Shown: in pieces, positions 1-64,000 of the stretch | How the letters are laid out: each line of letters starts with the position of its first letter | Position numbering within the stretch: position 1 is the first letter of the stretch | NCBI RefSeq assembly: GCF_010093065.1 | Contig: NZ_CP048113.1 | Coordinates: forward strand, 2,666,001 to 2,730,000 | From: Chitinophaga agri | GTDB lineage: Bacteria > Bacteroidota > Bacteroidia > Chitinophagales > Chitinophagaceae | Reading direction: 5' to 3' | Length of the DNA: 64,000 nucleotides | Position numbers and translations under genes: made by a program | Notes under the pieces: generated by a model | The model's input: the letters and a program-made list of their open reading frames with translations, nothing else | The model's database searches: none | Told to the model about the DNA's origin: nothing

Positions 1-278
1 TTACATTTGCTTACAGTAAAGCAGACACGTAAAGTCAGATTAATTATTCAAGCCCCGGGCCGTCATCAATAATCAACCAAGAATGAGTTTATCATGTGAA
101 AGGTTCTTTCGCATTTTTCCTTCGTAGACAAGCACCTGCTGATTAGCAATATTCAATATATCTGAAGCACAGATTATGACATAATTATAAACAACGGCTT
201 TTGCCGGCTTTATTTCCGCTGTATACGGGGAAGTCTGGCGTTTATCTCAATACTATTTTCAACCTCGAATCAATTCCG
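1..278. other. Gene-free left edge
   Basis: I find no convincing gene in this stretch. It is A+T-rich non-coding sequence ahead of the first barrel gene. An in-frame ATG at 201 exists, but it would put 26 atypical residues in front of a good signal peptide, so the stretch is read as untranslated. It may hold the promoter of the barrel gene, but no clear TAnnTTTG box was recognised. Confidence 0.5.
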
Positions 279-989
279 ATGAAAAACACGCGCAAACGAT
301 TCCCTGCAAAAGGGTTATCCCTCTTATTTATTACCGCCGTATGCTGGCTGAGTACCATTACTGTAAGTCTGGCACAGAACGTTGATCCTGCACAAAGTAT
401 GAAAAAGCGTATTCCGTACACGTTAAAGATCAATAAAGGTTCCTGGTGGGTAGGCGGCGGACTGGGAATCACGGGTTCCGTTACACCGATGGGACAATAC
501 ATTGGTACGGCTGCACAGCTTTCCGCAAAAGCTGGTTATCATGTAATAGACAAATTGTCTGTCGGCCTGAGTGTGACCGGAGCACTCAGTATTGCCAGCA
601 AAAAAAGCGCAGGGGTATACAACAGAGGCCTCAATGTACTGATGGGGCCTATCGTTCAGTATATGATCCCTGTATCCAGGTCCATCTTCCTCCAACCGAT
701 CATTGGCGCCACCTGGGGCCCGATGGGTATCAAGTCCATGGTCTCTCCGGCAGGTGCTGAAGAGCAATATGTCAAGATCAAGGGACATGCATTCTGTGAA
801 CTTGCAGGTATCGGACCGTTTTTTGAGGTAATACCAGGTAAAGCCAGTTTCGGCGCCCAGTTCTTTGTAACATCCATACAACAAACCACTAACGTGTATA
901 CAGATGGTGGTGAAAAGGTACCAGGCACACAGATAAAAGACCGGAAGACCGGCCCTGCCATGATCATGGAATTCCGGTTACACTTATAA
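279..989 (+). CDS. Outer-membrane beta-barrel protein, unknown role
   Basis: A 236-residue exported protein. The ATG at 279 is chosen over the in-frame one at 201 because it starts a classic signal peptide: Lys/Arg-rich residues 2-8, a hydrophobic core around 14-28 and a cleavage-like site at SLAQ. The mature part alternates Gly- and aromatic-rich strands (WWVGGGLGI, FGAQFFVTS) and ends in hydrophobic FRLHL, as expected for a small outer-membrane barrel inserted by the BAM machinery. No catalytic motif is visible and the function is unknown. The DUF3095 gene follows 30 nt later on the same strand, so the two may be cotranscribed. The barrel call is firm and the role is open. Confidence 0.65.
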   Translation: MKNTRKRFPAKGLSLLFITAVCWLSTITVSLAQNVDPAQSMKKRIPYTLKINKGSWWVGGGLGITGSVTPMGQYIGTAAQLSAKAGYHVIDKLSVGLSVTGALSIASKKSAGVYNRGLNVLMGPIVQYMIPVSRSIFLQPIIGATWGPMGIKSMVSPAGAEEQYVKIKGHAFCELAGIGPFFEVIPGKASFGAQFFVTSIQQTTNVYTDGGEKVPGTQIKDRKTGPAMIMEFRLHL

Positions 990-1019
990 TATTCAGACAG
1001 AAAGGGGCAGCAGCAGCTT

Positions 1020-2180
1020 ATGACAGTCAACAATGATCAGTTTTATACCAGGTTACCGGTAAACCATATTCCGTTGAGCGAACTGCTGATGGAAGAGCAT
1101 CTTTTTTACCGCATACCGGAAGACTGGCATGTGATCATTACAGACATCAAAGGCTCTACAGCAGTCGTGCAAAAAGGCCTGCACGAGACTGTCAACCTGG
1201 TGGCTACAGGTAGCATCGTAGCCGTGCTGAATATCAGCTTCAAAGCAAATATTACCGTTCCTTTCTTTTTTGGTGGCGATGGAGCCACCTTTATCGTGCC
1301 CCCCGCTATCAAAGAGGCGGCTATCAAAGCGCTCCTGCTGTATAAAAACAATACGCAGGAGAGCTTTGCTATGGACCTGCGGATCGGTACTGTACCGGTG
1401 AGCGAAATATATGCTGCCGGGCATACTTTACGGGTGACCAAATTCACCAGCTCCGGCAACTTCCACATCCCGGTTATACTGGGTGACGGACTACATTACG
1501 CCGAAAGGCAGATCAAAGGCGAAGACTATATGTTGTCCGGAGATTTATCCGCCGGTGAAGAGATAGACCTGAGTGGAATGCAATGCCGCTGGGACAAGAT
1601 CAAACCACCGGAACATCATTATGAAGTCGTATCGCTGATCGTAGTGGCTACAGCAGCAGAAAAACAGGCAAAGGTTTTCCAGCAGGTCATTACACATATA
1701 GATAGGATCTATGGCACGCCTGATAAAAGGCAGCCGATCTCTATCACACAGTTGCGGCTGAAAAGTACGTTTGCTAAACTGGGACTGGAACTAAGGGCCA
1801 AATTTGGCAGAAAAGGAATGTTGCGTCTGTTGCAGACCTGGCTCACCAACATACTTGGGCAGCTTTACTTCCGCACCAGGCCCGGCCGGACATATCTGAC
1901 ACGCCTCATTGAAATGTCAGATACACTCGTGATAGATGGAAAGATCAATACCGTGATCACCGGTACGGAAGTGCAACGCCGGCAACTGGTACTGGAGCTG
2001 AATAAACTCGAAGCAGCAGGCGAGATCTATTATGCCTTTTATGTGAGCAGGGAATCGGTGATGTCCTGCTATGTACGCGATTATAAAGACGAACATATCC
2101 ATTTCGTCGACGGCGCCGAAGGAGGCTATACCCATGCCGCCGGTGTTTTAAAGCTAAAAATTGTCCACTTCTCCTCCTGA
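1020..2180 (+). CDS. DUF3095 family protein with nucleotide-cyclase-like N-terminus
   Basis: A soluble 386-residue protein without signal peptide or membrane segment. The N-terminal half resembles class III nucleotidyl cyclases: residues 40-47 read ITDIKGST, like the first metal-binding Asp loop, and residues 84-91 read FGGDGATF, like the hairpin with the second acidic residue. This pattern and length fit the DUF3095 family. The C-terminal part (about 230-386) is a separate domain that I cannot assign. An A/G-rich stretch precedes the ATG. The gene follows the barrel gene closely. Whether it makes a cyclic nucleotide is unknown, because the residues that choose ATP or GTP could not be identified. 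The family call is moderately sure, the activity is inference. Confidence 0.6.
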   Translation: MTVNNDQFYTRLPVNHIPLSELLMEEHLFYRIPEDWHVIITDIKGSTAVVQKGLHETVNLVATGSIVAVLNISFKANITVPFFFGGDGATFIVPPAIKEAAIKALLLYKNNTQESFAMDLRIGTVPVSEIYAAGHTLRVTKFTSSGNFHIPVILGDGLHYAERQIKGEDYMLSGDLSAGEEIDLSGMQCRWDKIKPPEHHYEVVSLIVVATAAEKQAKVFQQVITHIDRIYGTPDKRQPISITQLRLKSTFAKLGLELRAKFGRKGMLRLLQTWLTNILGQLYFRTRPGRTYLTRLIEMSDTLVIDGKINTVITGTEVQRRQLVLELNKLEAAGEIYYAFYVSRESVMSCYVRDYKDEHIHFVDGAEGGYTHAAGVLKLKIVHFSS

Positions 2181-2263
2181 TTTGTCTGCCTCCCTGATTC
2201 GTACTATCTGTTCATCTGCCAGGGCACTACCTTTGAAGAAAGGCATGTGTGTGGTTTATAACC

Positions 2264-2271
2264 TACCTTTG
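2264..2271 (+). promoter_or_regulatory. Candidate -7 box TACCTTTG
   Basis: TACCTTTG matches the Bacteroidota -7 consensus TAnnTTTG and lies 41 nt before the GTG start of the sensor kinase gene. A second copy lies at 2228-2235. No good -33 TTTG at normal spacing was seen, so the site is tentative. Confidence 0.35.
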
Positions 2272-2312
2272 ACCTTACAGCAACCGTTTTTCCTTAAAGC
2301 CAATTCATTACA

Positions 2313-3335
2313 GTGAGTAAGAAACGCGCATTTAGAGTATCCCCGCTGATCATCTGGCTCAGTTCAATTTCACTCGGACTGCTGGCCTCTGTGCCGAAGA
2401 TAGCGGAACACCATTTCAATGCCAGGGAAGCATTGGTGAACACGGTGATCACCGCTGTCTTTGCCTTATTTGTATGGTATTATAACATTTATACATTGCC
2501 GACCTATTCCAAAAGAGATATCTATAGGGGCATCTCTGTGACAAGACTGTTACAAAGCCTGATACTGGGGATAGGTGTAATGTTACTGCTGGCATTTGCG
2601 CAACAGATGCTGGTGGAAACACTGAGTTTCGGTCCTGTGATGCTGATGGTGGAAGTCAGAGGGATCTTTATCAACCTGATGTTCTATATGTTCCTGCACC
2701 TGCTGTATCAGAACTATCAGAACCAGCGGGTAAGCATAGAACTGGAACGTACCAAGTCAGATAACCTGGGCGCACAATATGAATTGCTGAAACAGCAGAT
2801 CAATCCTCACTTTCTGTTTAACAGTCTGAATACACTGAAGACAATGATCGAGGTCAACGACAAACAGTCGGTAGATTTCGTACTGAAATTATCGGAGTTC
2901 TACCGGTTTACACTGGAAAGCCGTAAGCTGGACCTGATCCACCTGTCAGAGGAACTGGAGATCATCTCTGCCTATATGTTCCTGCTGAAGGCACGGTTTG
3001 AAGATGGTATCCATATGAAGACCGATATCCCTCCGGCATATAATAATTCAATGATTCCGCCATTTACATTACAGCTGCTCATTGAGAACTGCGTCAAACA
3101 CAATGTGGTATCACTGGAGGAGCCACTGGAGATCAGGTTGTATGTGGAAAAGGATTTCATCGTTGCCGAGAATGACCTGCAACCGAAAATGGAGTCGGAA
3201 GTATCTATGCATGTTGGCCTCAGCAACATCAGTGAAAGGTACCATCACCTGCTGGACAAAGAAGTTATTATTGAAGCAACAGATAAAGTATTTAAGGTAA
3301 AATTACCGGTCATCTATGAACATACTGATTATTGA
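2313..3335 (+). CDS. LytS-type membrane sensor histidine kinase
   Basis: A 340-residue kinase of the His_kinase (LytS/YehU) family. The N-terminus has about four membrane segments (roughly 11-29, 41-61, 78-100, 109-132). A short coiled linker follows, then the phosphoacceptor motif INPHFLFNSLNTL with His166. Near residue 255, LLIENCVKHN is the ATP-binding N box. The family autophosphorylates and passes phosphate to a LytTR regulator. That partner is encoded immediately downstream, and its start codon lies 20 nt inside this gene, which indicates translational coupling. The start is GTG; no in-frame ATG gives a better N-terminus. The stimulus cannot be read from the sequence. Confidence 0.85.
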   Translation: MSKKRAFRVSPLIIWLSSISLGLLASVPKIAEHHFNAREALVNTVITAVFALFVWYYNIYTLPTYSKRDIYRGISVTRLLQSLILGIGVMLLLAFAQQMLVETLSFGPVMLMVEVRGIFINLMFYMFLHLLYQNYQNQRVSIELERTKSDNLGAQYELLKQQINPHFLFNSLNTLKTMIEVNDKQSVDFVLKLSEFYRFTLESRKLDLIHLSEELEIISAYMFLLKARFEDGIHMKTDIPPAYNNSMIPPFTLQLLIENCVKHNVVSLEEPLEIRLYVEKDFIVAENDLQPKMESEVSMHVGLSNISERYHHLLDKEVIIEATDKVFKVKLPVIYEHTDY

Positions 3336-4086
3336 AGACGAAGTAAAAGCAGCGGCATCGCTGGCGGCACTGATCACGAAGATCAGGCCGGAAGCAACCA
3401 TTGTATCGAAATTGCAGAGTGTGAAAAGCAGTGTAACATATCTGTCTGAGCAACCGCATCCTGATCTTATTTTCATGGATATACAGTTGTCGGACGGCTT
3501 ATGCTTCAACATCTTTAAAGCGGTCAGGGTATCCTGTCCGGTAGTTTTCTGTACCGCCTTTGACGAGTATACGCTGGAGGCATTTAAAGCCAATGGCGTG
3601 GATTATGTACTGAAACCTTTTTCACAGCTGGATATTGAAAATGCCTTTAAAAAAGTAGATGAACTGAAGAACTTCTTTCAGCAGCATGCACAGCATCCCC
3701 TGCCGCAGCTGAATGACCTGCTGGCCAAAGTAGCCCCGCCTGCGGGAAAGAAAAATTTCCTCGTTTTCAAAAACAACAAGTACCTTAATATCGCGACGGA
3801 GACGATCGCGTATTTTTATATCAAACATGAAGCGACGATGATCAGGACGTTTGATCAGCAGGAATACAGCGTCAATCAGTCGTTAGATCAGATACATGCG
3901 CAGTTGTCGCCCGATCAGTTCTTCCGGGTGAACAGGCAGTACCTGGTCAACTTTCATGCGATCAAGGAAGTGGAACACTACTTTGCCAGGAAATTACTGG
4001 TGAACCTGAGTATTCCTACTCCTGACAAATTATTGATCAATAAAGAAAAGGTACAGATATTTCTGACCTGGCTGGAGAACAGGTAA
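3316..4086 (+). CDS. LytTR-family DNA-binding response regulator
   Basis: A 256-residue regulator. The receiver domain (1-120) has the acidic cluster EDE at 7-9, the phosphoacceptor Asp55 in FMDIQLSDG, the conserved Thr in CTAFDEY and the Lys in YVLKPF. The LytTR DNA-binding domain occupies about 140-250 and contains the typical FFRVNRQYLVN segment. It overlaps the kinase gene by 20 nt and is its obvious partner. The AraC-type gene that starts 10 nt after its stop probably belongs to the same transcript. Targets are unknown; LytTR proteins in this phylum often control transporters or envelope genes nearby. Confidence 0.87.
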   Translation: MNILIIEDEVKAAASLAALITKIRPEATIVSKLQSVKSSVTYLSEQPHPDLIFMDIQLSDGLCFNIFKAVRVSCPVVFCTAFDEYTLEAFKANGVDYVLKPFSQLDIENAFKKVDELKNFFQQHAQHPLPQLNDLLAKVAPPAGKKNFLVFKNNKYLNIATETIAYFYIKHEATMIRTFDQQEYSVNQSLDQIHAQLSPDQFFRVNRQYLVNFHAIKEVEHYFARKLLVNLSIPTPDKLLINKEKVQIFLTWLENR

Positions 4087-4096
4087 GCAATCACTT

Positions 4097-4969
4097 ATGA
4101 CAACGACAATATCTGCTGACATTACGAACCCGGTTGATGGCAGCCTGGGTTTCACGATGAAAGATTTCAACATGGACGCCGGCTTCAGCGAAGTGCAGAA
4201 GATCGGCCTTTTTTCCATTATATGGATACTGGAAGGAAACGGTACTTTAAAGGCCGATTTTACGGCTTATGATCTGGCAGCAGGGTCAATGATGTTCTTT
4301 GCTCCTTTTCAGCCCTTTCAGATCAGGGGAGACGATTTAAAGGGTATCGTGATGCATTTCCATCATGACTTCTTCTGTATCATCAAACATCACCGGGAAG
4401 TCGCCTGTGACGGTATCCTGTTCAATAACATTCATCAATCCCCACTGGTGAACATTCCGGAACATGAACGACCGATGTTCCTTCAGATCATGGACCAGAT
4501 CAAACAGGAAGTGCAGGTGCCCGGCCTCGCACAGCATGACCTGATCATTTCCTACCTGAAGATATTGCTCATCAACGTGACGAGAATCAAAAAATCACAG
4601 ACGGATGTACAACAGCCCTTCAGTGAAAAGAGTACAGAATCAGTATTAGTACATTCCTTTAAGACTTACATAGACCAGTATTACAGGGAGAAACACAGTG
4701 CGGGTGATTATGCGGCACTGCTGAACACCTCTGTTAAAAACCTGGGAAGAGTGGTGAAGGAGTTTTATCAGAAGACACCTACCGATATGATCGCGGAGCG
4801 AATTATCGTGGAAGCGAAACGCGAACTCTACCTGACTGACAAGCCTGTTAAGGAAATAGCGTATGACCTGGGCTTTAAAGATGAGTACCACTTCAGCAGG
4901 TACTTTAAGAATATTATACAGACTTCTCCACAGACGTATAGGAACTCGCTTAAAAAGGCATGGGGGTGA
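4097..4969 (+). CDS. AraC-family transcriptional regulator
   Basis: A 290-residue regulator with an N-terminal cupin-like sensing half (about 20-150) and a C-terminal double helix-turn-helix (about 190-288). The second helix-turn-helix carries the family signature: KEIAYDLGFKDEYHFSRYFKN followed by the SPQTYR end motif. It begins 10 nt after the LytTR gene and so probably shares its transcript, an unusual grouping of two regulator types. It ends just before a strong bidirectional hairpin. The ligand is unknown. Confidence 0.85.
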   Translation: MTTTISADITNPVDGSLGFTMKDFNMDAGFSEVQKIGLFSIIWILEGNGTLKADFTAYDLAAGSMMFFAPFQPFQIRGDDLKGIVMHFHHDFFCIIKHHREVACDGILFNNIHQSPLVNIPEHERPMFLQIMDQIKQEVQVPGLAQHDLIISYLKILLINVTRIKKSQTDVQQPFSEKSTESVLVHSFKTYIDQYYREKHSAGDYAALLNTSVKNLGRVVKEFYQKTPTDMIAERIIVEAKRELYLTDKPVKEIAYDLGFKDEYHFSRYFKNIIQTSPQTYRNSLKKAWG

Positions 4970-5032
4970 TCTGCATTAGGAACGAGGAGTTGCTACCATA
5001 ATACTTTGCCGCTATATACAGTGTACCACATA

Positions 5033-5077
5033 TAAATGACAGTGCGCTTTCAATGATTGAAAGCGCACTGTCATTTA
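5033..5077. terminator. Bidirectional terminator hairpin, 22-bp perfect stem
   Basis: Arms 5033-5054 and 5056-5077 are perfectly complementary around a single G, so the real loop must open a few pairs. The outer pairs are A/T-rich and give a U-rich exit on both strands. It lies between the convergent AraC gene and hydrolase gene, where it can serve both. Confidence 0.8.
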
Positions 5078-5114
5078 CATTGTTACAAATTAATATTCAA
5101 TTCCTGATTCCATT

Positions 5115-5897
5115 TCACTTCCCTTCTGCCGCAGCTATGATCACACGCGCCACCTCTTCAGGTTTGGAGATGAACACTACATGGCTGCCTTTTATTTCTG
5201 TTACTTTGGCACCGGAGCGTTTGTACATGTTGCGTTCTACTTCCGGGAGGATGCTTTTATCTTCGGTTGCCACGATTGCGTAGCTGGGTTTTGTTTTCCA
5301 GGCAGCAGCTGTTACCGGCGTGCCAAAGCTGGCACCAGCGATCGGTTGCTGGGAAGCGTACATAAAGTCAGTCTCTGATCTGGGAAGATCACCGGCGAAG
5401 CCGTCATGGAACTTAGCCTGGTCATAGTATACAAAGCCTTTATCGTCTGGGGCCAGGATACCATTTTCAGGAGCCGGAGGCATGGAAGTCGCCCACTGGA
5501 TAGTATTCTCCCCTTTATCAGGCTGGAAAGCGGCTACATATACCAGGGAAGCTACTTTATCATGCGTGCCGGCCTGTGTGATGACGGTACCGCCCCAGGA
5601 GTGACCTACAAGTACGGCAGGACCATCCTGCTTGTCGAGGATACGGGTGGTGGCATCCACATCATCCTGCAGGGAGGTCAGCGGATTTTGTACAATAGAG
5701 ACATGGTAACCTTTCTTCACCAGTATATCATGCACTTTCTTCCATCCTGAGCCATCTGCAAAGGCACCATGTACGATCACTATATTTTTAGTTACTTTTT
5801 TCTGAGCGAAGGCAGTGGTGACTGCTGCGAAGTTCATCATAAGTGTCATTGCTGCCAGGAGCATACCGCCTAAATACCATTTGGATGTTGTTGTCAT
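5115..5897 (-). CDS. Exported alpha/beta hydrolase (esterase-like)
   Basis: A 260-residue alpha/beta-fold hydrolase. The ATG at 5897 is chosen because it opens a signal peptide (MTTTSKWYLGG, then a hydrophobic core to AFAQ). The ATG 12 codons upstream adds a non-hydrophobic leader. NIVIVHGAFADGSGW is the oxyanion-hole strand, and GHSWGG near residue 97 is the nucleophile elbow with the catalytic Ser. The likely acid is the Asp in ATEDKS, and the likely base is the His of IKGSHVVF near the end. This resembles the HGAFAD esterase subgroup common as secreted or periplasmic enzymes in bacteria. The substrate is unknown. It has its own promoter region and ends at a shared terminator. Confidence 0.8.
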   Translation of the reverse strand: MTTTSKWYLGGMLLAAMTLMMNFAAVTTAFAQKKVTKNIVIVHGAFADGSGWKKVHDILVKKGYHVSIVQNPLTSLQDDVDATTRILDKQDGPAVLVGHSWGGTVITQAGTHDKVASLVYVAAFQPDKGENTIQWATSMPPAPENGILAPDDKGFVYYDQAKFHDGFAGDLPRSETDFMYASQQPIAGASFGTPVTAAAWKTKPSYAIVATEDKSILPEVERNMYKRSGAKVTEIKGSHVVFISKPEEVARVIIAAAEGK

Positions 5898-5993
5898 TGT
5901 GTTGTTGTTTTGTATGGTACAAAGTTGCGGCAAAGCGTGCTGCCGGGAAATGACTGTATTTCCATATGAGATGGATATTTTTCCTGCATGAGA

Positions 5994-6033
5994 AAAGCCC
6001 TGTAAAACACCAGCTGATGTCTTACAGGGCTTT
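5994..6033 (-). terminator. Terminator hairpin
   Basis: A 12-bp stem with arms AAAGCCCTGTAA (5994-6005) and TTACAGGGCTTT (6022-6033) and a 16-nt loop. It lies just after the MBL hydrolase stop on the minus strand, with a T-rich run at its end. Confidence 0.7.
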
Positions 6034-6051
6034 CACCTTATCCGGCTGTTG

Positions 6052-6828
6052 TTATAGCTTCGGATACCAGTTGCGCAGGCGCACTTCTATATTCCGCTTG
6101 CCGGCATCTACTTTCTCTTTAAAGGCATCCACATCGCTCAGACCTTTTGCACCTCTGTAATGATAAGGGTACACGATCTTTGGTTTGAATGACAGTACGG
6201 CGCTGGCCGCCTCGGTCACATCCATGGTGTAAGGCTGGTTCATACAAACGAAAGCCACATTGATGTTCCGCAGGTTACGCATTTCAGGGATACCCTGGGT
6301 ATCGCCGGAAAGGTACACCCGTACACCACCCACGGTGATGATGTAGCCGTTACCCCTGCCTTTCGGATGTCTTGATTCCGCCGTCTCAGGCAGGTTGTAC
6401 ATCGGGATCGCATTGATGGTGATAGCGCCCTGTGTAGTAACGCCAAAGTTCTTTAATACAATAACGGATGGTTTGTACGCGGCAGGCAGTTTGTCTGCTA
6501 CAGCCGGTGGTACGATCAGTTTTGTATTGGCAGTTTTCAGTTTACCAATGGCAGTAGAATCAAAATGGTCACCATGAATATCTGTAATGAGGATGTAATC
6601 AGGTGCGGCCAGTCCTTTGAACAGGTCTTTATTACCGGCAGGATCTACATAGATAACCGCTTTATCTACCGTTAATACCACACTGGCATGTTCAACGGGC
6701 TGGATAACCAGCGGACCTTTGCCGGTCTTAATAGTGTCTGGCGTACTGAGTTGAGCACTGGCGTTTCCTATAAATGCCGCGAAGCAGGAAACAAACAGGC
6801 TGAGTCTGATCGTCTTTGTGAGGGTCAT
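6052..6828 (-). CDS. Exported MBL-fold metallo-hydrolase (UlaG-like)
   Basis: A 258-residue metallo-beta-lactamase-fold protein of the UlaG/Beta-lactamase_2 type with a signal peptide (LSLFVSCFAAFIGNASAQ). The metal loop reads LITDIHGDHFD. It keeps the second His and the DH pair of the usual HxHxDH motif, but Asp takes the place of the first His. Further ligands are plausible at YLSGDT and the late YPYHYRG. Such proteins hydrolyse lactones, phosphoesters or other small molecules; the substrate here is unknown. It stands alone, with its own terminator and at least 100 nt to its neighbours. Confidence 0.78.
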   Translation of the reverse strand: MTLTKTIRLSLFVSCFAAFIGNASAQLSTPDTIKTGKGPLVIQPVEHASVVLTVDKAVIYVDPAGNKDLFKGLAAPDYILITDIHGDHFDSTAIGKLKTANTKLIVPPAVADKLPAAYKPSVIVLKNFGVTTQGAITINAIPMYNLPETAESRHPKGRGNGYIITVGGVRVYLSGDTQGIPEMRNLRNINVAFVCMNQPYTMDVTEAASAVLSFKPKIVYPYHYRGAKGLSDVDAFKEKVDAGKRNIEVRLRNWYPKL

Positions 6829-6889
6829 AAAAAACAGTTTAATATATAGAGCGTTACATTCATTCTCCGTGTCTACACAGCAAACTTAC

Positions 6890-6930
6890 ATTAAAAAGCA
6901 GCCAGAACTTTATGCTGGCTGCTTTTTAAT
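6890..6930 (-). terminator. Terminator hairpin, 16-bp stem
   Basis: Arms 6890-6905 and 6915-6930 (core AAAAGCAGCCAG) pair perfectly around a 9-nt loop. The stem carries its own A and T runs, so it can terminate in either direction. It follows the Gfo/Idh gene on the minus strand. Confidence 0.85.
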
Positions 6931-6938
6931 GCGCATCA

Positions 6939-8057
6939 TTATTTCAAAGCTATTTTCTTCCCTGTTTTTACTGCTTCATAAATAGCGTCCATGATCTTCA
7001 GATCACGTACGCCTTCTTCTCCATTCACCGGCACCACAGGTTGCTTGCCATGCAGAATAATGTCAGACATTTCTTCCATTTGCAAGGTCTGATGTACCAC
7101 GACAGGCTGATTCAGTTCTCCCTTGTGGGTACGCCCTTTAATAGGCCCGTAACCGGTAGAAGGCTGCATTTCTGCAAATCCCTTATCACCATTCAGAAAG
7201 AATTTATCCAGGTTGTTCATACTATAGGTAGATAGGCAGGAAGCCACTGCCCCGCTGGGAAATCCCAGCTGGAACTGGATCGTTTCATCCACACCGGGTT
7301 TAAACTTCTGTGGATCTGTTTTGGTTTCCTGGGCAGTTACCCATACCGGCTCCTCACCTATCATATAGCGTGCGCCATTGAGTGCATAGATACCGATATC
7401 CATCAGGGAGCCGCCGCCTGCGAGTTCCTTGTTCAGGCGCCACTGACCGGGATCACCAGCCTTGAAACCACATAGTCCCTGGAAGAAGAGGATCTTCCCG
7501 AACTCTCCTGCCTGGCGCATCCGGATCACTTCCAGCGTATGTGGTTCAAAGTGCATACGGTAGCCTACCAGTAATTTGACGTTCGCTTTCTTACACGCAT
7601 CCACCATTTCCTGTCCTTCTTTTGCATTCAGGGCCATCGGCTTCTCACAGATCACATGTTTACCAGCTTTGGCCACCCTGATCGCCTGGCTATGATGGAG
7701 GGCATTGGGTGTAATGACATACACGGCATCGATATCCGGATTGTTTTTGATGTTGTCAAAGTTATCGTAGTTGTAGCAGTTCTTCTCCGGAATACCATAT
7801 TTCTCCTGCCAGGCTTTGACCTTGGAAGGCGTACCACTGATCACGCCTACCAGCTTCGCCTTTTTACAATCTTTCATCGCCTCGGCTACCCGGGTGCCAT
7901 ATCCACCCAAACCCATAATGGCCACCCGCAATACCGGTCCATCATACGGGGCTTCTGTCATATCAGGCAGTCCTGCCATACCCAGACGGGGGATCACGGT
8001 TAATGCGAGGGCGGAAGCAGTAATTTTGTGCAAAAAGTGTCTTCTTGTGTTCTTCAT
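6939..8057 (-). CDS. Tat-exported Gfo/Idh/MocA family oxidoreductase
   Basis: A 372-residue NAD(P)-dependent sugar-type oxidoreductase. The ATG at 8057 is preferred over 8150 because it starts a twin-arginine signal: MKNTRRHFLHK, then a hydrophobic stretch ending near GMAG. The Rossmann fold opens with AIMGLGGYGTR. CEKPMAL holds the invariant Lys of the family at the active site, and the C-terminal half is the alpha/beta substrate domain. Relatives include glucose-fructose oxidoreductase, which also uses a Tat signal and carries its cofactor to the periplasm. The exact substrate is unknown. It is transcribed divergently from the ABC permease gene. Confidence 0.85.
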   Translation of the reverse strand: MKNTRRHFLHKITASALALTVIPRLGMAGLPDMTEAPYDGPVLRVAIMGLGGYGTRVAEAMKDCKKAKLVGVISGTPSKVKAWQEKYGIPEKNCYNYDNFDNIKNNPDIDAVYVITPNALHHSQAIRVAKAGKHVICEKPMALNAKEGQEMVDACKKANVKLLVGYRMHFEPHTLEVIRMRQAGEFGKILFFQGLCGFKAGDPGQWRLNKELAGGGSLMDIGIYALNGARYMIGEEPVWVTAQETKTDPQKFKPGVDETIQFQLGFPSGAVASCLSTYSMNNLDKFFLNGDKGFAEMQPSTGYGPIKGRTHKGELNQPVVVHQTLQMEEMSDIILHGKQPVVPVNGEEGVRDLKIMDAIYEAVKTGKKIALK

Positions 8058-8322
8058 AACAAGGGTTTGGGTTTTATGAAAGATGTGTCTAAGTAAGATA
8101 TTCAGAAAATCAGGCTTCTGCAACCCGTTCATGTAAATCTTCTCCCGCAATTTCTATACCTGACCGCCCCGGCTGAAAACGGACACTGACTATATCAAAA
8201 GCGGACAGTCAGGCGGCCCCGGACGAACTCAATAAACTCATTATCAATATCTTCATAAATTGGCATTCTGTTGGGGTCCCTGCAGTGTATATTAGCCAGG
8301 ATTATTCCCTAAATGAAAACAC

Positions 8323-10731
8323 ATGTTCAAGTATTACTATAAGATCGCTACACGTAACCTCTGGAGGAACAAGGCTTTCTCTGCCATTACCGTTATGGGA
8401 CTGGCTATCGGACTGGCCACCTGTCTGTTGATCGCGTTGTTCGTGACAGATGAACTAAAATATGATGCCTATATCGAAAAAGCCGACAGGACCTACCGTA
8501 TCAATGCGGACTTCCTGGTGAACGGAAGTGTTTTCAGGGAACGGTATTCCCCTGCGTTACTGGGGGGCGTACTGCAACAGGATTTTCCCCAGGTGGAAAA
8601 GTATGTAAGGCTGCTCCAACATGACCATATACTGGTACAAAAGGGCGATCAGACCCTGATCGAGGATGGCATCTGTTTTGCCGACTCAACCGTGTTTGAT
8701 ATGTTCAGTCTGCAGATGATAGCAGGTAACCCCGTAACCGCCCTGCGTGCACCTAAGTCAATTGTCCTCTCAGAGAGTATGGCGATGAAATACTTCAACA
8801 GCATTGACATTGTCGGTAAATCTATACATACAGATAATATCTACGACTATACGATCACGGGAGTGATCAAAGATGTTCCTTCCCAGGCACATATCCACTT
8901 TCACTTTTTAAAAGCGATGGCGGAGCAGGAGTACAGCAGAGAGCCACAATGGATGGCGGATAACTTTACCACCTACGTACGTTTACGCCCCGGCGCCACA
9001 CAGGAACAACTGAATGGTTACCTCAGGATAGCCACCAAAAAGTATATGGAGGACCAGCTGCGAAAGCTCACGGGGAGTGGTCTTGCTGACCTGGAAAAGA
9101 AAGGTGGTCATTTCGGATATACCACCATTCCTGTCAGAAAGATACATCTTTATTCAGACCTGGTCAGTGAGCAGGAACCATCCGGGAATATACAGTATAT
9201 CTATATTTTCATCATTACGGCTATTATCATCCTGATGATCGCCTGCGTGAACTTCATGAACCTGTCCACTGCCCGGTCAGCCGGCAGGGCGAAAGAAGTA
9301 GGACTGCGTAAGGTAATGGGTTCTCAGCGGAGCAGCCTGATCATACAGTTCCTGGCAGAATCTGTTATTACCAGCTGCTGTGCTATGCTGATCGCTATTG
9401 TCATCGCCGCATTATTACTCCCCTATATGAACGACCTGTCAGGAAAATCCCTGCGTATCACCGTGACTTCATTAACCTGGCTGCTGCCGCTGTTATTACT
9501 GATCGTAGTGGTAGTAGGATTGCTGGCAGGCAGTTATCCGGCGTTCTTCCTCTCTTCATTCGAACCGGTGAAAGTTCTTAAAGGAAAATTATCTTCCGGC
9601 TTTAAAAGCAGCTGGTTGCGGAACAGTCTGGTCACCTTCCAGTTTGTCACCGCCATATTGCTCATTGTGGGTACACTGGTCATCTATCATCAACTTAGCT
9701 ACATCCGGAACAAGCAACTGGGCTATGATCGTCAGCAGGTGCTGGTATTGGGCAACACACAGTCTTTGTGGATACACGCCAAAGGATTTCGCGATGACGT
9801 ACTGAAGCTTCCGGGCGTCACGGCAGGTACGATGACAAACACGTTGCCTACCGAAGCGAATACGAATACGAATGTATACTCAAAGGATGCCGCCAGAAGT
9901 GAAGGACAGGTGATGGGGATTAACGAGTGGTACATTGACACCGATTATTTTGCTACGCTGGGCATAAAGATGGCAAGCGGAAGGAATTTTTCACCGGATA
10001 TGCCAACAGATACCAATGCGGTGATCATCAATGAAACAGCGGCACGGCTGCTGGGGTATACTGATTTCACCGGCAAGTACCTGTATAGAGGTGACCAGAA
10101 AATGCCGGTAATAGGTATTGTCAAAGATTTCAATGCCGGTTCTTTACGGAATAAGATCCCACCTGCTATCTTCACATTGGGTGAATTCACTGCAAGGATG
10201 GCTTTCCGCGTCAATACCACGGACCTTCAGCAAACTATCAGTAAAATAGAACAGTTGTACCACGCGAGACCCATGATGCAGGGGCAACCGTTCACCTATT
10301 CATTCATGGATGATGATTTTAACAGGTTATACCAGTCAGAAGAGCGTACCGGAAAGATCTTCATCTCTTTTGCTATACTGGCCATTGTGATCGCCTCCCT
10401 GGGTGTGTTTGGACTGATCACCTATGCAGCGGAGCAGCGTACCAAGGAGATAGGCATCCGGAAAGTAATGGGGGCGTCTGTATCCAGTATTGTGGCGATG
10501 CTTTCGGCCGACTTTATCAAACTGATCGCACTGGCAACGGTGATAGCCGTGCCACTGGCATGGCTGCTGATGAATAAATGGCTGGAGAACTTCGCCTACA
10601 GGATCAATATCAGCTGGGTGGTATTTGTACTGTCTATATTGCTCATGGTCATCGTAACACTGGCCACGATCAGCATAAAAGCCATCAGGGCTGCACTGGT
10701 CAATCCTATCAAGAGTTTACGTTCTGAATAA
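8323..10731 (+). CDS. ABC transporter permease, MacB/FtsX type
   Basis: An 802-residue permease. It opens with the membrane anchor found in this Bacteroidota group (FKYYYKIATRNLWRNKAFSAITVMGLAIGLA), followed by a periplasmic MacB_PCD domain (about 50-260). FtsX segments lie around 290-420, a second periplasmic domain at about 455-670 and a last FtsX set at about 680-795. EVGLRKVMGSQRSSL and EIGIRKVMGASVSSI are the two coupling-helix motifs, so one chain carries both permease halves. No ATPase gene is adjacent, so it must borrow one. The upstream region has two CGGACA direct repeats. The cargo is unknown; such proteins are tied to mechanotransmission or peptide and drug export. Confidence 0.85.
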   Translation: MFKYYYKIATRNLWRNKAFSAITVMGLAIGLATCLLIALFVTDELKYDAYIEKADRTYRINADFLVNGSVFRERYSPALLGGVLQQDFPQVEKYVRLLQHDHILVQKGDQTLIEDGICFADSTVFDMFSLQMIAGNPVTALRAPKSIVLSESMAMKYFNSIDIVGKSIHTDNIYDYTITGVIKDVPSQAHIHFHFLKAMAEQEYSREPQWMADNFTTYVRLRPGATQEQLNGYLRIATKKYMEDQLRKLTGSGLADLEKKGGHFGYTTIPVRKIHLYSDLVSEQEPSGNIQYIYIFIITAIIILMIACVNFMNLSTARSAGRAKEVGLRKVMGSQRSSLIIQFLAESVITSCCAMLIAIVIAALLLPYMNDLSGKSLRITVTSLTWLLPLLLLIVVVVGLLAGSYPAFFLSSFEPVKVLKGKLSSGFKSSWLRNSLVTFQFVTAILLIVGTLVIYHQLSYIRNKQLGYDRQQVLVLGNTQSLWIHAKGFRDDVLKLPGVTAGTMTNTLPTEANTNTNVYSKDAARSEGQVMGINEWYIDTDYFATLGIKMASGRNFSPDMPTDTNAVIINETAARLLGYTDFTGKYLYRGDQKMPVIGIVKDFNAGSLRNKIPPAIFTLGEFTARMAFRVNTTDLQQTISKIEQLYHARPMMQGQPFTYSFMDDDFNRLYQSEERTGKIFISFAILAIVIASLGVFGLITYAAEQRTKEIGIRKVMGASVSSIVAMLSADFIKLIALATVIAVPLAWLLMNKWLENFAYRINISWVVFVLSILLMVIVTLATISIKAIRAALVNPIKSLRSE

Positions 10732-10738
10732 CATAACA

Positions 10739-10775
10739 GGAAAGGCCGGCCACGATGCGGTGGCACGGCCTTTCC
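10739..10775. terminator. Bidirectional terminator hairpin
   Basis: Arms GGAAAGGCCGGCCAC (10739-10753) and GTGGC-A-CGGCCTTTCC (10760-10775) pair with one bulged A. It lies between the convergent ABC permease and GH99-like genes. Confidence 0.8.
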
Positions 10776-10790
10776 TCCATATATACGATA

Positions 10791-12395
10791 TTAGGGCTGT
10801 AACGTCCACTGACTGCTTTCAAAGTTTGCAGGTACATTGGTACACTGCGCCAGTCCACTCTGATTCTCCAGGTTCAGGTAAGTGTTCTGCCACTCGCTTC
10901 TCAGGCGGGTATACCCATTATAGCTTTCCAAAGCCCAGTAACTGCTGTAAAACGTATCAGGCACATTACTACTCTCCACATAGCTGTACAGGTGCTCTAT
11001 GTTCAGGTAATTGCCCGTAGCGGCGTTCTTAAAACGGATATGTCCATTGACCGTCTCCTGTATCCAGCGATACTGATTACCGGTGTTGCCGGTGCTATAA
11101 CGTACCTGCCCGTTCTGTTCATACAGGTAAGTGTTTAACCACCTGTTCCTGATCAGTACACCATTGGCCGGAGGATTACCCGGGTCAGTGCCACCACCGA
11201 TACTGTTTAAGAGGCTTTCTGCATTGGCGACCTGCAGATCCGCCAGGAAGGAGAACACCTGATTTAACTGTTGCTGCACGCTACCGTTGCCCGCATATTG
11301 TTTCCTGTACTGGTACAGCCGGTAGATGACTTCGAGTTCATGCAAACCGAAGGGCACACCCAGCTTTTGTTGCATGACGGTCAGGAATGAAAAGCCAAAT
11401 TCATCTGTCGGTTCAATGATGGTGCCTTCGCCATAATCGTTCCAGGTAGCAAACTGAATGATCTGTACACTGGACGCCAGTGCCTTGTCCAGCATGGTGG
11501 AAAAGGTCGCCGTTCCATTGTGCGGGATCTGCCAGGTAGGACCGTCAGCACCACCAGCCTGATAGAATGACCTGAAGCCTGGATAAACAACGCCTATAGA
11601 CAACGGGAAGCTCGCAGCCTGGGTATAATAACGGTCTACTACACCCGGATGCTCCTGGTAGATCCAGGGAAACTCGCCTCCGGCGTTATTACTACCTACT
11701 TCATTAGTGAACCCGAACAGCGGAACGATCTTAGGACGGGGATTAATACCATTCAGGATCGTGTTCCACTCTGCCGGCTGATGGAAGGTGATAGGACCAA
11801 AGTTCAGGACGACCGGTTCGTTGTTAGCATTACGCAGGTAGTTCCCCTGATTGAAATAGTTGTTCTGCATATACACGAAGTCCGCGTTGGCATTTGCGGC
11901 CATACCAGGGTCCCAGTTCCTGTCCTCATGCACGATGGAGAATTGCAGGCCAACAGCATTCAGCTTACTGATCAGCGCATTGGAGTTGGCCAGGTTGTCC
12001 GTATAATCGTATCGCTGTCTGGTACCCGGCCAGTCAATGAACACACCATCTGCACCGGCGTATTTCATCAGTAACAGCTGATATTCGATGATATCAGGAT
12101 CGGCGGAAGCATAAGGGCCGGTCTTAGGATAGAAGTAAGCAGCGATCTGTCTCTTTCCATTGACGATGATATCCGGGTTCTGGGTGTTCATCTTCCAGTG
12201 GTAACCCCAGGCGCCCCTGGAAGCCGGTGTTTCAAACCAGGGCATCCAATGGATAAAGATCTTCTTACTGGTGGATTTGGAGACAGGTACTACAGCTTTC
12301 GTATCGGCTCGTAACGATGGAATTTCCTGTTCGGGTAACGATTTGTTACAGGCGAACATAAACAAGGCACACAGTGCCCATAATAGCGTTCTCAT
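10791..12395 (-). CDS. GH71/GH99-like lipoprotein with beta-trefoil-like C-terminus
   Basis: A 534-residue surface or periplasmic lipoprotein. The ATG at 12395 gives a short lipoprotein signal (LLWALCALFMFAC, Cys16); the upstream ATG at 12539 adds an unlikely leader. Residues 40-390 resemble glycoside hydrolase family 71/99-like proteins: IHWMPWFETP, a YHWKMN segment, YFYPKTGPYASADPDIIEYQL, GADGVFIDW, and a late ATWNDYGEGTIIEP with candidate acidic residues. GH99 enzymes are endo-alpha-mannosidases or mannanases, but the specificity here is unproven. The last 120 residues form three similar repeats with NTYL or NYLN cores, which look like a carbohydrate-binding trefoil. It stands alone between a shared terminator and the haloperoxidase gene. 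Confidence 0.75.
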   Translation of the reverse strand: MRTLLWALCALFMFACNKSLPEQEIPSLRADTKAVVPVSKSTSKKIFIHWMPWFETPASRGAWGYHWKMNTQNPDIIVNGKRQIAAYFYPKTGPYASADPDIIEYQLLLMKYAGADGVFIDWPGTRQRYDYTDNLANSNALISKLNAVGLQFSIVHEDRNWDPGMAANANADFVYMQNNYFNQGNYLRNANNEPVVLNFGPITFHQPAEWNTILNGINPRPKIVPLFGFTNEVGSNNAGGEFPWIYQEHPGVVDRYYTQAASFPLSIGVVYPGFRSFYQAGGADGPTWQIPHNGTATFSTMLDKALASSVQIIQFATWNDYGEGTIIEPTDEFGFSFLTVMQQKLGVPFGLHELEVIYRLYQYRKQYAGNGSVQQQLNQVFSFLADLQVANAESLLNSIGGGTDPGNPPANGVLIRNRWLNTYLYEQNGQVRYSTGNTGNQYRWIQETVNGHIRFKNAATGNYLNIEHLYSYVESSNVPDTFYSSYWALESYNGYTRLRSEWQNTYLNLENQSGLAQCTNVPANFESSQWTLQP

Positions 12396-12544
12396 TTGAG
12401 GGAAATTTGATGAGTAAATAAATGGTCCTTTTGAGAATTGGATTGATATGGCTTTTCCGCGGTGAAAATAACTACCATCCCTCAGGTGACATAAAAGTAT
12501 ATGTAAAATATAGAAGAAAAACGGATAAATAATAACCAATGAAC

Positions 12545-12561
12545 TAACAGTCAGACTGTTA
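12545..12561. repeat. 17-nt perfect palindrome
   Basis: TAACAGTCAGACTGTTA is a palindrome around a single A, between the GH99-like start and the haloperoxidase 3' end. It may be a regulator site or a weak terminator. Confidence 0.4.
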
Positions 12562-12605
12562 CAGGAGAGGCGCTATGATGAGAATATAGACGTACTGAAT
12601 TACAC

Positions 12606-13955
12606 TCAATACCTCAGTCCCATCACTCTCCTTCCTACCTCCTCGCCTGTCCGGGCACCGATCTCACTATCAAATTCATAATGGATGCCGCCATAGATCC
12701 TTGAAACCGCTGCTTCATCCACCATCTGCTGAAAATTACTGAAAGCGCGTGGGGCGAAGCCTTCCGGTACTTTCTGGTTATCGGTGAAAGAGAAATGATT
12801 GCCAAAGAAGCCTGCCAGCACAGTACCGGCGGCACCACTGAAACTGGCATGTCCGGAAGTATAGGATGGAAATGGCGGTGTGACGATCAGCGGGCCCCAG
12901 GCAGCGTCTATGTATTGCCGGATATAGGTAATAGGGCGCAACAGGTTGTATTTGTATTTATACTTCCAGCATACGATACCAGCGTCGTTCACGCTGATGC
13001 CTGCCTGTGCGAACAGGGTGGCAGCTTTTGTCAGACTAAGTCCCTGTTCAGTGATCAGTTGTGCAGTGATAGCGAGTAAATGTCCCGGAGGCGTAAAGGT
13101 ACCACCACCATCTGCCCAGTAAAGCGCAATGGTATTCTCTTCAGGCGTCAGGGTATTCACTTTCTGATACACATGATAGGCTTCCTTGTAAAAGGCAGCA
13201 GCAGTATCGGTAGAAAAAGCGGGGTGGGCGATGCCAGCCGTCTCCGGATAGCGGGGCTTCACCAGTAGTCTGTTATTGCCCCAGTAAGGTAAGAGGGCAC
13301 GCTGGAATGCGGGCGGGGTGGGCACCCAGAATGCGGGTCCTACCGGAGGTACGTAGTCGGTTGGGAACCCATTCAGGTACCCGTCCTTACCACCATCAGT
13401 CGTTGACCAGGCATAAATGGCGGCAGCCACTGATTTCCCGAAATCAACAGAACGGTTCATGACACTGGCGTCACAGCCGCTGGCAGCAGCCAGTCTGTTC
13501 GTACTGTCCAGTGCGTTGATGAGGGCTACATTTGCAGGACTGGCAGTAGGGTATAACCTGGTGATGATGTCAGACAGCGCACTATTTGCGGCGATCTCCC
13601 AGTTATACTGTTTCCCTCTTTCAGGACGGGGTACGTAGTTCAGGGCGTTTAGTTGTCCGCTAAGCGAATGACCATAGCGGTCGCTCCATACCACGGCTTC
13701 ATGCAGGGCGATACCGGTATATGCCAGCGCTCTGGCTGCGACCGGCGGTGTAAAACCAGGGGTCTCCCTGATCAGTTTAAACTGCAGCTGATACCAGGAT
13801 ACAGGTACAGCGGCAGCGGAAGGGGTATTGCCCGACTGTTCAGTAACGGCAATAATGTTTTCAGGAACGGGTGCCTGCTCCTCTTTGCTACAAGCGGCAA
13901 CAACGAGGATGAAAAAGAGATAGATGTACCACGAACGTACAGAATGAATGGTCAT
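12606..13955 (-). CDS. Vanadium-dependent haloperoxidase/PAP2-like lipoprotein
   Basis: A 449-residue lipoprotein (signal ending at Cys22). The C-terminal half has the acid phosphatase/vanadate pocket: Lys333 and Arg340 in K-x6-RP, then PSYTSGH with Ser367, Gly368 and His369, then SRIYGGIH with Arg419 and His425. The order and spacing match the vanadium haloperoxidase branch of the PAP2 superfamily. In that branch the same pocket binds vanadate to oxidise halides; relatives hydrolyse phosphate esters. The sequence alone does not decide between peroxidase and phosphatase. It is a single gene upstream of the GH99-like gene on the same strand, more than 200 nt apart, so the two are probably separate units. 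Confidence 0.82.
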   Translation of the reverse strand: MTIHSVRSWYIYLFFILVVAACSKEEQAPVPENIIAVTEQSGNTPSAAAVPVSWYQLQFKLIRETPGFTPPVAARALAYTGIALHEAVVWSDRYGHSLSGQLNALNYVPRPERGKQYNWEIAANSALSDIITRLYPTASPANVALINALDSTNRLAAASGCDASVMNRSVDFGKSVAAAIYAWSTTDGGKDGYLNGFPTDYVPPVGPAFWVPTPPAFQRALLPYWGNNRLLVKPRYPETAGIAHPAFSTDTAAAFYKEAYHVYQKVNTLTPEENTIALYWADGGGTFTPPGHLLAITAQLITEQGLSLTKAATLFAQAGISVNDAGIVCWKYKYKYNLLRPITYIRQYIDAAWGPLIVTPPFPSYTSGHASFSGAAGTVLAGFFGNHFSFTDNQKVPEGFAPRAFSNFQQMVDEAAVSRIYGGIHYEFDSEIGARTGEEVGRRVMGLRY

Positions 13956-14181
13956 ATTAACGGGGGTTTTAAGCGCCTGGAATTTACAGGTGTATGAGGG
14001 AAATGAGACGGCAGTGTATCACAGATAATGTGAACAAAATCACCGGCTGCTGATAAACAAAGCGGTGAAAAAATTGTATCTTAGGAGTATTGTTTTCAAC
14101 CTCAGTAAGTACATCCAACATACATATGTAAGCACGCACATTACCACAACCCCATTATATCACCAAAGCCCCCATTCCAAC

Positions 14182-14967
14182 ATGATGGAATCACTCAAAC
14201 TCATCAGGATCAACAGTAGTGGTCCTATGGTAACGAACTGGCAGTTCTTCCTGATCGGGCAGCACCTCTATGAAGGAGAAGCCGACGGGATATTTTCCCA
14301 GGAAGTACAACTGGCAACAATGGCGTTCCAGCGCAAACACGACCTGCAGCCGGATGGTGTTGTTGGCAACAAAACATATGGTGTCGCTATGCAGTTAGGC
14401 TTCGACGGCATTGTGGACGACAGAGACGACAAATCCGGCCCGGATTTCCCCAAACCACCTGCCTTTAAGCCATTGGTATCAAATGACGAAAGGGCCGCTG
14501 TATTTGGCCGGTTTTCGTATGAATCTCACCCGCTCCCTGGTAACGCTGAAAATATCAGGATCACGGATGACTGGATCAGCAGGAATATCGTCATGTTATC
14601 TATTCCGCAACTGACCAATATCAAGGGCTCGGACAGGGTACAGTTTCACAGGAAAGCAGGCGACCAGCTGGTGCGGCTATGGCAGGACTGGGAAAATGCG
14701 GGACTCTTACCTTTGATACTTACATGGGGCGGTTCATTCGTACCGCGCTTCATAAGAGGTAGCAGAAAAACACTCAGCAATCATTCTTTTGGGTCTGCAT
14801 TCGATATTAATGTTGCCTGGAATCCATTAGGTGCGATGCCACCCCTGGTAGGACAAAAAGGATCTGTCAGGGAACTGGTACAGATCGCCAACGGGAACGG
14901 CTTTTACTGGGGAGGACATTTCACCCGGAAAGACGGCATGCACTTTGAAATCGCACAGATAAAATAG
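14182..14967 (+). CDS. Peptidoglycan-binding M15-type D,D-peptidase
   Basis: A protein of 261 residues from the ATG at 14182. An ATG at 14065 would add 39 residues without domain character, and the choice is uncertain because no strong ribosome site marks either. Residues 8-70 form a PG_binding_1 domain (EADGIFSQEVQLATMAFQ, VVGNKTYG). The C-terminal domain has the M15/VanY zinc site: SNHSFGSAFDIN with His201 and Asp208, then WGGHFTRKDGMHFE with His254 as third ligand and Asp251 or Glu256 as catalytic candidate. It should cleave D-Ala-D-Ala type bonds in peptidoglycan. No signal peptide is visible from 14182, so export or phage-like delivery is unclear. Confidence 0.78.
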   Translation: MMESLKLIRINSSGPMVTNWQFFLIGQHLYEGEADGIFSQEVQLATMAFQRKHDLQPDGVVGNKTYGVAMQLGFDGIVDDRDDKSGPDFPKPPAFKPLVSNDERAAVFGRFSYESHPLPGNAENIRITDDWISRNIVMLSIPQLTNIKGSDRVQFHRKAGDQLVRLWQDWENAGLLPLILTWGGSFVPRFIRGSRKTLSNHSFGSAFDINVAWNPLGAMPPLVGQKGSVRELVQIANGNGFYWGGHFTRKDGMHFEIAQIK

Positions 14968-14986
14968 CCGGACTTCGTGCACTTGT

Positions 14987-15018
14987 AAGAGACTGTTATC
15001 GCTGCATAACAGTCTCTT
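14987..15018 (+). terminator. Rho-independent terminator
   Basis: A 13-bp perfect stem (14987-14999 with 15006-15018), a 6-nt loop and a run of T immediately after. It follows the D,D-peptidase gene. Confidence 0.9.
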
Positions 15019-15226
15019 TTTTATTGCCATCGGTTGAAAAACCAGATACCTGTATTACCGCTCAATTTTTGTCCGCAAATGAGGGTAAAGATGTCCGTAA
15101 ATGATGTGGCGATATCCCTAAGCGTAACGAACTTACACATGACAACTAATTGACGCCCCCGTACATACCGCAACACTCCAACAGATGAATATTCATTAAC
15201 AGATACACATTTAATCATTAAGCGCT

Positions 15227-15979
15227 ATGCATATGGAATACAACAGACTTGCCGACATCAAGCGTTTAGAGTTTATTATTCGCACACTGAAACAACATTT
15301 ACCTGAAGGCGCAACTGTACTGGACGTGGGCTGTGGCAACGGCATCATTGCACGTGGTCTGGGTAATGAAGGCTTCAATGTATATGGTATTGACGTAAGT
15401 CAGAAAGCCATTGAAAAAGCCCGAGCACTCACTGATAATACCAATGTCCGTTTTGACGTTATCAGCGCAGAAGCCCTTGTGGCTGATGGACAACGCTATC
15501 ACGCAGTGATATGCAGTGAAGTACTGGAGCATCTTAATCAGCCAGAAAAACTACTGGACGTATTGTACCAGTCACTGACAGACAATGGTGTACTGATCGT
15601 CACCGTACCTAACGGTATGGGTCCCAGGGAGGTGCTCGTTACCAAACCCGTTATTGCCCTGCAAAAGAAAGATAACTGGGTATGGAGGTGTATCCTGAAA
15701 GTAAAAGGCGCAATGGGGTACAAAGGTACTACTGTTCAATCAGATGCAGATGATCTCACACATGTGCAGTTCTTCAGTAAAACATCACTGGAAGGACTGG
15801 CCAGGAAAACACACTTTAGGATCGTACGTTTTGGTAAAACAAACTTTATTGACGATGTTTTTCCTTTTTCTTTCTTCACCAAAAAAATAAAATTGTTGCA
15901 AAAATGGGATGGTGCCATTGCGGAAGTACTTCCATATCAACTCACTGGAAGTTTTGTAACAGTATGGGAGAAGAATTAA
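15227..15979 (+). CDS. SAM-dependent class I methyltransferase
   Basis: A 250-residue cytosolic enzyme. Residues 31-40 hold motif I (VLDVGCGNGI), followed by YGIDVSQKAIEKAR (motif II acidic residue) and AVICSEVLEHLNQPEKLL (post-I). This is the UbiG/Methyltransf_11 style. VLIVTVPNGMGP and a C-terminal region with FSFFTKKIKLLQ complete it. The product resembles methyltransferases found in polysaccharide or lipid modification clusters, but no such neighbours are present, so the acceptor is unknown. It stands alone after a terminator. Confidence 0.8.
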   Translation: MHMEYNRLADIKRLEFIIRTLKQHLPEGATVLDVGCGNGIIARGLGNEGFNVYGIDVSQKAIEKARALTDNTNVRFDVISAEALVADGQRYHAVICSEVLEHLNQPEKLLDVLYQSLTDNGVLIVTVPNGMGPREVLVTKPVIALQKKDNWVWRCILKVKGAMGYKGTTVQSDADDLTHVQFFSKTSLEGLARKTHFRIVRFGKTNFIDDVFPFSFFTKKIKLLQKWDGAIAEVLPYQLTGSFVTVWEKN

Positions 15980-16058
15980 GGGGTGTAACATGCTCTTTTA
16001 ATTGAACAAAAAAGCAGAACAGTATGGCCTTTTAGCGTGCATTGTCATGGTTTTTATG

Positions 16059-16066
16059 TAAGTTTG
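16059..16066 (+). promoter_or_regulatory. Candidate -7 box TAAGTTTG
   Basis: It matches TAnnTTTG and lies 26 nt before the ATG of the type IX cargo gene. An ATTG at 16041-16044 is closer than the normal -33 spacing, so only the -7 element is proposed. Confidence 0.35.
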
Positions 16067-16092
16067 TATTACCTATACCCGTAATATAATCT

Positions 16093-17700
16093 ATGAAAAC
16101 CTTCAGTGTACACTTCAACATACTGAAAACCATTATCGTATCTTTATTGATCACGCTACCACAAGCAGCCCGGTCACAAACAGATCCAATTTATCTGCAG
16201 AATCCTTCGTTTGAAGGACAACCGACGATAAATGGTATACCACCACCATGGTATCAGCGGTCTGTCAACCTGATCGCATATACGTTACCGATGGGTTCCA
16301 GTAATGAGATACCACCTTCGGAAGGTAAGACCTATGCTGCATTACTGGCTGCCTCTGAGAACAATACATCTGCAGGTCATGCTGTATGGACATCGATCGG
16401 TCAGCAGTTATCCAAACCGATAGAAGCGGGTAAAGCATATCTGATCTCTTTTGATATGGCATTAATGCCTGAAGATGACAGAAGTGATGGAACAGCGGCT
16501 ACTTCAACAGCGCTGGCCATATTAGGGGCTGACTCTGAAGCGGATATAGGGGAGCGCATCTGGTACTCAGGTGCTTACTACGATAGAAAATGGAAAAGAT
16601 TCACAGCAGTACTGAAGCCCAAAAAAACCTACGCACATCTCCGGTTCGAACCTTATGTAACTGATTATGATGATACCTGTTATGTTGTAACATTCCTTGA
16701 CAACATCTCCATGATCGAAGAGACACTCAACTTTGATGTACATGCTGAAAATACCTGTTACGGACATAGCGCAGGAAAGGTATCCGTAACAATGAATACC
16801 CATGACAAAGACAACTATAGCTTCCGCTGGCAACCAGGCGGATATACTACACAGGAAGTTGCTCAATTGCCGGCAGGCGTTTATACTGTTACGGTCACTA
16901 ACACAACGAAAGGTTATTCAAGAGCGGAAAGCATAGAGGTCAGACAATGGGATATAAACATTGATCCGAAAGTCACGCCCATCAGTTGTAACGGAGAATC
17001 AGACGCTGCTATCGATGCCAATGTAAGTGGCAGTAAGCCGCCCTATAAATATGCTTTGGTCAATCAGTCCCCTGAGCAGGATTCTCCCGTATTCAGTGAG
17101 CTGCGCGCGAACTATTATACATTGAAAGTAACGGATAGTATGGGCTGTTATAAAATGCAGCCGGTCAACATACCGAATCCGCTTATTTTACAGGTGAAAG
17201 ACGCGATAGCCAAGCCGCTCTCCTGCAGCAGCGTAAGAGATGGTCAGATCATTCTCAGTCCTTCCGGAGGTACTGCGCCCTATCACTATAGTATTTCAGA
17301 TACAGCCACACAGACCGACAATCGTTTCCATCATCTTGATGCAGGTAGTTACCATTACAGGGTGAGAGATGATCACAATTGTATGGTAGAAGGAAATATT
17401 ACTGTTGAGCGGGGAATGAATGACTGTGCTATCTACATGCCTACCGCATTCAGTCCGAACGGCGATGGTAAGAACGATCTGTTCAAGGCACGTATGCAGG
17501 ATGATGTGACGGAGTTCCGGATGACCATCTTCGGCAGATGGGGACAACTGATCTATGAAACGACAGACCCGGAGTCCGGATGGGATGGAAAAATGAGGGG
17601 AGCTGATCTGCCTCCGGGCACATATGTATGGAGAGTTACCTATACAGACAGTAAAAAACAACAGATGCAGCAGCAGGGTACACTGACCATGTTCAGATAG
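16093..17700 (+). CDS. Type IX secreted protein with gliding-type C-terminal domain
   Basis: A 535-residue surface or secreted protein. The signal peptide ends near QAARSQ. Residues 30-215 look like a carbohydrate-binding jelly-roll (NPSFEGQP ... VVTFLDNISMIEE). Residues 225-440 carry SprB-like repeats (ENTCYGHSAGKVSV, VTPISCNGESDAAIDA, AKPLSCSSVRDGQIILS, each with a Cys near its start). The last 90 residues are a type B type IX sorting domain: MPTAFSPNGDGKNDLFKA, then IFGRWGQLIYE, GWDG and PPGTYVWRVTYTD. Such proteins are exported by the gliding-linked type IX system, and SprB-type proteins act as adhesins. The gene is monocistronic, ending at a strong terminator. The ligand is unknown. Confidence 0.85.
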   Translation: MKTFSVHFNILKTIIVSLLITLPQAARSQTDPIYLQNPSFEGQPTINGIPPPWYQRSVNLIAYTLPMGSSNEIPPSEGKTYAALLAASENNTSAGHAVWTSIGQQLSKPIEAGKAYLISFDMALMPEDDRSDGTAATSTALAILGADSEADIGERIWYSGAYYDRKWKRFTAVLKPKKTYAHLRFEPYVTDYDDTCYVVTFLDNISMIEETLNFDVHAENTCYGHSAGKVSVTMNTHDKDNYSFRWQPGGYTTQEVAQLPAGVYTVTVTNTTKGYSRAESIEVRQWDINIDPKVTPISCNGESDAAIDANVSGSKPPYKYALVNQSPEQDSPVFSELRANYYTLKVTDSMGCYKMQPVNIPNPLILQVKDAIAKPLSCSSVRDGQIILSPSGGTAPYHYSISDTATQTDNRFHHLDAGSYHYRVRDDHNCMVEGNITVERGMNDCAIYMPTAFSPNGDGKNDLFKARMQDDVTEFRMTIFGRWGQLIYETTDPESGWDGKMRGADLPPGTYVWRVTYTDSKKQQMQQQGTLTMFR

Positions 17701-17720
17701 TATGCTGACAAGATAACTGG

Positions 17721-17744
17721 AGGCGTTCACCCTGGTGAACGCCT
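17721..17744 (+). terminator. Rho-independent terminator
   Basis: AGGCGTTCACC (17721-17731) pairs with GGTGAACGCCT (17734-17744), followed by TTTTTATTA. It follows the type IX cargo gene. Confidence 0.9.
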
Positions 17745-17859
17745 TTTTTATTAACATACAATACTGCTACCTACATATGAAAAAAGATTATTTACGTTGA
17801 TAGCCGCCGGGATTGCAGTTAAATGACGTAACTTAATCACTGTTAATCACTTAACCTGT

Positions 17860-18519
17860 ATGCAACTGGTAGTATTCGCGGCGCTGCACTTTGAACTGGA
17901 AGCTTGTGCAACTGAAAACCAACCCCCACAAGGTACAGCCCCGTTACAATTGTTACTTGAAATGATACGTGCTAAACAAGTGGCCGTCATACCTGCATCC
18001 ATGCATGATACAACAAACAGTACACCACCACCTGTGACGATCAGTCCTGCAATGATGCATTATCTCGATCATGTATCTGAACCATTGATGGGCGGGCAGA
18101 TGCCTGGTTATGCATTAAGGACGGTCAGTATAGAACTACTGACAGAATACCAGGAGAAGCAGGTGTCCGCATTAAGTGCGGAAACAGCGCTTGCTACAAC
18201 GATGATGCTGATCAGAAATGAAGTGATGCTCTATCCGAATATTCATGTGCATAGCCTGCGCTCACTGGCGAAGAAACACTTCATTAATGAGAAATCATTA
18301 AGCAGGGCATTCTCCAAAACCTTTGGCGTGAAGATCAGTGATTTCATACTGGAACAGGTGATGCAACGTGCAAAGTATCTGCTGGAGAATACAGACATGA
18401 CCGTGGCTGATATTGCAGACGAACTGGGATACAGCAATGACTATAACTTTTCCCGTACCTTCAAAAACATGTACGGCGCCTATCCGGCGATGTCCCGCAA
18501 GAAAACACCTGACAGTTAG
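17860..18519 (+). CDS. Short AraC-family regulator
   Basis: A 219-residue protein. The C-terminal third (about 130-215) is an AraC-type double helix-turn-helix: SLRSLAKKHFINEKSLSRAFSKTFGVKISDFI, then TVADIADELGYSNDYNFSRTFKNMYGAYPAMSR. The N-terminal part is short and does not look like a full cupin sensor, so the input is unclear; a low-complexity TTNSTPPPVTIS linker is present. No better upstream start was seen. It stands alone and the target genes are unknown. Confidence 0.75.
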   Translation: MQLVVFAALHFELEACATENQPPQGTAPLQLLLEMIRAKQVAVIPASMHDTTNSTPPPVTISPAMMHYLDHVSEPLMGGQMPGYALRTVSIELLTEYQEKQVSALSAETALATTMMLIRNEVMLYPNIHVHSLRSLAKKHFINEKSLSRAFSKTFGVKISDFILEQVMQRAKYLLENTDMTVADIADELGYSNDYNFSRTFKNMYGAYPAMSRKKTPDS

Positions 18520-18580
18520 ATCATTCTTCAATGATAGTAAATGGGATAGTAGATGGATAATTGAATAGTGCCAGGTGTCC

Positions 18581-19105
18581 TTACATACTGAACTCTTCGT
18601 AGAATGCCTGCTTTGTCACAGGATTATACCAGAGATACTGCCAGAAACCATCTTCCTCACCTGCTTTGTAAGGCACCAGGTTTTCAATAGCGTCCTTGTT
18701 CCACCACTGCGGGCAACCTGTTATATACAATCCTTTATCAGTAGTATCCGTAGACAATTCCATGCCGTTCTTTCTGATGATCCTGTTGATGGTTGACTGC
18801 TCACAGGTAAAAGACATCAGGACGGAATTATCTATGCCCATCACATGGCCTGATGTGAACAGTTCTTTCACATCAGGCGTAACAGCTGTTTCCAGATGTT
18901 CTCTGAAACGCTGCTTATTATCGTCCGTATCGGGCGTTGAGGAATGGTAGGTAAGCGCATCTTTATCTGCGGCATCGCTTATCAGGTCATGCTGTTTTCC
19001 CAGTAACTGCACCTCATCACGTTTTACTTTTCCACAAGAGAAGACAGTCATAGAGAATGACAAGAAGAAGAATGTAAACAACAACCGGCCTGAATGCTTT
19101 TTCAT
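18581..19105 (-). CDS. Lipoprotein of unknown function
   Basis: A 174-residue protein with a lipoprotein signal: LLFTFFFLSFSMTVFSC, Cys24 followed by Gly. The mature part is hydrophilic and begins with an Asp/Lys-rich stretch. The C-terminal half is denser (LMSFTCEQSTINRIIRKNGME, CPQWWNKDAIENL, EDGFWQYLWYNPVTKQAFYEEF) and looks like a folded small domain. Two further Cys could form a disulphide. I do not recognise the family. It is a single gene running towards the AraC regulator gene, with no clear terminator between them. Confidence 0.6.
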   Translation of the reverse strand: MKKHSGRLLFTFFFLSFSMTVFSCGKVKRDEVQLLGKQHDLISDAADKDALTYHSSTPDTDDNKQRFREHLETAVTPDVKELFTSGHVMGIDNSVLMSFTCEQSTINRIIRKNGMELSTDTTDKGLYITGCPQWWNKDAIENLVPYKAGEEDGFWQYLWYNPVTKQAFYEEFSM

Positions 19106-19473
19106 ACGATAATTTGAAAGGGAATCACAAATATCATTGCCACCACCGCAGTGTATCTGCGTACACGACTGAACGATCTGTATAGGGAGGTACTGCCAGT
19201 TCGAACACCTGTCTCGACACTACAAATATACATATGAAATATTAGAATATCATCTTCCCGGCCGGTTGTTTTTCGCTATCTCCTATTCTGTCCCTTCTTC
19301 CAGGAATGTACTCAGATTTTTGCCGAAACGATAGACTATTGCTATTCAAAAAACAACCAAAAAAAGGAAATAGCTGCAGGGAATAGTCCTTATTTCAGGG
19401 ATATCGGCTACATGATTGTAGTCTGGTATTATATTTGCCCGTTGACAATAAGGAAGTATTAAAACATTACACT
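19106..19473. other. Divergent intergenic region
   Basis: No gene is seen in this 368-nt gap between two divergent lipoprotein genes. It carries a candidate -7 box on each strand: TATATTTG at 19430-19437 for the plus gene and TATATTTG reading 19230-19223 for the minus gene. The remainder is A/T-rich with no strong repeat. Confidence 0.5.
19430..19437 (+). promoter_or_regulatory. Candidate -7 box TATATTTG
   Basis: It matches TAnnTTTG and lies 36 nt before the ATG of the small lipoprotein. It also argues against the more upstream ATG-like start at 19435, which would lie inside the box. Confidence 0.4.
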
Positions 19474-19668
19474 ATGCGTACTAAAAGCAGATCTGTACTG
19501 ATGGCATTATTGTGTTGTCTATGGGTCGTATTCACCATTTCCTCATGCGCTTACGAAGCTACACCAAAAGGGCATCCACATGGTATGCCGCCAGGCCAGG
19601 CTAAAAAACTTACCGGATCAAAATCCGCCAAGCCGTTTGCTCCCGGTCAGCAGAAAAAATATCATTAA
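19474..19668 (+). CDS. Small lipoprotein with PPGQAKK motif
   Basis: A 64-residue lipoprotein. The start at 19474 gives a signal (SVLMALLCCLWVVFTISSC, lipid Cys25). The mature part is only 40 residues, rich in Lys, Gly and Pro, with MPPGQAKKLTGSKSAKPFAPGQQKK. Short proteins with PPGQAKK...SAKPFAPG are common in Bacteroidota, and some carry an unsupported quinol oxidase subunit label in databases. The function is unknown. The gene ends 5 nt before a strong 14-bp hairpin. Confidence 0.65.
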   Translation: MRTKSRSVLMALLCCLWVVFTISSCAYEATPKGHPHGMPPGQAKKLTGSKSAKPFAPGQQKKYH

Positions 19669-19672
19669 TGCA

Positions 19673-19703
19673 CCGGATGTACCGGTGATACCGGTACATC
19701 CGG
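19673..19703. terminator. Bidirectional hairpin, 14-bp perfect stem
   Basis: CCGGATGTACCGGT (19673-19686) pairs with ACCGGTACATCCGG (19690-19703) around a 3-nt loop. It lies between the small lipoprotein and a convergent 52-residue reading frame and could terminate both. T-rich sequence lies a little downstream on the plus strand. Confidence 0.7.
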
Positions 19704-19705
19704 CA

Positions 19706-19864
19706 TCATCTATTCTGGTTTTTTAATGCCTCATAGACCACCCCCGTCGCGATGGCGCAGACGGCATGGTGCCATACGTCTGTTCCGATCATTTCCGGCT
19801 TCTCTTCCGTCACTGGCGGCGCTACTACTCTTTTCGCGGGCCTGCACAGATCCGACGCCGGCAT
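19706..19864 (-). CDS. Candidate small protein, 52 residues
   Basis: An open reading frame of 52 codons from ATG at 19864 to TGA at 19706-19708. The frame is closed upstream by a TAG three codons before the ATG, so the start is fixed. The N-terminal half is charged and Pro-containing (KRVVAPPVTEEKPEM). The C-terminal half is a compact segment, TDVWHHAVCAIATGVVYEAL, with two His and a Cys in a hydrophobic stretch that could be a short membrane or metal-binding helix. The hairpin 2 nt after its stop supports it being a real convergent gene. The family is not recognised. Confidence 0.45.
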   Translation of the reverse strand: MPASDLCRPAKRVVAPPVTEEKPEMIGTDVWHHAVCAIATGVVYEALKNQNR

Positions 19865-19928
19865 GTACAGCAGCTAAGAAGTAGAGAAAGACTGGATTCA
19901 ACGCGCGAGAGGAGATAGTTGATGTTTG

Positions 19929-20687
19929 TTACCTGTCAAGCCATTGTTTAAACAGGGGTACCTTCTCTCTGCTGATAAGGATCTCTCTTTCAGCATCCCG
20001 TTTCAGGACAACGCGCAGTTTGCTGGTGGAATAAGTCTGTATCTTATCGATGCTGTCCGCATGAATAATATGCTGCCGGTTGACACGGAAGAAGACCTGT
20101 GGATCCAGCTGCTCTTCAAGTTCTTCCAGGGTGAGGCTGACAGGCACATGCGTACAGTCTTTCAGGACGAGATGGGTACCTGCCAGGCTATAGCAGATGA
20201 AGTCAATATCAGTGACAGGAATGGTCCTGTATTCATCACGAAAAGGGATCATAAAGCGGGTACGGTAAGTAGCCTCTTTTTTACTCAGCAGTTCCAGCAG
20301 GTGCTTCATCAGGCCATCCGTATCGGGTTGCTGTTTTACGGCCTTTACCTTGTTCAGTGCCTGCTGCAGGTCGTCTCGTTCAACTGGCTTTAAGAGATAA
20401 TCTAAACTATTCACTTTAAAGGCACGGACAGCATATTCATCATAAGCGGTGACAAAGATGACCGGGCATTGGAACCGGATGCTGGGAAAAATATCAAAGC
20501 TTAGCCCATCAGCAATACGGATATCCATCAGTACCACATCGGGATGTTCGTTCTGCTGAAACCAGGATACGCTTTCTGTAATGGTATCGAGTACGGCAAT
20601 GACTTCAATGCCAGGATCGACATCGGTCAGCATTTTCTTCAGTCGTGTAACGTTGGGTTTTTCATCTTCAATTATGACTACCTGCAT
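19929..20687 (-). CDS. LytTR-family response regulator of the RND operon
   Basis: A 252-residue regulator. The receiver domain has acidic residues at EDEK (7-9), phosphoacceptor Asp55 in LMDIRIADG, a conserved Thr in VTAYDEY and Lys in YLLKPV. The LytTR DNA-binding domain occupies about 145-250, with FFRVNRQHIIHADSI. It starts 11 nt after the sensor kinase and is the last gene of a minus-strand group beginning with an RND efflux system. It is the likely response partner of that kinase and a candidate controller of the pump. Close in form to the regulator at 3316-4086. Confidence 0.87.
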   Translation of the reverse strand: MQVVIIEDEKPNVTRLKKMLTDVDPGIEVIAVLDTITESVSWFQQNEHPDVVLMDIRIADGLSFDIFPSIRFQCPVIFVTAYDEYAVRAFKVNSLDYLLKPVERDDLQQALNKVKAVKQQPDTDGLMKHLLELLSKKEATYRTRFMIPFRDEYRTIPVTDIDFICYSLAGTHLVLKDCTHVPVSLTLEELEEQLDPQVFFRVNRQHIIHADSIDKIQTYSTSKLRVVLKRDAEREILISREKVPLFKQWLDR

Positions 20688-20698
20688 AGTTATTCTTT

Positions 20699-21799
20699 TT
20701 AGAGATCAACCAATGGTAAGCGCACGAGAAATTCTTTCCCGGTATCATCGATCGCTACTTCCTTTTCAAAGAGCAGTGCATAGCGCTTTCTGATATTTTC
20801 CAGCCCCAGTCCGGTAGAAGGCAGGGTGTGCGGTATCAGTTGAATATTGTTTTTAACGATCAGGTTATCCCCTTCGTCATAAATAGTGATATAGAGTGGT
20901 TGCTGTGCGGAAGCGATATTGTGTTTGATCGCGTTCTCTATCAACAGTTGTAGTGTAATGGGAGGTATACCACTGATCCTGTTCGCATCAGAGACATTGA
21001 CACGGATGTTCACATTGTGGCCATGTCTGATCTCTATCAGGAAGATGTAGGACTGAATGAATTTCAGTTCCTGGTTAAGGCTAATCACGTCGCTGTTCAG
21101 GTTAGCGATCATATAGCGGTACACCCTGGACAGCTTTTCCAGGAAAGAGTTAGCCAGCTGTGGCTCCTCTTCTATCAGGGCAGACAGTGTACTGAAATTA
21201 TTAAAGAGGAAGTGAGGGTCGAGTTGCAATTTGAGCGACTGTAACTGAGCCTGCATAGCTGTTTCCTTTAATTTTGCAGCATCCAGCTGCAACTGTGCGG
21301 CTTCCAGCATGGATGTCTTCCAGCGTTTCAACAGATAGTTACCGGTATGCACAGCACTGATCAGGATGGATACCAATCCACAGATAACATAGAACGGCCA
21401 TTGTTCTGCTTTGTCGATCTTGTCCAACTCTTCCTGCGGCGGCGCACAGCAGTAGAACAAGGTATACTCAAGTACGTTCAGCAGCGCAAACACAGCTATT
21501 AACACCGCTATTGTCTGGAAGACGAATCTTTTCAATGGTTGTCTTTCCCACGGGACCCATTTATCCATCCACCTGGCAGCAGCGAGACTTACCTCTGCAA
21601 TTGCCCAGGAGATGATCAGTGCAAAGAACAGTTCAAGTGTCCTTCTGGGACCAGATAGTCTGGAAACGTATTCCCAGTATTTGCTGAACGGGTTGATCAC
21701 GTAGGAAATGAACATGTATAGTATAAAAGCCAGCGGGATCACTAATACCCGGTAGTATTTATCGAAGAGTTTATCCTTGTCTGCTTTGGTGTTTACCAT
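20699..21799 (-). CDS. LytS-type membrane sensor histidine kinase
   Basis: A 366-residue kinase with about four membrane segments (around 18-35, 57-75, 93-113, 136-154). A coiled coil (162-192) follows, then the phosphoacceptor motif LDPHFLFNNFSTLSAL with His196. LLIENAIKHNIAS is the N box and TGLGLENIRKRY the G box of the ATPase domain. It lies 126 nt after the efflux channel gene, separated from it by an inverted-repeat element, and 11 nt before its LytTR partner. The signal sensed is unknown; placement suggests pump-related stress. Confidence 0.85.
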   Translation of the reverse strand: MVNTKADKDKLFDKYYRVLVIPLAFILYMFISYVINPFSKYWEYVSRLSGPRRTLELFFALIISWAIAEVSLAAARWMDKWVPWERQPLKRFVFQTIAVLIAVFALLNVLEYTLFYCCAPPQEELDKIDKAEQWPFYVICGLVSILISAVHTGNYLLKRWKTSMLEAAQLQLDAAKLKETAMQAQLQSLKLQLDPHFLFNNFSTLSALIEEEPQLANSFLEKLSRVYRYMIANLNSDVISLNQELKFIQSYIFLIEIRHGHNVNIRVNVSDANRISGIPPITLQLLIENAIKHNIASAQQPLYITIYDEGDNLIVKNNIQLIPHTLPSTGLGLENIRKRYALLFEKEVAIDDTGKEFLVRLPLVDL

Positions 21800-21814
21800 T
21801 TGGAACGAGAAATT

Positions 21815-21890
21815 AAATTAGGAACCAGGACTGAGGATACAGGCTGTTGACAAAGCAACCATTCCTGATTCCTAATTCCCAATTCCTAAT
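21815..21890. repeat. Intergenic inverted-repeat element, copy A
   Basis: ATTAGGAACCAGGA (21817-21830) pairs with TCCTGATTCCTAAT (21863-21876) with one mismatch. A further CCAATTCCTAAT lies to the right. The size and arm sequence match elements at 27788-27858 and 49839-49914. It lies between the efflux channel and kinase genes. Confidence 0.65.
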
Positions 21891-21925
21891 GAAGTACTGA
21901 AGGTAGCCAATTTCCTGCAAGCGCT

Positions 21926-23329
21926 CTATTTCCAACCGCCGCCTAACGCGCGGTAGAGATCGATGGCTGCATTGAGCTGATCGCGTTTAACGGCAGCTAG
22001 GTCCAGTTCACTTTGCAGGGCATTACTCTGCGCCGTGATCACTTCCAGGTAGTTGGCCATACCGTTTTGAAACAGCAGGCTGGCATCGTGCGTAGCAATT
22101 TCCAATCTGTCGACACGTTGCTGTGTAAAAGTGTACTGCTCTTTCAGCTTGTCCATTTTTGCCAGCGCATCACTCACTTCCTGTACAGCAGTAACGACGG
22201 AGCGCCTAAACTCAATCGCACTCTTTTCCCATTCTATCTTAGCTGTTTCCCATTCTGTTCTTAATTGCCTGCGTCTGAATACAGGTTGGGTGATACTGCC
22301 GCCTACTGTTTCAAAAAGGCTGCCCGGAATATTTAACCAGTTATTGATCTTAAATGAATTTACGCCTACGCCTGCGGTAATGTTCAGCGCCGGATACATG
22401 GCAGCTTCCGCAATGCCGGCACGAGCGTTGGCTGTTTTAACCGCCATCTCTGCCGCTAGCACATCTGGCCTGCGCGAGAGCAGCGTGGCTGGAACACCGG
22501 CAGATAACAAGGTGTCAGTCACGATATCCTGGAGCTTATTCCTGACGATCGTGCCGGGCATCTCACCCGTCAGCATCTTCAACGCATGCTCCTGTACAGC
22601 GATCTGCTGTTCTATCTGCGGAATAAGCGCCTTCGCTACACGGAGCTGGGCCTCGGTCTGTTCGATGGCCAGGTTGGTTACCATACCTGAATTGTATTGC
22701 AACCGGATAATACGCAGGGTACTATCGGTCAGCTGCATGTTCCGGTAGGCCACTTCACGCTGTGTATCCAGCATGAGAAGATTATAGTAGGCCTGTGCGA
22801 CATCGCTTACCACGCGTGTCCTCACCGCTTTGGCCGCTTCGGTAGATTGCAGGTAAGTTGCCAGGGAAGCTTCTTTTAACCGGCTGATCTTACCCCAGGC
22901 GATCACCTCCCATGACAGGGAAAGACCGGCGTTGTAGTCATCCATGTAACGGGTACCGATGAACTGTTCTGACAGGGAGCCGTTCAAACTGTTTTTAGAA
23001 GGCCAGTTACGCGTACCCTGTACCTGCAGGCTCAGGTCAGGGAGGCGGCCCAGGCGGGCTGATTTCAGAGAAGCACCGGCAGACTCGATGTTCCTGAGTG
23101 CGATCTGTGCATCAAAGTTCTTCGCAATGGCACTGTCGATCAGTCTGAGGAGCGCAGCGTCCTTAATGAACGACTGTACAGGCAGTGCGGCGATGTTGTT
23201 CGTATCGGCAGCTGATTGTCCGCGAAACTGCGCAGGCATATCCACCGATGGTCTGGTATACTCCTTCCCTACCTTACAGGAGGTAGCGGTGACAGCCGCA
23301 AGACCTATGATATATAAGTATCTGTTCAT
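21926..23329 (-). CDS. RND efflux outer-membrane channel lipoprotein (OprM/NodT family)
   Basis: A 467-residue TolC-like channel. It has a lipoprotein signal ending at Cys18 (AAVTATSC). Two outer-membrane efflux repeats follow (about 60-260 and 270-460), with the family opening KVGKEYTRPSVDMPAQFRG. The coiled-coil helices have the repeat patterns SLATYLQSTEAAKAVRTRVVSDVAQAYYNLL and VQEVSDALAKMDKLKEQY. RRPDVLAAEMAVKTANARAGIAEAAMYPALNIT is a strong family match. It follows the pump gene by only 6 nt and completes a tripartite exporter. Confidence 0.92.
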   Translation of the reverse strand: MNRYLYIIGLAAVTATSCKVGKEYTRPSVDMPAQFRGQSAADTNNIAALPVQSFIKDAALLRLIDSAIAKNFDAQIALRNIESAGASLKSARLGRLPDLSLQVQGTRNWPSKNSLNGSLSEQFIGTRYMDDYNAGLSLSWEVIAWGKISRLKEASLATYLQSTEAAKAVRTRVVSDVAQAYYNLLMLDTQREVAYRNMQLTDSTLRIIRLQYNSGMVTNLAIEQTEAQLRVAKALIPQIEQQIAVQEHALKMLTGEMPGTIVRNKLQDIVTDTLLSAGVPATLLSRRPDVLAAEMAVKTANARAGIAEAAMYPALNITAGVGVNSFKINNWLNIPGSLFETVGGSITQPVFRRRQLRTEWETAKIEWEKSAIEFRRSVVTAVQEVSDALAKMDKLKEQYTFTQQRVDRLEIATHDASLLFQNGMANYLEVITAQSNALQSELDLAAVKRDQLNAAIDLYRALGGGWK

Positions 23330-23335
23330 TGTTGA

Positions 23336-26300
23336 TTAGTGTTGCATTTGAGCATGGTGTAACTTCACATGATCTGTTGAAGGATCAACCGGCGGTTTAC
23401 GGGAAACCTTTTCCTGGAGGTACTGGAAGACCACAAACAGCACAGGAATGATAAATACGCCCAGGATCACGCCCGTGAGCATACCTCCGGCAGTACTGAT
23501 ACTGATAGAGTGGTTACCCTGTGCGGAAGGGCCTTTAACGGTCATCAGCGGTAACAGACCGGCGATGAATGCCAGGGACGTCATGATGATAGGTCGTAGC
23601 CTCAGTTTAGCCGCTTCGATAGCAGCAGCCACCAGTGACTTACCCGCCTTCCTTCGTTGTACAGCAAATTCAACTATCAGGATGGCATTTTTAGCCAGCA
23701 GTCCTATCAGCATCACCAGGCCTACCTGCACATAGATATTGTTATCAATACCTGCCGCACGGATAGCCAGGAACACACCGAGGATACCTGTTGGGATCGA
23801 GAGCAGTACCGCCAGTGGCAGGATATAACTTTCGTACTGGGCAGCCAGCAGGAAGTATACGAAGACAAGCGCCAGCGCGAAGATCACGACCATCTGGCTA
23901 CCAGAGAGTTTCTCTTCACGGCTAAGCCCCGTCCATTCGTAGCTATACCCCGCAGGCAGCTTAGATGCCGCCAGCCGCTCTACTGCATGGATCGCATCAC
24001 CGGTACTGTAACCGGGTTTCGGGATGGCGTTGATCGCAATGGAGTTGTACAGGTTGTAACGGTTCATGGTTTCAGGACCGTACACCCGTTTCAGTTTGAC
24101 GATGTTATTCACCGGTACCATGGCACCTTTATCGTTTTTCACATACATGCTTTCCAGACTTTCCGGTACACTGCGGGCTTCAGGATCGGCCTGCACCATC
24201 ACACGGTAATACTTACCAAAGAGGTTGAAGTCGGATGCCTGGCTGCTACCATAGTTAGTTTGCAGGTTACGCATCAGGTCACTGATACTGACACCCAGTT
24301 GTTTGGCTTTGACAGCGTCCACTTCGAGCTGGAATTGCGGAAAATCGGCACGGAACATGGTGAATGCGACAGCTATTTCAGGTTGCTGCATCATCTCACC
24401 AATGAACTGATTGGCCGTCTGACTGAATTTGTCGATTGAGCCGCCGGTACGGTCCTGTAACACCAGTTCCAGACCATTGAAGCTACCGAAACCAGGTACG
24501 GTCGGGAAAGTAAAGACCGCAAAAGTACCTTCCCTGATCGCAGATAACTTCTCTCCTATCAGGGCAGTTACCGCATCGATCTGCTGTACGTCCCCACGTT
24601 CCTGTATAGGTTTCAGTTTCATGAAGCCCAGGGCATACGCAGGGCCGGAGCTGTTACTCAGCAGGTTGAATCCTGAGATCGTCGTAGCCGATTCCACTGC
24701 CGGGATGCTACGCATGATACTATCGGCACGTTTCAATACAGCCGTTGTACGGTCAAGACCTGCACCAGCTGGTAAATTGAGCGAGATCACCGCGAAGCTA
24801 CCGTCTTCATTCGGAATGAATCCTTTCGGCGTACTGTTCATCAGCCATATGGAAACCCCCGTGATAGCAGCGAGTGCCCCTAATCCGATCCACCTGAAAC
24901 GGACAAGCGATCTTACTCCACGGGTATATTTGCTGGTCACCGCATTAAAGCCCTTATTGAAAGCAGAGAAAAACCGTTGTTTAAAACCTTTCTTCCCCTT
25001 AGCTGAAGGGTCCGCATGGTTGTTCTTCAGCAGTAATGCACACAGCGCAGGACTTAGTGTCAATGCATTGAATGCGGAGATCAGGATAGCCACGGCCAAT
25101 GTAAAGGCAAACTGACGGTAGAACACACCAGTAGGCCCTTCCATGAAACCTACAGGGAGGAAAACGGCGGTCATCACCAGGGTGATGGAAATAATAGCGC
25201 CGGAGATCTCACTTAATGCAGAGACAGTAGCAGCTCTTGCACCGAGGTGTGAACGTTCCATTTTACCATGTACCGCCTCCACGACGACGATCGCATCATC
25301 CACCACGATACCAATGGCCAGCACCAGTGCGAAGAGCGTCAGCATATTGATAGAGAAACCCAGCATCTGCAGAAAGAAGAAGGTACCCACCAGTGATACC
25401 GGTACCGCGATAGCAGGGATGAGGGTGGAACGGAAGTCCTGCAGGAAGATGAACACGATCACAAATACCAGGATGAATGCTTCGATCAGGGTATGTTTTA
25501 CCTGCTCGATAGAAACATCCAGCTGTTCTTTGGTGCTGAAGGTCGTATGGTATTTGATCCCTTTCGGGAAAGTTTTGGCCGCCTTCTCCATTGTCTCTTC
25601 AATAGCCAGCTGGATCGCATTAGCGTTGGAGCCATTTGTCTGGAACACTGCCATGGTAACGGCATCATTTCCATTCAGGCGGTTGTCTGTAGTATAGTTA
25701 GCCGCCCCCAGTTCAACACGCGCGAGGTCTTTCAGGTAGAGAACAGAACCGTCCGCATCTGCGCGGACTACGATATTTTCAAACTGGTCCGGCTGATTAA
25801 ATTTACCGGTGTAGTTGATCACATAAGACAATGGCTCCTTACTGCCTTCGCCGAACTTACCGGGAGCTGCCTCCAGACTCTGATCCTGGATAGCGTTGAG
25901 GACATCGGTAGATGTCACATTATGCGCAGCCAGTTTCGCAGGGTCCAGCCATACACGCATGGAGTAGTCCTTCGCACCGAATATTTGTACCTGTCCGACA
26001 CCTGAGATACGTTTCAGTTCAGGCACCACATTGATCTTGGCATAGTTCTGCAAAAAGGTTTCGTTATACGAATGCCTGTTTTCACTATACAGGTCGAGTA
26101 CCATGATCATACCGTTCTGCTGTTTGGTGGTAGAGACACCCGCCTGTATCACTTCGGCTGGCAGCTGACTGGTTACCTGGGAGACCCTGTTCTGTACATT
26201 CACAGCTGCCTGATCGGGATCAGTACCCAGTTTAAAGAATACGCTGACAGTAGCGGTACCGTCATTACTGGCAGTGGACTGGATATAGGTCATGTTCTCC

Positions 26301-26515
26301 ACGCCATTCACCGCCTCTTCGATGGGCGTTACGACAGAACGTAGTACAGTAGCGGCATTACCACCGGGGAAGGTAGCGGAAACAACGACACTGGGTGGTG
26401 CGATGTCGGGGAACTGGGTCACTGGCAGCCGGCTCAGTCCCACTAATCCTAATATCACGAGGATGACAGACAGTACAGTAGCCAGTACTGGTCTCTGAAT
26501 AATTTTATTGAGCAT
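23336..26515 (-). CDS. RND multidrug efflux pump, AcrB/HAE1 family
   Basis: A 1059-residue inner-membrane pump, normal length for the HAE1 group. It starts with the family N-terminus (NKIIQRPVLATVLSVILVILGLVGLSRLPVTQFPDIAPP). Segment 4 has GIVVDDAIVVVE with the paired Asp of the proton relay. The periplasmic porter and docking loops lie between segments 1-2 and 7-8, and the second half shows LLAKNAILIVEFAVQRRKAGKS and LRLRPIIMTSLAFIAGLLPL. It should export amphiphilic drugs or similar compounds using proton entry, together with the adaptor (23 nt upstream) and channel (6 nt downstream). The substrate range is not readable. Confidence 0.93.
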   Translation of the reverse strand: MLNKIIQRPVLATVLSVILVILGLVGLSRLPVTQFPDIAPPSVVVSATFPGGNAATVLRSVVTPIEEAVNGVENMTYIQSTASNDGTATVSVFFKLGTDPDQAAVNVQNRVSQVTSQLPAEVIQAGVSTTKQQNGMIMVLDLYSENRHSYNETFLQNYAKINVVPELKRISGVGQVQIFGAKDYSMRVWLDPAKLAAHNVTSTDVLNAIQDQSLEAAPGKFGEGSKEPLSYVINYTGKFNQPDQFENIVVRADADGSVLYLKDLARVELGAANYTTDNRLNGNDAVTMAVFQTNGSNANAIQLAIEETMEKAAKTFPKGIKYHTTFSTKEQLDVSIEQVKHTLIEAFILVFVIVFIFLQDFRSTLIPAIAVPVSLVGTFFFLQMLGFSINMLTLFALVLAIGIVVDDAIVVVEAVHGKMERSHLGARAATVSALSEISGAIISITLVMTAVFLPVGFMEGPTGVFYRQFAFTLAVAILISAFNALTLSPALCALLLKNNHADPSAKGKKGFKQRFFSAFNKGFNAVTSKYTRGVRSLVRFRWIGLGALAAITGVSIWLMNSTPKGFIPNEDGSFAVISLNLPAGAGLDRTTAVLKRADSIMRSIPAVESATTISGFNLLSNSSGPAYALGFMKLKPIQERGDVQQIDAVTALIGEKLSAIREGTFAVFTFPTVPGFGSFNGLELVLQDRTGGSIDKFSQTANQFIGEMMQQPEIAVAFTMFRADFPQFQLEVDAVKAKQLGVSISDLMRNLQTNYGSSQASDFNLFGKYYRVMVQADPEARSVPESLESMYVKNDKGAMVPVNNIVKLKRVYGPETMNRYNLYNSIAINAIPKPGYSTGDAIHAVERLAASKLPAGYSYEWTGLSREEKLSGSQMVVIFALALVFVYFLLAAQYESYILPLAVLLSIPTGILGVFLAIRAAGIDNNIYVQVGLVMLIGLLAKNAILIVEFAVQRRKAGKSLVAAAIEAAKLRLRPIIMTSLAFIAGLLPLMTVKGPSAQGNHSISISTAGGMLTGVILGVFIIPVLFVVFQYLQEKVSRKPPVDPSTDHVKLHHAQMQH

Positions 26516-26538
26516 AGATTCTTAGGCTTATTGCTTTG

Positions 26539-27675
26539 TTATTTCTTTGCAGCAGGTTTCACAACAGCACCTTCGGTGATTGTTTCCAGACCTGCGGTTA
26601 CTATCTTATCACCTGTTTTTATACCATCCACCACAATGAAATTGTCAGCGCTTTTACCGGCAATGACAATGGATTGCCTTTTCACTTTGTTACTGTCTGC
26701 CAGCTGGTACACGAATAGTTTATCCTGCATCTCCATGGTGGCAGATTGCGGCACCAGTACCACTCCATTATTCACCTGTTCGATACGTACCTTACCGGTA
26801 TTGCCAGACCTCAGTACAGCCGCGGGATTAGGGAAAGTAGCACGCAGGCTGATCGCTGCGGTGGTTTTGTTGAACTGTCCGTCTACCATTTCAATACGTC
26901 CCTTTTCGGAGAAGTCATCTCCATTAGATAGTACGAGCGATACAGGGCGCATATGCTTCAGTTGTTGTTGTAAAGTAGATCCGGTCGCTCCTTTGCTGAA
27001 GCGGATGAAGTCATTCTCACTCATGGAGAAGTAGGCGTAGATCTTACTGATATCGGATAAAGTGGTTAATGGTGCGGCATCTGAACTGTTCACCAGGTTT
27101 CCTGCTCTTTTGGGGATCCTTCCTATATAGCCGCTTACCGGGGCTTTGATCAGCGTAAAGTTCACATTCACCTGTGCAGCTGCTATAGCAGCCCTGGCCT
27201 GTTCTACGTTTGCTCTGGCAGTTTGTAAATTGGTCTGAGCGGTTTTCAGCTGGATATCTGACACTACTTTATTTTCAGCCAGTGGTTTCATTTTTTCCAC
27301 TTCGAGTGCTGCATTTGCTTCGGCTGACTGCATCGCACGCAGGGAGGCCATATCTCTTTCGAGTTGTGCCTGGTAAGGCCTGTCGTTGATCTTAAATAAT
27401 GGCTGGCCGGCAGTCACAAAGCTACCTTCCTCTACAAATACTTTCTCGAGATATCCTTCTACCTGTGTACGCACATCAACATTCTCCTTTCCTTCGAGAT
27501 TAGCGGCATATTCCCGTACGGTCAGCGCAGTAGTAGTGTCCAGTGTCAGCACCGGCAGTTCCGGAACCGGCATAGATTGCGCTGCGCCTTCATTGGCTTT
27601 ACCGGACTGACAAGCGTTTAAGATGGTCCATATAGAGAGGGACGCGAGCAGTACCGGCATTCTATTGTTACTCAT
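26539..27675 (-). CDS. RND efflux periplasmic adaptor lipoprotein (AcrA/MexA family)
   Basis: A 378-residue membrane-fusion protein with a lipoprotein signal ending at Cys22 (LNACQSG). The lipoyl halves (QVEGYLEKVFVEEGSFVTAGQPLFKINDRPY and VNFTLIKAPVSGYIGRIPKRAGNLV) flank an alpha-helical hairpin of about 110-170 residues rich in Ala, Gln and Glu. The beta-barrel and membrane-proximal domains follow (ATFPNPAAVLRSGNTGKVRIEQV). It is first in the operon and joins pump and channel. The upstream region on this strand has no recognised TAnnTTTG box. Confidence 0.92.
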   Translation of the reverse strand: MSNNRMPVLLASLSIWTILNACQSGKANEGAAQSMPVPELPVLTLDTTTALTVREYAANLEGKENVDVRTQVEGYLEKVFVEEGSFVTAGQPLFKINDRPYQAQLERDMASLRAMQSAEANAALEVEKMKPLAENKVVSDIQLKTAQTNLQTARANVEQARAAIAAAQVNVNFTLIKAPVSGYIGRIPKRAGNLVNSSDAAPLTTLSDISKIYAYFSMSENDFIRFSKGATGSTLQQQLKHMRPVSLVLSNGDDFSEKGRIEMVDGQFNKTTAAISLRATFPNPAAVLRSGNTGKVRIEQVNNGVVLVPQSATMEMQDKLFVYQLADSNKVKRQSIVIAGKSADNFIVVDGIKTGDKIVTAGLETITEGAVVKPAAKK

Positions 27676-27787
27676 ATTCCTGATTAAGGCAGATTTTTCG
27701 TATTGCCGGAGCGAAGATCTGTTGGAATGAGGGGGGATCAGGAGGGGAATTGGGTGAAGTGGAAAAAAGGGGGGATGAAACGGAAAG

Positions 27788-27858
27788 AATTAGGAATTAG
27801 GAATGTGATCATTTAACGGCACTGATATCTTCGCTGCATTATAATTCCTAATTCCTAA
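27788..27858. repeat. Intergenic inverted-repeat element, copy B
   Basis: TTAGGAATTAGGAAT (27790-27804) pairs perfectly with ATTCCTAATTCCTAA (27844-27858) across a 39-nt spacer. It lies between the efflux adaptor and an NAD-binding protein gene and may also act as a terminator for the latter. It shares a CGGCAC core with copy C. Confidence 0.75.
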
Positions 27859-27863
27859 CTACA

Positions 27864-28514
27864 CTAGTATCCGATAGTGAAACGCTCGTTATGATGCTGA
27901 GGCGTTTCCAGTTCATTGATCATTGCGACTGCGTAGTCTTCTACGGAGATGTTGCTTTCGCCTTTGTCATTTACGATCAGATCGTCTTTACCAAGGCGGT
28001 AGTTGCCGGTACGTTCACCCGGGGCAATATTGCCTGCAGGGGAGAAAAATGCCCAGTCCAGGTTTGTTAATGGTTTTAACTGATTATAATACACTTCAGC
28101 AAGGCCCTTTACACCTGGCATAATGGCTTCCGGTAGCACGCCGGTGTCCATTACGGTAACACCAGGTTTAACGTACAGGGAGCCTGCGCCACCTACTACG
28201 AGCAGACGTGTAACGTTTGCCTGCTTAACAGCGTCGATAATGGATTTGTAGCCGGTTAAGGTGTCGTTATAGATGTTCGGATTACCCCAGCCAGGATTGT
28301 ATGAGCTGATGACAGCATCAGCGCCTTTGATGATGTCGGTAAGAGCAGCAGCGTTCTGTATATCGGCAGCAATGACTTTCAGGTTTGAGTGGGTAGTGGT
28401 GACTTTCTCGGGGTGGCGGACGATGGCGGTGACCTGGTGGCCTCTTGAGAGTGCTTCGTTTAAGATAGCTGAGCCCACGAATCCACTGGCGCCGATGAGT
28501 ATAATGTTTGACAT
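27864..28514 (-). CDS. NAD(P)-binding atypical short-chain dehydrogenase (NmrA-like)
   Basis: A 216-residue protein from the ATG at 28514 (an alternative ATG lies 8 codons upstream). The N-terminus is a Rossmann fold, ILIGASGFVGSAI, with a GxxGxxG pattern, and ADAVISSYNPGW, LLVVGGAGSLYVKPG and WAFFSPAGNIAPG follow. This is the NAD(P)H-binding/epimerase-like family often annotated as Rrf2-linked or NmrA-type reductase. It lacks the classic YxxxK, as this group does. Transcribed divergently from an AraC regulator, which may control it. The substrate is unknown. Confidence 0.8.
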   Translation of the reverse strand: MSNIILIGASGFVGSAILNEALSRGHQVTAIVRHPEKVTTTHSNLKVIAADIQNAAALTDIIKGADAVISSYNPGWGNPNIYNDTLTGYKSIIDAVKQANVTRLLVVGGAGSLYVKPGVTVMDTGVLPEAIMPGVKGLAEVYYNQLKPLTNLDWAFFSPAGNIAPGERTGNYRLGKDDLIVNDKGESNISVEDYAVAMINELETPQHHNERFTIGY

Positions 28515-28733
28515 GTTATAATTGATTTTTTGTTTCACAAAGTTCCGGATAGTTGGGGATTGGGTAAAGGTAAATTTAGGACTTTAGATGATACTTTTGG
28601 GAAGTCGCGTTTTTAGGTGTGGTTTATTATCATTGCGGGTTCACAATTATAGATCTATGAACGTATGTTAGTGATCATATTGTGATCTGGATAAAACTTA
28701 CGACATTGCTGCTTTAACAGCAGGTTTTACTAT

Positions 28734-29615
28734 ATGGGGCGTCGCACAAATGCAGGTACGGATATAGCCAGTTACCAGTTTAAGGATGGGTTACCAGTGG
28801 AATTTGAACTGATCTCACTGGGGGAACTTTATAATAAAAATAAGGTGGTGCTGACTACGCCACACCGGGCATCCTTTTACCATATTCTATGGTATAAGAA
28901 AGGCGGGTTCGATCATATGGTAGATTTTGAACCCGTGCATATTGAGGATAATATGCTGCTGTTCCTGAATAAGGATATTGTACACTTTTATGATAGTGTG
29001 GCCGATGTAAAGGGTAAAGGCATTTTATTTACAGATGCTTTCTTTAGTTCTACAGATGAAGATATGCGGATGCTGAAAGAGACGATCCTGTTCAATGATC
29101 TGTTTGGTGTTTCTGCTATCAGGTTGTCCGGGGGACATACTGCTTTTAATACATTACTGGGGCTGATGGAAACAGAGGTAATGCGGTCACCTGATGCATA
29201 TCAGGGTAAAATACTTAGAAATCTGCTCCACAATTTCATTTTGGAAGCCGAAAGGGTACGGCGTACACAGGGGTTTAAGGAAATAAAAAAGGGCGCAGAT
29301 CTGGATTATGTGTTATTGTTTCGCGATCTGCTGGAATCGCATTTCAGGATACATAAGCAGGTGAATTATTATGCGTCTGAATTGAGCGTTACTGAGAAAC
29401 GCCTGACACAGGCCACCTCCAAAGTCCTTGGTAAAACATCCAAGCAGATGATCGACGACAGGATTATGCTGGAAGCAAAAAGACTACTGGTTCACTCTAC
29501 GGACACTATTAAAGAAATTGCTTATCAGCTGGGATTTCTTGAGCCTACTAATTTCATCAAATACTTTCGCAAACATAGTCAGCATACACCAGTTGAATTC
29601 AGAGAGCATATGTAG
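28734..29615 (+). CDS. AraC-family transcriptional regulator
   Basis: A 293-residue regulator with an N-terminal sensing half and C-terminal double helix-turn-helix (about 190-290). The second motif is TIKEIAYQLGFLEPTNFIKYFRKHSQHTPVEFRE. It is divergent to the NmrA-like gene across 219 nt, a typical arrangement for a local regulator and its target. A short inverted repeat with CTGCT/AGCAG arms (28709-28723) sits just before the ATG. The ligand is unknown. Confidence 0.84.
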   Translation: MGRRTNAGTDIASYQFKDGLPVEFELISLGELYNKNKVVLTTPHRASFYHILWYKKGGFDHMVDFEPVHIEDNMLLFLNKDIVHFYDSVADVKGKGILFTDAFFSSTDEDMRMLKETILFNDLFGVSAIRLSGGHTAFNTLLGLMETEVMRSPDAYQGKILRNLLHNFILEAERVRRTQGFKEIKKGADLDYVLLFRDLLESHFRIHKQVNYYASELSVTEKRLTQATSKVLGKTSKQMIDDRIMLEAKRLLVHSTDTIKEIAYQLGFLEPTNFIKYFRKHSQHTPVEFREHM

Positions 29616-29697
29616 AACGGGTCCCCCAACATGCCCCGGAAGGGCTGACTATGCAAAAAGAAATATTTTTAGTCCGCTATTGTATTCTCATTTATTA

Positions 29698-29713
29698 ATC
29701 GTAATATTGCGAT
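29698..29713. promoter_or_regulatory. Candidate ArsR operator 1
   Basis: ATCGTAATATTGCGAT is a 16-nt palindrome with only one asymmetric pair, 9 nt before the arsR ATG. The same core recurs before arsM (30074-30089). ArsR repressors bind such A/T-rich palindromes and release on arsenite. Confidence 0.6.
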
Positions 29714-29722
29714 GAGGTATTT

Positions 29723-30055
29723 ATGGGCACATCAAAGACAGATCTATTTACAAAAGAACAGAATGAAATGGCTGCTATGGCGAAAGCGCTGGCGCACCCG
29801 GCACGTATTGCCATACTACAGTACCTTGTCAGGAAGAATGCCTGTGTATGCGGCGATCTGGTGGAGGAACTGGGGCTGGCACAGGCGACTACTTCACAGC
29901 ACTTAAAAGAGCTGAAGCAGGCAGGTATTATACAAGGGACGATCGAAGGAGTGAGTGTTTGCTATTGTATCAATCCGGATGTATGGCAACAGTATAAGGC
30001 GCTGTTCAACAGCTTCTTCCAGGACGTGAACCTGATGGGTAATAAGTGTTGTTGA
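29723..30055 (+). CDS. arsR: ArsR-family arsenite-responsive repressor
   Basis: A 110-residue winged helix-turn-helix repressor. The DNA-recognition helix lies at about 50-66 (LGLAQATTSQHLKELKQAG). Cys41 and Cys43 in ACVCGDLVEEL are the vicinal arsenite ligands of the classic ArsR site, and an extra Cys pair ends the protein (NKCC). It likely represses its own operon and the following genes until arsenite binds. The gene is followed after 57 nt by arsM. A palindrome just upstream (29698-29713) is a good autoregulatory operator. A second in-frame Met lies at residue 16; the first is used. Confidence 0.9.
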   Translation: MGTSKTDLFTKEQNEMAAMAKALAHPARIAILQYLVRKNACVCGDLVEELGLAQATTSQHLKELKQAGIIQGTIEGVSVCYCINPDVWQQYKALFNSFFQDVNLMGNKCC

Positions 30056-30073
30056 TTTTTTTTGCTTTTATTC

Positions 30074-30089
30074 ATCGTAATATTACAAT
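30074..30089. promoter_or_regulatory. Candidate ArsR operator 2
   Basis: ATCGTAATATTACAAT shares 14 of 16 positions with operator 1. It lies in the short gap between arsR and arsM, 24 nt before the arsM ATG, and suggests an internal, separately repressed promoter. Confidence 0.55.
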
Positions 30090-30112
30090 AATACACTTTA
30101 ATCTTACATGTT

Positions 30113-30955
30113 ATGTCTACTGACCAGCAAATAAAAGAGATGGTAAGGCAGAAGTACAGTGAAATTGCCTTACAGGACAAGACAGAGAATCAGGCGTCCT
30201 GCTGTGGCGCCGGTGGTTGCTCTACGGAGGTGTATAATATCATGAGTGATGATTATACGACGATGCAGGGGTACACTGAAGATGCGGACCTGGGACTTGG
30301 ATGCGGATTGCCTACGCAATTTGCACAGATAAAGAAGGGCAATACCGTTATTGATCTGGGTAGTGGTGCAGGAAACGATTGTTTTATTGCCCGTCATGAA
30401 ACGGGCGACAATGGTAAGGTGATCGGCATTGACTTTACACCTGCGATGATTGAAAAAGCAAGGGCGAATGCAGATAAGCTGGGGTATAATAATGTGGAGT
30501 TCAGACAGGGAGATATTGAAAAAATGCCGGTAACGGCTAACACAGCTGATGTTATTGTCAGCAACTGTGTGCTGAACCTGGTACCTAATAAGGACGGCGT
30601 ATTTAAGGAGATCTACCGGGTATTGAAGCCAGGAGGACATTTCAGCATCTCTGATATCGTATTGGAAGGAACACTACCTGCTGCCGTTCAGCAGGCGGCT
30701 GAGATGTATGCCGGCTGTGTATCAGGCGCAATACAACAGGCGGAATATCTGGGTCTCATCACCAGCAATGGCTTTACTAGTGTAACCGTACAAAAAAAGA
30801 AGGCCATTATGGTCCCGGATGATATATTGTCTGCTTACCTCTCTCCTGAAGAAATCAGTCAGTTCAGGAACAGCGGGACAGGCATTTACAGTATTACCGT
30901 ATATGCAGAAAAGCCGGCAGAGCAATCCTGCTGCGCACCCGGATGCTGCGATTAA
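30113..30955 (+). CDS. arsM: Arsenite S-adenosylmethionine methyltransferase
   Basis: A 280-residue methyltransferase of the ArsM family, which turns arsenite into methylated, partly volatile species. Residues around 75-85 hold the SAM motif VIDLGSGAGNDCFIAR, then GIDFTPAMIEKAR. The arsenite-binding Cys set is visible: CCGAGGC near residue 30, GCGLP near 63, NCVLNL near 146 and YAGCVSGA near 203. The C-terminus has an extra Cys-rich tail, EQSCCAPGCCD. The gene lies between arsR and arsC with 24 nt to the next gene. The tail may aid metal capture. Confidence 0.92.
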   Translation: MSTDQQIKEMVRQKYSEIALQDKTENQASCCGAGGCSTEVYNIMSDDYTTMQGYTEDADLGLGCGLPTQFAQIKKGNTVIDLGSGAGNDCFIARHETGDNGKVIGIDFTPAMIEKARANADKLGYNNVEFRQGDIEKMPVTANTADVIVSNCVLNLVPNKDGVFKEIYRVLKPGGHFSISDIVLEGTLPAAVQQAAEMYAGCVSGAIQQAEYLGLITSNGFTSVTVQKKKAIMVPDDILSAYLSPEEISQFRNSGTGIYSITVYAEKPAEQSCCAPGCCD

Positions 30956-30979
30956 ACAATAGAACCACAATTCAGCTAT

Positions 30980-31396
30980 ATGAAGAAAATTCTGGTACTC
31001 TGTACCGGCAACAGTTGTCGTAGCCAGATCGCGGAAGGCTACCTGAGATATTTCGCACAGGAGAAGGCAGTAATATACAGTGCCGGTGTAGAGACACATG
31101 GCGTGAATCCCCGTGCGATCGCTACCATGCGTGAAGACGGCATTGATATCTCCGCACATACATCCAATAATATCACCGAGTACAGGGATGTTGATTTTGA
31201 CTATGTGATCACCGTGTGCGATAATGCAAAAGAGCGTTGTCCGTATTTCCCCGGCAATGCGGAGAAGTTCCATTATAACTTCCCGGACCCCGCAAAAGCA
31301 ACAGGTACTGAAGCCGAGATCATGGAGCAGTTCAGGGTTGTCCGCGAACAGATCAAACAGTATTCAAAAGACTTTATAGAACATCATTTTTCCTGA
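30980..31396 (+). CDS. arsC: Arsenate reductase, thioredoxin-coupled (LMW phosphatase fold)
   Basis: A 138-residue enzyme reducing arsenate to arsenite. The phosphatase P-loop CTGNSCRS (Cys8 to Arg14) binds arsenate. The redox pair Cys80 and Cys87 in [13 protein letters not shown] identifies the thioredoxin-dependent staphylococcal type rather than the glutaredoxin type. [16 protein letters not shown] and EQIK complete the family. It starts 24 nt after arsM and ends 2 nt before acr3, so it is in the same transcript and feeds arsenite to both. Confidence 0.94.
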
Positions 31397-31398
31397 TC

Positions 31399-32478
31399 AT
31401 GAGCGATCAAAATTGTCATCCGGCCGGTGGAAGGAAAAAACTTGGATATATAGACCGCTATCTCACATTATGGATACTACTGGCCATGGTGATCGGTATC
31501 GGCATCAGCTGGTTCCTTCCTGATTCATCTGCCTTCATTACTTCCTTTTCTTCAGGTAGCACCAACTTACCCTTAGCGATAGGTTTGATCCTGATGATGT
31601 ATCCACCGCTCGCGAAAGTAAAATATGAAGAAATCGGAAAAGTATTCCGCAATGTGAAGGTACTCGGCATTTCATTGTTACTGAACTGGATAATAGGCCC
31701 GGTGCTGATGTTCCTGCTCGCTATCATTTTCCTGCATGACTATCCGGCGTATATGACCGGTGTTATTCTTATCGGGCTGGCACGCTGCATTGCAATGGTC
31801 ATCGTATGGAACGAACTTGCAGACGGCAACCGGGAGTATGCCGCAGGACTGGTAGCATTGAACAGTATATTCCAGGTATTTCTATATAGTGTATATGCCT
31901 ATGTTTTTTTAGACATTTTACCCCCCCTGTTCGGGTACACAGGAATTTCAATCGGTGTAACACTCAAAGAGATTGCTGAAAGTGTGCTGATCTACCTGGG
32001 TATTCCTTTTGCAGCAGGCATCATCAGCCGGTATCTGTTATTAAAGATCAGGGGGGAGCAATGGTTCCGGGAGGTATTTATTCCTTTCATTTCTCCCGTC
32101 ACCTTAATAGCCCTGCTTTTTACCATTATAGTCATGTTCAGCCTTAAAGGAGCCGTCATTGTAGCATTACCAATGGATGTATTACGTATTGCCTTACCGC
32201 TGGTCATCTACTTTGCCATTATGTTCTTCATTAGTTTTTTTGCCGGGAAGGCGGTTGGCGCCGATTATTCTCAGAGTGCAGCGATCTCGTTCACTGCTGC
32301 CGGTAACAATTTTGAACTTGCGATCGCCGTGGCCGTAGGTGTGTTCGGGATCAGTTCCGGTCAGGCATTGGCGGGTGTGATCGGCCCCTTAGTGGAAGTA
32401 CCTGCGCTTATAGCCCTGGTAAAGGTGGCATTCATATTACGCCGGAAATACTATACAAAGCCGGCTTTAGATCAGTAG
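31399..32478 (+). CDS. acr3: Acr3-family arsenite efflux permease
   Basis: A 359-residue membrane protein with about ten hydrophobic segments. The family core is present: [18 protein letters not shown], holding the conserved Cys needed by Acr3 for arsenite transport, and [20 protein letters not shown] in the last third. It exports arsenite using the proton gradient. Starting 2 nt after arsC, it is translationally coupled and closes the operon. A G/C-rich hairpin follows at 32566-32588. Confidence 0.93.
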
Positions 32479-32565
32479 CTATTTTTTCAGAACCTATGAA
32501 ATAGCTGATAGTGGAGAGAAATGGGATGTTCCTGCTGAAAATACAGGGCCCTTCCTACAGAGCAA

Positions 32566-32588
32566 GGGGAGCGCATGATACGCTCCCC
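32566..32588 (+). terminator. Hairpin after the ars operon
   Basis: An 8-bp G/C-rich stem (32566-32573 with 32581-32588) and 7-nt loop. There is no T-run after it, so it is a weaker terminator or a 3'-end stabiliser. Confidence 0.45.
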
Positions 32589-32710
32589 GGTACTACAAGA
32601 AAAAGGCAAAAGTTCCATGATGTGGTAATACAAATAAAGTTAGCAGGTATTGGTGCATGCCATCCGCAGTTTTAGTATTTATCAGAATATTTTTGGAGAT
32701 AGAGAGAAAT

Positions 32711-32770
32711 ACCTGTGCCCGGCAGTATCTTGTCAGTAATACCTGATAATGATACCTGCCAGGCACAGGA
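32711..32770. repeat. Imperfect palindrome with TACCTG repeats
   Basis: CCTGTGCC-C-GGCAGTATC (32713-32730) pairs with GATAC-C-TGCC-A-GGCACAGG (32753-32770), with a mismatch and a bulge. TACCTG occurs at 32711, 32741 and 32754. It directly precedes the -7 box and ATG of an AraC gene and may be its operator. Confidence 0.45.
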
Positions 32771-32776
32771 ATCGCG

Positions 32777-32784
32777 TACCTTTG
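32777..32784 (+). promoter_or_regulatory. Candidate -7 box TACCTTTG
   Basis: It matches TAnnTTTG exactly. The ATG of the AraC gene follows 4 nt later, so transcription from it would give an almost leaderless message. No -33 element is evident. Confidence 0.35.
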
Positions 32785-32788
32785 CCTT

Positions 32789-33721
32789 ATGGATCAATCA
32801 AACATCCCCCGGCTGGAACTGGAAGCATTTACGCAGGTGAACTTTAAGGTCCCGTTCCTAAATGTGGAACAGTATCCGTATGATGCCAGCTACTTCAGCA
32901 TTAAGAACCGGCAGCAGCATCCCGTAAAGGATTATATTTCGCCTAACCGCCGGCAGTTCTATAAGATTTTCCATATCACTTCCGGCACCGGCATACTGAC
33001 CGTCGGCTTACACCAGTATTTTATGAGTGCCGGAGACATCTCATTCCTGCATCCGGACGAGATCATGTCCTGGCAAACGACATCCGCAGAAACAGGCGGA
33101 CATTTCTGTCTGATCCACCCCCACTACTTCGAACAGGCCACACATCTCGTACAGCTCTTCAGGCAATACCCCTACTTTAAACCAGCGCAGGCAGTTGTAC
33201 AATTATCAGATAATCAGTCTATTAAAGTAAATCAATACTTTGAAGCGATCCTTGCGGAAGAAGAAGGACAAAATGAAGACAAAAAACAAGCGATCTTCCT
33301 GCATCTGCAACTGATACTACTCGAAGCACAACGGGCGGGGAAAAACCTGGCGGACGTAGCCGTTCCCGATAGCTACCGGTATATACATGGCTTCCTTTCC
33401 CTGCTGGAGTCCGCTTTCCAGACAGACGGAGCAGATACACCTGTTAAGATCAAAACAGCTGCTGAATTTGCAGAACAACTGCATGTCCATCCCAACTATC
33501 TGAACTCGCTGGTAAAGAACCAGACCGGCAAGCCCCTAAGGGAACACATCCAGGAACGGCTGCTATATGAAGCAAAGGTATTGCTCACACAGACGGACTG
33601 GGATATTAAAAACGTCAGCTATGTGCTGGGCTTCTCAGAACAGGCAGCCTTTACTTCCTTCTTCAGTAAAAAAGCGGGTATGTCTCCCTCCCGGTTCCGC
33701 GAGAAGGCAATGGCCGTGTGA
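32789..33721 (+). CDS. AraC-family transcriptional regulator
   Basis: A 310-residue regulator. The N-terminal half is cupin-like (FYKIFHITSGTGILTVG, FMSAGDISFLHPDEIMSW). The C-terminal AraC domain lies at about 210-305, with FAEQLHVHPNYLNSLVKNQTGKPLREHI then KNVSYVLGFSEQAAFTSFFSKKAGMSPSRFRE. It is followed 87 nt later by a short-chain dehydrogenase on the same strand, a pairing that suggests it controls that gene. The upstream palindrome may be its own operator. The ligand is unknown. Confidence 0.85.
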   Translation: MDQSNIPRLELEAFTQVNFKVPFLNVEQYPYDASYFSIKNRQQHPVKDYISPNRRQFYKIFHITSGTGILTVGLHQYFMSAGDISFLHPDEIMSWQTTSAETGGHFCLIHPHYFEQATHLVQLFRQYPYFKPAQAVVQLSDNQSIKVNQYFEAILAEEEGQNEDKKQAIFLHLQLILLEAQRAGKNLADVAVPDSYRYIHGFLSLLESAFQTDGADTPVKIKTAAEFAEQLHVHPNYLNSLVKNQTGKPLREHIQERLLYEAKVLLTQTDWDIKNVSYVLGFSEQAAFTSFFSKKAGMSPSRFREKAMAV

Positions 33722-33808
33722 ATATTTGAAACTCGCAAATATACCTGTGGTTTGAATAAATACACTCCGGACCAATGTTAGTTCCTTTGTATCATAAAAT
33801 TTTAAACA

Positions 33809-34651
33809 ATGGGAAATCAAGGAAAAACATGGTTTGTAACCGGCGCCTCTCAGGGCATAGGACTTATACTGGTAAAACAATTACTGGCGGAAGGATACCA
33901 GGTAGCTGCCACTGCCCGTAACCTGGACAACCTTAAAAAAGCGGTAGGCGACACCTCGGCACAGTTCCTGCCACTGCAGGCTGACCTGGCCAATGAAGAA
34001 AGTGTACGCACAGCGGTGAAAGCAGCTGCTGACAAATTCACCACTATTGATCACTTAGTGAATAATGCCGGTTTCGGGCTGATTGGAGGGATTGAAGAGA
34101 CTTCCAGTCAGGAAGTACAGGCGAGCTTTGATGTGAACGTATTCGGCCTTTTAAACGTCACACGCGCGGTATTACCTCATATGAGGGCAACCGGTGCAGG
34201 TCATATCTTCAATATCTCTTCTGTGTTCGGATTGATCGCTGGTGCCGGATGGGGTATCTACTGCGGTACTAAATTTGCCGTGGAAGGCATTTCCGAAGCC
34301 CTCGCACAGGAAGTAAAACCCTTTGGTATTCATGTGACCATCATAGAACCTGGTTACGTACGTACGAACTTCCTGAGCAGCAACTCCATCGCACATCCGG
34401 CACATCCGCTGGCAGATTATACACAACTGGCCGAGGAAAGACGTAAACACCAGGAAGATATACCTGGCAAACAGATCGGCGATCCGGAAAAGGTAGCTGC
34501 TGTGATCATCAGTACTTCCAGACTGAGTGAACCGCCATTGAGATTGCTATTAGGATCAGATGCCCTGCAGTTCGCCAACTACAAGGTACAGATGCTACAG
34601 GCAGGTATCGAAGCAAATAAAGAAGTGACATTGTCCACTGATTTCAGATAA
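33809..34651 (+). CDS. Short-chain dehydrogenase/reductase
   Basis: A 280-residue classical SDR. TGASQGIG (cofactor loop near residue 11), DHLVNNAGFG, NISSVFG with the catalytic Ser, and YCGTK with catalytic Tyr and Lys are all present. The C-terminal extension (about 190-280) resembles SDRs annotated as oxidoreductases acting on lipids or aldehydes. The substrate is unknown. It follows the AraC gene and ends at a shared hairpin with the hxs operon. Confidence 0.85.
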   Translation: MGNQGKTWFVTGASQGIGLILVKQLLAEGYQVAATARNLDNLKKAVGDTSAQFLPLQADLANEESVRTAVKAAADKFTTIDHLVNNAGFGLIGGIEETSSQEVQASFDVNVFGLLNVTRAVLPHMRATGAGHIFNISSVFGLIAGAGWGIYCGTKFAVEGISEALAQEVKPFGIHVTIIEPGYVRTNFLSSNSIAHPAHPLADYTQLAEERRKHQEDIPGKQIGDPEKVAAVIISTSRLSEPPLRLLLGSDALQFANYKVQMLQAGIEANKEVTLSTDFR

Positions 34652-34663
34652 TGAGAAGGCACC

Positions 34664-34704
34664 ACCACCCATTAGTACCTGTCATACAGGTGCCAATGGG
34701 TGGT
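34664..34704. terminator. Bidirectional terminator hairpin
   Basis: Arms 34664-34682 and 34686-34704 pair over 19 positions with two mismatch or wobble pairs. It separates the SDR gene from the convergent hxsC gene and touches the hxsC stop codon. Confidence 0.75.
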
Positions 34705-35828
34705 CAGTTAAAAGCAAGTATACCCCTGCTATGCATTTTCATACCCGAGGCAAAAAAGCCGCCACATTTCTCCTGCATCACACATCTGCTGCATTCCTCA
34801 TGATAGACGTTCTTCCAGTCGGAGATAGATCTTCTGGTATACTCCCACAACTCACCAGGTGTGACACATAACTGTGCATTGTAAACAGATACATTCATCC
34901 CCATGTCAGCCAGATAAAGTACGGCTGCTGACAATTCCTGCTGATAGTCCTCGGGATCGATCCACAATTTCCGGATATTATGAGGCGTATACCCCTGGTG
35001 TTCCAGTCCCATAAAGGCGACATGCTCCGCAAATGGAAGATTCTTATAAATGAATTTTGCCAGCTTGACCAGTCGCGGAATAGTTTGCTGATGCAGCACT
35101 ATTCTCAGCTCCACCCTTACATTTTTCTTCGCGAGGTTATACAGTCCCCTGACTGTTTGATGAAAGGCATCTTTTGCCTGTACAATGTAGTCATGCTGCG
35201 CAGGATAATCTGAGTAAACCGGTATCCCAAACATAAGCCGGGAATAGTTCATCTCTCCCATCCGGTCAGCCATGCCCTGCCAGGCAAATGATCGTCCGTT
35301 AGTAAGGCAGTGTACTTCTGTATCCGGCAGCTCCTGCTGGATCTGTGTCAGTAATTTAAAGAACCGGTCGCCCAGTAAGGTAGGCTCTCCTCCAGTGATA
35401 CCCAGTTCCTGACAATCCTTCGGAATAAGCGGGATAGTCTGGCTATGCAGCTGATAGAGATAATCTGTGTCATCCCTGTCCCTCGGAGGTTGAGAACACA
35501 TCAGGCAATTACTGTTACATCTTTCTGTAAACAGCAAAAAGTTATGTGCAGAGTTCACCCTATAGGCGGTGTTCACCACACCATCGGAATGCGCCACAAC
35601 AATATCCCCTTCATGCAGATGACTGGTATCCGCAATGGAAAAGACACCGGGAGAGGAATCAGCATACAGGGGAGGCAGCCCGGACAGCACTGCTTTATAC
35701 CTCCTCATCGTCTCATGACTGTACGCATCACTGATCAGTATTTCCGCGTTGCCGGTGGCGGAGAAAGTCACCCGTCCGACTACAGGACGGTCTATACCAT
35801 GTGGAATACCTTTTGTTTTCAGTAACAT
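34704..35828 (-). CDS. hxsC: His-Xaa-Ser system radical SAM maturase HxsC
   Basis: A 374-residue radical SAM enzyme, last gene of the hxs operon. The cluster motif is CNSNCLMC (Cys104, Cys108, Cys111; the CX3CX2C that binds the SAM-cleaving 4Fe-4S cluster). ITGGEPTL is the glycine-rich SAM loop. Near the C-terminus CSRCVMQEKC (Cys346, Cys349, Cys355) is a candidate auxiliary cluster site. The N-terminal 95 residues are specific to the family. With HxsB it is predicted to modify the HxS repeats of HxsA. It starts within the hxsB stop (TGATG overlap), so translation is coupled. The exact reaction is unknown. Confidence 0.88.
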   Translation of the reverse strand: MLLKTKGIPHGIDRPVVGRVTFSATGNAEILISDAYSHETMRRYKAVLSGLPPLYADSSPGVFSIADTSHLHEGDIVVAHSDGVVNTAYRVNSAHNFLLFTERCNSNCLMCSQPPRDRDDTDYLYQLHSQTIPLIPKDCQELGITGGEPTLLGDRFFKLLTQIQQELPDTEVHCLTNGRSFAWQGMADRMGEMNYSRLMFGIPVYSDYPAQHDYIVQAKDAFHQTVRGLYNLAKKNVRVELRIVLHQQTIPRLVKLAKFIYKNLPFAEHVAFMGLEHQGYTPHNIRKLWIDPEDYQQELSAAVLYLADMGMNVSVYNAQLCVTPGELWEYTRRSISDWKNVYHEECSRCVMQEKCGGFFASGMKMHSRGILAFN

Positions 35829-37330
35829 CAGCTTTTACCTGTTATCCAGCTTCTAAATACTTTTTCAATCCTTTTATCCTGTTCCATCAAGGTGATGAGA
35901 TGTTCGATGATCTGCATATTCCGCTGACAGAATGAATTGTCCGGCCTGTAGCCGTACATATCGCCCTGTGTGGCATAGTTGAAGACAGGATCTGCCCCGC
36001 AATAGCCCTGAAAGGCGCATGCTGAACATCCCGGGAGGGACTCGTTCACCATGACATCTGTCAGTGCCTGTGTTTTCTCTCCGTAAAAGACCTCCCTGTA
36101 AGAAGTCTCTCCCAATATGCCCAGTCTGAAAGTAAAGTCTTTCATTTCGGCCAGCATCCTGGATTCGTCAGATGCATATATTGCACCGTCATAGTTGAAT
36201 ACGATCACGCTGTTGATTAACCCGGCGGGCGATTGCAGATCAACATATCCCACAGGGAATGGCGTTAGTAGTTTCTTCAGTATGATCGCAGCATAATCTT
36301 CCCGGATAAAGTATCCGTTCAGATTATGTTCAATAATTTTATCCAACGCTGTTTTATAAAACTCCAGGAAGCGGCCTGTCTCATACCTGTTCCGGTTAGC
36401 ACTCATTGTGGCAAAGCCATAGGGGCTTATCGGACGAAGAAAGATATTACGGAATCCCAAAGCCACATATTCGTCTACGATCTCCACAGGATAGTCGAGG
36501 GAGCGTCTTGTATTGGTGGTCAGTGCCGATACGTTATCTTCTCCCAACACTTCCCTGCATCTGCGGATACCATCAACGGCCAGCTGATAACTACTGGCAT
36601 TGGGCTTATGCCTGTTCTTATCATGAATGAAAGCGGGACCATCCAGGGACGTTGAGATCAGTATACTGTTTTCCTTACAATAGGCCAGCATCTCATCTGT
36701 GAGCGGTGCCAGGTTGGTACAGATCACATAGGTCAGCTGCTTCCCATGCTTTACCGCAGCTAGTTTGGCTTTTTCAACAGCATATACAATATTATCGAAT
36801 GCCAGCAGCGCTTCCCCACCCTGAAACTCCATTGTCAGATTCCGGCCTGGAGACTGCATCATCATGTCTATCCCTGCATCAATATGAGCGCGGCTCATGT
36901 CATATTTATTCCTGTCACTGGTTACCCGCGATACCTGGCAATAATGACAGGTATGTTCACATCTCAGACTGATAACAAAAATATGCAGTGAGGTAAAATG
37001 GTCGAGAAAGGATTTCTTAGTCCTGTAGCGGGTAGCGATCACTTCCAGCAGATCAGGGACCGGCTGTTCAGTAATAAAGAACCCGGCAACGAGATCTTCA
37101 TACAGTACCTTATCTTCCGGCTGCGTGCTGTCTATTCTCCGTTCAATAATGCGTGCACATGTGCCGGCAGGCAGCACCATGTAATCGCCGATCTCATTGA
37201 CAAGGATCTCTCTTTCATCCGGCAGCCGGTGAAAGCGGAATGGTAATAATGTATAGCCGGTATCAGCAGTATAGTGATGGCTGTCTTTGAATTTTCGGGT
37301 CTGCCGTTCCTGCAGGAACACTGTTTCCAT
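35828..37330 (-). CDS. hxsB: His-Xaa-Ser system radical SAM maturase HxsB
   Basis: A 500-residue radical SAM enzyme. CEHTCHYC at Cys124, Cys128 and Cys131 is the CX3CX2C cluster motif. MEFQGGEALLAF is the SAM-binding segment. A SPASM-like C-terminal region has Cys435, Cys438, Cys444 and Cys468 (CSACAFQGYC, then SFC), as in peptide-modifying enzymes. The N-terminal 110 residues may form a peptide-recognition domain. It begins 2 nt after hxsD and overlaps hxsC by 1 nt. The likely substrate is the repeat region of HxsA; the bond formed is unknown. Confidence 0.88.
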   Translation of the reverse strand: METVFLQERQTRKFKDSHHYTADTGYTLLPFRFHRLPDEREILVNEIGDYMVLPAGTCARIIERRIDSTQPEDKVLYEDLVAGFFITEQPVPDLLEVIATRYRTKKSFLDHFTSLHIFVISLRCEHTCHYCQVSRVTSDRNKYDMSRAHIDAGIDMMMQSPGRNLTMEFQGGEALLAFDNIVYAVEKAKLAAVKHGKQLTYVICTNLAPLTDEMLAYCKENSILISTSLDGPAFIHDKNRHKPNASSYQLAVDGIRRCREVLGEDNVSALTTNTRRSLDYPVEIVDEYVALGFRNIFLRPISPYGFATMSANRNRYETGRFLEFYKTALDKIIEHNLNGYFIREDYAAIILKKLLTPFPVGYVDLQSPAGLINSVIVFNYDGAIYASDESRMLAEMKDFTFRLGILGETSYREVFYGEKTQALTDVMVNESLPGCSACAFQGYCGADPVFNYATQGDMYGYRPDNSFCQRNMQIIEHLITLMEQDKRIEKVFRSWITGKS

Positions 37331-37332
37331 AG

Positions 37333-37701
37333 TTAAATACTTTGAGGATCAAATCCAACGGGGTCAGTCACACCTGATGCAGGCAGGTCCTCCTGGTCAT
37401 AATATGCAAATGCTTTAGCGATCAGTAGTTCTCTGATCGTCTTTGTTTCGTCCGACACGATCTGCCGTAATTTAAAATCCACGAGATCTCTCCTCAGCCT
37501 GGAGATGACGTAGTCCCAGTCTGTAGTAGCGGACGCCTCTTTCGGGGCTATCGTACACTTTAACTGAACCGTGCTGACTTTCGTTATTTCCACCTCGTAG
37601 TTATTAGTATACCAATAGAGGCATTTAAACAATACGGGTTCAGGATATACCTCCAGATCGACAATGGCGGTCAGGCGATTGTCCATTACTTGCAGCTCCA
37701 T
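37333..37701 (-). CDS. hxsD: His-Xaa-Ser system protein HxsD
   Basis: A 122-residue soluble protein between hxsA and hxsB, spaced by 1 and 2 nt. No signal peptide, Cys motif or catalytic site is visible. It has an N-terminal beta-like part (AIVDLEVYPEPVLFKCLYWYTNNYEVEI), then a helix-rich part (WDYVISRLRRDLVDFKLRQIVSDETKTIRELLIAKAFAYYD). In size and position it matches HxsD, an obligatory small partner of these cassettes. A role as peptide-binding or delivery partner for the radical SAM enzymes, similar to RRE-like proteins, is inference. Confidence 0.8.
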   Translation of the reverse strand: MELQVMDNRLTAIVDLEVYPEPVLFKCLYWYTNNYEVEITKVSTVQLKCTIAPKEASATTDWDYVISRLRRDLVDFKLRQIVSDETKTIRELLIAKAFAYYDQEDLPASGVTDPVGFDPQSI

Positions 37702-37702
37702 T

Positions 37703-38425
37703 TTATTTATTTCTTAAAGCGTTGAGTGTTTTTGCATCCACAATTCCATTGGCCACCAGGTTATGCTGCTTCTGGAACCGGATCACGTTCTGCTTCGTCT
37801 GGTTTTTAAACAACCCTGTCACAGGCATATCGCTGCTAAAACGGGCGAGCAGTTGCTGTAGCTGCTTCACATCATTCCCCTGACATCCCCATTTCAATAT
37901 GCGGTCTCCCAGTTGCAGCTCCGCTGTTTCCTGCCCATATTCAACGGTCGCATGATTTGTCATTGCGTCTACTTTAGGCGTATACACCAAAGGACGACGG
38001 GCTGCACCGCTATTTAAAATAGTTGTTTTTCGTGCTGATGATCCGGAACCGGCTGTACTACGAGAGGGCTGGGTATTATAGCTTGCTGAAGAAGAGGAAG
38101 AAGATGAGGATGATGAGTAACTCCCCGAGCTGTAGGAAGAGGAATAATGTGATGAATGCGAGCGGTGTGATGAATGTGACCGGTGCGAGCTATGAGAGCG
38201 GTGCATCAATACAAAACTGTTTTCCGGATTTGATACATTCAGCTTTAACACCAGTTTGGGCTTTAGTACATTCTTATGCATCTCAACGCCTATGTTCTTA
38301 TCACTTTCCATTTCATAGTGATGATTCGCGGTCGCGTTTGTGCTGCTGAGGGTACTGAATGCAGCTGTTATGACAGCGAGGCTTTTTCTGATAAGGGTGT
38401 TGAAACCGAATTTTTCTTTATTCAT
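37703..38425 (-). CDS. hxsA: His-Xaa-Ser repeat protein HxsA (predicted substrate)
   Basis: A 240-residue exported protein. The ATG at 38425 is used because the upstream ATG at 38458 falls inside a -7 box. Residues 11-33 form a signal peptide (LIRKSLAVITAAFSTLSSTNATA). Residues 75-95 are seven contiguous His-Xaa-Ser tripeptides, with Xaa Arg or Ser alternating six times, then Tyr. Residues 94-118 are almost all Ser and Tyr. The C-terminal domain (about 175-240) is PG_binding_1 (GCQGNDVKQLQQLLARF, VTGLFKNQTKQNVIRFQKQH). The protein should hold a modified repeat in the envelope, bound to peptidoglycan. The repeat is the expected target of HxsB and HxsC. It is first in the operon. Confidence 0.88.
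   Translation of the reverse strand: MNKEKFGFNTLIRKSLAVITAAFSTLSSTNATANHHYEMESDKNIGVEMHKNVLKPKLVLKLNVSNPENSFVLMHRSHSSHRSHSSHRSHSSHYSSSYSSGSYSSSSSSSSSSASYNTQPSRSTAGSGSSARKTTILNSGAARRPLVYTPKVDAMTNHATVEYGQETAELQLGDRILKWGCQGNDVKQLQQLLARFSSDMPVTGLFKNQTKQNVIRFQKQHNLVANGIVDAKTLNALRNK
38141..38203 (-). repeat. Tandem His-Xaa-Ser coding repeat
   Basis: Seven contiguous 9-nt codon units in hxsA encode HRS, HSS, HRS, HSS, HRS, HSS and HYS. The DNA of the units is not identical, so the peptide repeat appears to be held by selection rather than by recent duplication. Confidence 0.8.
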
Positions 38426-38455
38426 GGGGGATAATGTTTGCTTCCTGTTGCATGT

Positions 38456-38463
38456 CAAAAGTA
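38456..38463 (-). promoter_or_regulatory. Candidate -7 box of the hxs operon
   Basis: TACTTTTG on the minus strand (38463 to 38456) matches TAnnTTTG and lies 30 nt before the hxsA ATG at 38425. No exact -33 TTTG was found. Confidence 0.4.
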
Positions 38464-38543
38464 AATGACCGGCGTAAACGAAAAAACAGGAAAAATCCCC
38501 TTATTTGATCCATCGGTTTTCAGATCACTGCACATAAAAGAAA

Positions 38544-38569
38544 AGCCGGCAATAAATACATTGCCGGCT
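38544..38569 (-). terminator. Hairpin after the SDR gene
   Basis: A 10-bp stem (38544-38553 with 38560-38569, core AGCCGGCAA) and 6-nt loop, with A/T-rich flanks giving TTTTCTTTT on the minus strand. It lies after the SDR stop and before the hxs promoter. Confidence 0.8.
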
Positions 38570-38591
38570 AGAAAACGCTCTGCTACCATGA

Positions 38592-39329
38592 TTACCAGGA
38601 ACTTACCCGATCGGCAGCAGCGATATCCTTACTGAAAAACATTCCTGTAGGACCATCTGCTTCCATCACAGCGTAATCAGCTACAAAAGCGGCAGCATCT
38701 GCAACGCTACCAGTTCCTGTATGGTGATTGAAGTCCGTTGCTGTATGACCAGGATCGACTACATTCACTTTAAAACCTTTATCCTTCAACTCATAGGCCA
38801 GTGCAATCGTATAGGCATTCAGCGCACTTTTAGATGGGCCATAACCCGCTATCTTATAGCTATAATAGACCCAGGATGGATCGTTGTGTAAGGTCAATGA
38901 TGCGAGGCCTGAAGTGACATTCACGATCACTGGCTGTTTGCTGTCGTACATTAATTCCAGGAAGGTCTGTGTGACAGTGATCACTCCAAAGAAATTGGTG
39001 TCAAATACCTTACGCAGATTCTCCACAGGTGAGGCAACAGCCGTTTGTGGAAACTCACCTAAGATACCGGCGTTGTTAATGAGGATATCAAGGGTTCCGG
39101 CGTCTTTAGCAATAAATGCTTTGGCCTGCATAACCGATGCCGGGTCAGTTACATCCAGCTGAACAGGAATGATCTGTTTAGTACCATCTTCGTTCAGTCG
39201 TGCAGCGGCTTCTTTACCATTATTGAGATCACGGCTGCCCAGGTAAACACGGTAGCCCTTCTCCGCCAGTAAACGAACTGTTTCATAACCGATACTTTTA
39301 TTTGCTCCTGTAACCAGTACTGTTTTCAT
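38592..39329 (-). CDS. Short-chain dehydrogenase/reductase
   Basis: A 245-residue classical SDR from the ATG at 39329, whose product starts directly with MKTVLVTGANKSIGYE; the longer upstream frame adds unlikely residues. TGANKSIG is the cofactor loop, DILINNAG the structural motif, NVTSG the catalytic Ser region and YGPSK holds the catalytic Tyr and Lys. Relatives include carbonyl reductase-like SDRs. It is a single gene with two palindromes upstream (39417-39451) that could bind a repressor. The substrate is unknown. Confidence 0.85.
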   Translation of the reverse strand: MKTVLVTGANKSIGYETVRLLAEKGYRVYLGSRDLNNGKEAAARLNEDGTKQIIPVQLDVTDPASVMQAKAFIAKDAGTLDILINNAGILGEFPQTAVASPVENLRKVFDTNFFGVITVTQTFLELMYDSKQPVIVNVTSGLASLTLHNDPSWVYYSYKIAGYGPSKSALNAYTIALAYELKDKGFKVNVVDPGHTATDFNHHTGTGSVADAAAFVADYAVMEADGPTGMFFSKDIAAADRVSSW

Positions 39330-39416
39330 GTGCTGTAAATTTTGTGCGTTAAAAACATGTGTCTGAAACAATGCTTTCATTTCTTTCACATCTGTTTCGA
39401 TGCACCAAAGGTCCAC

Positions 39417-39451
39417 ATCCGGCACCGGATAACATTTGCCATTTGGCAAAT
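39417..39451. promoter_or_regulatory. Two adjacent palindromes, candidate operators
   Basis: ATCCGG-CA-CCGGAT (39417-39430) and ATTTGCCA-TT-TGGCAAAT (39434-39451) are both perfect palindromes with 2-nt centres, 3 nt apart. They lie about 90-120 nt before the SDR start and are candidate repressor sites. Confidence 0.45.
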
Positions 39452-39681
39452 AGCAGCACAGTTATTTTTGTTATCAGTCTTCCCTTACTCCCACTTTAAA
39501 GCGTATAACCCGCTTGTAATCAAACAGAATATCAATATGGACCAGTCCCTGATCAGTGGCCGCGCAGTCAAAGTTATCGTCCGGTTTAAAGCGGATAGTA
39601 GCCGGAGAAGTACAACAGTTTCGGCCCAGAAACGGTGAATATTGCAGAAGAAAGAAAGTGGCTACACATCACAGTTTAATG

Positions 39682-39752
39682 ATAGTTTGATAGAATAAGC
39701 CAGGCGCTCCGGACTAAGTGTCCGGAGCGCCTGGCTTATTCTATCAAACTAT
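39682..39752. terminator. Very long hairpin, 33-bp perfect stem
   Basis: Arms 39682-39714 and 39720-39752 are perfectly complementary with a 5-nt loop TAAGT. It lies 20 nt after the stop of the alpha/beta hydrolase gene on the minus strand, so it may terminate it, though it is much longer than a usual terminator. Confidence 0.75.
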
Positions 39753-39772
39753 TTATTCCCAGTAGATCACTG

Positions 39773-40855
39773 CTAATTACTCTTTAGCCATTTCACCATC
39801 ATGTCCAGTACTTCTGGTGCAAATTCCTCCTTCAGCTCATATACCTCACTATTCGTACATGTGTTGCAATGCTGGAACAGGTGATTTAGTCCCGGTGCAG
39901 TAATGGTCTTTACATGCTGATTGCCGGATGTATGTTTACGAATGTAATCAAAACTGGTAGCCGCATCTACCATGATATCCTTGTCTCCGTTGATAGCCAG
40001 AAAAGGTACGCGTACCTTCTCCAGGAACGGAGCAGGATCAAAACGGATATGGTAGCGGTACCATGGACCGGTGGCATTCATGACATATGACTCCATCGGG
40101 AAAAAGAACCGTCCTTTATCGTTAGGGTCCTGGGGATGAGTGGCCATATAGATACTGTCCTGCGTCTGCCATATTCTGAATGCTGAACGCATATGCGCCT
40201 CCAGATCCGGAGACTGGGCGTAGGTATATACCGTATCAAACATGAAGGCGTTTATACTGTTGAACCGGTATTTCTTCTGATCAGAAATAGGGGCCGTATT
40301 AACGATCAGTTCATTCTGTCTTTTCACTGCCTGCAGACCGGGAGTAGCCAGTCCGGCAAGGGTGATAATGTATGCCACATCATGGCTTTCCGCGGCAGCG
40401 ATATAGGCCGCAGCACCACCTTCGCTATGACCGATCAATCCGACCTTTTTGCTGTTGATGCCTTTCTGTTTCATCAACCAGTGCAGACTGGTCAATGCAT
40501 CTTTTGCAAAGTCAGCGGTGGTGGCAGTTTCATACTGACCAGTCGTCTCTCCTACACCACGGTCATCCACCCGGAGTACAGCAATCCCGTTCCTCGTCAG
40601 GTTGTCGGCAATAGTGAGGAACATCTTATGTCCGGCCATCGTTCCGTCCCGGTCCTGTTTCCCCGTACCGGAGAGTAACACGACTGCCGGGCAATTCTTT
40701 TTAACAGCCGGTAATGTGAGCGTACCACCAAAACGGATACTGCTGTCTGCATTATAGTACTGCACATGCACAGACTTATAAGGCGTATCGACAGCACTGC
40801 TGGCAGGCTGGAAGTACGCAGGTAAAGTGACCAGTAAACTATATAGAAAGTTCAT
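39773..40855 (-). CDS. Exported alpha/beta hydrolase (dienelactone/peptidase-like)
   Basis: A 360-residue enzyme with a signal peptide (NFLYSLLVTLPAYFQPASSA). LSGTGKQDRDG is the oxyanion region, LRVDDRGVGETTG the loop typical of family S9/BAAT-like hydrolases, and GHSEGGAAAYIAAAES near residue 147 is the nucleophile elbow with catalytic Ser. The Asp of INGDKDIMVDA and the His of GLNHLFQHC are the likely acid and base. Acyl-ester or peptide hydrolysis in the periplasm is inferred. It lies after the SusCD-TlpA group on the same strand, but a hairpin (40872-40894) separates them. Confidence 0.8.
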   Translation of the reverse strand: MNFLYSLLVTLPAYFQPASSAVDTPYKSVHVQYYNADSSIRFGGTLTLPAVKKNCPAVVLLSGTGKQDRDGTMAGHKMFLTIADNLTRNGIAVLRVDDRGVGETTGQYETATTADFAKDALTSLHWLMKQKGINSKKVGLIGHSEGGAAAYIAAAESHDVAYIITLAGLATPGLQAVKRQNELIVNTAPISDQKKYRFNSINAFMFDTVYTYAQSPDLEAHMRSAFRIWQTQDSIYMATHPQDPNDKGRFFFPMESYVMNATGPWYRYHIRFDPAPFLEKVRVPFLAINGDKDIMVDAATSFDYIRKHTSGNQHVKTITAPGLNHLFQHCNTCTNSEVYELKEEFAPEVLDMMVKWLKSN

Positions 40856-40871
40856 ATGTGCTAAAATTACA

Positions 40872-40894
40872 GGAGAGCAGATGAACTGCTCTCC
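40872..40894 (-). terminator. Terminator hairpin
   Basis: GGAGAGCAG (40872-40880) pairs perfectly with CTGCTCTCC (40886-40894). It is followed by T-rich sequence on the minus strand. It likely ends the TlpA transcript before the hydrolase gene. Confidence 0.65.
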
Positions 40895-40923
40895 ATTATT
40901 TCTTTACTTTGTTTTATCAACCA

Positions 40924-42900
40924 TTATTTCATCTCCCGTGCGAGAGACACCATCGTGCTGATCTCATCGGCCAGCGCGCTTGGGCTACCATAGTAACCCA
41001 CCTGTGCAAAACGGATATTACCGTTGGCATCGATCACCACTTTGAAAGGTATACCTGACGTCTGGATGGCTTTTGCATACCCTGCGTAAGCTTCTTCTCC
41101 GTTATCAAATAACACCTTAAATGGAAATTTCTTTTCTTTGATGAATGCTTTCACCTTTTCTTTATACTGTGGATCTCTTTCCTGTGTATCTACGAAGTAG
41201 AACGCTACGGAAGGATCATTTTTGAAACGCTCCTGCGCCATCTGCATGCCTGGCATTGCTGCTTTACACGGGCCACACCAGGTCGCCCAGAAGTCCAGTA
41301 TCACCACTTTGCCTTTCAGGGACTCCAGTGATACTTCACTACCATCCATCTGCTGCAATTTAAAAGGTATAGCAGGCTGATTGATCATCCCTTCCCTGAT
41401 ATGTTCTTTCATCAGCTCCATGGTGTGTGCGTCTTTCATAGAAGCGATCCATCCATCAAACCCATCGGCATTCTTATGTGTAGCAAGGTATTCTTTCTTC
41501 AGCAGTTCGAATATTCTGCCGGAAGCCTGGTTCACACGTACGCTGTTATGCAGCAGGTTCGATAATTCCTTTTTCTTACCGGCTTTCAGGAACAGTTCTG
41601 CCTGTAATTCGTTCAGCTTCGCTATGCTATACTGAAAACGTTCCTGCGACTGAGCAGCCAGTTCCATCGCTGCGTTATCCATGCCTATTGCATGGAGAAT
41701 CTCCGCGTGGATAATATAATCTCTGGCAAACATTCTGTCACATTCTTCTACCCATTCTTCCGGAGAGAAATACCAGGACGATGCAGGACGATGTGATTTG
41801 AAGTAATTCACCTGTTCCATGATCTTTGCGGCCGCCGGATATACTTCTTTCGCCGACTTTGTCTTCCAGTCATCGTAAGGTATTTCTATCAGTTTATAGT
41901 AAGCAAGTGCCAACGCGCTCAATGGAGCCGTAGTCGCATATTTTGGCAACAAGGTAGAGTCATTGGTAGCGATATAGTTGGCAAATATATTCCTGTACAC
42001 ACGATCATAATTGATATCCGCCAGTTTATCCAGGGCATAGTCCTGTGGATAATCCTTTACAAACTGCTCATGCAGGGCGAGGCTCTTTTTCTGATCTCTT
42101 TCACGGGATAGTGCCTGATATGCCTCTTTCTTGTTCACGATGCCTTTAGGATAACGCTGGCGCATCACATTACGTAATGAATCAGCCTGTCCTTTGTTCT
42201 TCATGTATTGCTCTGCGATGATAGACAGCTGATACAATTCCATTTCCGTGTGATTGGGTACATGCAGCAGGTAGTCAGCAGCACGCTGTACACGCGGCAG
42301 CGATTCTGTTGCGCCACCTTCCGGCATCTCCATATTGCTATACGCTTTTATAAAAGCATAGGCAAGCGGACGGGCCGCCCCCTGCTGGTAACTTATTTCC
42401 TGGTTCAGCCAGAAATAAAACGCGGTATCGCCTATCTGGAAATCCTTGTAATAGCCCGGAACCCCCATATCATATTTAGTGGCACGGAGCATCCCCCAAC
42501 CGGCATAAGCACCTTTATACTGCATACCCGGCTTCGCATTCATGATCACATAGCCAGTATCATGATAGTTATCCGTTACTTCACCTGCCCTGAATTTGAA
42601 GGCGATCATACCAACGGTAGAATCTGTCACGACATCTGCTTCATATACATTGTTAGCTGATTTCTTCAACGGCAGATCTTTCGCTGACCATTGATACAGC
42701 GTATCAAAATAGTATGCGACTGCCTTAACCGGTTTACCTGTTTTCAGCATCGCACTGTCCGGGCGATAGGTCAGATGCACTTTATCTCCCACACCCGGGC
42801 GTTCAGGTGAGTAGGCCAATCTCTCTTTGTGTGTTTGTGCAGTTGCATTGAACGCGGCGGACAAAGCCAGCAGCACAAAAATGTTTCCGGATAATTTCAT
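40924..42900 (-). CDS. TlpA-family thioredoxin-like protein
   Basis: A 658-residue exported protein (signal peptide ending at NATAQ). The first 200 residues resemble the DUF4369-like or beta-sandwich domains that precede TlpA in Bacteroidota. The middle is helical and repeat-like (about 230-480), with short TPR-like runs. The last 150 residues form a thioredoxin-fold TlpA domain: LKGKVVILDFWATWCGPCK, with the redox pair Cys542 and Cys545. It should reduce or exchange disulphides in the periplasm. It starts 33 nt after the SusD gene, so it belongs to the SusCD operon, and its role with a TonB transporter is unproven. Confidence 0.82.
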   Translation of the reverse strand: MKLSGNIFVLLALSAAFNATAQTHKERLAYSPERPGVGDKVHLTYRPDSAMLKTGKPVKAVAYYFDTLYQWSAKDLPLKKSANNVYEADVVTDSTVGMIAFKFRAGEVTDNYHDTGYVIMNAKPGMQYKGAYAGWGMLRATKYDMGVPGYYKDFQIGDTAFYFWLNQEISYQQGAARPLAYAFIKAYSNMEMPEGGATESLPRVQRAADYLLHVPNHTEMELYQLSIIAEQYMKNKGQADSLRNVMRQRYPKGIVNKKEAYQALSRERDQKKSLALHEQFVKDYPQDYALDKLADINYDRVYRNIFANYIATNDSTLLPKYATTAPLSALALAYYKLIEIPYDDWKTKSAKEVYPAAAKIMEQVNYFKSHRPASSWYFSPEEWVEECDRMFARDYIIHAEILHAIGMDNAAMELAAQSQERFQYSIAKLNELQAELFLKAGKKKELSNLLHNSVRVNQASGRIFELLKKEYLATHKNADGFDGWIASMKDAHTMELMKEHIREGMINQPAIPFKLQQMDGSEVSLESLKGKVVILDFWATWCGPCKAAMPGMQMAQERFKNDPSVAFYFVDTQERDPQYKEKVKAFIKEKKFPFKVLFDNGEEAYAGYAKAIQTSGIPFKVVIDANGNIRFAQVGYYGSPSALADEISTMVSLAREMK

Positions 42901-42933
42901 TGATTTCCTTTTTTATAATTCACTGATCCCTGA

Positions 42934-44313
42934 TTAAGGATTCTGTTGTAACTCCGGGTTGAGTTTGATATAATATTGAGCTATCGGGAATGTGTACCTG
43001 TTACCGGATGGCTCCAGGGTGTACGTAACACCCTGCCAGGTACGTGTATATGTCTTTGTGAACAGCGGATCATCTTTGAGACGACGCTGGTCAAACCAGG
43101 GCAGGAAGCGACAGAAGAACTCACGGCGGCGCTCCTGTACCACTTTAACGATGGCATCATTTGCATCGGCGGCGCTTAACGCTACATAGTCCGCTGGCTG
43201 GAAACGTTTCTGTCTCAGCGCATTCACCAGGTCCATTGCAGCACCTGCATTACCAGCTCTGGCCAGGCTTTCAGCCTTGATCAGCATCATTTCCGGTACA
43301 GAAGTACCGATGCTGCGGTTCTCATAATTGATCCTTTCGTAAGAGAAGAAACGACCAGTATACCCGGCACCAAGCATAGAAGCAGCATCTGCCGTGAACA
43401 GCTGGTAACGCATATCAGCAGGCCCCAGTAAGTCAAGCAGTTCCTGACTGAGCCTCAAAGTTGTAGGTGCCCACGAAAATGACGTACCTGCAATTTTACC
43501 CAGAATCGTCTCAGGATTGCTTCTCCTTAACGGCACTGTACCAGTGGTAAGATCAAGTAATGTGGACTTGAGGGAAAGCGCACTGTCCGCATAAAGCCCC
43601 GCTGCAGGATAATTGCCCATCAGTAAATACATTCTGGCCAGTAATGACCATGCAGCAGCTTTACCTGGTATGGTATTATACTGTGTAGCACGTGGAAGCG
43701 ACAGCGCCGCTGTTTTCAGATCGGCCTCAATACGGCTGTATACCTCTGCAACTGATGCGCGGCTCAGCGATTGATCCAGCGTAGGTATCAGCAGTAGCGG
43801 CACACCCAGATCGGCTGATGCGGTAGCTGCCTTATATGGTTTCCCATATTCGTTCACCAGGTTGAGATAAGCATCTGCCCGGTGTGTTAATGCCTCGGCC
43901 ACCAGCGCAGCCTTTTCTTCTGCGGTACCATCAGCGACACCGGGTACTTCCGCGATGATCACGTTACTATTATAGATAGTGCTATAGTAGGCTTCCCAGT
44001 CCCTGTCTCTGTCCAGTGAGTTTTCATAGATCGGCGACTGCCAGTTATAACAGTTCCTGAAATACAGGGTGTAGGTAGAACTGGATGCACCTACCTGCTG
44101 GTCATTATCTACTATATCCACATCGGCCGAAGCGATGTCAGGCAGGTAACCACCAGTTTCAAATGAACCTGTGTTATTGAGGAGATAACGATAGTTAACT
44201 AACTGGCCAGGAATAAGTGAACCCTGGGTTTTTATATCGACATATTTGGAACAGCCGGCAGCCAGGAACATCGTTCCGAGTGCTGCAACTGCTATATTTA
44301 ATTTTTTCATCAT
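42934..44313 (-). CDS. SusD/RagB-family surface nutrient-binding lipoprotein
   Basis: A 459-residue lipoprotein (lipid Cys21). The N-terminal TPR-like helices include EEKAALVAEALTHRADAYLNLVNEYGKPYK, which is typical of SusD proteins. The C-terminal RagB motif VNALRQKRFQPADYV and VVQERRREFFCRFLPWFDQRRLKDDPLF is clear. It captures a substrate and lids the SusC barrel encoded 16 nt upstream. The substrate is unknown, as no glycosidase lies in the operon. Confidence 0.9.
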   Translation of the reverse strand: MMKKLNIAVAALGTMFLAAGCSKYVDIKTQGSLIPGQLVNYRYLLNNTGSFETGGYLPDIASADVDIVDNDQQVGASSSTYTLYFRNCYNWQSPIYENSLDRDRDWEAYYSTIYNSNVIIAEVPGVADGTAEEKAALVAEALTHRADAYLNLVNEYGKPYKAATASADLGVPLLLIPTLDQSLSRASVAEVYSRIEADLKTAALSLPRATQYNTIPGKAAAWSLLARMYLLMGNYPAAGLYADSALSLKSTLLDLTTGTVPLRRSNPETILGKIAGTSFSWAPTTLRLSQELLDLLGPADMRYQLFTADAASMLGAGYTGRFFSYERINYENRSIGTSVPEMMLIKAESLARAGNAGAAMDLVNALRQKRFQPADYVALSAADANDAIVKVVQERRREFFCRFLPWFDQRRLKDDPLFTKTYTRTWQGVTYTLEPSGNRYTFPIAQYYIKLNPELQQNP

Positions 44314-44329
44314 CAGGCTTTTTCAGTGA

Positions 44330-47300
44330 TTATAAACCAATGTTGATCATCAGACTGTAGTTTCTGGTTGGTGGCAGGTGCATAATGTTGCTTGCCAGTG
44401 TCGGAACGAAGTCAGGATCCAGTCCCAGATCATTTTTCTTCCAGAGCAGACCGAGGTTACGCACAATACCACTTACGCGGATATTCTTTGCAAACACTTT
44501 TCCTGCCAGCGCTTCCGGCAACTGATAGGCGAGAGATACTTCGCGGAAGCGAACGTAACTGCCAGACTGCACATTGGCATCTGAGAATGCATATCGGAAT
44601 GCTGCCTGACTGGAATAAGCATTACCCATTACAGGCACGATCGTCTTTTCTTCGTCACCTGGCTGCCTCCAGCGGTCAGCAACGTCGCTGGTCAATGTAT
44701 AGAAGAATCTTCTTGCACTTGGATAGTTGTTCACAGCTGGTTTCAGGAACACGTTACCAAGGTTATAGGTGATCAATGCATAGAGTGACCAGCTTTTATA
44801 GCGGAATGTATTGTTCACAGAACCATAGTAAGGTGCGGAACGACGACCCGCATATTTCAGCGCATCCACACTTGTCAGGTTCTGATTCGGCAGCAGTTTC
44901 TCTCCTTTTTCGTTGTAGATCTGTGTCAGACCGGTGTTACTCAGGCCTGCGTTTCTGTATACCCACACGGCATCGTTAGGATATCCATCGAGTACCGCAT
45001 TGGACAGGCTGGAGAACAGTGACGAAGTGGCCTGAAAACGGTTATCTGTGATCTTGTTGTTATTGTAAGAGAAGTTCACACCCAGACTCCATCCAAACTG
45101 CTTGCTGTCAATGATCGCACCATTCACTGCGACGTCTATACCACGATTATTCATTGATACACCATTTCTTTGCAAGCTGTTGGTAGAACCGAGATAAGTT
45201 GGATTGATCTCCAGGTCATAGATAATATCTTTCCCGTTCTTATTATAAACCTCAAACATACCGCTCAGTCTTCCGTTGAACAGGGAGTAATCAATTCCGA
45301 CATTCGTCACATACGTGCTCTCCCAACGAAGTCCCGGGTTAGCAAAACCGGTAATGCTGGCGTAAGGAAGGTTGGTCTGTAAGTCGGAAGAACCGAGGGA
45401 GATATTGGTGAAAGGACGCAGCTCACGGTTGATGTTACCATTCACACCATACGTACCGCGCAATGTCAGATTAGTGATCCAGGTAAGGTCCTTCATGAAA
45501 TCTTCACGGGTGATATTCCAGCTGGCGCCTGCTGACCAGAACGGACGGGCCCTGTATTTTCTGTCAAGCCCGAAGTTATTGTAGTCGTCATAACGTACGC
45601 TACCTGACACGGTATATCTTCCCATCAATGTATATGCGGCATTACCGAAGTAAGACAGGAAGCGGTTTCTGCGATTAGTCTGGGTCGGGCCCTGACCAAA
45701 AGAACCGATACCATCTACAGTGTTGTAATAAGTCGCATAGTTCACCGCCTGCTGAATCCCTGTCTCCGGATTGTAGCCATACAAGGTGAAGGTGGAAGCA
45801 CCACCGTTTGTTTCGCGGGTCTCAGCACCAGCCAGTGCATTCAGTTCATGAATACCACCAAATCCCTTATTGAAGGAAAACTGCCCTCTGATGCTATGGT
45901 TGTTCTGGGTGGTATAGTTATTCATAAAGATAGCACCATCAGGCACATTGTGTACCAGCCGCCCACCCTGGATAAGCGTACCCAGGTTATAAATATTGCG
46001 GGTGTAGAATGAATTAACATCGTTCAATACTTCATTCTTAAAGTTCACACGTTCTGTTGCATAGGAGCCTGTAAATGTCAGGCCTTTATAGATTGGAATA
46101 TTCAGGCTCAGGGTACCTGAGTAGTTATTATCGGATGCGCTGTTATTCACCAGGGATAATTCATTCAGGTAGTCGTATGACCAGTCTTTATATCCCAGGT
46201 TTTCCAGTGAGTCAGCATAGTGTTGACCTATGTTATAATAATATTTGGAATGATTACCGTCAGCACCAACAATGCTATTGTAAGGCATAAAGGTATTCGC
46301 ACCATTCAGCAATACACTGGCGCCACGGCCATTCTGTTTATAGTTAAAGAAGGAACCTTTCAGGCTCAACGACAAGGTGATCTTTTTAATGATCTTCAGC
46401 TCCTGGTTGGCGGTCAGCGTGATCCTTTCTCCGGAGCTACCCACGTTACTCGGTCGTTCTTTGGCATAGGAACCAGATACGAAATAAGTATGCACATCGG
46501 AACCGCCACTTACAGACAGATTATAGTTCTGGCTGGTCGCGCTCTGCATCAGGTAATCCTGTACTTGTCCATAGTTGTTTATACCACCCAGTTGTGCTGC
46601 TCTTGCATCATACTGTGCCTGTGTGATCCTTCCGCTACGCAGCTGGAAAGCCAGGTCAGTACCTTCAGTCACATAATATTTGATACCCGAAGTATACGGG
46701 TTATATGTAGCGGCATTGATAACACCTTTATCTACCATCTCTTTTTCAAAATCCAGCATCTGAGCAGCATTCATGAGCGGCAGATAGCTGATGGAAGGTC
46801 TGGACTGCGTACCAAGACCTACAGAAAAGTTAACCGATGGCATACGCATCCTGCCTTTCTTGGTAGTGATCACGATCACACCATTCGCGGCACGGGAACC
46901 CCAGATAGAAGCAGCTGCGGCATCACGCAGGAAAGTGATCTGCTCAATATCGTTTGGGTTCATTGTTTTCAGGTCCAGTTCAGTAGGAAAACCATCCACT
47001 ACGATCAGTGGCATTCTTTCACTTCTGAGGGTGGTTGTACCCCGTATATTCACACCATAATCGTTCTGGCCGATCGTCCTGGTATTACTACCGATAGCTG
47101 GCGTAACGTTATCATATACAAAACTGTTATCGCCGGCAGTCACCTGCATCTGTAAGCCAGGCACCTGTCCTTCCAGGCGTTGCAGCACGTTGGCGGTTGG
47201 GATTTTCTCCAGTTCTTTTGCGGTCACTACACCGAATGAACCAGTTGCACGTTCTTTAGGCAGGTTCACATAACCGGTAGAAACGACTTCAACAGGTTTG

Positions 47301-47983
47301 AGATAACCGGTTTTGTCTTTAAGTTTCACATCATACCAGGTCGTTCTTGACAGCTGAATATCTTTTGTTTCGTAAGCAATACAGGACACCTGCAAACTAC
47401 GTGCGGTCAATGGCGTATTGATCACATACTCACCCTGTGGATTTGTCAGCGTCATCACATTTGTACCTGGCACTCTTACAGTAGCGGAAGTGATCGGGGC
47501 ATCATTTTCATCTGTTACAGTGCCCCTTACGGTACGAAAATTACTTTGTTCATCTTCACCCTGGCTGATCTCCACCTGAATAGTCCTTACCGGTGGCTGA
47601 CCGGGAGCTGCCTGTGACTTTGCAGCTTCCTCCGGTACCACCTGGCTGGTTTTTGATTTATCTTTTGATGCAGGTTCTGCAGCTTTACTATATACAGCGT
47701 ACTGCGTACTACTCAGTTTCCTGAACTGCAAATGGTATGGCTTCAGGATAACATCCAGATAAGCTTCTACATTCTTAAAACTGGCGTTGGGCAATAAGGC
47801 AGCTGTCTTATTGGTGACCAGTTCATCTTCATAGATAAAAGATACATGAAACCTTGAAGAGGCATTTTTAAGCGCTTCTTTCAGCGAGATTCCTGGTTGA
47901 TTTTGGCGGGTTACGGCAGCAAACATCTGCAAACTGCAAAATAGCAGGCAGCAGAAGGCCGCAACCTTTTTCAGATTGATCAT
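44330..47983 (-). CDS. SusC/RagA TonB-dependent outer-membrane transporter
   Basis: A 1217-residue transporter. After the signal peptide an STN domain (about 30-100) lies ahead of the CarboxypepD_reg-like domain (VRGTVTDENDAPITSATVRVPGTN, about 148-222). The plug follows (TGSFGVVTAKELEKIPTANVLQRLEGQVPGLQMQ and ITFLRDAAAASIWGSRAANGVIVITTKKG), then a long barrel ending in NYSLMINIGL. The STN domain signals to FecR, which is encoded upstream with its ECF sigma factor. A SusC and SusD pair imports a large ligand using TonB energy. The ligand is not identified. Confidence 0.92.
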   Translation of the reverse strand: MINLKKVAAFCCLLFCSLQMFAAVTRQNQPGISLKEALKNASSRFHVSFIYEDELVTNKTAALLPNASFKNVEAYLDVILKPYHLQFRKLSSTQYAVYSKAAEPASKDKSKTSQVVPEEAAKSQAAPGQPPVRTIQVEISQGEDEQSNFRTVRGTVTDENDAPITSATVRVPGTNVMTLTNPQGEYVINTPLTARSLQVSCIAYETKDIQLSRTTWYDVKLKDKTGYLKPVEVVSTGYVNLPKERATGSFGVVTAKELEKIPTANVLQRLEGQVPGLQMQVTAGDNSFVYDNVTPAIGSNTRTIGQNDYGVNIRGTTTLRSERMPLIVVDGFPTELDLKTMNPNDIEQITFLRDAAAASIWGSRAANGVIVITTKKGRMRMPSVNFSVGLGTQSRPSISYLPLMNAAQMLDFEKEMVDKGVINAATYNPYTSGIKYYVTEGTDLAFQLRSGRITQAQYDARAAQLGGINNYGQVQDYLMQSATSQNYNLSVSGGSDVHTYFVSGSYAKERPSNVGSSGERITLTANQELKIIKKITLSLSLKGSFFNYKQNGRGASVLLNGANTFMPYNSIVGADGNHSKYYYNIGQHYADSLENLGYKDWSYDYLNELSLVNNSASDNNYSGTLSLNIPIYKGLTFTGSYATERVNFKNEVLNDVNSFYTRNIYNLGTLIQGGRLVHNVPDGAIFMNNYTTQNNHSIRGQFSFNKGFGGIHELNALAGAETRETNGGASTFTLYGYNPETGIQQAVNYATYYNTVDGIGSFGQGPTQTNRRNRFLSYFGNAAYTLMGRYTVSGSVRYDDYNNFGLDRKYRARPFWSAGASWNITREDFMKDLTWITNLTLRGTYGVNGNINRELRPFTNISLGSSDLQTNLPYASITGFANPGLRWESTYVTNVGIDYSLFNGRLSGMFEVYNKNGKDIIYDLEINPTYLGSTNSLQRNGVSMNNRGIDVAVNGAIIDSKQFGWSLGVNFSYNNNKITDNRFQATSSLFSSLSNAVLDGYPNDAVWVYRNAGLSNTGLTQIYNEKGEKLLPNQNLTSVDALKYAGRRSAPYYGSVNNTFRYKSWSLYALITYNLGNVFLKPAVNNYPSARRFFYTLTSDVADRWRQPGDEEKTIVPVMGNAYSSQAAFRYAFSDANVQSGSYVRFREVSLAYQLPEALAGKVFAKNIRVSGIVRNLGLLWKKNDLGLDPDFVPTLASNIMHLPPTRNYSLMINIGL

Positions 47984-48032
47984 GCCCTGTTGTGATTTTG
48001 ATTAAAAAACTTGTCCCCTGTTCGTTAGCTTC

Positions 48033-49055
48033 TTAGTTGGGTGTGATTATGATGGTTGAGTCACCCATTTGTGATACGTCAGCGTGTAGTATCAATGCAA
48101 GCGCGTTAATTAAAACCTGTTTATCCTTCATATCGATATCGCCACTGATCTTTTTATTAAGTAAAGCGGTATCGGTCAGTTGAATATGATATCCCCAGTC
48201 GTCTTCCAGTCTTGCGAACAGATCAGCCACACTGGTTTGTTCCAGTTGCAGCTTCCGTTCCTGCCAGCTTGTATAGCTGCTGACCGGCACTATCTTCTTC
48301 TTCAGTTCTTTCTTATTATACGTGGCGAGTTCGCCGGGACGGGACAGCAGTTGCTGTTCGCCCGCTGCTGCAACCATCACCTTCCCGGTAGTGAGCATGA
48401 CATCACTGATGCCTCTGCGGTTGCGCACATTAAAGGACGTGCCTAATACCTGTACATCGAGATCGCCGCTATGTACCTGGAATCGTTGGGAAGCATCATT
48501 GCTGGCGACAGGCTTTACCTCAAAGAAGGCTTCTCCTTTCACCCACACTTCCCTGGGGGAGCTGCTGCTCCACTGTTCACTGTACCGGATGCTGGAATTA
48601 CCATTCAGTTTCACCCTGGTACCATCCGGCAGGGATACATCTTTTACTTCTCCGTAAACAGATGCAATATTGATTTCATTGTTCACCGGACGGAATATTA
48701 TCCATACCGCTACCGCCAGTGCGATGACCGCTGCGGCTGCCATCCAGATGCGAGTTGCGGAGCGTACCGTTGTTGGCCGCGGCCTAACCGGCTGCGCCTG
48801 TGGCAATGCCTGTAAAATGCGTTTCCAGCTATCTTCCTGCTGTTGTGTAGTAGGCATGTCTGCAATGACATACATGCTACGTGCAATAGCAGCTGCCCTG
48901 TCTACATCAGCCACCTTTTGCGGATATGTCTGCATGAAATTCTCCCAGAACCTGCTGCCAGCTGCATCAGGAAACCTTACCCATTCAAGGAAGTAAGGGT
49001 CTGCAGCCAGTTGAATGGCAGTAAAGCTGGCATAGTAATGAACGGAGCGTTTCAT
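48033..49055 (-). CDS. FecR-family anti-sigma factor
   Basis: A 340-residue protein from the ATG at 49055 (the ATG at 49106 adds 17 weak residues). The cytoplasmic N-terminus (1-100) binds the sigma factor. A single membrane segment (103-121, IWMAAAAVIALAVAVWII) leads to the FecR domain, with VSLPDGTRVKLNGNSSIRYSEQW. A C-terminal DUF4974 domain (STN-like) ends it (LEQTSVADLFARLEDDWGYHIQLTDTALLNKKISG). It relays ligand uptake by the SusC plug to the ECF sigma factor encoded upstream. It precedes the SusC gene by 49 nt. Confidence 0.88.
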   Translation of the reverse strand: MKRSVHYYASFTAIQLAADPYFLEWVRFPDAAGSRFWENFMQTYPQKVADVDRAAAIARSMYVIADMPTTQQQEDSWKRILQALPQAQPVRPRPTTVRSATRIWMAAAAVIALAVAVWIIFRPVNNEINIASVYGEVKDVSLPDGTRVKLNGNSSIRYSEQWSSSSPREVWVKGEAFFEVKPVASNDASQRFQVHSGDLDVQVLGTSFNVRNRRGISDVMLTTGKVMVAAAGEQQLLSRPGELATYNKKELKKKIVPVSSYTSWQERKLQLEQTSVADLFARLEDDWGYHIQLTDTALLNKKISGDIDMKDKQVLINALALILHADVSQMGDSTIIITPN

Positions 49056-49218
49056 TCTTGTGATTCGATTTTGGTAAGCGTTTGTATATAAAAGAAGGAA
49101 ATACACTAAAAGTGCCCCACGTTTCTTGATTTTTTTTTAATTTTTTTTGAAATAGCTGGAAAATGAGAAAGAAGAGGAGGATCCAGTGGGGGGCTAAATG
49201 GACATATCAGGCTAAATA

Positions 49219-49800
49219 TCAACCTCTTAACAAAGACAACAACAGGACTATAGCGGGTCCGCCCATAATTTCCTTCAGAGAAGCCAGTGCACGGGCAGAT
49301 AATTTGTAGGTGGCCCTGACCTGCATATCCATGATTTCAGCGATCTCCTCAAAGGAACGGCCTTCGAAGAAGCGAAACCAGATGATCTCCCGCTGACGGG
49401 CCGTCAATTGGGTAAGTGCCTGCTGGATCTGGCGGGACAGCATAGCGGCGTCCTCTCCTTCTATAAACCGGGCATCAAACCCCAGTTCAAAGGAAAAAGG
49501 CAATTCTTCTTCCTGGTAACTGGTATGCTGCTGCTCCTTGAGAAGACGGAATAAATGGTTACGGAATGATTTAAACAGATAGAGGTGGAACATGGAGTTG
49601 ACCGTCAGGCGTTCCCGGTACTTCCATAAGGCGATAAATGTTTCCTGCACAGCGTCCTCCACCAGGTGCGTGTCACCGGTAAATTTCTTTCCATAGTTAT
49701 ATAAAGCGGCGTTATATTGTTTATATAATGCTTCAAGACCTTTTACATCACTATTTCTGACCGCATCCCATAATAATTGTTCACCTGACAAACCGTACAA
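49219..49800 (-). CDS. ECF RNA polymerase sigma factor
   Basis: A 193-residue ECF sigma factor. Region 2 includes YGKKFTGDTHLVEDAVQETFIALWKYRERL and region 4 reads LTARQREIIWFRFFEGRSFEEIAEIMDMQVRATYKLSARALASLKEIM. The C-terminus is hydrophobic (AIVLLLSLLRG), as is common in this Bacteroidota subgroup. It lies first in the SusCD locus, with FecR next. It should activate the locus when FecR releases it. Confidence 0.88.
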   Translation of the reverse strand: MYGLSGEQLLWDAVRNSDVKGLEALYKQYNAALYNYGKKFTGDTHLVEDAVQETFIALWKYRERLTVNSMFHLYLFKSFRNHLFRLLKEQQHTSYQEEELPFSFELGFDARFIEGEDAAMLSRQIQQALTQLTARQREIIWFRFFEGRSFEEIAEIMDMQVRATYKLSARALASLKEIMGGPAIVLLLSLLRG

Positions 49801-49838
49801 TTTTAAATTTACAGTGCAAGACGTATAAATGTACGGGG

Positions 49839-49914
49839 AAAATTAGAAATTAGGAATTAGGAATTGGGAATTAGACATTGAAAGCGGCACTTCCGGTTCC
49901 TGATCCCTGATTTT
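49839..49914. repeat. Intergenic inverted-repeat element, copy C
   Basis: AAAATTAGAAATTAGGAA (49839-49856) pairs imperfectly with the arm at 49897-49914. The differences between the arms are mostly transitions. ATTAGGAATTAGGAAT and CGGCAC core are shared with copy B. It lies between the sigma gene and the DUF695 gene, which run the same way. Confidence 0.6.
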
Positions 49915-49915
49915 C

Positions 49916-51025
49916 TCAGACCCGGAATTTATCAAAAGAACGCCAGTATTTATCCTTGAAAACACTTAAGTTCATACTAATATTTTCACCATATTTATCC
50001 TGTATTGCATCAAACACTTTGCAAGGCAGACGGAAATCTTTGCAGGCCATATAAACCTTCCGCTTGTTGCCACCTGTTTGTCTGCCGATACTTAAATACC
50101 CCTCCACATCAGGCAATTGTGCTGCCATCTCATCCTCAATCTTATCCATCAGCTGGTACACCGGTTTATCGGGCATACCGTTTGTCCGTGTCCCCTCATA
50201 CTCCATTGTAAAGTCGATGATCCAGGGGTGCGATGCTTTCCCGTCCCAGTCCAGCAGGGTACTATTGACGATCATCACCAGCGGTCTGCCGTCTTCCAGT
50301 TCTCCGTTCAGGGATGCATACATGTCATCTTTCATATTATGGCGTACGGCATCGTATTTTTCCACGAACTCTTTCTGCCGCCAGTTCAGATATCCTTCCA
50401 GTTTTTCGATCGGTATCAGCTCCTGTACAGCCCCGTCCGGACCTTTTACGTCCAGTGAGTCAATAATAGTAATAGAATTCAGCTCCCCAAGATAGTTATC
50501 CAGGTAATTATATACACCCAGGGTAATATCCCTGTTGTTCTCCGCGGTAAAGTCCTGGTGGATGACGATAATCTTAATTTCATCGGGGTAATCCGGTTGT
50601 TCTTCCGGATAGAAGGACAGATTGTCTTTGGAAAATGTATACCCGGCCATTTCAAGGTTGAAATTACTGATGGCGGTGGGCGGTTTTGAAGGTGTAAATT
50701 TCCAGCCCAACATGTGCGGAGCGGCGGCAATCAGTTCTTCTACAAAATAGATATGGCGGAAGTTACCTTCTGCGGTGAACACCACTTCCACAGTATTGGC
50801 GTCCAGCATACCAGCCAGCAGGTACACACCTTCTCTCAGCTCTTTCAGTTTAGAAAACAGTGGCTCCAGAAAATCTCTGTTGACATCCTTTCCTGACTGG
50901 ATAGTTCTATGAAAGCGCTGTTCATCCTGCCGGAACCACTTCCAGAACTCCGCATAGTTACTAATCGGTTTTTCCGGCGTACTGAATAACGCTTTAATTT
51001 TTTTAATCAGCTTCATACGTAACAC
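49916..51025 (-). CDS. DUF695-like protein, unknown function
   Basis: A 369-residue soluble protein with a basic N-terminus (KLIKKIKALF) and no signal peptide. The first 230 residues hold FWKWFRQDEQRFHRTIQ, GVYLLAGMLDANTVEVVFTAEGN and GWKFTPSKPP. The rest ends in IDFTMEYEGTRTNGMPDKPVYQLMDKIEDEMAAQ and a DYRS-like tail (SVFKDKYWRSF), a layout known for Bacteroidota proteins called DUF695. No catalytic residues are evident. The function is unknown. The start may be Met1 or Met4. It lies alone between two SusCD loci. Confidence 0.55.
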   Translation of the reverse strand: MLRMKLIKKIKALFSTPEKPISNYAEFWKWFRQDEQRFHRTIQSGKDVNRDFLEPLFSKLKELREGVYLLAGMLDANTVEVVFTAEGNFRHIYFVEELIAAAPHMLGWKFTPSKPPTAISNFNLEMAGYTFSKDNLSFYPEEQPDYPDEIKIIVIHQDFTAENNRDITLGVYNYLDNYLGELNSITIIDSLDVKGPDGAVQELIPIEKLEGYLNWRQKEFVEKYDAVRHNMKDDMYASLNGELEDGRPLVMIVNSTLLDWDGKASHPWIIDFTMEYEGTRTNGMPDKPVYQLMDKIEDEMAAQLPDVEGYLSIGRQTGGNKRKVYMACKDFRLPCKVFDAIQDKYGENISMNLSVFKDKYWRSFDKFRV

Positions 51026-51212
51026 AAAAATACCTCATATCGAGATAAATCCCGCTTATTTTGTTCACTTCCCGGTCAGTCAGCAGGTGGTATAATTTCC
51101 CTCCGGTACCTTATGCCTTAAATACAATGCGTACCTCATTAAAGTTCACACCAATGAAGAAAGCCGGGCTGGAGAACCAGCGCCGGCGTTACATTCATCA
51201 CTCTATATACTA

Positions 51213-53648
51213 TTATTTGTCATCGCCCTTCAGGGCTTTGTCAATCGTTTTGATCATGACCGCTTTGTGTGCCTGATTGATGGCGCCCGGCGCATTGCTG
51301 AGCATCAGCTCTGCTTTCAGCTGCTGCAGGTGTGTAATTGCGTACAGATGTGCATCACTACGCTCTACGTTGCTCAACAGTCGGCCTTCTTTAGGCTTCG
51401 CTGTATTCACTGCCATTATCAGCTTCTCCACGTACATACGCTGCAGATTCCTGTAATAGATATCCTTTACAGCATCGCCCGTTGGTGTTTTCCACATCGC
51501 CTTCTTCACGTCGCTCAGATACGCTGTCACAGTATATGCTTCTTCACCATCCGCGTATTTCTGCATCATGTTGTACATGAAGCCGGCATTCAGGATAGTG
51601 GTCAGCATATTATTCTGCAGCGTTGCGATCTCGTCCATCTCGTTTGTCTTCAGCCGGGCTGTGATATGCTTATCGTACAACCACAATGGCGGTTCCATGA
51701 GGTTACGTCCTATAAAGCTGATCGCCTCTTTTACTTTAGCCCTGGGAATCCGCTCATACACATTACCTGCCTGTTCCGTGCTCTTGGCGGTAACATACTG
51801 TCCGCCGATATACTTCATCACATGGTACAGGTACCTGGTATACTGTCTGACCACGCCTTTATACATGCGTTCCAGATTGGCATCCATGTCACCATCTTCC
51901 GCTGTCCATTTAACCAGCTCAGGCACGACCCTTTTCAGGTTACGGATACCATATTCATTGGCCACCATTACGTTGTCTCCGAGATCTTCCGACTGACTTC
52001 TCGGATCTTCGCCTTTACCTTCACCACCAAACCACAGGCGTGGATTAGCGGCCAGGCTGTCTACGATCCATTTGTTCAGGATCTTGCTGTCTTCATACTC
52101 ATCAGCAGTATTGAAGAGCTGCTTGTATCCCCACTGAACCGCCCATTTATCATATGCACCGATACGCGGATAGAGGCCCGCCTTACCGATATTATCTTCC
52201 GGCTGTGCTACATAGTTAAAGCGCGCATAGTCCATGATAGACACGGTATGCCCATTAGCTTCCACCCACGCTTTATCTCTCAGTTTCTCTACCGGTGTCT
52301 GGCTGCTGGCGCCCATGTTATGACGCAGACCGATCGTATGCCCTATTTCATGTGAGGACACAAAACGGATCAGGTCTCCCATCAGTTCATCATCAAACTC
52401 CATCTTCCTTGCACGCGGATCATTCGGACCCACCTGGATCATGTACCAGTCATGGATCAGTTTCATCACGTTATGGTACCAGCCCACATGGCTTTCAATG
52501 ATCTCACCGCTACGGGGATCACTGATCCTCGGACCATATGCATTGGGTATAGGAGAGGCCAGGTAGCGGATAACAGAAAATCTGGCATCTTCCAGACTCA
52601 TCGTCGTATCATTTTCCGGCCATTCCTTTGCAACAATGGCGTTTTTAAAGCCCGCCTGTTCAAATGCCTGCTGCCAGTCATTTACGCCTGCGATGAGGTA
52701 TGGACGCCACTTCTTTGGTGTACCCGGATCAATGTAGTACACGATCTGTTTTGCCGGTTCAACCAGTTCACCACGTTTATATCTTTCTACATCTTCCGGT
52801 TTAGGTTCGAGGCGGTAACGCGCGATCAGGTATTTCTCCTGTGTCGCCTGCGCACCTTCATCAAAGAGGATAAATTTATTTGCCATATACCCTACCCTTT
52901 CATCGAACAGACGCTTGCGCATCGGCTCTTTAGGCAGCAATACCATAGAAATATTCAGATCCAGTGTTACGAAGCCGGACAAAGCGGCACCCGGTATGGC
53001 CACGCCTGATGTAGAGTAGGTACGGGTGGTCTTTACCTCCACGTTGATCGGATAAGCCTTCACGCTGCTGATAAATGTACGGTCATCAGCAGGGCTACCG
53101 AGCTTCATATCATTCTTTACTTCAGGATCGAGGGACAATGCACCATTCTCTTTTTTGAAGAAGTCGGTTACATCGATCACCATGTTCCCGTTAGGGCTGG
53201 TCGTTTTGATATCAAAAGCGGCAGCGATCGGCTTTACAGCAGAAGCCTGTACGGCCTTTGCCAGCGCCTGGGTGGTGTCTTTCACACGTACGGAAAAGAG
53301 GTCCACACGCATGAACAGCTTATTGGCCGGGCCTTTTTCAAAATAGATCGTGCGCTCATTGGCCTTTTCACCAGCGTATACGCCTGACAGCTCCGGTGTG
53401 CCGACAAATCGGGTCACTACCAGGATATCCCTGTTCAGTAATGAATCAGGTATCTCGAAGTAATATTTATTATCGACAAGATGTACAGTGAACATTCCCT
53501 GACGGGTCACAGCATCTTTTGTGATGACCTTCTCATAAGGCATGATCTTGCTGGCTTTAGCAGAATCTCCGGCCGGTTTGCTTTTGTCCTGGGCATGGAC
53601 TGCCATTACCATGGTGAGTAATGACAGCCCCATCGTAATTCTCTTCAT
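51213..53648 (-). CDS. Secreted metzincin-type zinc metalloprotease
   Basis: An 811-residue secreted protease of the zinc-dependent DUF5117 group (often followed by DUF4953). The signal peptide ends at AVHAQ. Residues 433-443 read HEIGHTIGLRH, the metzincin zinc motif HExxHxxGxxH (His433, Glu434, His437, His443). SIMDYA about 40 residues later is the Met-turn. The N-terminal 400 residues form the family-specific beta domains. It lies 30 nt before the end of the SusD gene in the same operon, so it is likely to cleave protein into pieces that the SusCD pair imports. The substrate is not identified. Confidence 0.86.
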   Translation of the reverse strand: MKRITMGLSLLTMVMAVHAQDKSKPAGDSAKASKIMPYEKVITKDAVTRQGMFTVHLVDNKYYFEIPDSLLNRDILVVTRFVGTPELSGVYAGEKANERTIYFEKGPANKLFMRVDLFSVRVKDTTQALAKAVQASAVKPIAAAFDIKTTSPNGNMVIDVTDFFKKENGALSLDPEVKNDMKLGSPADDRTFISSVKAYPINVEVKTTRTYSTSGVAIPGAALSGFVTLDLNISMVLLPKEPMRKRLFDERVGYMANKFILFDEGAQATQEKYLIARYRLEPKPEDVERYKRGELVEPAKQIVYYIDPGTPKKWRPYLIAGVNDWQQAFEQAGFKNAIVAKEWPENDTTMSLEDARFSVIRYLASPIPNAYGPRISDPRSGEIIESHVGWYHNVMKLIHDWYMIQVGPNDPRARKMEFDDELMGDLIRFVSSHEIGHTIGLRHNMGASSQTPVEKLRDKAWVEANGHTVSIMDYARFNYVAQPEDNIGKAGLYPRIGAYDKWAVQWGYKQLFNTADEYEDSKILNKWIVDSLAANPRLWFGGEGKGEDPRSQSEDLGDNVMVANEYGIRNLKRVVPELVKWTAEDGDMDANLERMYKGVVRQYTRYLYHVMKYIGGQYVTAKSTEQAGNVYERIPRAKVKEAISFIGRNLMEPPLWLYDKHITARLKTNEMDEIATLQNNMLTTILNAGFMYNMMQKYADGEEAYTVTAYLSDVKKAMWKTPTGDAVKDIYYRNLQRMYVEKLIMAVNTAKPKEGRLLSNVERSDAHLYAITHLQQLKAELMLSNAPGAINQAHKAVMIKTIDKALKGDDK

Positions 53649-53677
53649 GTTGGAACTTGTATGTTAGATGCTTCTCC

Positions 53678-55102
53678 TTACCAGGGAAGTGTTTCGTTAG
53701 TGTTCAATGTCAGTGAAGGATTTTTCTTCAGTACATCCTGTGGGAAAGGAATAATGTACATATACGAATTTGGCGGCAGTTTGTACTCCTGCTGCGGTAC
53801 GGTCGTATTGACAAGCGGGAATTTATGCACGACCGTTTTAGCATACTCGGGTTCTGTATTCAGCCTGCGTAGGTCCCAGAAACGGTTGAAGCCGAACAAC
53901 AGTTCCTTTCTTCTTTCACTGATGATGATCTCCATCGTTTCCCTGATGGTAGCAGGTGTTTCCAGGTGTGCTTCTGTAGCGTTCACAATACGTTTGGCAC
54001 GCAGCTCATTGATCAGGCCCATTGCCGCAGACAGATTATTCTGACGGGCATAACATTCCGCCAGCATCAGCAGTACTTCCGGCGTTCTCATACCTACTGT
54101 AACTGTGAAGTATTCGGTAAACTTCACATTCCAGTAAGCGGTGTTTGAACCTATATCCAGGAAGGAACGGTTGGTGGTATTGAAGAAAAGATTGAATCGC
54201 GTATCAGTTGCACCAAACAGGTTTCTCAGTTCGGGGCTGATAATGTTCACGTACGCGATATTCATTTCATTACGGCCAGTCATGTAAACATAATTGAGTA
54301 CCTCCGGGTTATTACCTGCTGTAATAGGATTGGTAATGCCACCGGTAGCCGCATAATTCACCAGGTCGAATATCTTATTGTTAAACGACATAGATTGCTG
54401 TGCAGCCGCTATACATTTGTCCCATTCACGTTTGAACAGATGCACTTTTGCTTTCAGTGCCCAGGCATATGCCAAAGAAGGATGATATTCATCCAGTGGA
54501 GTCGCCTGCAGATAAGGAATGGACTCATCCAGGTCTTTCTCGATGAAAGCATATACTTCTGCTACAGTAGATTTCTTTGGCTGTGCTTCCAGGTCATATT
54601 TATCCATAATACAGATACCTCCGTCTGTCGATGCCGTTTCCGGCACATAAGGACGACCGAAAGTATTCAATAATACAAAGTGGTCAAAAGCGCGATGTAC
54701 CCTGGCCTCTGCCTTTGCCAGCTTCTTCATGTTCTCATCTCCTTTACTTTCGTCCACCAGCGTAATGATCATGTTCCATCTGTTGATGTACTTATAAGCC
54801 TGGTTGTAAAGAGAAGACGACGGCAGTCTGTTGACGCGGTTCTCAGTTGTATCGAAAGTGAAGTTGATGATGTCCATACTCTTCAGTACACCTATCACAT
54901 TGGACTCTTTCATCCACTGGTCATCCACGAGATACTGGAAGTTATTGATAGGATACCCTCTGTTAGGAAGGCTGACCATGTTGTAAAAGTCCTGCGTTGT
55001 TTCTACTACCTGCTGACCTTTCGGTACGATGTCGAGATACTTATTGCACGACAATAAACCTGCAACAAGCAATATATATATAAAGTGAATACCTGATTTC
55101 AT
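53678..55102 (-). CDS. SusD/RagB-family surface binding lipoprotein
   Basis: A 474-residue lipoprotein (lipid Cys19, LLVAGLLSC). The SusD-type TPR helices and RagB C-terminal region are present: LAKAEARVHRAFDHFVLLNTFGRPYVPE, INELRAKRIVNATEAHL and IISERRKELLFGFNRFWDLRRLN. It pairs with the SusC protein encoded 19 nt upstream. It precedes a secreted protease gene, so a protein or peptide ligand is more likely than a glycan. Confidence 0.9.
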   Translation of the reverse strand: MKSGIHFIYILLVAGLLSCNKYLDIVPKGQQVVETTQDFYNMVSLPNRGYPINNFQYLVDDQWMKESNVIGVLKSMDIINFTFDTTENRVNRLPSSSLYNQAYKYINRWNMIITLVDESKGDENMKKLAKAEARVHRAFDHFVLLNTFGRPYVPETASTDGGICIMDKYDLEAQPKKSTVAEVYAFIEKDLDESIPYLQATPLDEYHPSLAYAWALKAKVHLFKREWDKCIAAAQQSMSFNNKIFDLVNYAATGGITNPITAGNNPEVLNYVYMTGRNEMNIAYVNIISPELRNLFGATDTRFNLFFNTTNRSFLDIGSNTAYWNVKFTEYFTVTVGMRTPEVLLMLAECYARQNNLSAAMGLINELRAKRIVNATEAHLETPATIRETMEIIISERRKELLFGFNRFWDLRRLNTEPEYAKTVVHKFPLVNTTVPQQEYKLPPNSYMYIIPFPQDVLKKNPSLTLNTNETLPW

Positions 55103-55120
55103 ACGTTAACGATTTTAAAA

Positions 55121-58100
55121 TTAGAAAGTAACGGCTGCACCAAAAAGGAATGAACGCTGCGTTGGCAGGTTTCTGGTACCACTGTTAAGACTCATTGTCT
55201 CAGGGTCCATATCATCACCGGCCTTGCTCCACATCCAGAGGTTGTTAGCCTGGGCAGTGAATTTCACATTTTTAGCATACAGCCGCTTACACAGCTGTTG
55301 TGGCAGGGTGTAAGAAAGGTAAAGGTTACGCAGCTTCACAGAAGTGGCGCTTACCACCTGCACATCAGAATAGCGCCAGTAGCTTGAAAGTGTAGCCGCA
55401 TAGCTCTTCAGTGCATCAGGGTAGTCAAGTTCCAGCCTTGGATTACCGTTCGGATTCGCATCTGTATAACGGTCAGCCAGCTGACGGTTCTGCTGGGAAG
55501 TACCGGAGAAGTCCATCGCATCTCTTCTCATCTGATGACCACCATAGAAAGCGAGCATTGCACCGATCTCCGCACCTTTGTAGCGGAAGCTCTGACGGAA
55601 GGACCCGTTAAACTTAGGTATCAGTGTACCGACTCTTACATTAGCCAAAGGGCTGTTGACCTGTCTTACATTAGTGGGATTACCATTGGCATCAAAAGTC
55701 ACGTTCGGCTCACCTTTTTCATCCAGTATGTAAGGATATCCATTGATCATACCAGCGTATCGGTATGCATATACGGAGTTAAAGGGCGTATTGGCGTAGT
55801 AATAGTTTGTCGGAGATGAGATATAAGAGTAACCCGAAGTAGTACTGTTATTTACCTCTTCTATGCGGTTCTTATTGAAAGCGATCACAAATGAGGACAG
55901 CGCGCCAAAATCTTTCTTATTGATCCATTGTGAAGACAGGTTTAACTCTATACCGCGGTTACTCATCGCACCATTGTTGATACTGATAGAGGACGCGCCT
56001 ACAGTTGGATCAAGATCTGATAATGCGATCAGGTCAGAACTATATTTGCGGTAATAGTCTATGCTACCTCTGAACAGGTTATTCAGTATAGCGAAGTCCG
56101 CACCAAAGTTAACCGTCTCTGTTTTCTCCCAACGCAATTTCGGATTAGGCATTCCCAGGATATCTACGTATTGCAGTTCGGTAAACAGGTTATCACTTCT
56201 TAATCTCGCAGTAAGATAAGGAGATGAAGTCTGGTCTACGTTACCATTCACACCATAGGTAGCACGTACTTTCAGAAAATCCAGCCAGCTTACATCTTTC
56301 AGGAATGCTTCGTTGGTAGCGTTCCATCCTGCACCAATTGACCATAAAGGACGGTTCCTGTATTTAGGATCAGTACCAAAAAGATCCGTTTTGTCTACCC
56401 TTGCACTGGCTGTCAGGTTATAACGTGTCTGGTAGGTATAAGCGATATTACCATAATAAGACACAAAGCGGTGACGCATTTCCGTCTTATTAGCACCTGG
56501 TTGGTAACCCAGTGTAGTATTGCCAAACAGATAACTGTTAATCCCCGATTGGTTCAAACGGTACCAGTCTGTCTGAACTGAAGTCAGCGTCACCGGATCA
56601 TACCCATATCTCAGGTCACCTACATTCACAGGGGCGCGGGATTGTCTCAACTCAAAACCAGCAATAGCTGCCAGGTCATGCTGCCTGCCATCAATAGTAA
56701 AGGAGCGATCAAAATCCAGCTGTTGTCTGAATGTAAAGTTTTCTGCCTGTTTATTTAACTGGTAGAGACGACCGTTATAAGGGATTTCGTGTGTGTATAT
56801 ATTTGTAGTCGTATTGTAGGTGGTCATTGCATTATAGAGATAACGCATTCTGTAATCATCCTTATCAGCGAAATTATACGACTCTCCTTTAGAAGTTTCA
56901 TACTGGAACTTCAGACTATACTTCAGTCCTGCGAGCAGCGTCGCATTCACATCCGCAAACGTACGCAATCGCAGTTGCTGCTCTTTGCTTCTGCTATTAT
57001 TCAGTTCGTTGAGCAGATTAAAATCGAAAGACTTGAACTGGGTGTTACCCACCAGCTGGTCGATAACAGTACCGTTCACTGCATCAGAAGAACTGAAGCC
57101 ATCTTTGAAGTTGGCGTACTCCTGCGTTACACTATTGCCATTTTCATCGACGATGCGGGTATAGCGGGGCTGTGTGGTGTAGTTGGTATAAGTATTCTCA
57201 GAGCTCACGATCTTGGAATATGCACCATTCGCACCAAACGTAGCATTAAACCACGGACGTGGAGAGAAAGTGGACTTCAGGTATACATTCAGGTTCTCAT
57301 CCGTGTTATTACGAATAAGCTGGTTGTTGCCATCATAGTTGATAGAGAAATAAGTATTACTCTTCTCTGAACCTGTGCTTAATGCAATATTGAAACGCTT
57401 TCTCGCCTGATTCTGCCACACATTGTCGTGGAACTGCTGATAGTAATCATAGTTCTTTAAATCTTCGATGGCGGCATCCCTGTCATGCGCGCTGATCTGA
57501 CCGAGGCTTTCCTTTCTGTACAGGTTATACAGTGGAGAAAAGTATTTAATGGTATTACCACCTACACTACCATAGGCATTAAACAGCTGTTGAGCATTGG
57601 TATACCGACGCAGTTCAGCTGCATAAATATCCTTCTCATAATCCACCATCTGTGCAGAAGTAGCGTAATGCATTTTGCTCAGATCAGGACGTTCTGTAAT
57701 GAAGTAGTCTGCATTTACAGAAATATTATATTGACCCCTTTTGGCTTTCTTGGTATTTACGACGATCACACCGTTCGCGGCTCTTGCACCATAGATAGAT
57801 GCAGCAGCGGCGTCTTTCAGTATAGTGACTGATTCGACGTCATAAGGATTGATCATATCCAGTGTATTCTCTGTCAGCAAACCGTCCAGTACGATCAGCG
57901 GATAGGTCCCTACAGAGTTGGAAAAAGTACTGAGACCTCTCAGGGTAGGCTCCCCTCTATACAGGCTCAGGCCAGCAGCCTTTCCTTCCAGCGCAGCGCC
58001 CAGGTCGGGATTGATCTGTGCTTCCAGGTCTTTCCTTTCTACAGTTGTGTATGCACCGGTCGCTTGCTCTTTAGATATTTCCTGGTAACCGGTGTTAGTG

Positions 58101-58849
58101 ATCGCAATTTCACTCAGTGATTTTACCGCCAGCTTTAAAGTGACGTTTAACATCAGACTACCATCCTCATTCAGTGTAGACTCGACGTTCTTTACAGCCA
58201 TCTTTTTACAGCAGATCCCCACAGGTACGGTCACAGACTCATAACCAATAGACGTAAACAACAGCACCGCATCATCATGCACACTGCTCAGCTTATAGAA
58301 GCCGGAACCATTGGAAGTAGTACCGAACACCGCGCCTTTTACCTTTACGGATACACCCGGCAGCAGCTGTCCCTTGTCGTCTCTTACGAAACCACTAATA
58401 GCAGGAAGGATCACTTCCGGAATGTCTGCTACTGTATTCTCCTTCGCAGGAGCGTTGGTAACAGCACGTTTGGTAATGAAAATAGTTTTGTCTTCGAGAG
58501 AATAACCGAGCGCGCGCTGAGTGAGTATCCTGTCAAGGAATTCATTCAGCGGCATGTTGTGTGCACTCACCGTTACCGGTGCCGTTTTCTTTACGACGTC
58601 AGGATTGTAGAGTACGACATAGCCTGTTTGCTGTTTGACTACACCAAAGATCGTTGATAGCGGAACGTTATTGCCGGAATAGCTGATGACCTGTGACCAG
58701 CTCGTGGCACTTACCTGCATTAGAAATGCGAACATGAAAAGAACATTCAGTTTCACTGTCTTCACTGTTTGTGGTGATAACCGGAAAGTTCGCCGTTTGG
58801 CGGCAGGCATGGCATGCCCGTTCCGGTTACATAAAGCATAAAAAAACAT
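55121..58849 (-). CDS. SusC/RagA TonB-dependent outer-membrane transporter
   Basis: A 1242-residue transporter from the ATG at 58849 (MFFYALC, a common opening in this genus). A long signal region (to about 53) leads to an STN domain (about 55-125), then CarboxypepD_reg-like ISGFVRDDKGQLLPGVSVKVKGAVFG. The plug follows, with TGAYTTVERKDLEAQINPDLGAALEGKAAG and VTILKDAAAASIYGARAANGVIVVNTKKAK. The barrel runs to the C-terminus. The STN domain implies surface signalling to the adjacent FecR and sigma factor. With SusD and the metzincin it forms a protein-scavenging unit (inference). Confidence 0.92.
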   Translation of the reverse strand: MFFYALCNRNGHAMPAAKRRTFRLSPQTVKTVKLNVLFMFAFLMQVSATSWSQVISYSGNNVPLSTIFGVVKQQTGYVVLYNPDVVKKTAPVTVSAHNMPLNEFLDRILTQRALGYSLEDKTIFITKRAVTNAPAKENTVADIPEVILPAISGFVRDDKGQLLPGVSVKVKGAVFGTTSNGSGFYKLSSVHDDAVLLFTSIGYESVTVPVGICCKKMAVKNVESTLNEDGSLMLNVTLKLAVKSLSEIAITNTGYQEISKEQATGAYTTVERKDLEAQINPDLGAALEGKAAGLSLYRGEPTLRGLSTFSNSVGTYPLIVLDGLLTENTLDMINPYDVESVTILKDAAAASIYGARAANGVIVVNTKKAKRGQYNISVNADYFITERPDLSKMHYATSAQMVDYEKDIYAAELRRYTNAQQLFNAYGSVGGNTIKYFSPLYNLYRKESLGQISAHDRDAAIEDLKNYDYYQQFHDNVWQNQARKRFNIALSTGSEKSNTYFSINYDGNNQLIRNNTDENLNVYLKSTFSPRPWFNATFGANGAYSKIVSSENTYTNYTTQPRYTRIVDENGNSVTQEYANFKDGFSSSDAVNGTVIDQLVGNTQFKSFDFNLLNELNNSRSKEQQLRLRTFADVNATLLAGLKYSLKFQYETSKGESYNFADKDDYRMRYLYNAMTTYNTTTNIYTHEIPYNGRLYQLNKQAENFTFRQQLDFDRSFTIDGRQHDLAAIAGFELRQSRAPVNVGDLRYGYDPVTLTSVQTDWYRLNQSGINSYLFGNTTLGYQPGANKTEMRHRFVSYYGNIAYTYQTRYNLTASARVDKTDLFGTDPKYRNRPLWSIGAGWNATNEAFLKDVSWLDFLKVRATYGVNGNVDQTSSPYLTARLRSDNLFTELQYVDILGMPNPKLRWEKTETVNFGADFAILNNLFRGSIDYYRKYSSDLIALSDLDPTVGASSISINNGAMSNRGIELNLSSQWINKKDFGALSSFVIAFNKNRIEEVNNSTTSGYSYISSPTNYYYANTPFNSVYAYRYAGMINGYPYILDEKGEPNVTFDANGNPTNVRQVNSPLANVRVGTLIPKFNGSFRQSFRYKGAEIGAMLAFYGGHQMRRDAMDFSGTSQQNRQLADRYTDANPNGNPRLELDYPDALKSYAATLSSYWRYSDVQVVSATSVKLRNLYLSYTLPQQLCKRLYAKNVKFTAQANNLWMWSKAGDDMDPETMSLNSGTRNLPTQRSFLFGAAVTF

Positions 58850-58985
58850 ACTTTTGTAACGGTTTCTGGTTGATAATGACAAATAAGCAGTATAGGACCT
58901 ACTTGTTGTTTAATTATGTAGACCGGAGGCTTTCCCCGGAAGTGCTGGAACACTTCCGGTTTTTATTTAAGCCAGGTCATCATGT

Positions 58986-60167
58986 TTAAGGATAGATAGT
59001 AATCTTTTGTCCCTCGATTTTAAAATTGACCCCCATGGCAGCCAGGCCTTTAGTTACCTGCTGCAGACTTAAATTTCTTTGCATTTCCCCTGTAAATGCG
59101 ATGTCCGGCACTTTGCCCGCAAAGACCACCTGTACATCATACCATCTTGACAACTGGCGCATCACTTCCGGCAGACCGGCCCTTCCGTTGAAGATAAACA
59201 GTCCGTTCTTCCAGGACACTGCCTGGTCAAGGTCTGCGTGTTTCTCTACGTCAATACGATCAGTGGTAATGGCAGCCTGCTGTCCCGGCTGAAGTGTAAC
59301 GGTGTGTGAAGCTGTGCTGATTTTCACCGCCCCCTCTAGTAAGGTAGTTCTGATACTTTGTTCATCTTCATAAGCATTAATATTAAAGTGAGTTCCCAGC
59401 ACTTCGATAGTGCTTTGCTGGTTGACCACAACCCTGAACGGTATTCTGTTTCCTTTTGCGTCGGCTTGTCTGGCAATTTCGAAATAGCCTTCTCCGGAGA
59501 GATACACGACACGTTCTCCCTGCCGGAAAGCGGCAGGAAATTTAATTGCTGATGCTGCATTCAGCCACACCTTACTGCCATCGGGCAATGTGAGGGCAAA
59601 CTGCCTGCCGCGGGGTGTGGTGAGCGTATTCAGTGCGTTGTTACTACTGTTTTGCCCATCCACTATCAGCTCCCCTCCTTTCTTACTGATGCCTTCACCG
59701 GCACTCCCACCGATCGCGCCATCCCCCTGGTTATCCAGTACCACCTGTTGTCCGCCGGCCAGTGTGAGGATAGCACCATCGTGTCCCGGAGCGATCTCCC
59801 TGGTAGTGACGGTGGCTACCGTGCCAGATTTCACAGGCGCATTGCTTCCCCGGAAAAAATAGATGCTACCTGCTATCACGAGTGCAAGCACCGCAGCGGC
59901 CACTCCATAGAAGTACCGACGTACAGGCATTTGGCGGGTATGGCCTCCTGCAATGGATGCAAACACCGTATCCAGCCGCTCATCACTGATGTGCGTCGCT
60001 TCAGGCGCTACTGCTGCCAGCTGCTCCATATGTGCGACTATCAGCTCCCTGTCAGCCCCTTCCAGCAGGAACGTTCTGAGTTCGCTGGCTTCTGCAGGAC
60101 TGGCAGTACCGGCATAGTACTGATTAATAAGATATATGATCCGCTCTTCGCGTATATTTTCAGGCAT
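58986..60167 (-). CDS. FecR-family anti-sigma factor
   Basis: A 393-residue protein with a cytoplasmic N-terminus (1-83), a membrane segment at 85-106 (YFYGVAAAVLALVIAGSIYFF), a periplasmic FecR domain (LTTPRGRQFALTLPDGSKVWLNAASAIKFP) and a C-terminal DUF4974 domain (FNGRAGLPEVMRQLSRWYDVQVVF). It follows the ECF sigma gene by 90 nt and precedes the SusC gene. It is larger than the FecR at 48033 but of the same plan. Confidence 0.88.
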   Translation of the reverse strand: MPENIREERIIYLINQYYAGTASPAEASELRTFLLEGADRELIVAHMEQLAAVAPEATHISDERLDTVFASIAGGHTRQMPVRRYFYGVAAAVLALVIAGSIYFFRGSNAPVKSGTVATVTTREIAPGHDGAILTLAGGQQVVLDNQGDGAIGGSAGEGISKKGGELIVDGQNSSNNALNTLTTPRGRQFALTLPDGSKVWLNAASAIKFPAAFRQGERVVYLSGEGYFEIARQADAKGNRIPFRVVVNQQSTIEVLGTHFNINAYEDEQSIRTTLLEGAVKISTASHTVTLQPGQQAAITTDRIDVEKHADLDQAVSWKNGLFIFNGRAGLPEVMRQLSRWYDVQVVFAGKVPDIAFTGEMQRNLSLQQVTKGLAAMGVNFKIEGQKITIYP

Positions 60168-60257
60168 ATTTTGGTTGTGGTTGAAAAGAAGTATAAGCCC
60201 CCTTTAATTGTAATAACGTTTGAAGGAAACAGAGGGACTACTCAACATTAAAAAAAA

Positions 60258-60824
60258 TTAAAAAAAGATGCGGGTGGCGTCATTCATGAACTGCCTGACT
60301 GCCTTTAAAGCTGTTACCAGCTGGTTTTTCACGGTATTTTCAGAAATATTCAAATATTGGGAAATTTCCTGATGGCTGAGTCCTTTCAGGCGGGATAACT
60401 GGAAAATGGTACGGCGCTGAGGGGGTAAACGGTCAATCGCCTCATGCAGCAGGTGATTACTTTGTACACCTTCTATATAGTCTGTTACATTATTGGAGGA
60501 GGGCTCTCCGGGGGTGGCGGATAATAAGTGGAAGAATTTTGCTTCATTAGCGGCTTTCCTGATATAATCGTACCCCAGGTTGGCAGCCACACGGAACAGC
60601 CAGGGGGCTGAGTAACCTTTCTCACCAAGGGTCTCACGATTTTCCCACAAACGGGCAAACGTCTCCTGTACAATTTCTTCTGCGACAGGATCAGACTTTA
60701 CAGTCTTGAGCACGAAACCATATAATTGCCTGTAATAATGGTAGTAAACCTTACGGAACGCAATCTCATTTCCTTCCCCAATCTGCCTGAATAATAAAAT
60801 TTCATTATCTATAGGAGGAGCCAT
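60258..60824 (-). CDS. ECF RNA polymerase sigma factor
   Basis: A 188-residue sigma factor. Region 2 is IAFRKVYYHYYRQLYGFVLKTVKSDPVAEEIVQETFARLWENRETL. Region 4 is LPPQRRTIFQLSRLKGLSHQEISQYLNISENTVKNQLVTALKAVRQFM. It is first in the second SusCD locus and is expected to be held by the downstream FecR until the transporter binds ligand. No TAnnTTTG box was seen upstream. Confidence 0.88.
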   Translation of the reverse strand: MAPPIDNEILLFRQIGEGNEIAFRKVYYHYYRQLYGFVLKTVKSDPVAEEIVQETFARLWENRETLGEKGYSAPWLFRVAANLGYDYIRKAANEAKFFHLLSATPGEPSSNNVTDYIEGVQSNHLLHEAIDRLPPQRRTIFQLSRLKGLSHQEISQYLNISENTVKNQLVTALKAVRQFMNDATRIFF

Positions 60825-61007
60825 GACCGCATAAAAGTAATGGTTTTTAGCAGGAAATTATAGCAGGAAGAAAGAAGTAATCAGGAATGGGGAATGGTTA
60901 AGTCTTACCAGACCATAAAGCTTCCGCCAGTACAATAGGTTCCTTATTTGTGAATTTTGATTATTTTGATGGAGGTTTAATATGCTTACCCAGATCTTTA
61001 AATAGAA

Positions 61008-61029
61008 CAGTCTGTTAAATTACAGACTG
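61008..61029. promoter_or_regulatory. Inverted repeat upstream of the GH130 gene
   Basis: CAGTCTGT (61008-61015) and ACAGACTG (61022-61029) form a perfect 8-bp inverted repeat with a 6-nt centre, about 30 nt before the start. It is a candidate regulator site. Confidence 0.4.
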
Positions 61030-61058
61030 ACATTTGAAGCCGTAATTCCTAATTGATT

Positions 61059-62171
61059 ATGAAAAGCCCACGTCTCCTTGTATCAGCCCTGCTATTCATC
61101 AGCCTGTCCGCTTCCGCCCAAAAGCTACCCGACTGGGCGATCGGTCCTTTCGTAAGGCCTCCGGGCGTGAATCCCGTCATAGCACCCGATTCCACTACCC
61201 GCTTTTACGACCCGTTACGGCAGGAGCCGGTGGACTGGGAAAGCAACGACACTTTCAATCCGGCTGCCGCTGTCAAAGACAACCGGGTCTATGTCATGTA
61301 CCGTGCAGAAGATCGGTCAGGCATCGGGATCGGACATCGTACCTCCCGTATCGGACTGGCAGAAAGCAGTAATGGCACCAGCATGAAACGTCTGGGTAAA
61401 CCGGTATTGTTTCCGGATAATGATGAACAGCGGGAATTTGAATGGACTGGTGGATGTGAAGATCCTCGTGTGGCAGTTACAGAAGATGGCACCTATCTGA
61501 TGCTATATACCCAATGGAATAAAAAAGTGCCGCGGCTGGCAGCTGCCACGTCCAAAGACCTGAAACACTGGAAGAAGCATGGTCCTGTTTTCCAGGACGC
61601 CTATAATGGCCGTTTTCATAACATCGCCTCCAAATCAGCATCCGTGCTGACCACTTTAAAGAATGGCCGGCTGCAGATCGTGCCACACAATGGTAAATAC
61701 TGGATGTACTGGGGTGAAAATCATGTGTATGCAGCTACGTCAGATAATCTCGTTGACTGGGTCCCCGTGGTAGATGAACAAGGTAAGTTGAAAGAGCTGG
61801 CTTCTCCACGGAAAGGTTATTTTGATAGTCACCTGACGGAATGCGGCCCTCCGGCTATACTAACTGACAAAGGCATTGTGCTGCTGTATAATGGTAAGAA
61901 CCGTTCCGGTGCAGACAGCGATACCAGCTATACTGCCAATTCCTATTGCGCTGGTCAGATGTTGTTCAGTGCAACAGATCCTTCCAGACTGATCACCAGA
62001 CTGGATAAACCGTTTATGGTACCGGTGGAATCGTTTGAAAAAAGCGGACAATATCCTGCGGGAACAGTATTTATAGAGGGGCTGGTCTATTTCCAGCACA
62101 AATACCTCCTGTATTACGGCTGTGCCGATTCAAGAGTAGCAGTAGCTGTCTACGACCCGGCAGGTAAATAG
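61059..62171 (+). CDS. GH130-like glycosidase/phosphorylase, exported
   Basis: A protein of 370 residues from the ATG at 61059. The signal peptide is LLVSALLFISLSASAQ. The five-bladed propeller fold is supported by WESNDTFNPAAAVKDNRVYVMYRAED, SRIGLAESSNG and EWTGGCEDPRVAV, the last with the conserved ED pair of GH130. The family cleaves or phosphorolyses beta-mannosides and relatives. Because it is exported, a hydrolase is more likely than a phosphorylase, since free phosphate and sugar phosphate recycling suit the cytoplasm. A palindrome (61008-61029) lies upstream. Confidence 0.8.
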   Translation: MKSPRLLVSALLFISLSASAQKLPDWAIGPFVRPPGVNPVIAPDSTTRFYDPLRQEPVDWESNDTFNPAAAVKDNRVYVMYRAEDRSGIGIGHRTSRIGLAESSNGTSMKRLGKPVLFPDNDEQREFEWTGGCEDPRVAVTEDGTYLMLYTQWNKKVPRLAAATSKDLKHWKKHGPVFQDAYNGRFHNIASKSASVLTTLKNGRLQIVPHNGKYWMYWGENHVYAATSDNLVDWVPVVDEQGKLKELASPRKGYFDSHLTECGPPAILTDKGIVLLYNGKNRSGADSDTSYTANSYCAGQMLFSATDPSRLITRLDKPFMVPVESFEKSGQYPAGTVFIEGLVYFQHKYLLYYGCADSRVAVAVYDPAGK

Positions 62172-62189
62172 CCTTGCATATATTACGAT

Positions 62190-62224
62190 CAGCGGCTGTA
62201 TCAGCCTTTGCCATACAGCCGCTG
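62190..62224. terminator. Bidirectional terminator hairpin
   Basis: A 12-bp perfect stem (62190-62201 with 62213-62224) with an 11-nt loop lies between the convergent GH130 and GH43 genes. The T-run is weak. Confidence 0.65.
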
Positions 62225-62238
62225 TTGCATAGCCATTA

Positions 62239-63762
62239 CTAAGGAATGATCTGCCAAAGCTCCGCATCATACTGGTTCTCGTACCACTGTTGCAGCTTGG
62301 TGCCCGGCGTCTGGTTGCTGTTAGGTACATCCAATGCCAGCAGGCTCCTCCGGTTGATCAGTTTGAAATACCCGTTCCCCATATCCTGTACTCTCCAATG
62401 CTGTGCGACGTTCCCATTGTCCGTCCACTGGATCAGGATATTACCTGCATTGAGGGAACCACCCGCATTATCCAGGTTTAAGCCGGAAGCGACGTTGGTG
62501 ATCTTATAATAACCGTTCCCGAGACTGGTGAAGACCCATTTCTGCGCCGTGTTGTTGTAGTCCGTCCACTGCTGGATCTGCAACCCGGGGGTATTGCTAC
62601 CACTGGGCACATCCACGCACTGCGAGGTCACCTTGGATTTGATCCTGTACGTACCATTAGCGATGGGCATGGCATATTCCGGTCCTGTAGATGGTGATGG
62701 AACAGGAATACCTTTTTCTATCGGATATCCGAAATAAGGGGTGTCACCGTCCCAGGAAAACTGCTGCGCCATCACTCTCCGGTCCCAGCCGGCGCCATCA
62801 TAATTGGCCGCGTGATACACGATCCAGGACTGAATGCCATCAGGCGATTTTACAAAAGAGGCATGCCCCGGGCCGAATACATTGCCAAACCTGGAAAAGG
62901 CAGGTGTGGATTGCTTGGTCCAGGAAGACTTTGACATGAAATTACCATTGGTGCAGGTTAGCCTTCCCAGGCAATAATCGTTCGTCCAGCTGCCACTTGC
63001 GGAGTAAATGATATGCACGGTGTTACCACTGCTCAGTGGTGTCGGACCTTCATTCACTGTAGGGGTACCTACCTGTTCCCAACCATAGTCAGGTCTTGAG
63101 ATCTCCACTCTCTCACCGGAAATAGTGTAGGGATTACTCATCCGGGCAATGTAGATATACTGGGAGACATTAGTGGTACCCTCCCATCCGGACCAGACAA
63201 AATACGCCTGTCCGTTAAAGTCAAACGGAGAGCCGTCAATCGCCCAGCGGTCGGTGGTCGGGGTCAGTTGTGCTTTATACGCATAACTGCCGGCTAAAGG
63301 ATCATTGGCATCAGTGCCCCCTTCCAGAACGTGCATCCGGTGGTTGGCATTATTGCCATTATCAGCAGCAAAATAAACATACCATCTGCCACTGCGGTAA
63401 TGCAGTTCCGGCGCCCATAGGTTGGATGAATACATGGTACCGCCGGGTGGTGTGTAAATGTAAGTTTTGGATTGCTGCAGGAGGTTTTGCAATGTAACGG
63501 AGCGGGCTATCCATAGCCGGCCCCCATCGGAACCACAATAGTAGTAGTACCCGTTTACACGGATTACCCATGGATCGTAATAACTCCCATTGTCAATAGA
63601 TGGCAGGGCATTGGTGAACAGCGGGGAGGCAGCCAGGGCTACAACGCCTTTCATGCCGGCAGCGCCGTCGGGCTTAGCGGCTTCCTGGATGGTTTTGTTA
63701 CAACTCTGACAAACCAGTAGTACTGATAACGCGGAAAGGACTAACAAATGAAATTTTTTCAT
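62239..63762 (-). CDS. GH43 lipoprotein with ricin-type lectin domain
   Basis: A 507-residue lipoprotein (lipid Cys21, LVCQSC). Residues 55-340 form the GH43 five-bladed propeller: SYYDPWVIRVNGYYYYCGSDG with the Asp63 base candidate, SSNLWAPELHYRSGRWYVYFAAD, a central DGSPFDFNGQAYFVWSGWEG, and a TVNEGPTPL segment with the likely acid Glu. The last 140 residues are a CBM13/ricin beta-trefoil with three QxW-type repeats (QQWTDYNN, IQWTDNGN, LQQWYENQ). GH43 members cleave arabinan, xylan or similar; which one is not decided. It converges with the GH130 gene. Confidence 0.85.
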   Translation of the reverse strand: MKKFHLLVLSALSVLLVCQSCNKTIQEAAKPDGAAGMKGVVALAASPLFTNALPSIDNGSYYDPWVIRVNGYYYYCGSDGGRLWIARSVTLQNLLQQSKTYIYTPPGGTMYSSNLWAPELHYRSGRWYVYFAADNGNNANHRMHVLEGGTDANDPLAGSYAYKAQLTPTTDRWAIDGSPFDFNGQAYFVWSGWEGTTNVSQYIYIARMSNPYTISGERVEISRPDYGWEQVGTPTVNEGPTPLSSGNTVHIIYSASGSWTNDYCLGRLTCTNGNFMSKSSWTKQSTPAFSRFGNVFGPGHASFVKSPDGIQSWIVYHAANYDGAGWDRRVMAQQFSWDGDTPYFGYPIEKGIPVPSPSTGPEYAMPIANGTYRIKSKVTSQCVDVPSGSNTPGLQIQQWTDYNNTAQKWVFTSLGNGYYKITNVASGLNLDNAGGSLNAGNILIQWTDNGNVAQHWRVQDMGNGYFKLINRRSLLALDVPNSNQTPGTKLQQWYENQYDAELWQIIP

Positions 63763-64000
63763 TGCTGTTAATTTGAGGGTTTATAATGATAACGGTCTCT
63801 CAATATGTGAACGTGGAATAAATCGTCTCTGGGGTTAACAATGCAGGATTTGAATACTACACCAAAATAAAAGAACTTTCGGACAATTAATAACTATTTC
63901 AGCTGCACCTGCAGGCTACCGTCAACAATGCCGGCTAAATCAGACACCACATCGCCTCATATATACATCTCTTTATACACAAGACAACCCATACAACTAG

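Follow-up and report, generated by a model that had tools for sequence, protein, structure and literature searches.

An intact Hxs cassette in a Chitinophaga chromosome pairs a His-Xaa-Ser repeat protein with two radical SAM enzymes that may cross-link it

The window, by which we mean the whole stretch of 64,000 nucleotides analysed here, carries on the minus strand of a Chitinophaga chromosome an intact hxsA-hxsD-hxsB-hxsC operon (34704-38425; Table 1). A gap of 1 nt separates hxsA from hxsD and one of 2 nt separates hxsD from hxsB, while hxsB and hxsC overlap at TGATG, the same tight packing that a sequence-only reading of the locus had described. That reading also took the locus for a complete Hxs cassette whose two radical SAM enzymes differ, and the NCBIfam models bear it out: HxsB scored 579.2 bits against TIGR03978 (cut-off 370), HxsC 379.8 bits against TIGR03977 (cut-off 267.9) and HxsD 68.6 bits against TIGR03976 (cut-off 50). 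Assignment of HxsB and HxsC to other radical SAM families fails, because both far exceed the cut-offs of their own. The Hxs (His-Xaa-Ser) system, with models TIGR03976-TIGR03979, was reportedly described by Haft and Basu. Judged by its sequence, the cassette in the window is this known system, with which it shares the joint occurrence of hxsA, D, B and C, the paired radical SAM enzymes and, as the characteristic substrate, an adjacent protein with tandem HxS triplets. PMC9062424 cites Haft and Basu as its reference 10. Genes resembling ars genes lie at 29723-32478, 2.2 kb from the cassette; they seem unrelated to it, as 0 of the 13 other Chitinophaga cassettes had them in the compared flanks (at least 40% identity).

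Table 1. Genes and features of the Hxs cassette (window coordinates)
Feature	Position	Strand	Description	Basis
hxsA	37703..38425	-	240 aa from ATG, repeat substrate	ORF; TIGR03979 56 bits, under cut-off; homologues with HxS runs
hxsD	37333..37701	-	122 aa, small partner protein	TIGR03976
hxsB	35828..37330	-	500 aa, radical SAM maturase	TIGR03978
hxsC	34704..35828	-	374 aa, second radical SAM maturase	TIGR03977
HxsA residues 1-33	38327..38425	-	signal-like N-terminus	basic start, hydrophobic stretch, Ala-Thr-Ala
HxsA residues 54-74	38204..38266	-	conserved segment ahead of repeats	14/14 Chitinophaga loci compared, window included
HxsA residues 75-95	38141..38203	-	seven contiguous HxS triplets	repeat analysis
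HxsA residues 182-237	37715..37882	-	PG_binding_1 domain	PF01471 57.3 bits, cut-off 23
HxsB C124, C128, C131	36938..36961	-	CX3CX2C	invariant in 44/44 rows
HxsB C435, C438, C444, C468	35927..36028	-	auxiliary-cluster Cys	invariant in 44/44 rows
HxsB D388	36167..36169	-	aligned with Asp277 of anSMEcpe	alignment; invariant in 44/44 rows
HxsB residues 29-95	37046..37246	-	three strands then helices, inside CteB-aligned part	model and alignment
HxsC C104, C108, C111	35496..35519	-	CX3CX2C	invariant in 16/16 rows
HxsC C321, C346, C349, C355	34764..34868	-	auxiliary-cluster Cys	invariant in 16/16 rows

HxsA owes its name to the HxS repeat, the segment conserved ahead of it and the operon, because its model scores fall below cut-off: 56.0 bits against TIGR03979 (cut-off 121.65) and 24.5 bits against the HxsA2 model (cut-off 48). 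In this it differs from the modelled system, as do the three further long Bacteroidota forms that were scored (L117, 61.3 bits; L068, 65.8 bits; L069, 72.5 bits). Both annotated plasmid records examined label the long HxsA only as "peptidoglycan-binding domain-containing protein". Since the family models miss HxsA and the annotation is generic, long Bacteroidota forms are easily overlooked.

The seven contiguous HxS tripeptides noticed in the earlier reading are there, and read HRS-HSS-HRS-HSS-HRS-HSS-HYS. When residues 61-150 were shuffled (n=20000), the longest HxS run was four triplets, reached once. Runs of five to eight contiguous triplets occur in 37/37 loci compared and use all six Ser codons; thus the repeat is no accident. 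These loci do not amount to 37 independent cases, because five E. coli copies among them (L083, L085-L088) are near-identical. Excluded from the set were copies and near-copies (L001, L002-L004, L009, L074, L076-L079, L081, L082, L084), the truncated L040, and L010 and L144, in which the HxsB-like enzyme falls under its cut-off; a run of at least three HxS triplets was looked for in L010 and was absent.

Signal-like starts, the position of hxsA and tail lengths were taken from 21 of the 37 loci. Inspection by eye and the hydropathy mean (best 12-residue Kyte-Doolittle value 1.79) suggest a signal-like N-terminus in the window HxsA, in agreement with the predicted export, and similar starts were recognised by eye in 20 other loci. 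Residues 54-74, ahead of the run, are a possible recognition sequence. The peptidoglycan-binding domain is found in the long forms, whereas short forms (e.g. L005, L006, L007, L071, L072, L075) end 3-5 residues past the run and have no room for it; cell-wall binding, which the sequence-only reading had offered as a clue to function, is therefore not supported as the key to it. The window HxsA contains no Cys, and a Cys ahead of the end of the run was found in 1 of the 120 HxsA homologues listed. One of 13 loci (L120) was flagged for a Cys before the run, at a position that precedes the first Met of the frame.

Both enzymes carry the CX3CX2C motif and, as had been proposed, extra C-terminal Cys, four in each; those in the C-terminal half of HxsB are also invariant in 16/16 rows of another alignment. 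Aligned with anSME, HxsB retains the AuxII-type Cys, while the four positions aligned with the AuxI Cys are never Cys in either alignment (44 rows; 16 rows). HxsB thereby differs from SPASM enzymes with two auxiliary clusters. It aligns with anSMEcpe (4k36-4k39) only from residue 114 onward, and with CteB from residue 29. In the predicted model, strands at 31-35, 40-45 and 50-54 precede helices at 57-62 and 71-82, and residues 29-95 are probably a leader-recognition element, CteB being an enzyme that carries a RiPP recognition element. The HxsD model has a mean pLDDT of 88.4; Foldseek returned no match for it at E ≤0.001, so that a role of HxsD as adaptor is a guess, and the results speak neither for nor against HxsD being a recognition element.

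CteB (5wgg, 5why), the SCIFF thioether maturase, acts on Cys, and its target residue is absent from HxsA. The PapB family of ranthipeptide maturases (NF047865) is the second-best NCBIfam match of HxsB (2.8e-28), but the score of 99.1 bits is well below the cut-off of 340. Thioether chemistry of this type requires Cys, and the core of the window HxsA lacks the Cys typical of sactipeptides and ranthipeptides; thioethers in HxsA thus appear unlikely, because the substrate is almost without Cys. The cyclophane formers YhhB, GrrM/OscB, XyeB and FxsB are related radical SAM/SPASM enzymes (HxsB matches 3e-18 to 1.7e-7) and work with a three-residue spacing like that of the HxS run, although HxsB is far under all their cut-offs.

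Cassettes are sporadic and mobile. They occur in 14 of 79 Chitinophaga genomes, and matches were found in 411 plasmid records and in 153 of 5426 E. coli genomes. HxsB exceeded its cut-off in 1/395 Bacteroidota genomes, the source genome itself, and in 3/98 genomes of the family, source genome included. A scan of genome contigs gave seven loci, and two scans of viral collections gave none and seven, respectively.

Taken together, the locus is an intact Hxs cassette, and we think the following account of it, with cross-linking between His and Ser before export as the favoured change, somewhat probable. HxsA would be synthesised with a Sec-type signal, the conserved recognition segment and, as core, the seven HxS triplets. 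Its conserved segment would be gripped in the cytosol by the recognition-like N-terminal element of HxsB, while HxsD would serve as adaptor. HxsB and HxsC would act along the core, each combining one 4Fe-4S cluster that cleaves SAM with a single auxiliary one. His imidazole may be bonded to the β-carbon of Ser within the same triplet, repeatedly down the run; this particular bond is a guess that may well be wrong. The modified protein would then be exported, with the long forms held at peptidoglycan, and the cassette would be an accessory trait of the envelope that comes and goes with mobile DNA. In this account the genes, their families, the conserved repeat, the Cys pattern and the sporadic, mobile distribution are observed, and recognition, the sequence of events and export are inferred. 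That the two enzymes staple every triplet into an unbroken His-Ser ladder is a rather unlikely extension; it would make the run a genetically encoded, rigid rod anchored to peptidoglycan and thereby a novel type of envelope polymer that mobile elements move between phyla. Hxs, with its pair of radical SAM enzymes, is widespread and has been named from genomes for years; the literature we searched gave no report of its product or its role. Several leads now make it testable: the boundaries within HxsA (conserved segment, core and optional wall domain), the combination of missing AuxI-type Cys with a nearly Cys-free substrate, the probable leader-binding element predicted in HxsB, a relative in which a deletion has arisen naturally, and the presence of cassettes in hosts that are easy to grow.

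Although we favour His-Ser cross-linking, it gives no reason why two enzymes are needed, and by sequence the cyclophane formers are more distant from HxsB than are thioether-forming PapB and the sulfatase maturase (1.7e-20). The main rival is oxidation of Ser, in which HxsB would convert the Ser of each triplet to formylglycine or a further oxidised form in the manner of an anaerobic sulfatase maturase, with HxsC acting second, leaving an array of reactive carbonyls beside the imidazoles. It gains support because D388 retains the Asp of anSME Asp277. However, the non-Cys residues at the anSME AuxI positions argue against it, the sulfatase motif differs from the HxS run and is absent from it, and the invariant His would be left unexplained; we regard Ser oxidation as unlikely. 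A His at each third residue, together with the neighbouring ars-like genes, would also suit a run that works unmodified as a His-rich metal site while the enzymes have another target. This is very improbable, as the run is encoded in all 37 loci compared, adjoining the enzymes where examined, and the other Chitinophaga cassettes have no such neighbours in the compared flanks. Decay to a non-functional cassette is scarcely credible: losses do happen, as in a relative (G514) that retains only the 3' end of hxsC at the same site, but the four genes in the window are all open and tightly packed, and the invariant residues checked are retained.

Cross-linking aside, the cassette might protect the host of a mobile element against phages or rival elements, for instance by making the envelope a barrier to incoming DNA. 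Two contigs from viral collections (L077, L080) have Gabija immediately after hxsA, one E. coli island (L083) holds Pycsar and Lamassu, and by annotation L087 contains ABC-three-component genes and L088 a KwaB-like gene. Three of the six E. coli loci examined adjoin ssrA (L086-L088) and one a tRNA-Ile gene (L083); PMC10121019 lists the tmRNA locus as defence hotspot 9. Prophage genes of the contractile-tail type lie on the flanks of L085 and L079, and PMC10686908 describes a Salmonella Typhi prophage as putatively carrying hxsDBCA. In these enterobacterial-type contexts a defence-island claim looked strong; the wider search for similar cassettes and their context, as the sequence-only reading had suggested, found no clear excess of defence genes over controls on plasmids and in Chitinophaga, and the claim is retained as a rival only, a quite improbable one. 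For ten plasmids, with the keyword list and a 60-kb offset fixed before control retrieval, 18/151 flanking genes had defence or toxin-antitoxin names against 12/165 in controls, which is not significant (Fisher p 0.18), and by record the counts were 7/10 (L068, L069, L072, L075, L089, L090 and L091; none in L071, L092 and L093) against 6/10. Gene and record counts were made by hand from tables, an "antirestriction" and an "Abi family" gene in the controls were left uncounted, and two of the controls covered less sequence (13.5 and 6.8 kb). Flanking Chitinophaga proteins matched PADLOC at 1e-20 in ~4/112 cases (mad3 twice, an exonuclease effector once, and 14 RmrA models, each with a single member, which were counted as the same protein) against ~4/101 in controls (four single matches), the test giving per-family totals only. 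At 0.01, the four window proteins gave only weak viperin matches of the two enzymes. According to PMC6537148, the alternative to the Hxs locus in Vibrio parahaemolyticus is a galactitol system rather than one for defence.

The cassette in the window (G000:C1:2666001-2730000, from a single-contig genome of 7.97 Mb) is a further example of a known, uncharacterised Hxs system. The sequence-only reading had described four tightly packed ORFs and a substrate with seven contiguous HxS triplets, all of which matches the genes as we found them. Its assignment to the Hxs family was borne out for the radical SAM enzymes HxsB (579.2 bits against an NCBIfam cut-off of 370) and HxsC (379.8 against 267.9), and for the small partner HxsD (68.6 against 50). 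The substrate HxsA lies below its NCBIfam cut-off (56.0 against 121.65 bits), as do the long Bacteroidota forms of L117, another Chitinophaga cassette, and of plasmid loci L068 and L069 (61.3, 65.8 and 72.5 bits); HxsA of the compared loci L073, L091 and L092 exceeds it (162.8, 230.6 and 224.8 bits). In the available parts of two publications, HxsB/HxsC maturation is regarded as putative (PMC9062424), and the four hxs genes are listed with the genes of a Pseudomonas aeruginosa strain set, which include conjugative-element and phage genes too (PMC8446631). No report of the Hxs product was found in the literature searched, most subscription journals being outside its scope.

The protein sequence of the HxS run is what selection acts on. 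The run comprises five to eight triplets in all 37 loci selected for comparison (five in 12, six in 8, seven in 13 and eight in 4), and when residues 61-150 of HxsA were shuffled 20000 times no run exceeded four, a length reached once. Runs of at least three were also present in each of the 120 best of 512 homologues, in a protein search that is itself biased to proteins with these words. Across the 231 triplets of the 37 loci, His is encoded by CAT 158 times and by CAC 73 times, and Ser by TCN 205 times and AGY 26 times; the middle residue is Ser (116), Arg (68), Tyr (27), Ala (8), Thr (6) or another (6, one of them Cys).

The N-terminus of HxsA has a basic and hydrophobic stretch with Ala-Thr-Ala at its end, and by eye a similar signal-like start is found in 20 other loci. 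In all 14 Chitinophaga loci, the conserved segment KP(K/Q)L(V/T/I)L(K/S)LN..(N/D)P..S(F/L)V(L/I/V)M leads up to the first His of the run. Downstream, the 21 loci show two designs: long forms with 128-155 residues past the run (the window, L039, L068, L069, L073, L080, L083 and L085-L088), which in the window include a PG_binding_1 domain, and short forms ending 3-5 residues (L005-L008, L071, L072, L075, L089 and L090) or 15 residues (L070) past it. Since the short forms stop soon after the run, the wall domain is not universal. The hxsA gene comes first in 14 of the 21 loci and behind hxsC in seven, the latter order also occurring in Aeromonas and Rhizobium records.

Only one of the 120 best of the 512 homologues of HxsA has a Cys ahead of the end of its run. 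This near-absence makes thioether bonds, as formed by the nearest named family, improbable, and the modification chemistry remaining is on His and Ser. In three-residue cyclophanes, the linked residues are two positions apart. Our preference for a His-Ser bond inside each triplet rests on the invariance of both residues, on their having this same spacing, and on the presence of cyclophane-forming maturases among the NCBIfam relatives of HxsB. Oxidation of Ser would be the alternative, for which the Asp kept in HxsB (D388) speaks. HxsA would be recognised by the N-terminus of HxsB, with HxsD as a possible adaptor, and would be matured first and exported afterwards.

Genome G157, from the phylum sample, provides an outgroup: an enzyme that scored slightly below the HxsB cut-off (361.9 bits against 370). 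The second radical SAM protein of its locus best matches the HxsC4 model (117.5 bits against a cut-off of 500), and the candidate precursor, with His, Ser and Cys in its tail, had no NCBIfam match. By eye, the enzyme keeps Cys in SPCG, YPCDE and CGIC, at positions that are not Cys in HxsB; if this reading holds, loss of AuxI-type cysteines from the enzyme would have accompanied loss of Cys from the substrate.

Counting the window's own genome each time, HxsB exceeds its cut-off in 14 of the 79 Chitinophaga genomes, 3 of the 98 from the family and 1 of the 395 sampled from the phylum. Matches occurred in 411 of 72,556 plasmid records (tblastn, 1e-30; 341 with at least 80% of HxsB covered), 317 of them from Klebsiella and 327 typed conjugative, and in 2 of 50,697 phage records (1e-20). 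With a Klebsiella cassette as query, 153 of 5426 E. coli genomes matched, 138 of them with query coverage of 80% or more; every one of the places is chromosomal. The HxsB proteins of a Leptospira phage (L074), a plasmid of the same genus (L070) and a viral contig (L076) share 60-61% identity with HxsB of the window, a likeness that points to transfer between phyla. Flanking genes are seldom common to the 14 Chitinophaga cassettes: the window shares four genes on one side with L117 and one distant pair (47%) with L124, while L125 and L130 share two, L121 and L128 two, and L121 and L122 one. Genome G514, without hxs, matches L117 on both sides, lacks L117 6019-9624 and keeps the final part of hxsC; its site is thus one of hxs loss, not an empty site preceding gain. 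It is the hxs site of genome G548, and is found in the window on the right flank only.

Positions of features in the window and compared loci
Feature	Position	Remark
Deletion scar	L118 about 8896-9071 (G514)	only last part of hxsC at site
HxsB/HxsC-pair relative	L144 7170-11271 (G157:C8)	two radical SAM proteins, 294-aa protein, 158-aa candidate precursor
GajA and GajB (Gabija)	L077 3833-7699	directly behind hxsA, same strand
GajA and GajB (Gabija)	L080 5246-8955	directly behind hxsA, same strand
DUF6119/TIGR04141 gene behind hxsA	L081 4230-5837	
DUF6119/TIGR04141 gene behind hxsA	L083 17411-18505	broken, by annotation
DUF6119/TIGR04141 gene behind hxsA	L086 14954-16561	
DUF6119/TIGR04141 gene behind hxsA	L087 15390-17202	broken, by annotation
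DUF6119/TIGR04141 gene behind hxsA	L088 15230-16836	broken, by annotation
GmrSD-type restriction gene	L008 10614-12683	directly behind hxsC
Thermonuclease-family gene	L071 12033-12569	
Thermonuclease-family gene	L075 11588-12304	
Thermonuclease-family gene	L091 628-1161	
Likely arsenic gene cluster	window 29723-32478	translations read by eye

Enterobacterial-type cassettes are cargo of prophages and islands. As far as the available parts of the sources go, hxsDBCA has been published as prophage cargo in Salmonella Typhi (PMC10686908), and Hxs and galactitol systems alternate at one site in Vibrio parahaemolyticus (PMC6537148). The Gabija genes of L077 and L080 belong to different systems, of other GajA/GajB subfamilies, and among the 6 of 153 E. 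coli places read, Pycsar and Lamassu genes flank the cassette on both sides in L083. We did not raise defence to a claim, because defence genes were present in 7 of 10 plasmid records with hxs flanks and 6 of 10 controls, made up 18 of 151 plasmid flank genes against 12 of 165 in controls (p 0.18), and numbered about 4 of 112 Chitinophaga neighbours against about 4 of 101. The most that can be said is that Hxs may be an envelope trait of occasional use. The DUF6119/TIGR04141 family is described as 'sporadically distributed', with function unassigned. Thermonuclease-family genes lie near three cassettes on unrelated plasmids, perhaps by chance, and the GmrSD-type gene belongs to Puia dinghuensis. 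The likely arsenic cluster of the window comprises ArsR-like, methyltransferase, ArsC-like and permease genes.
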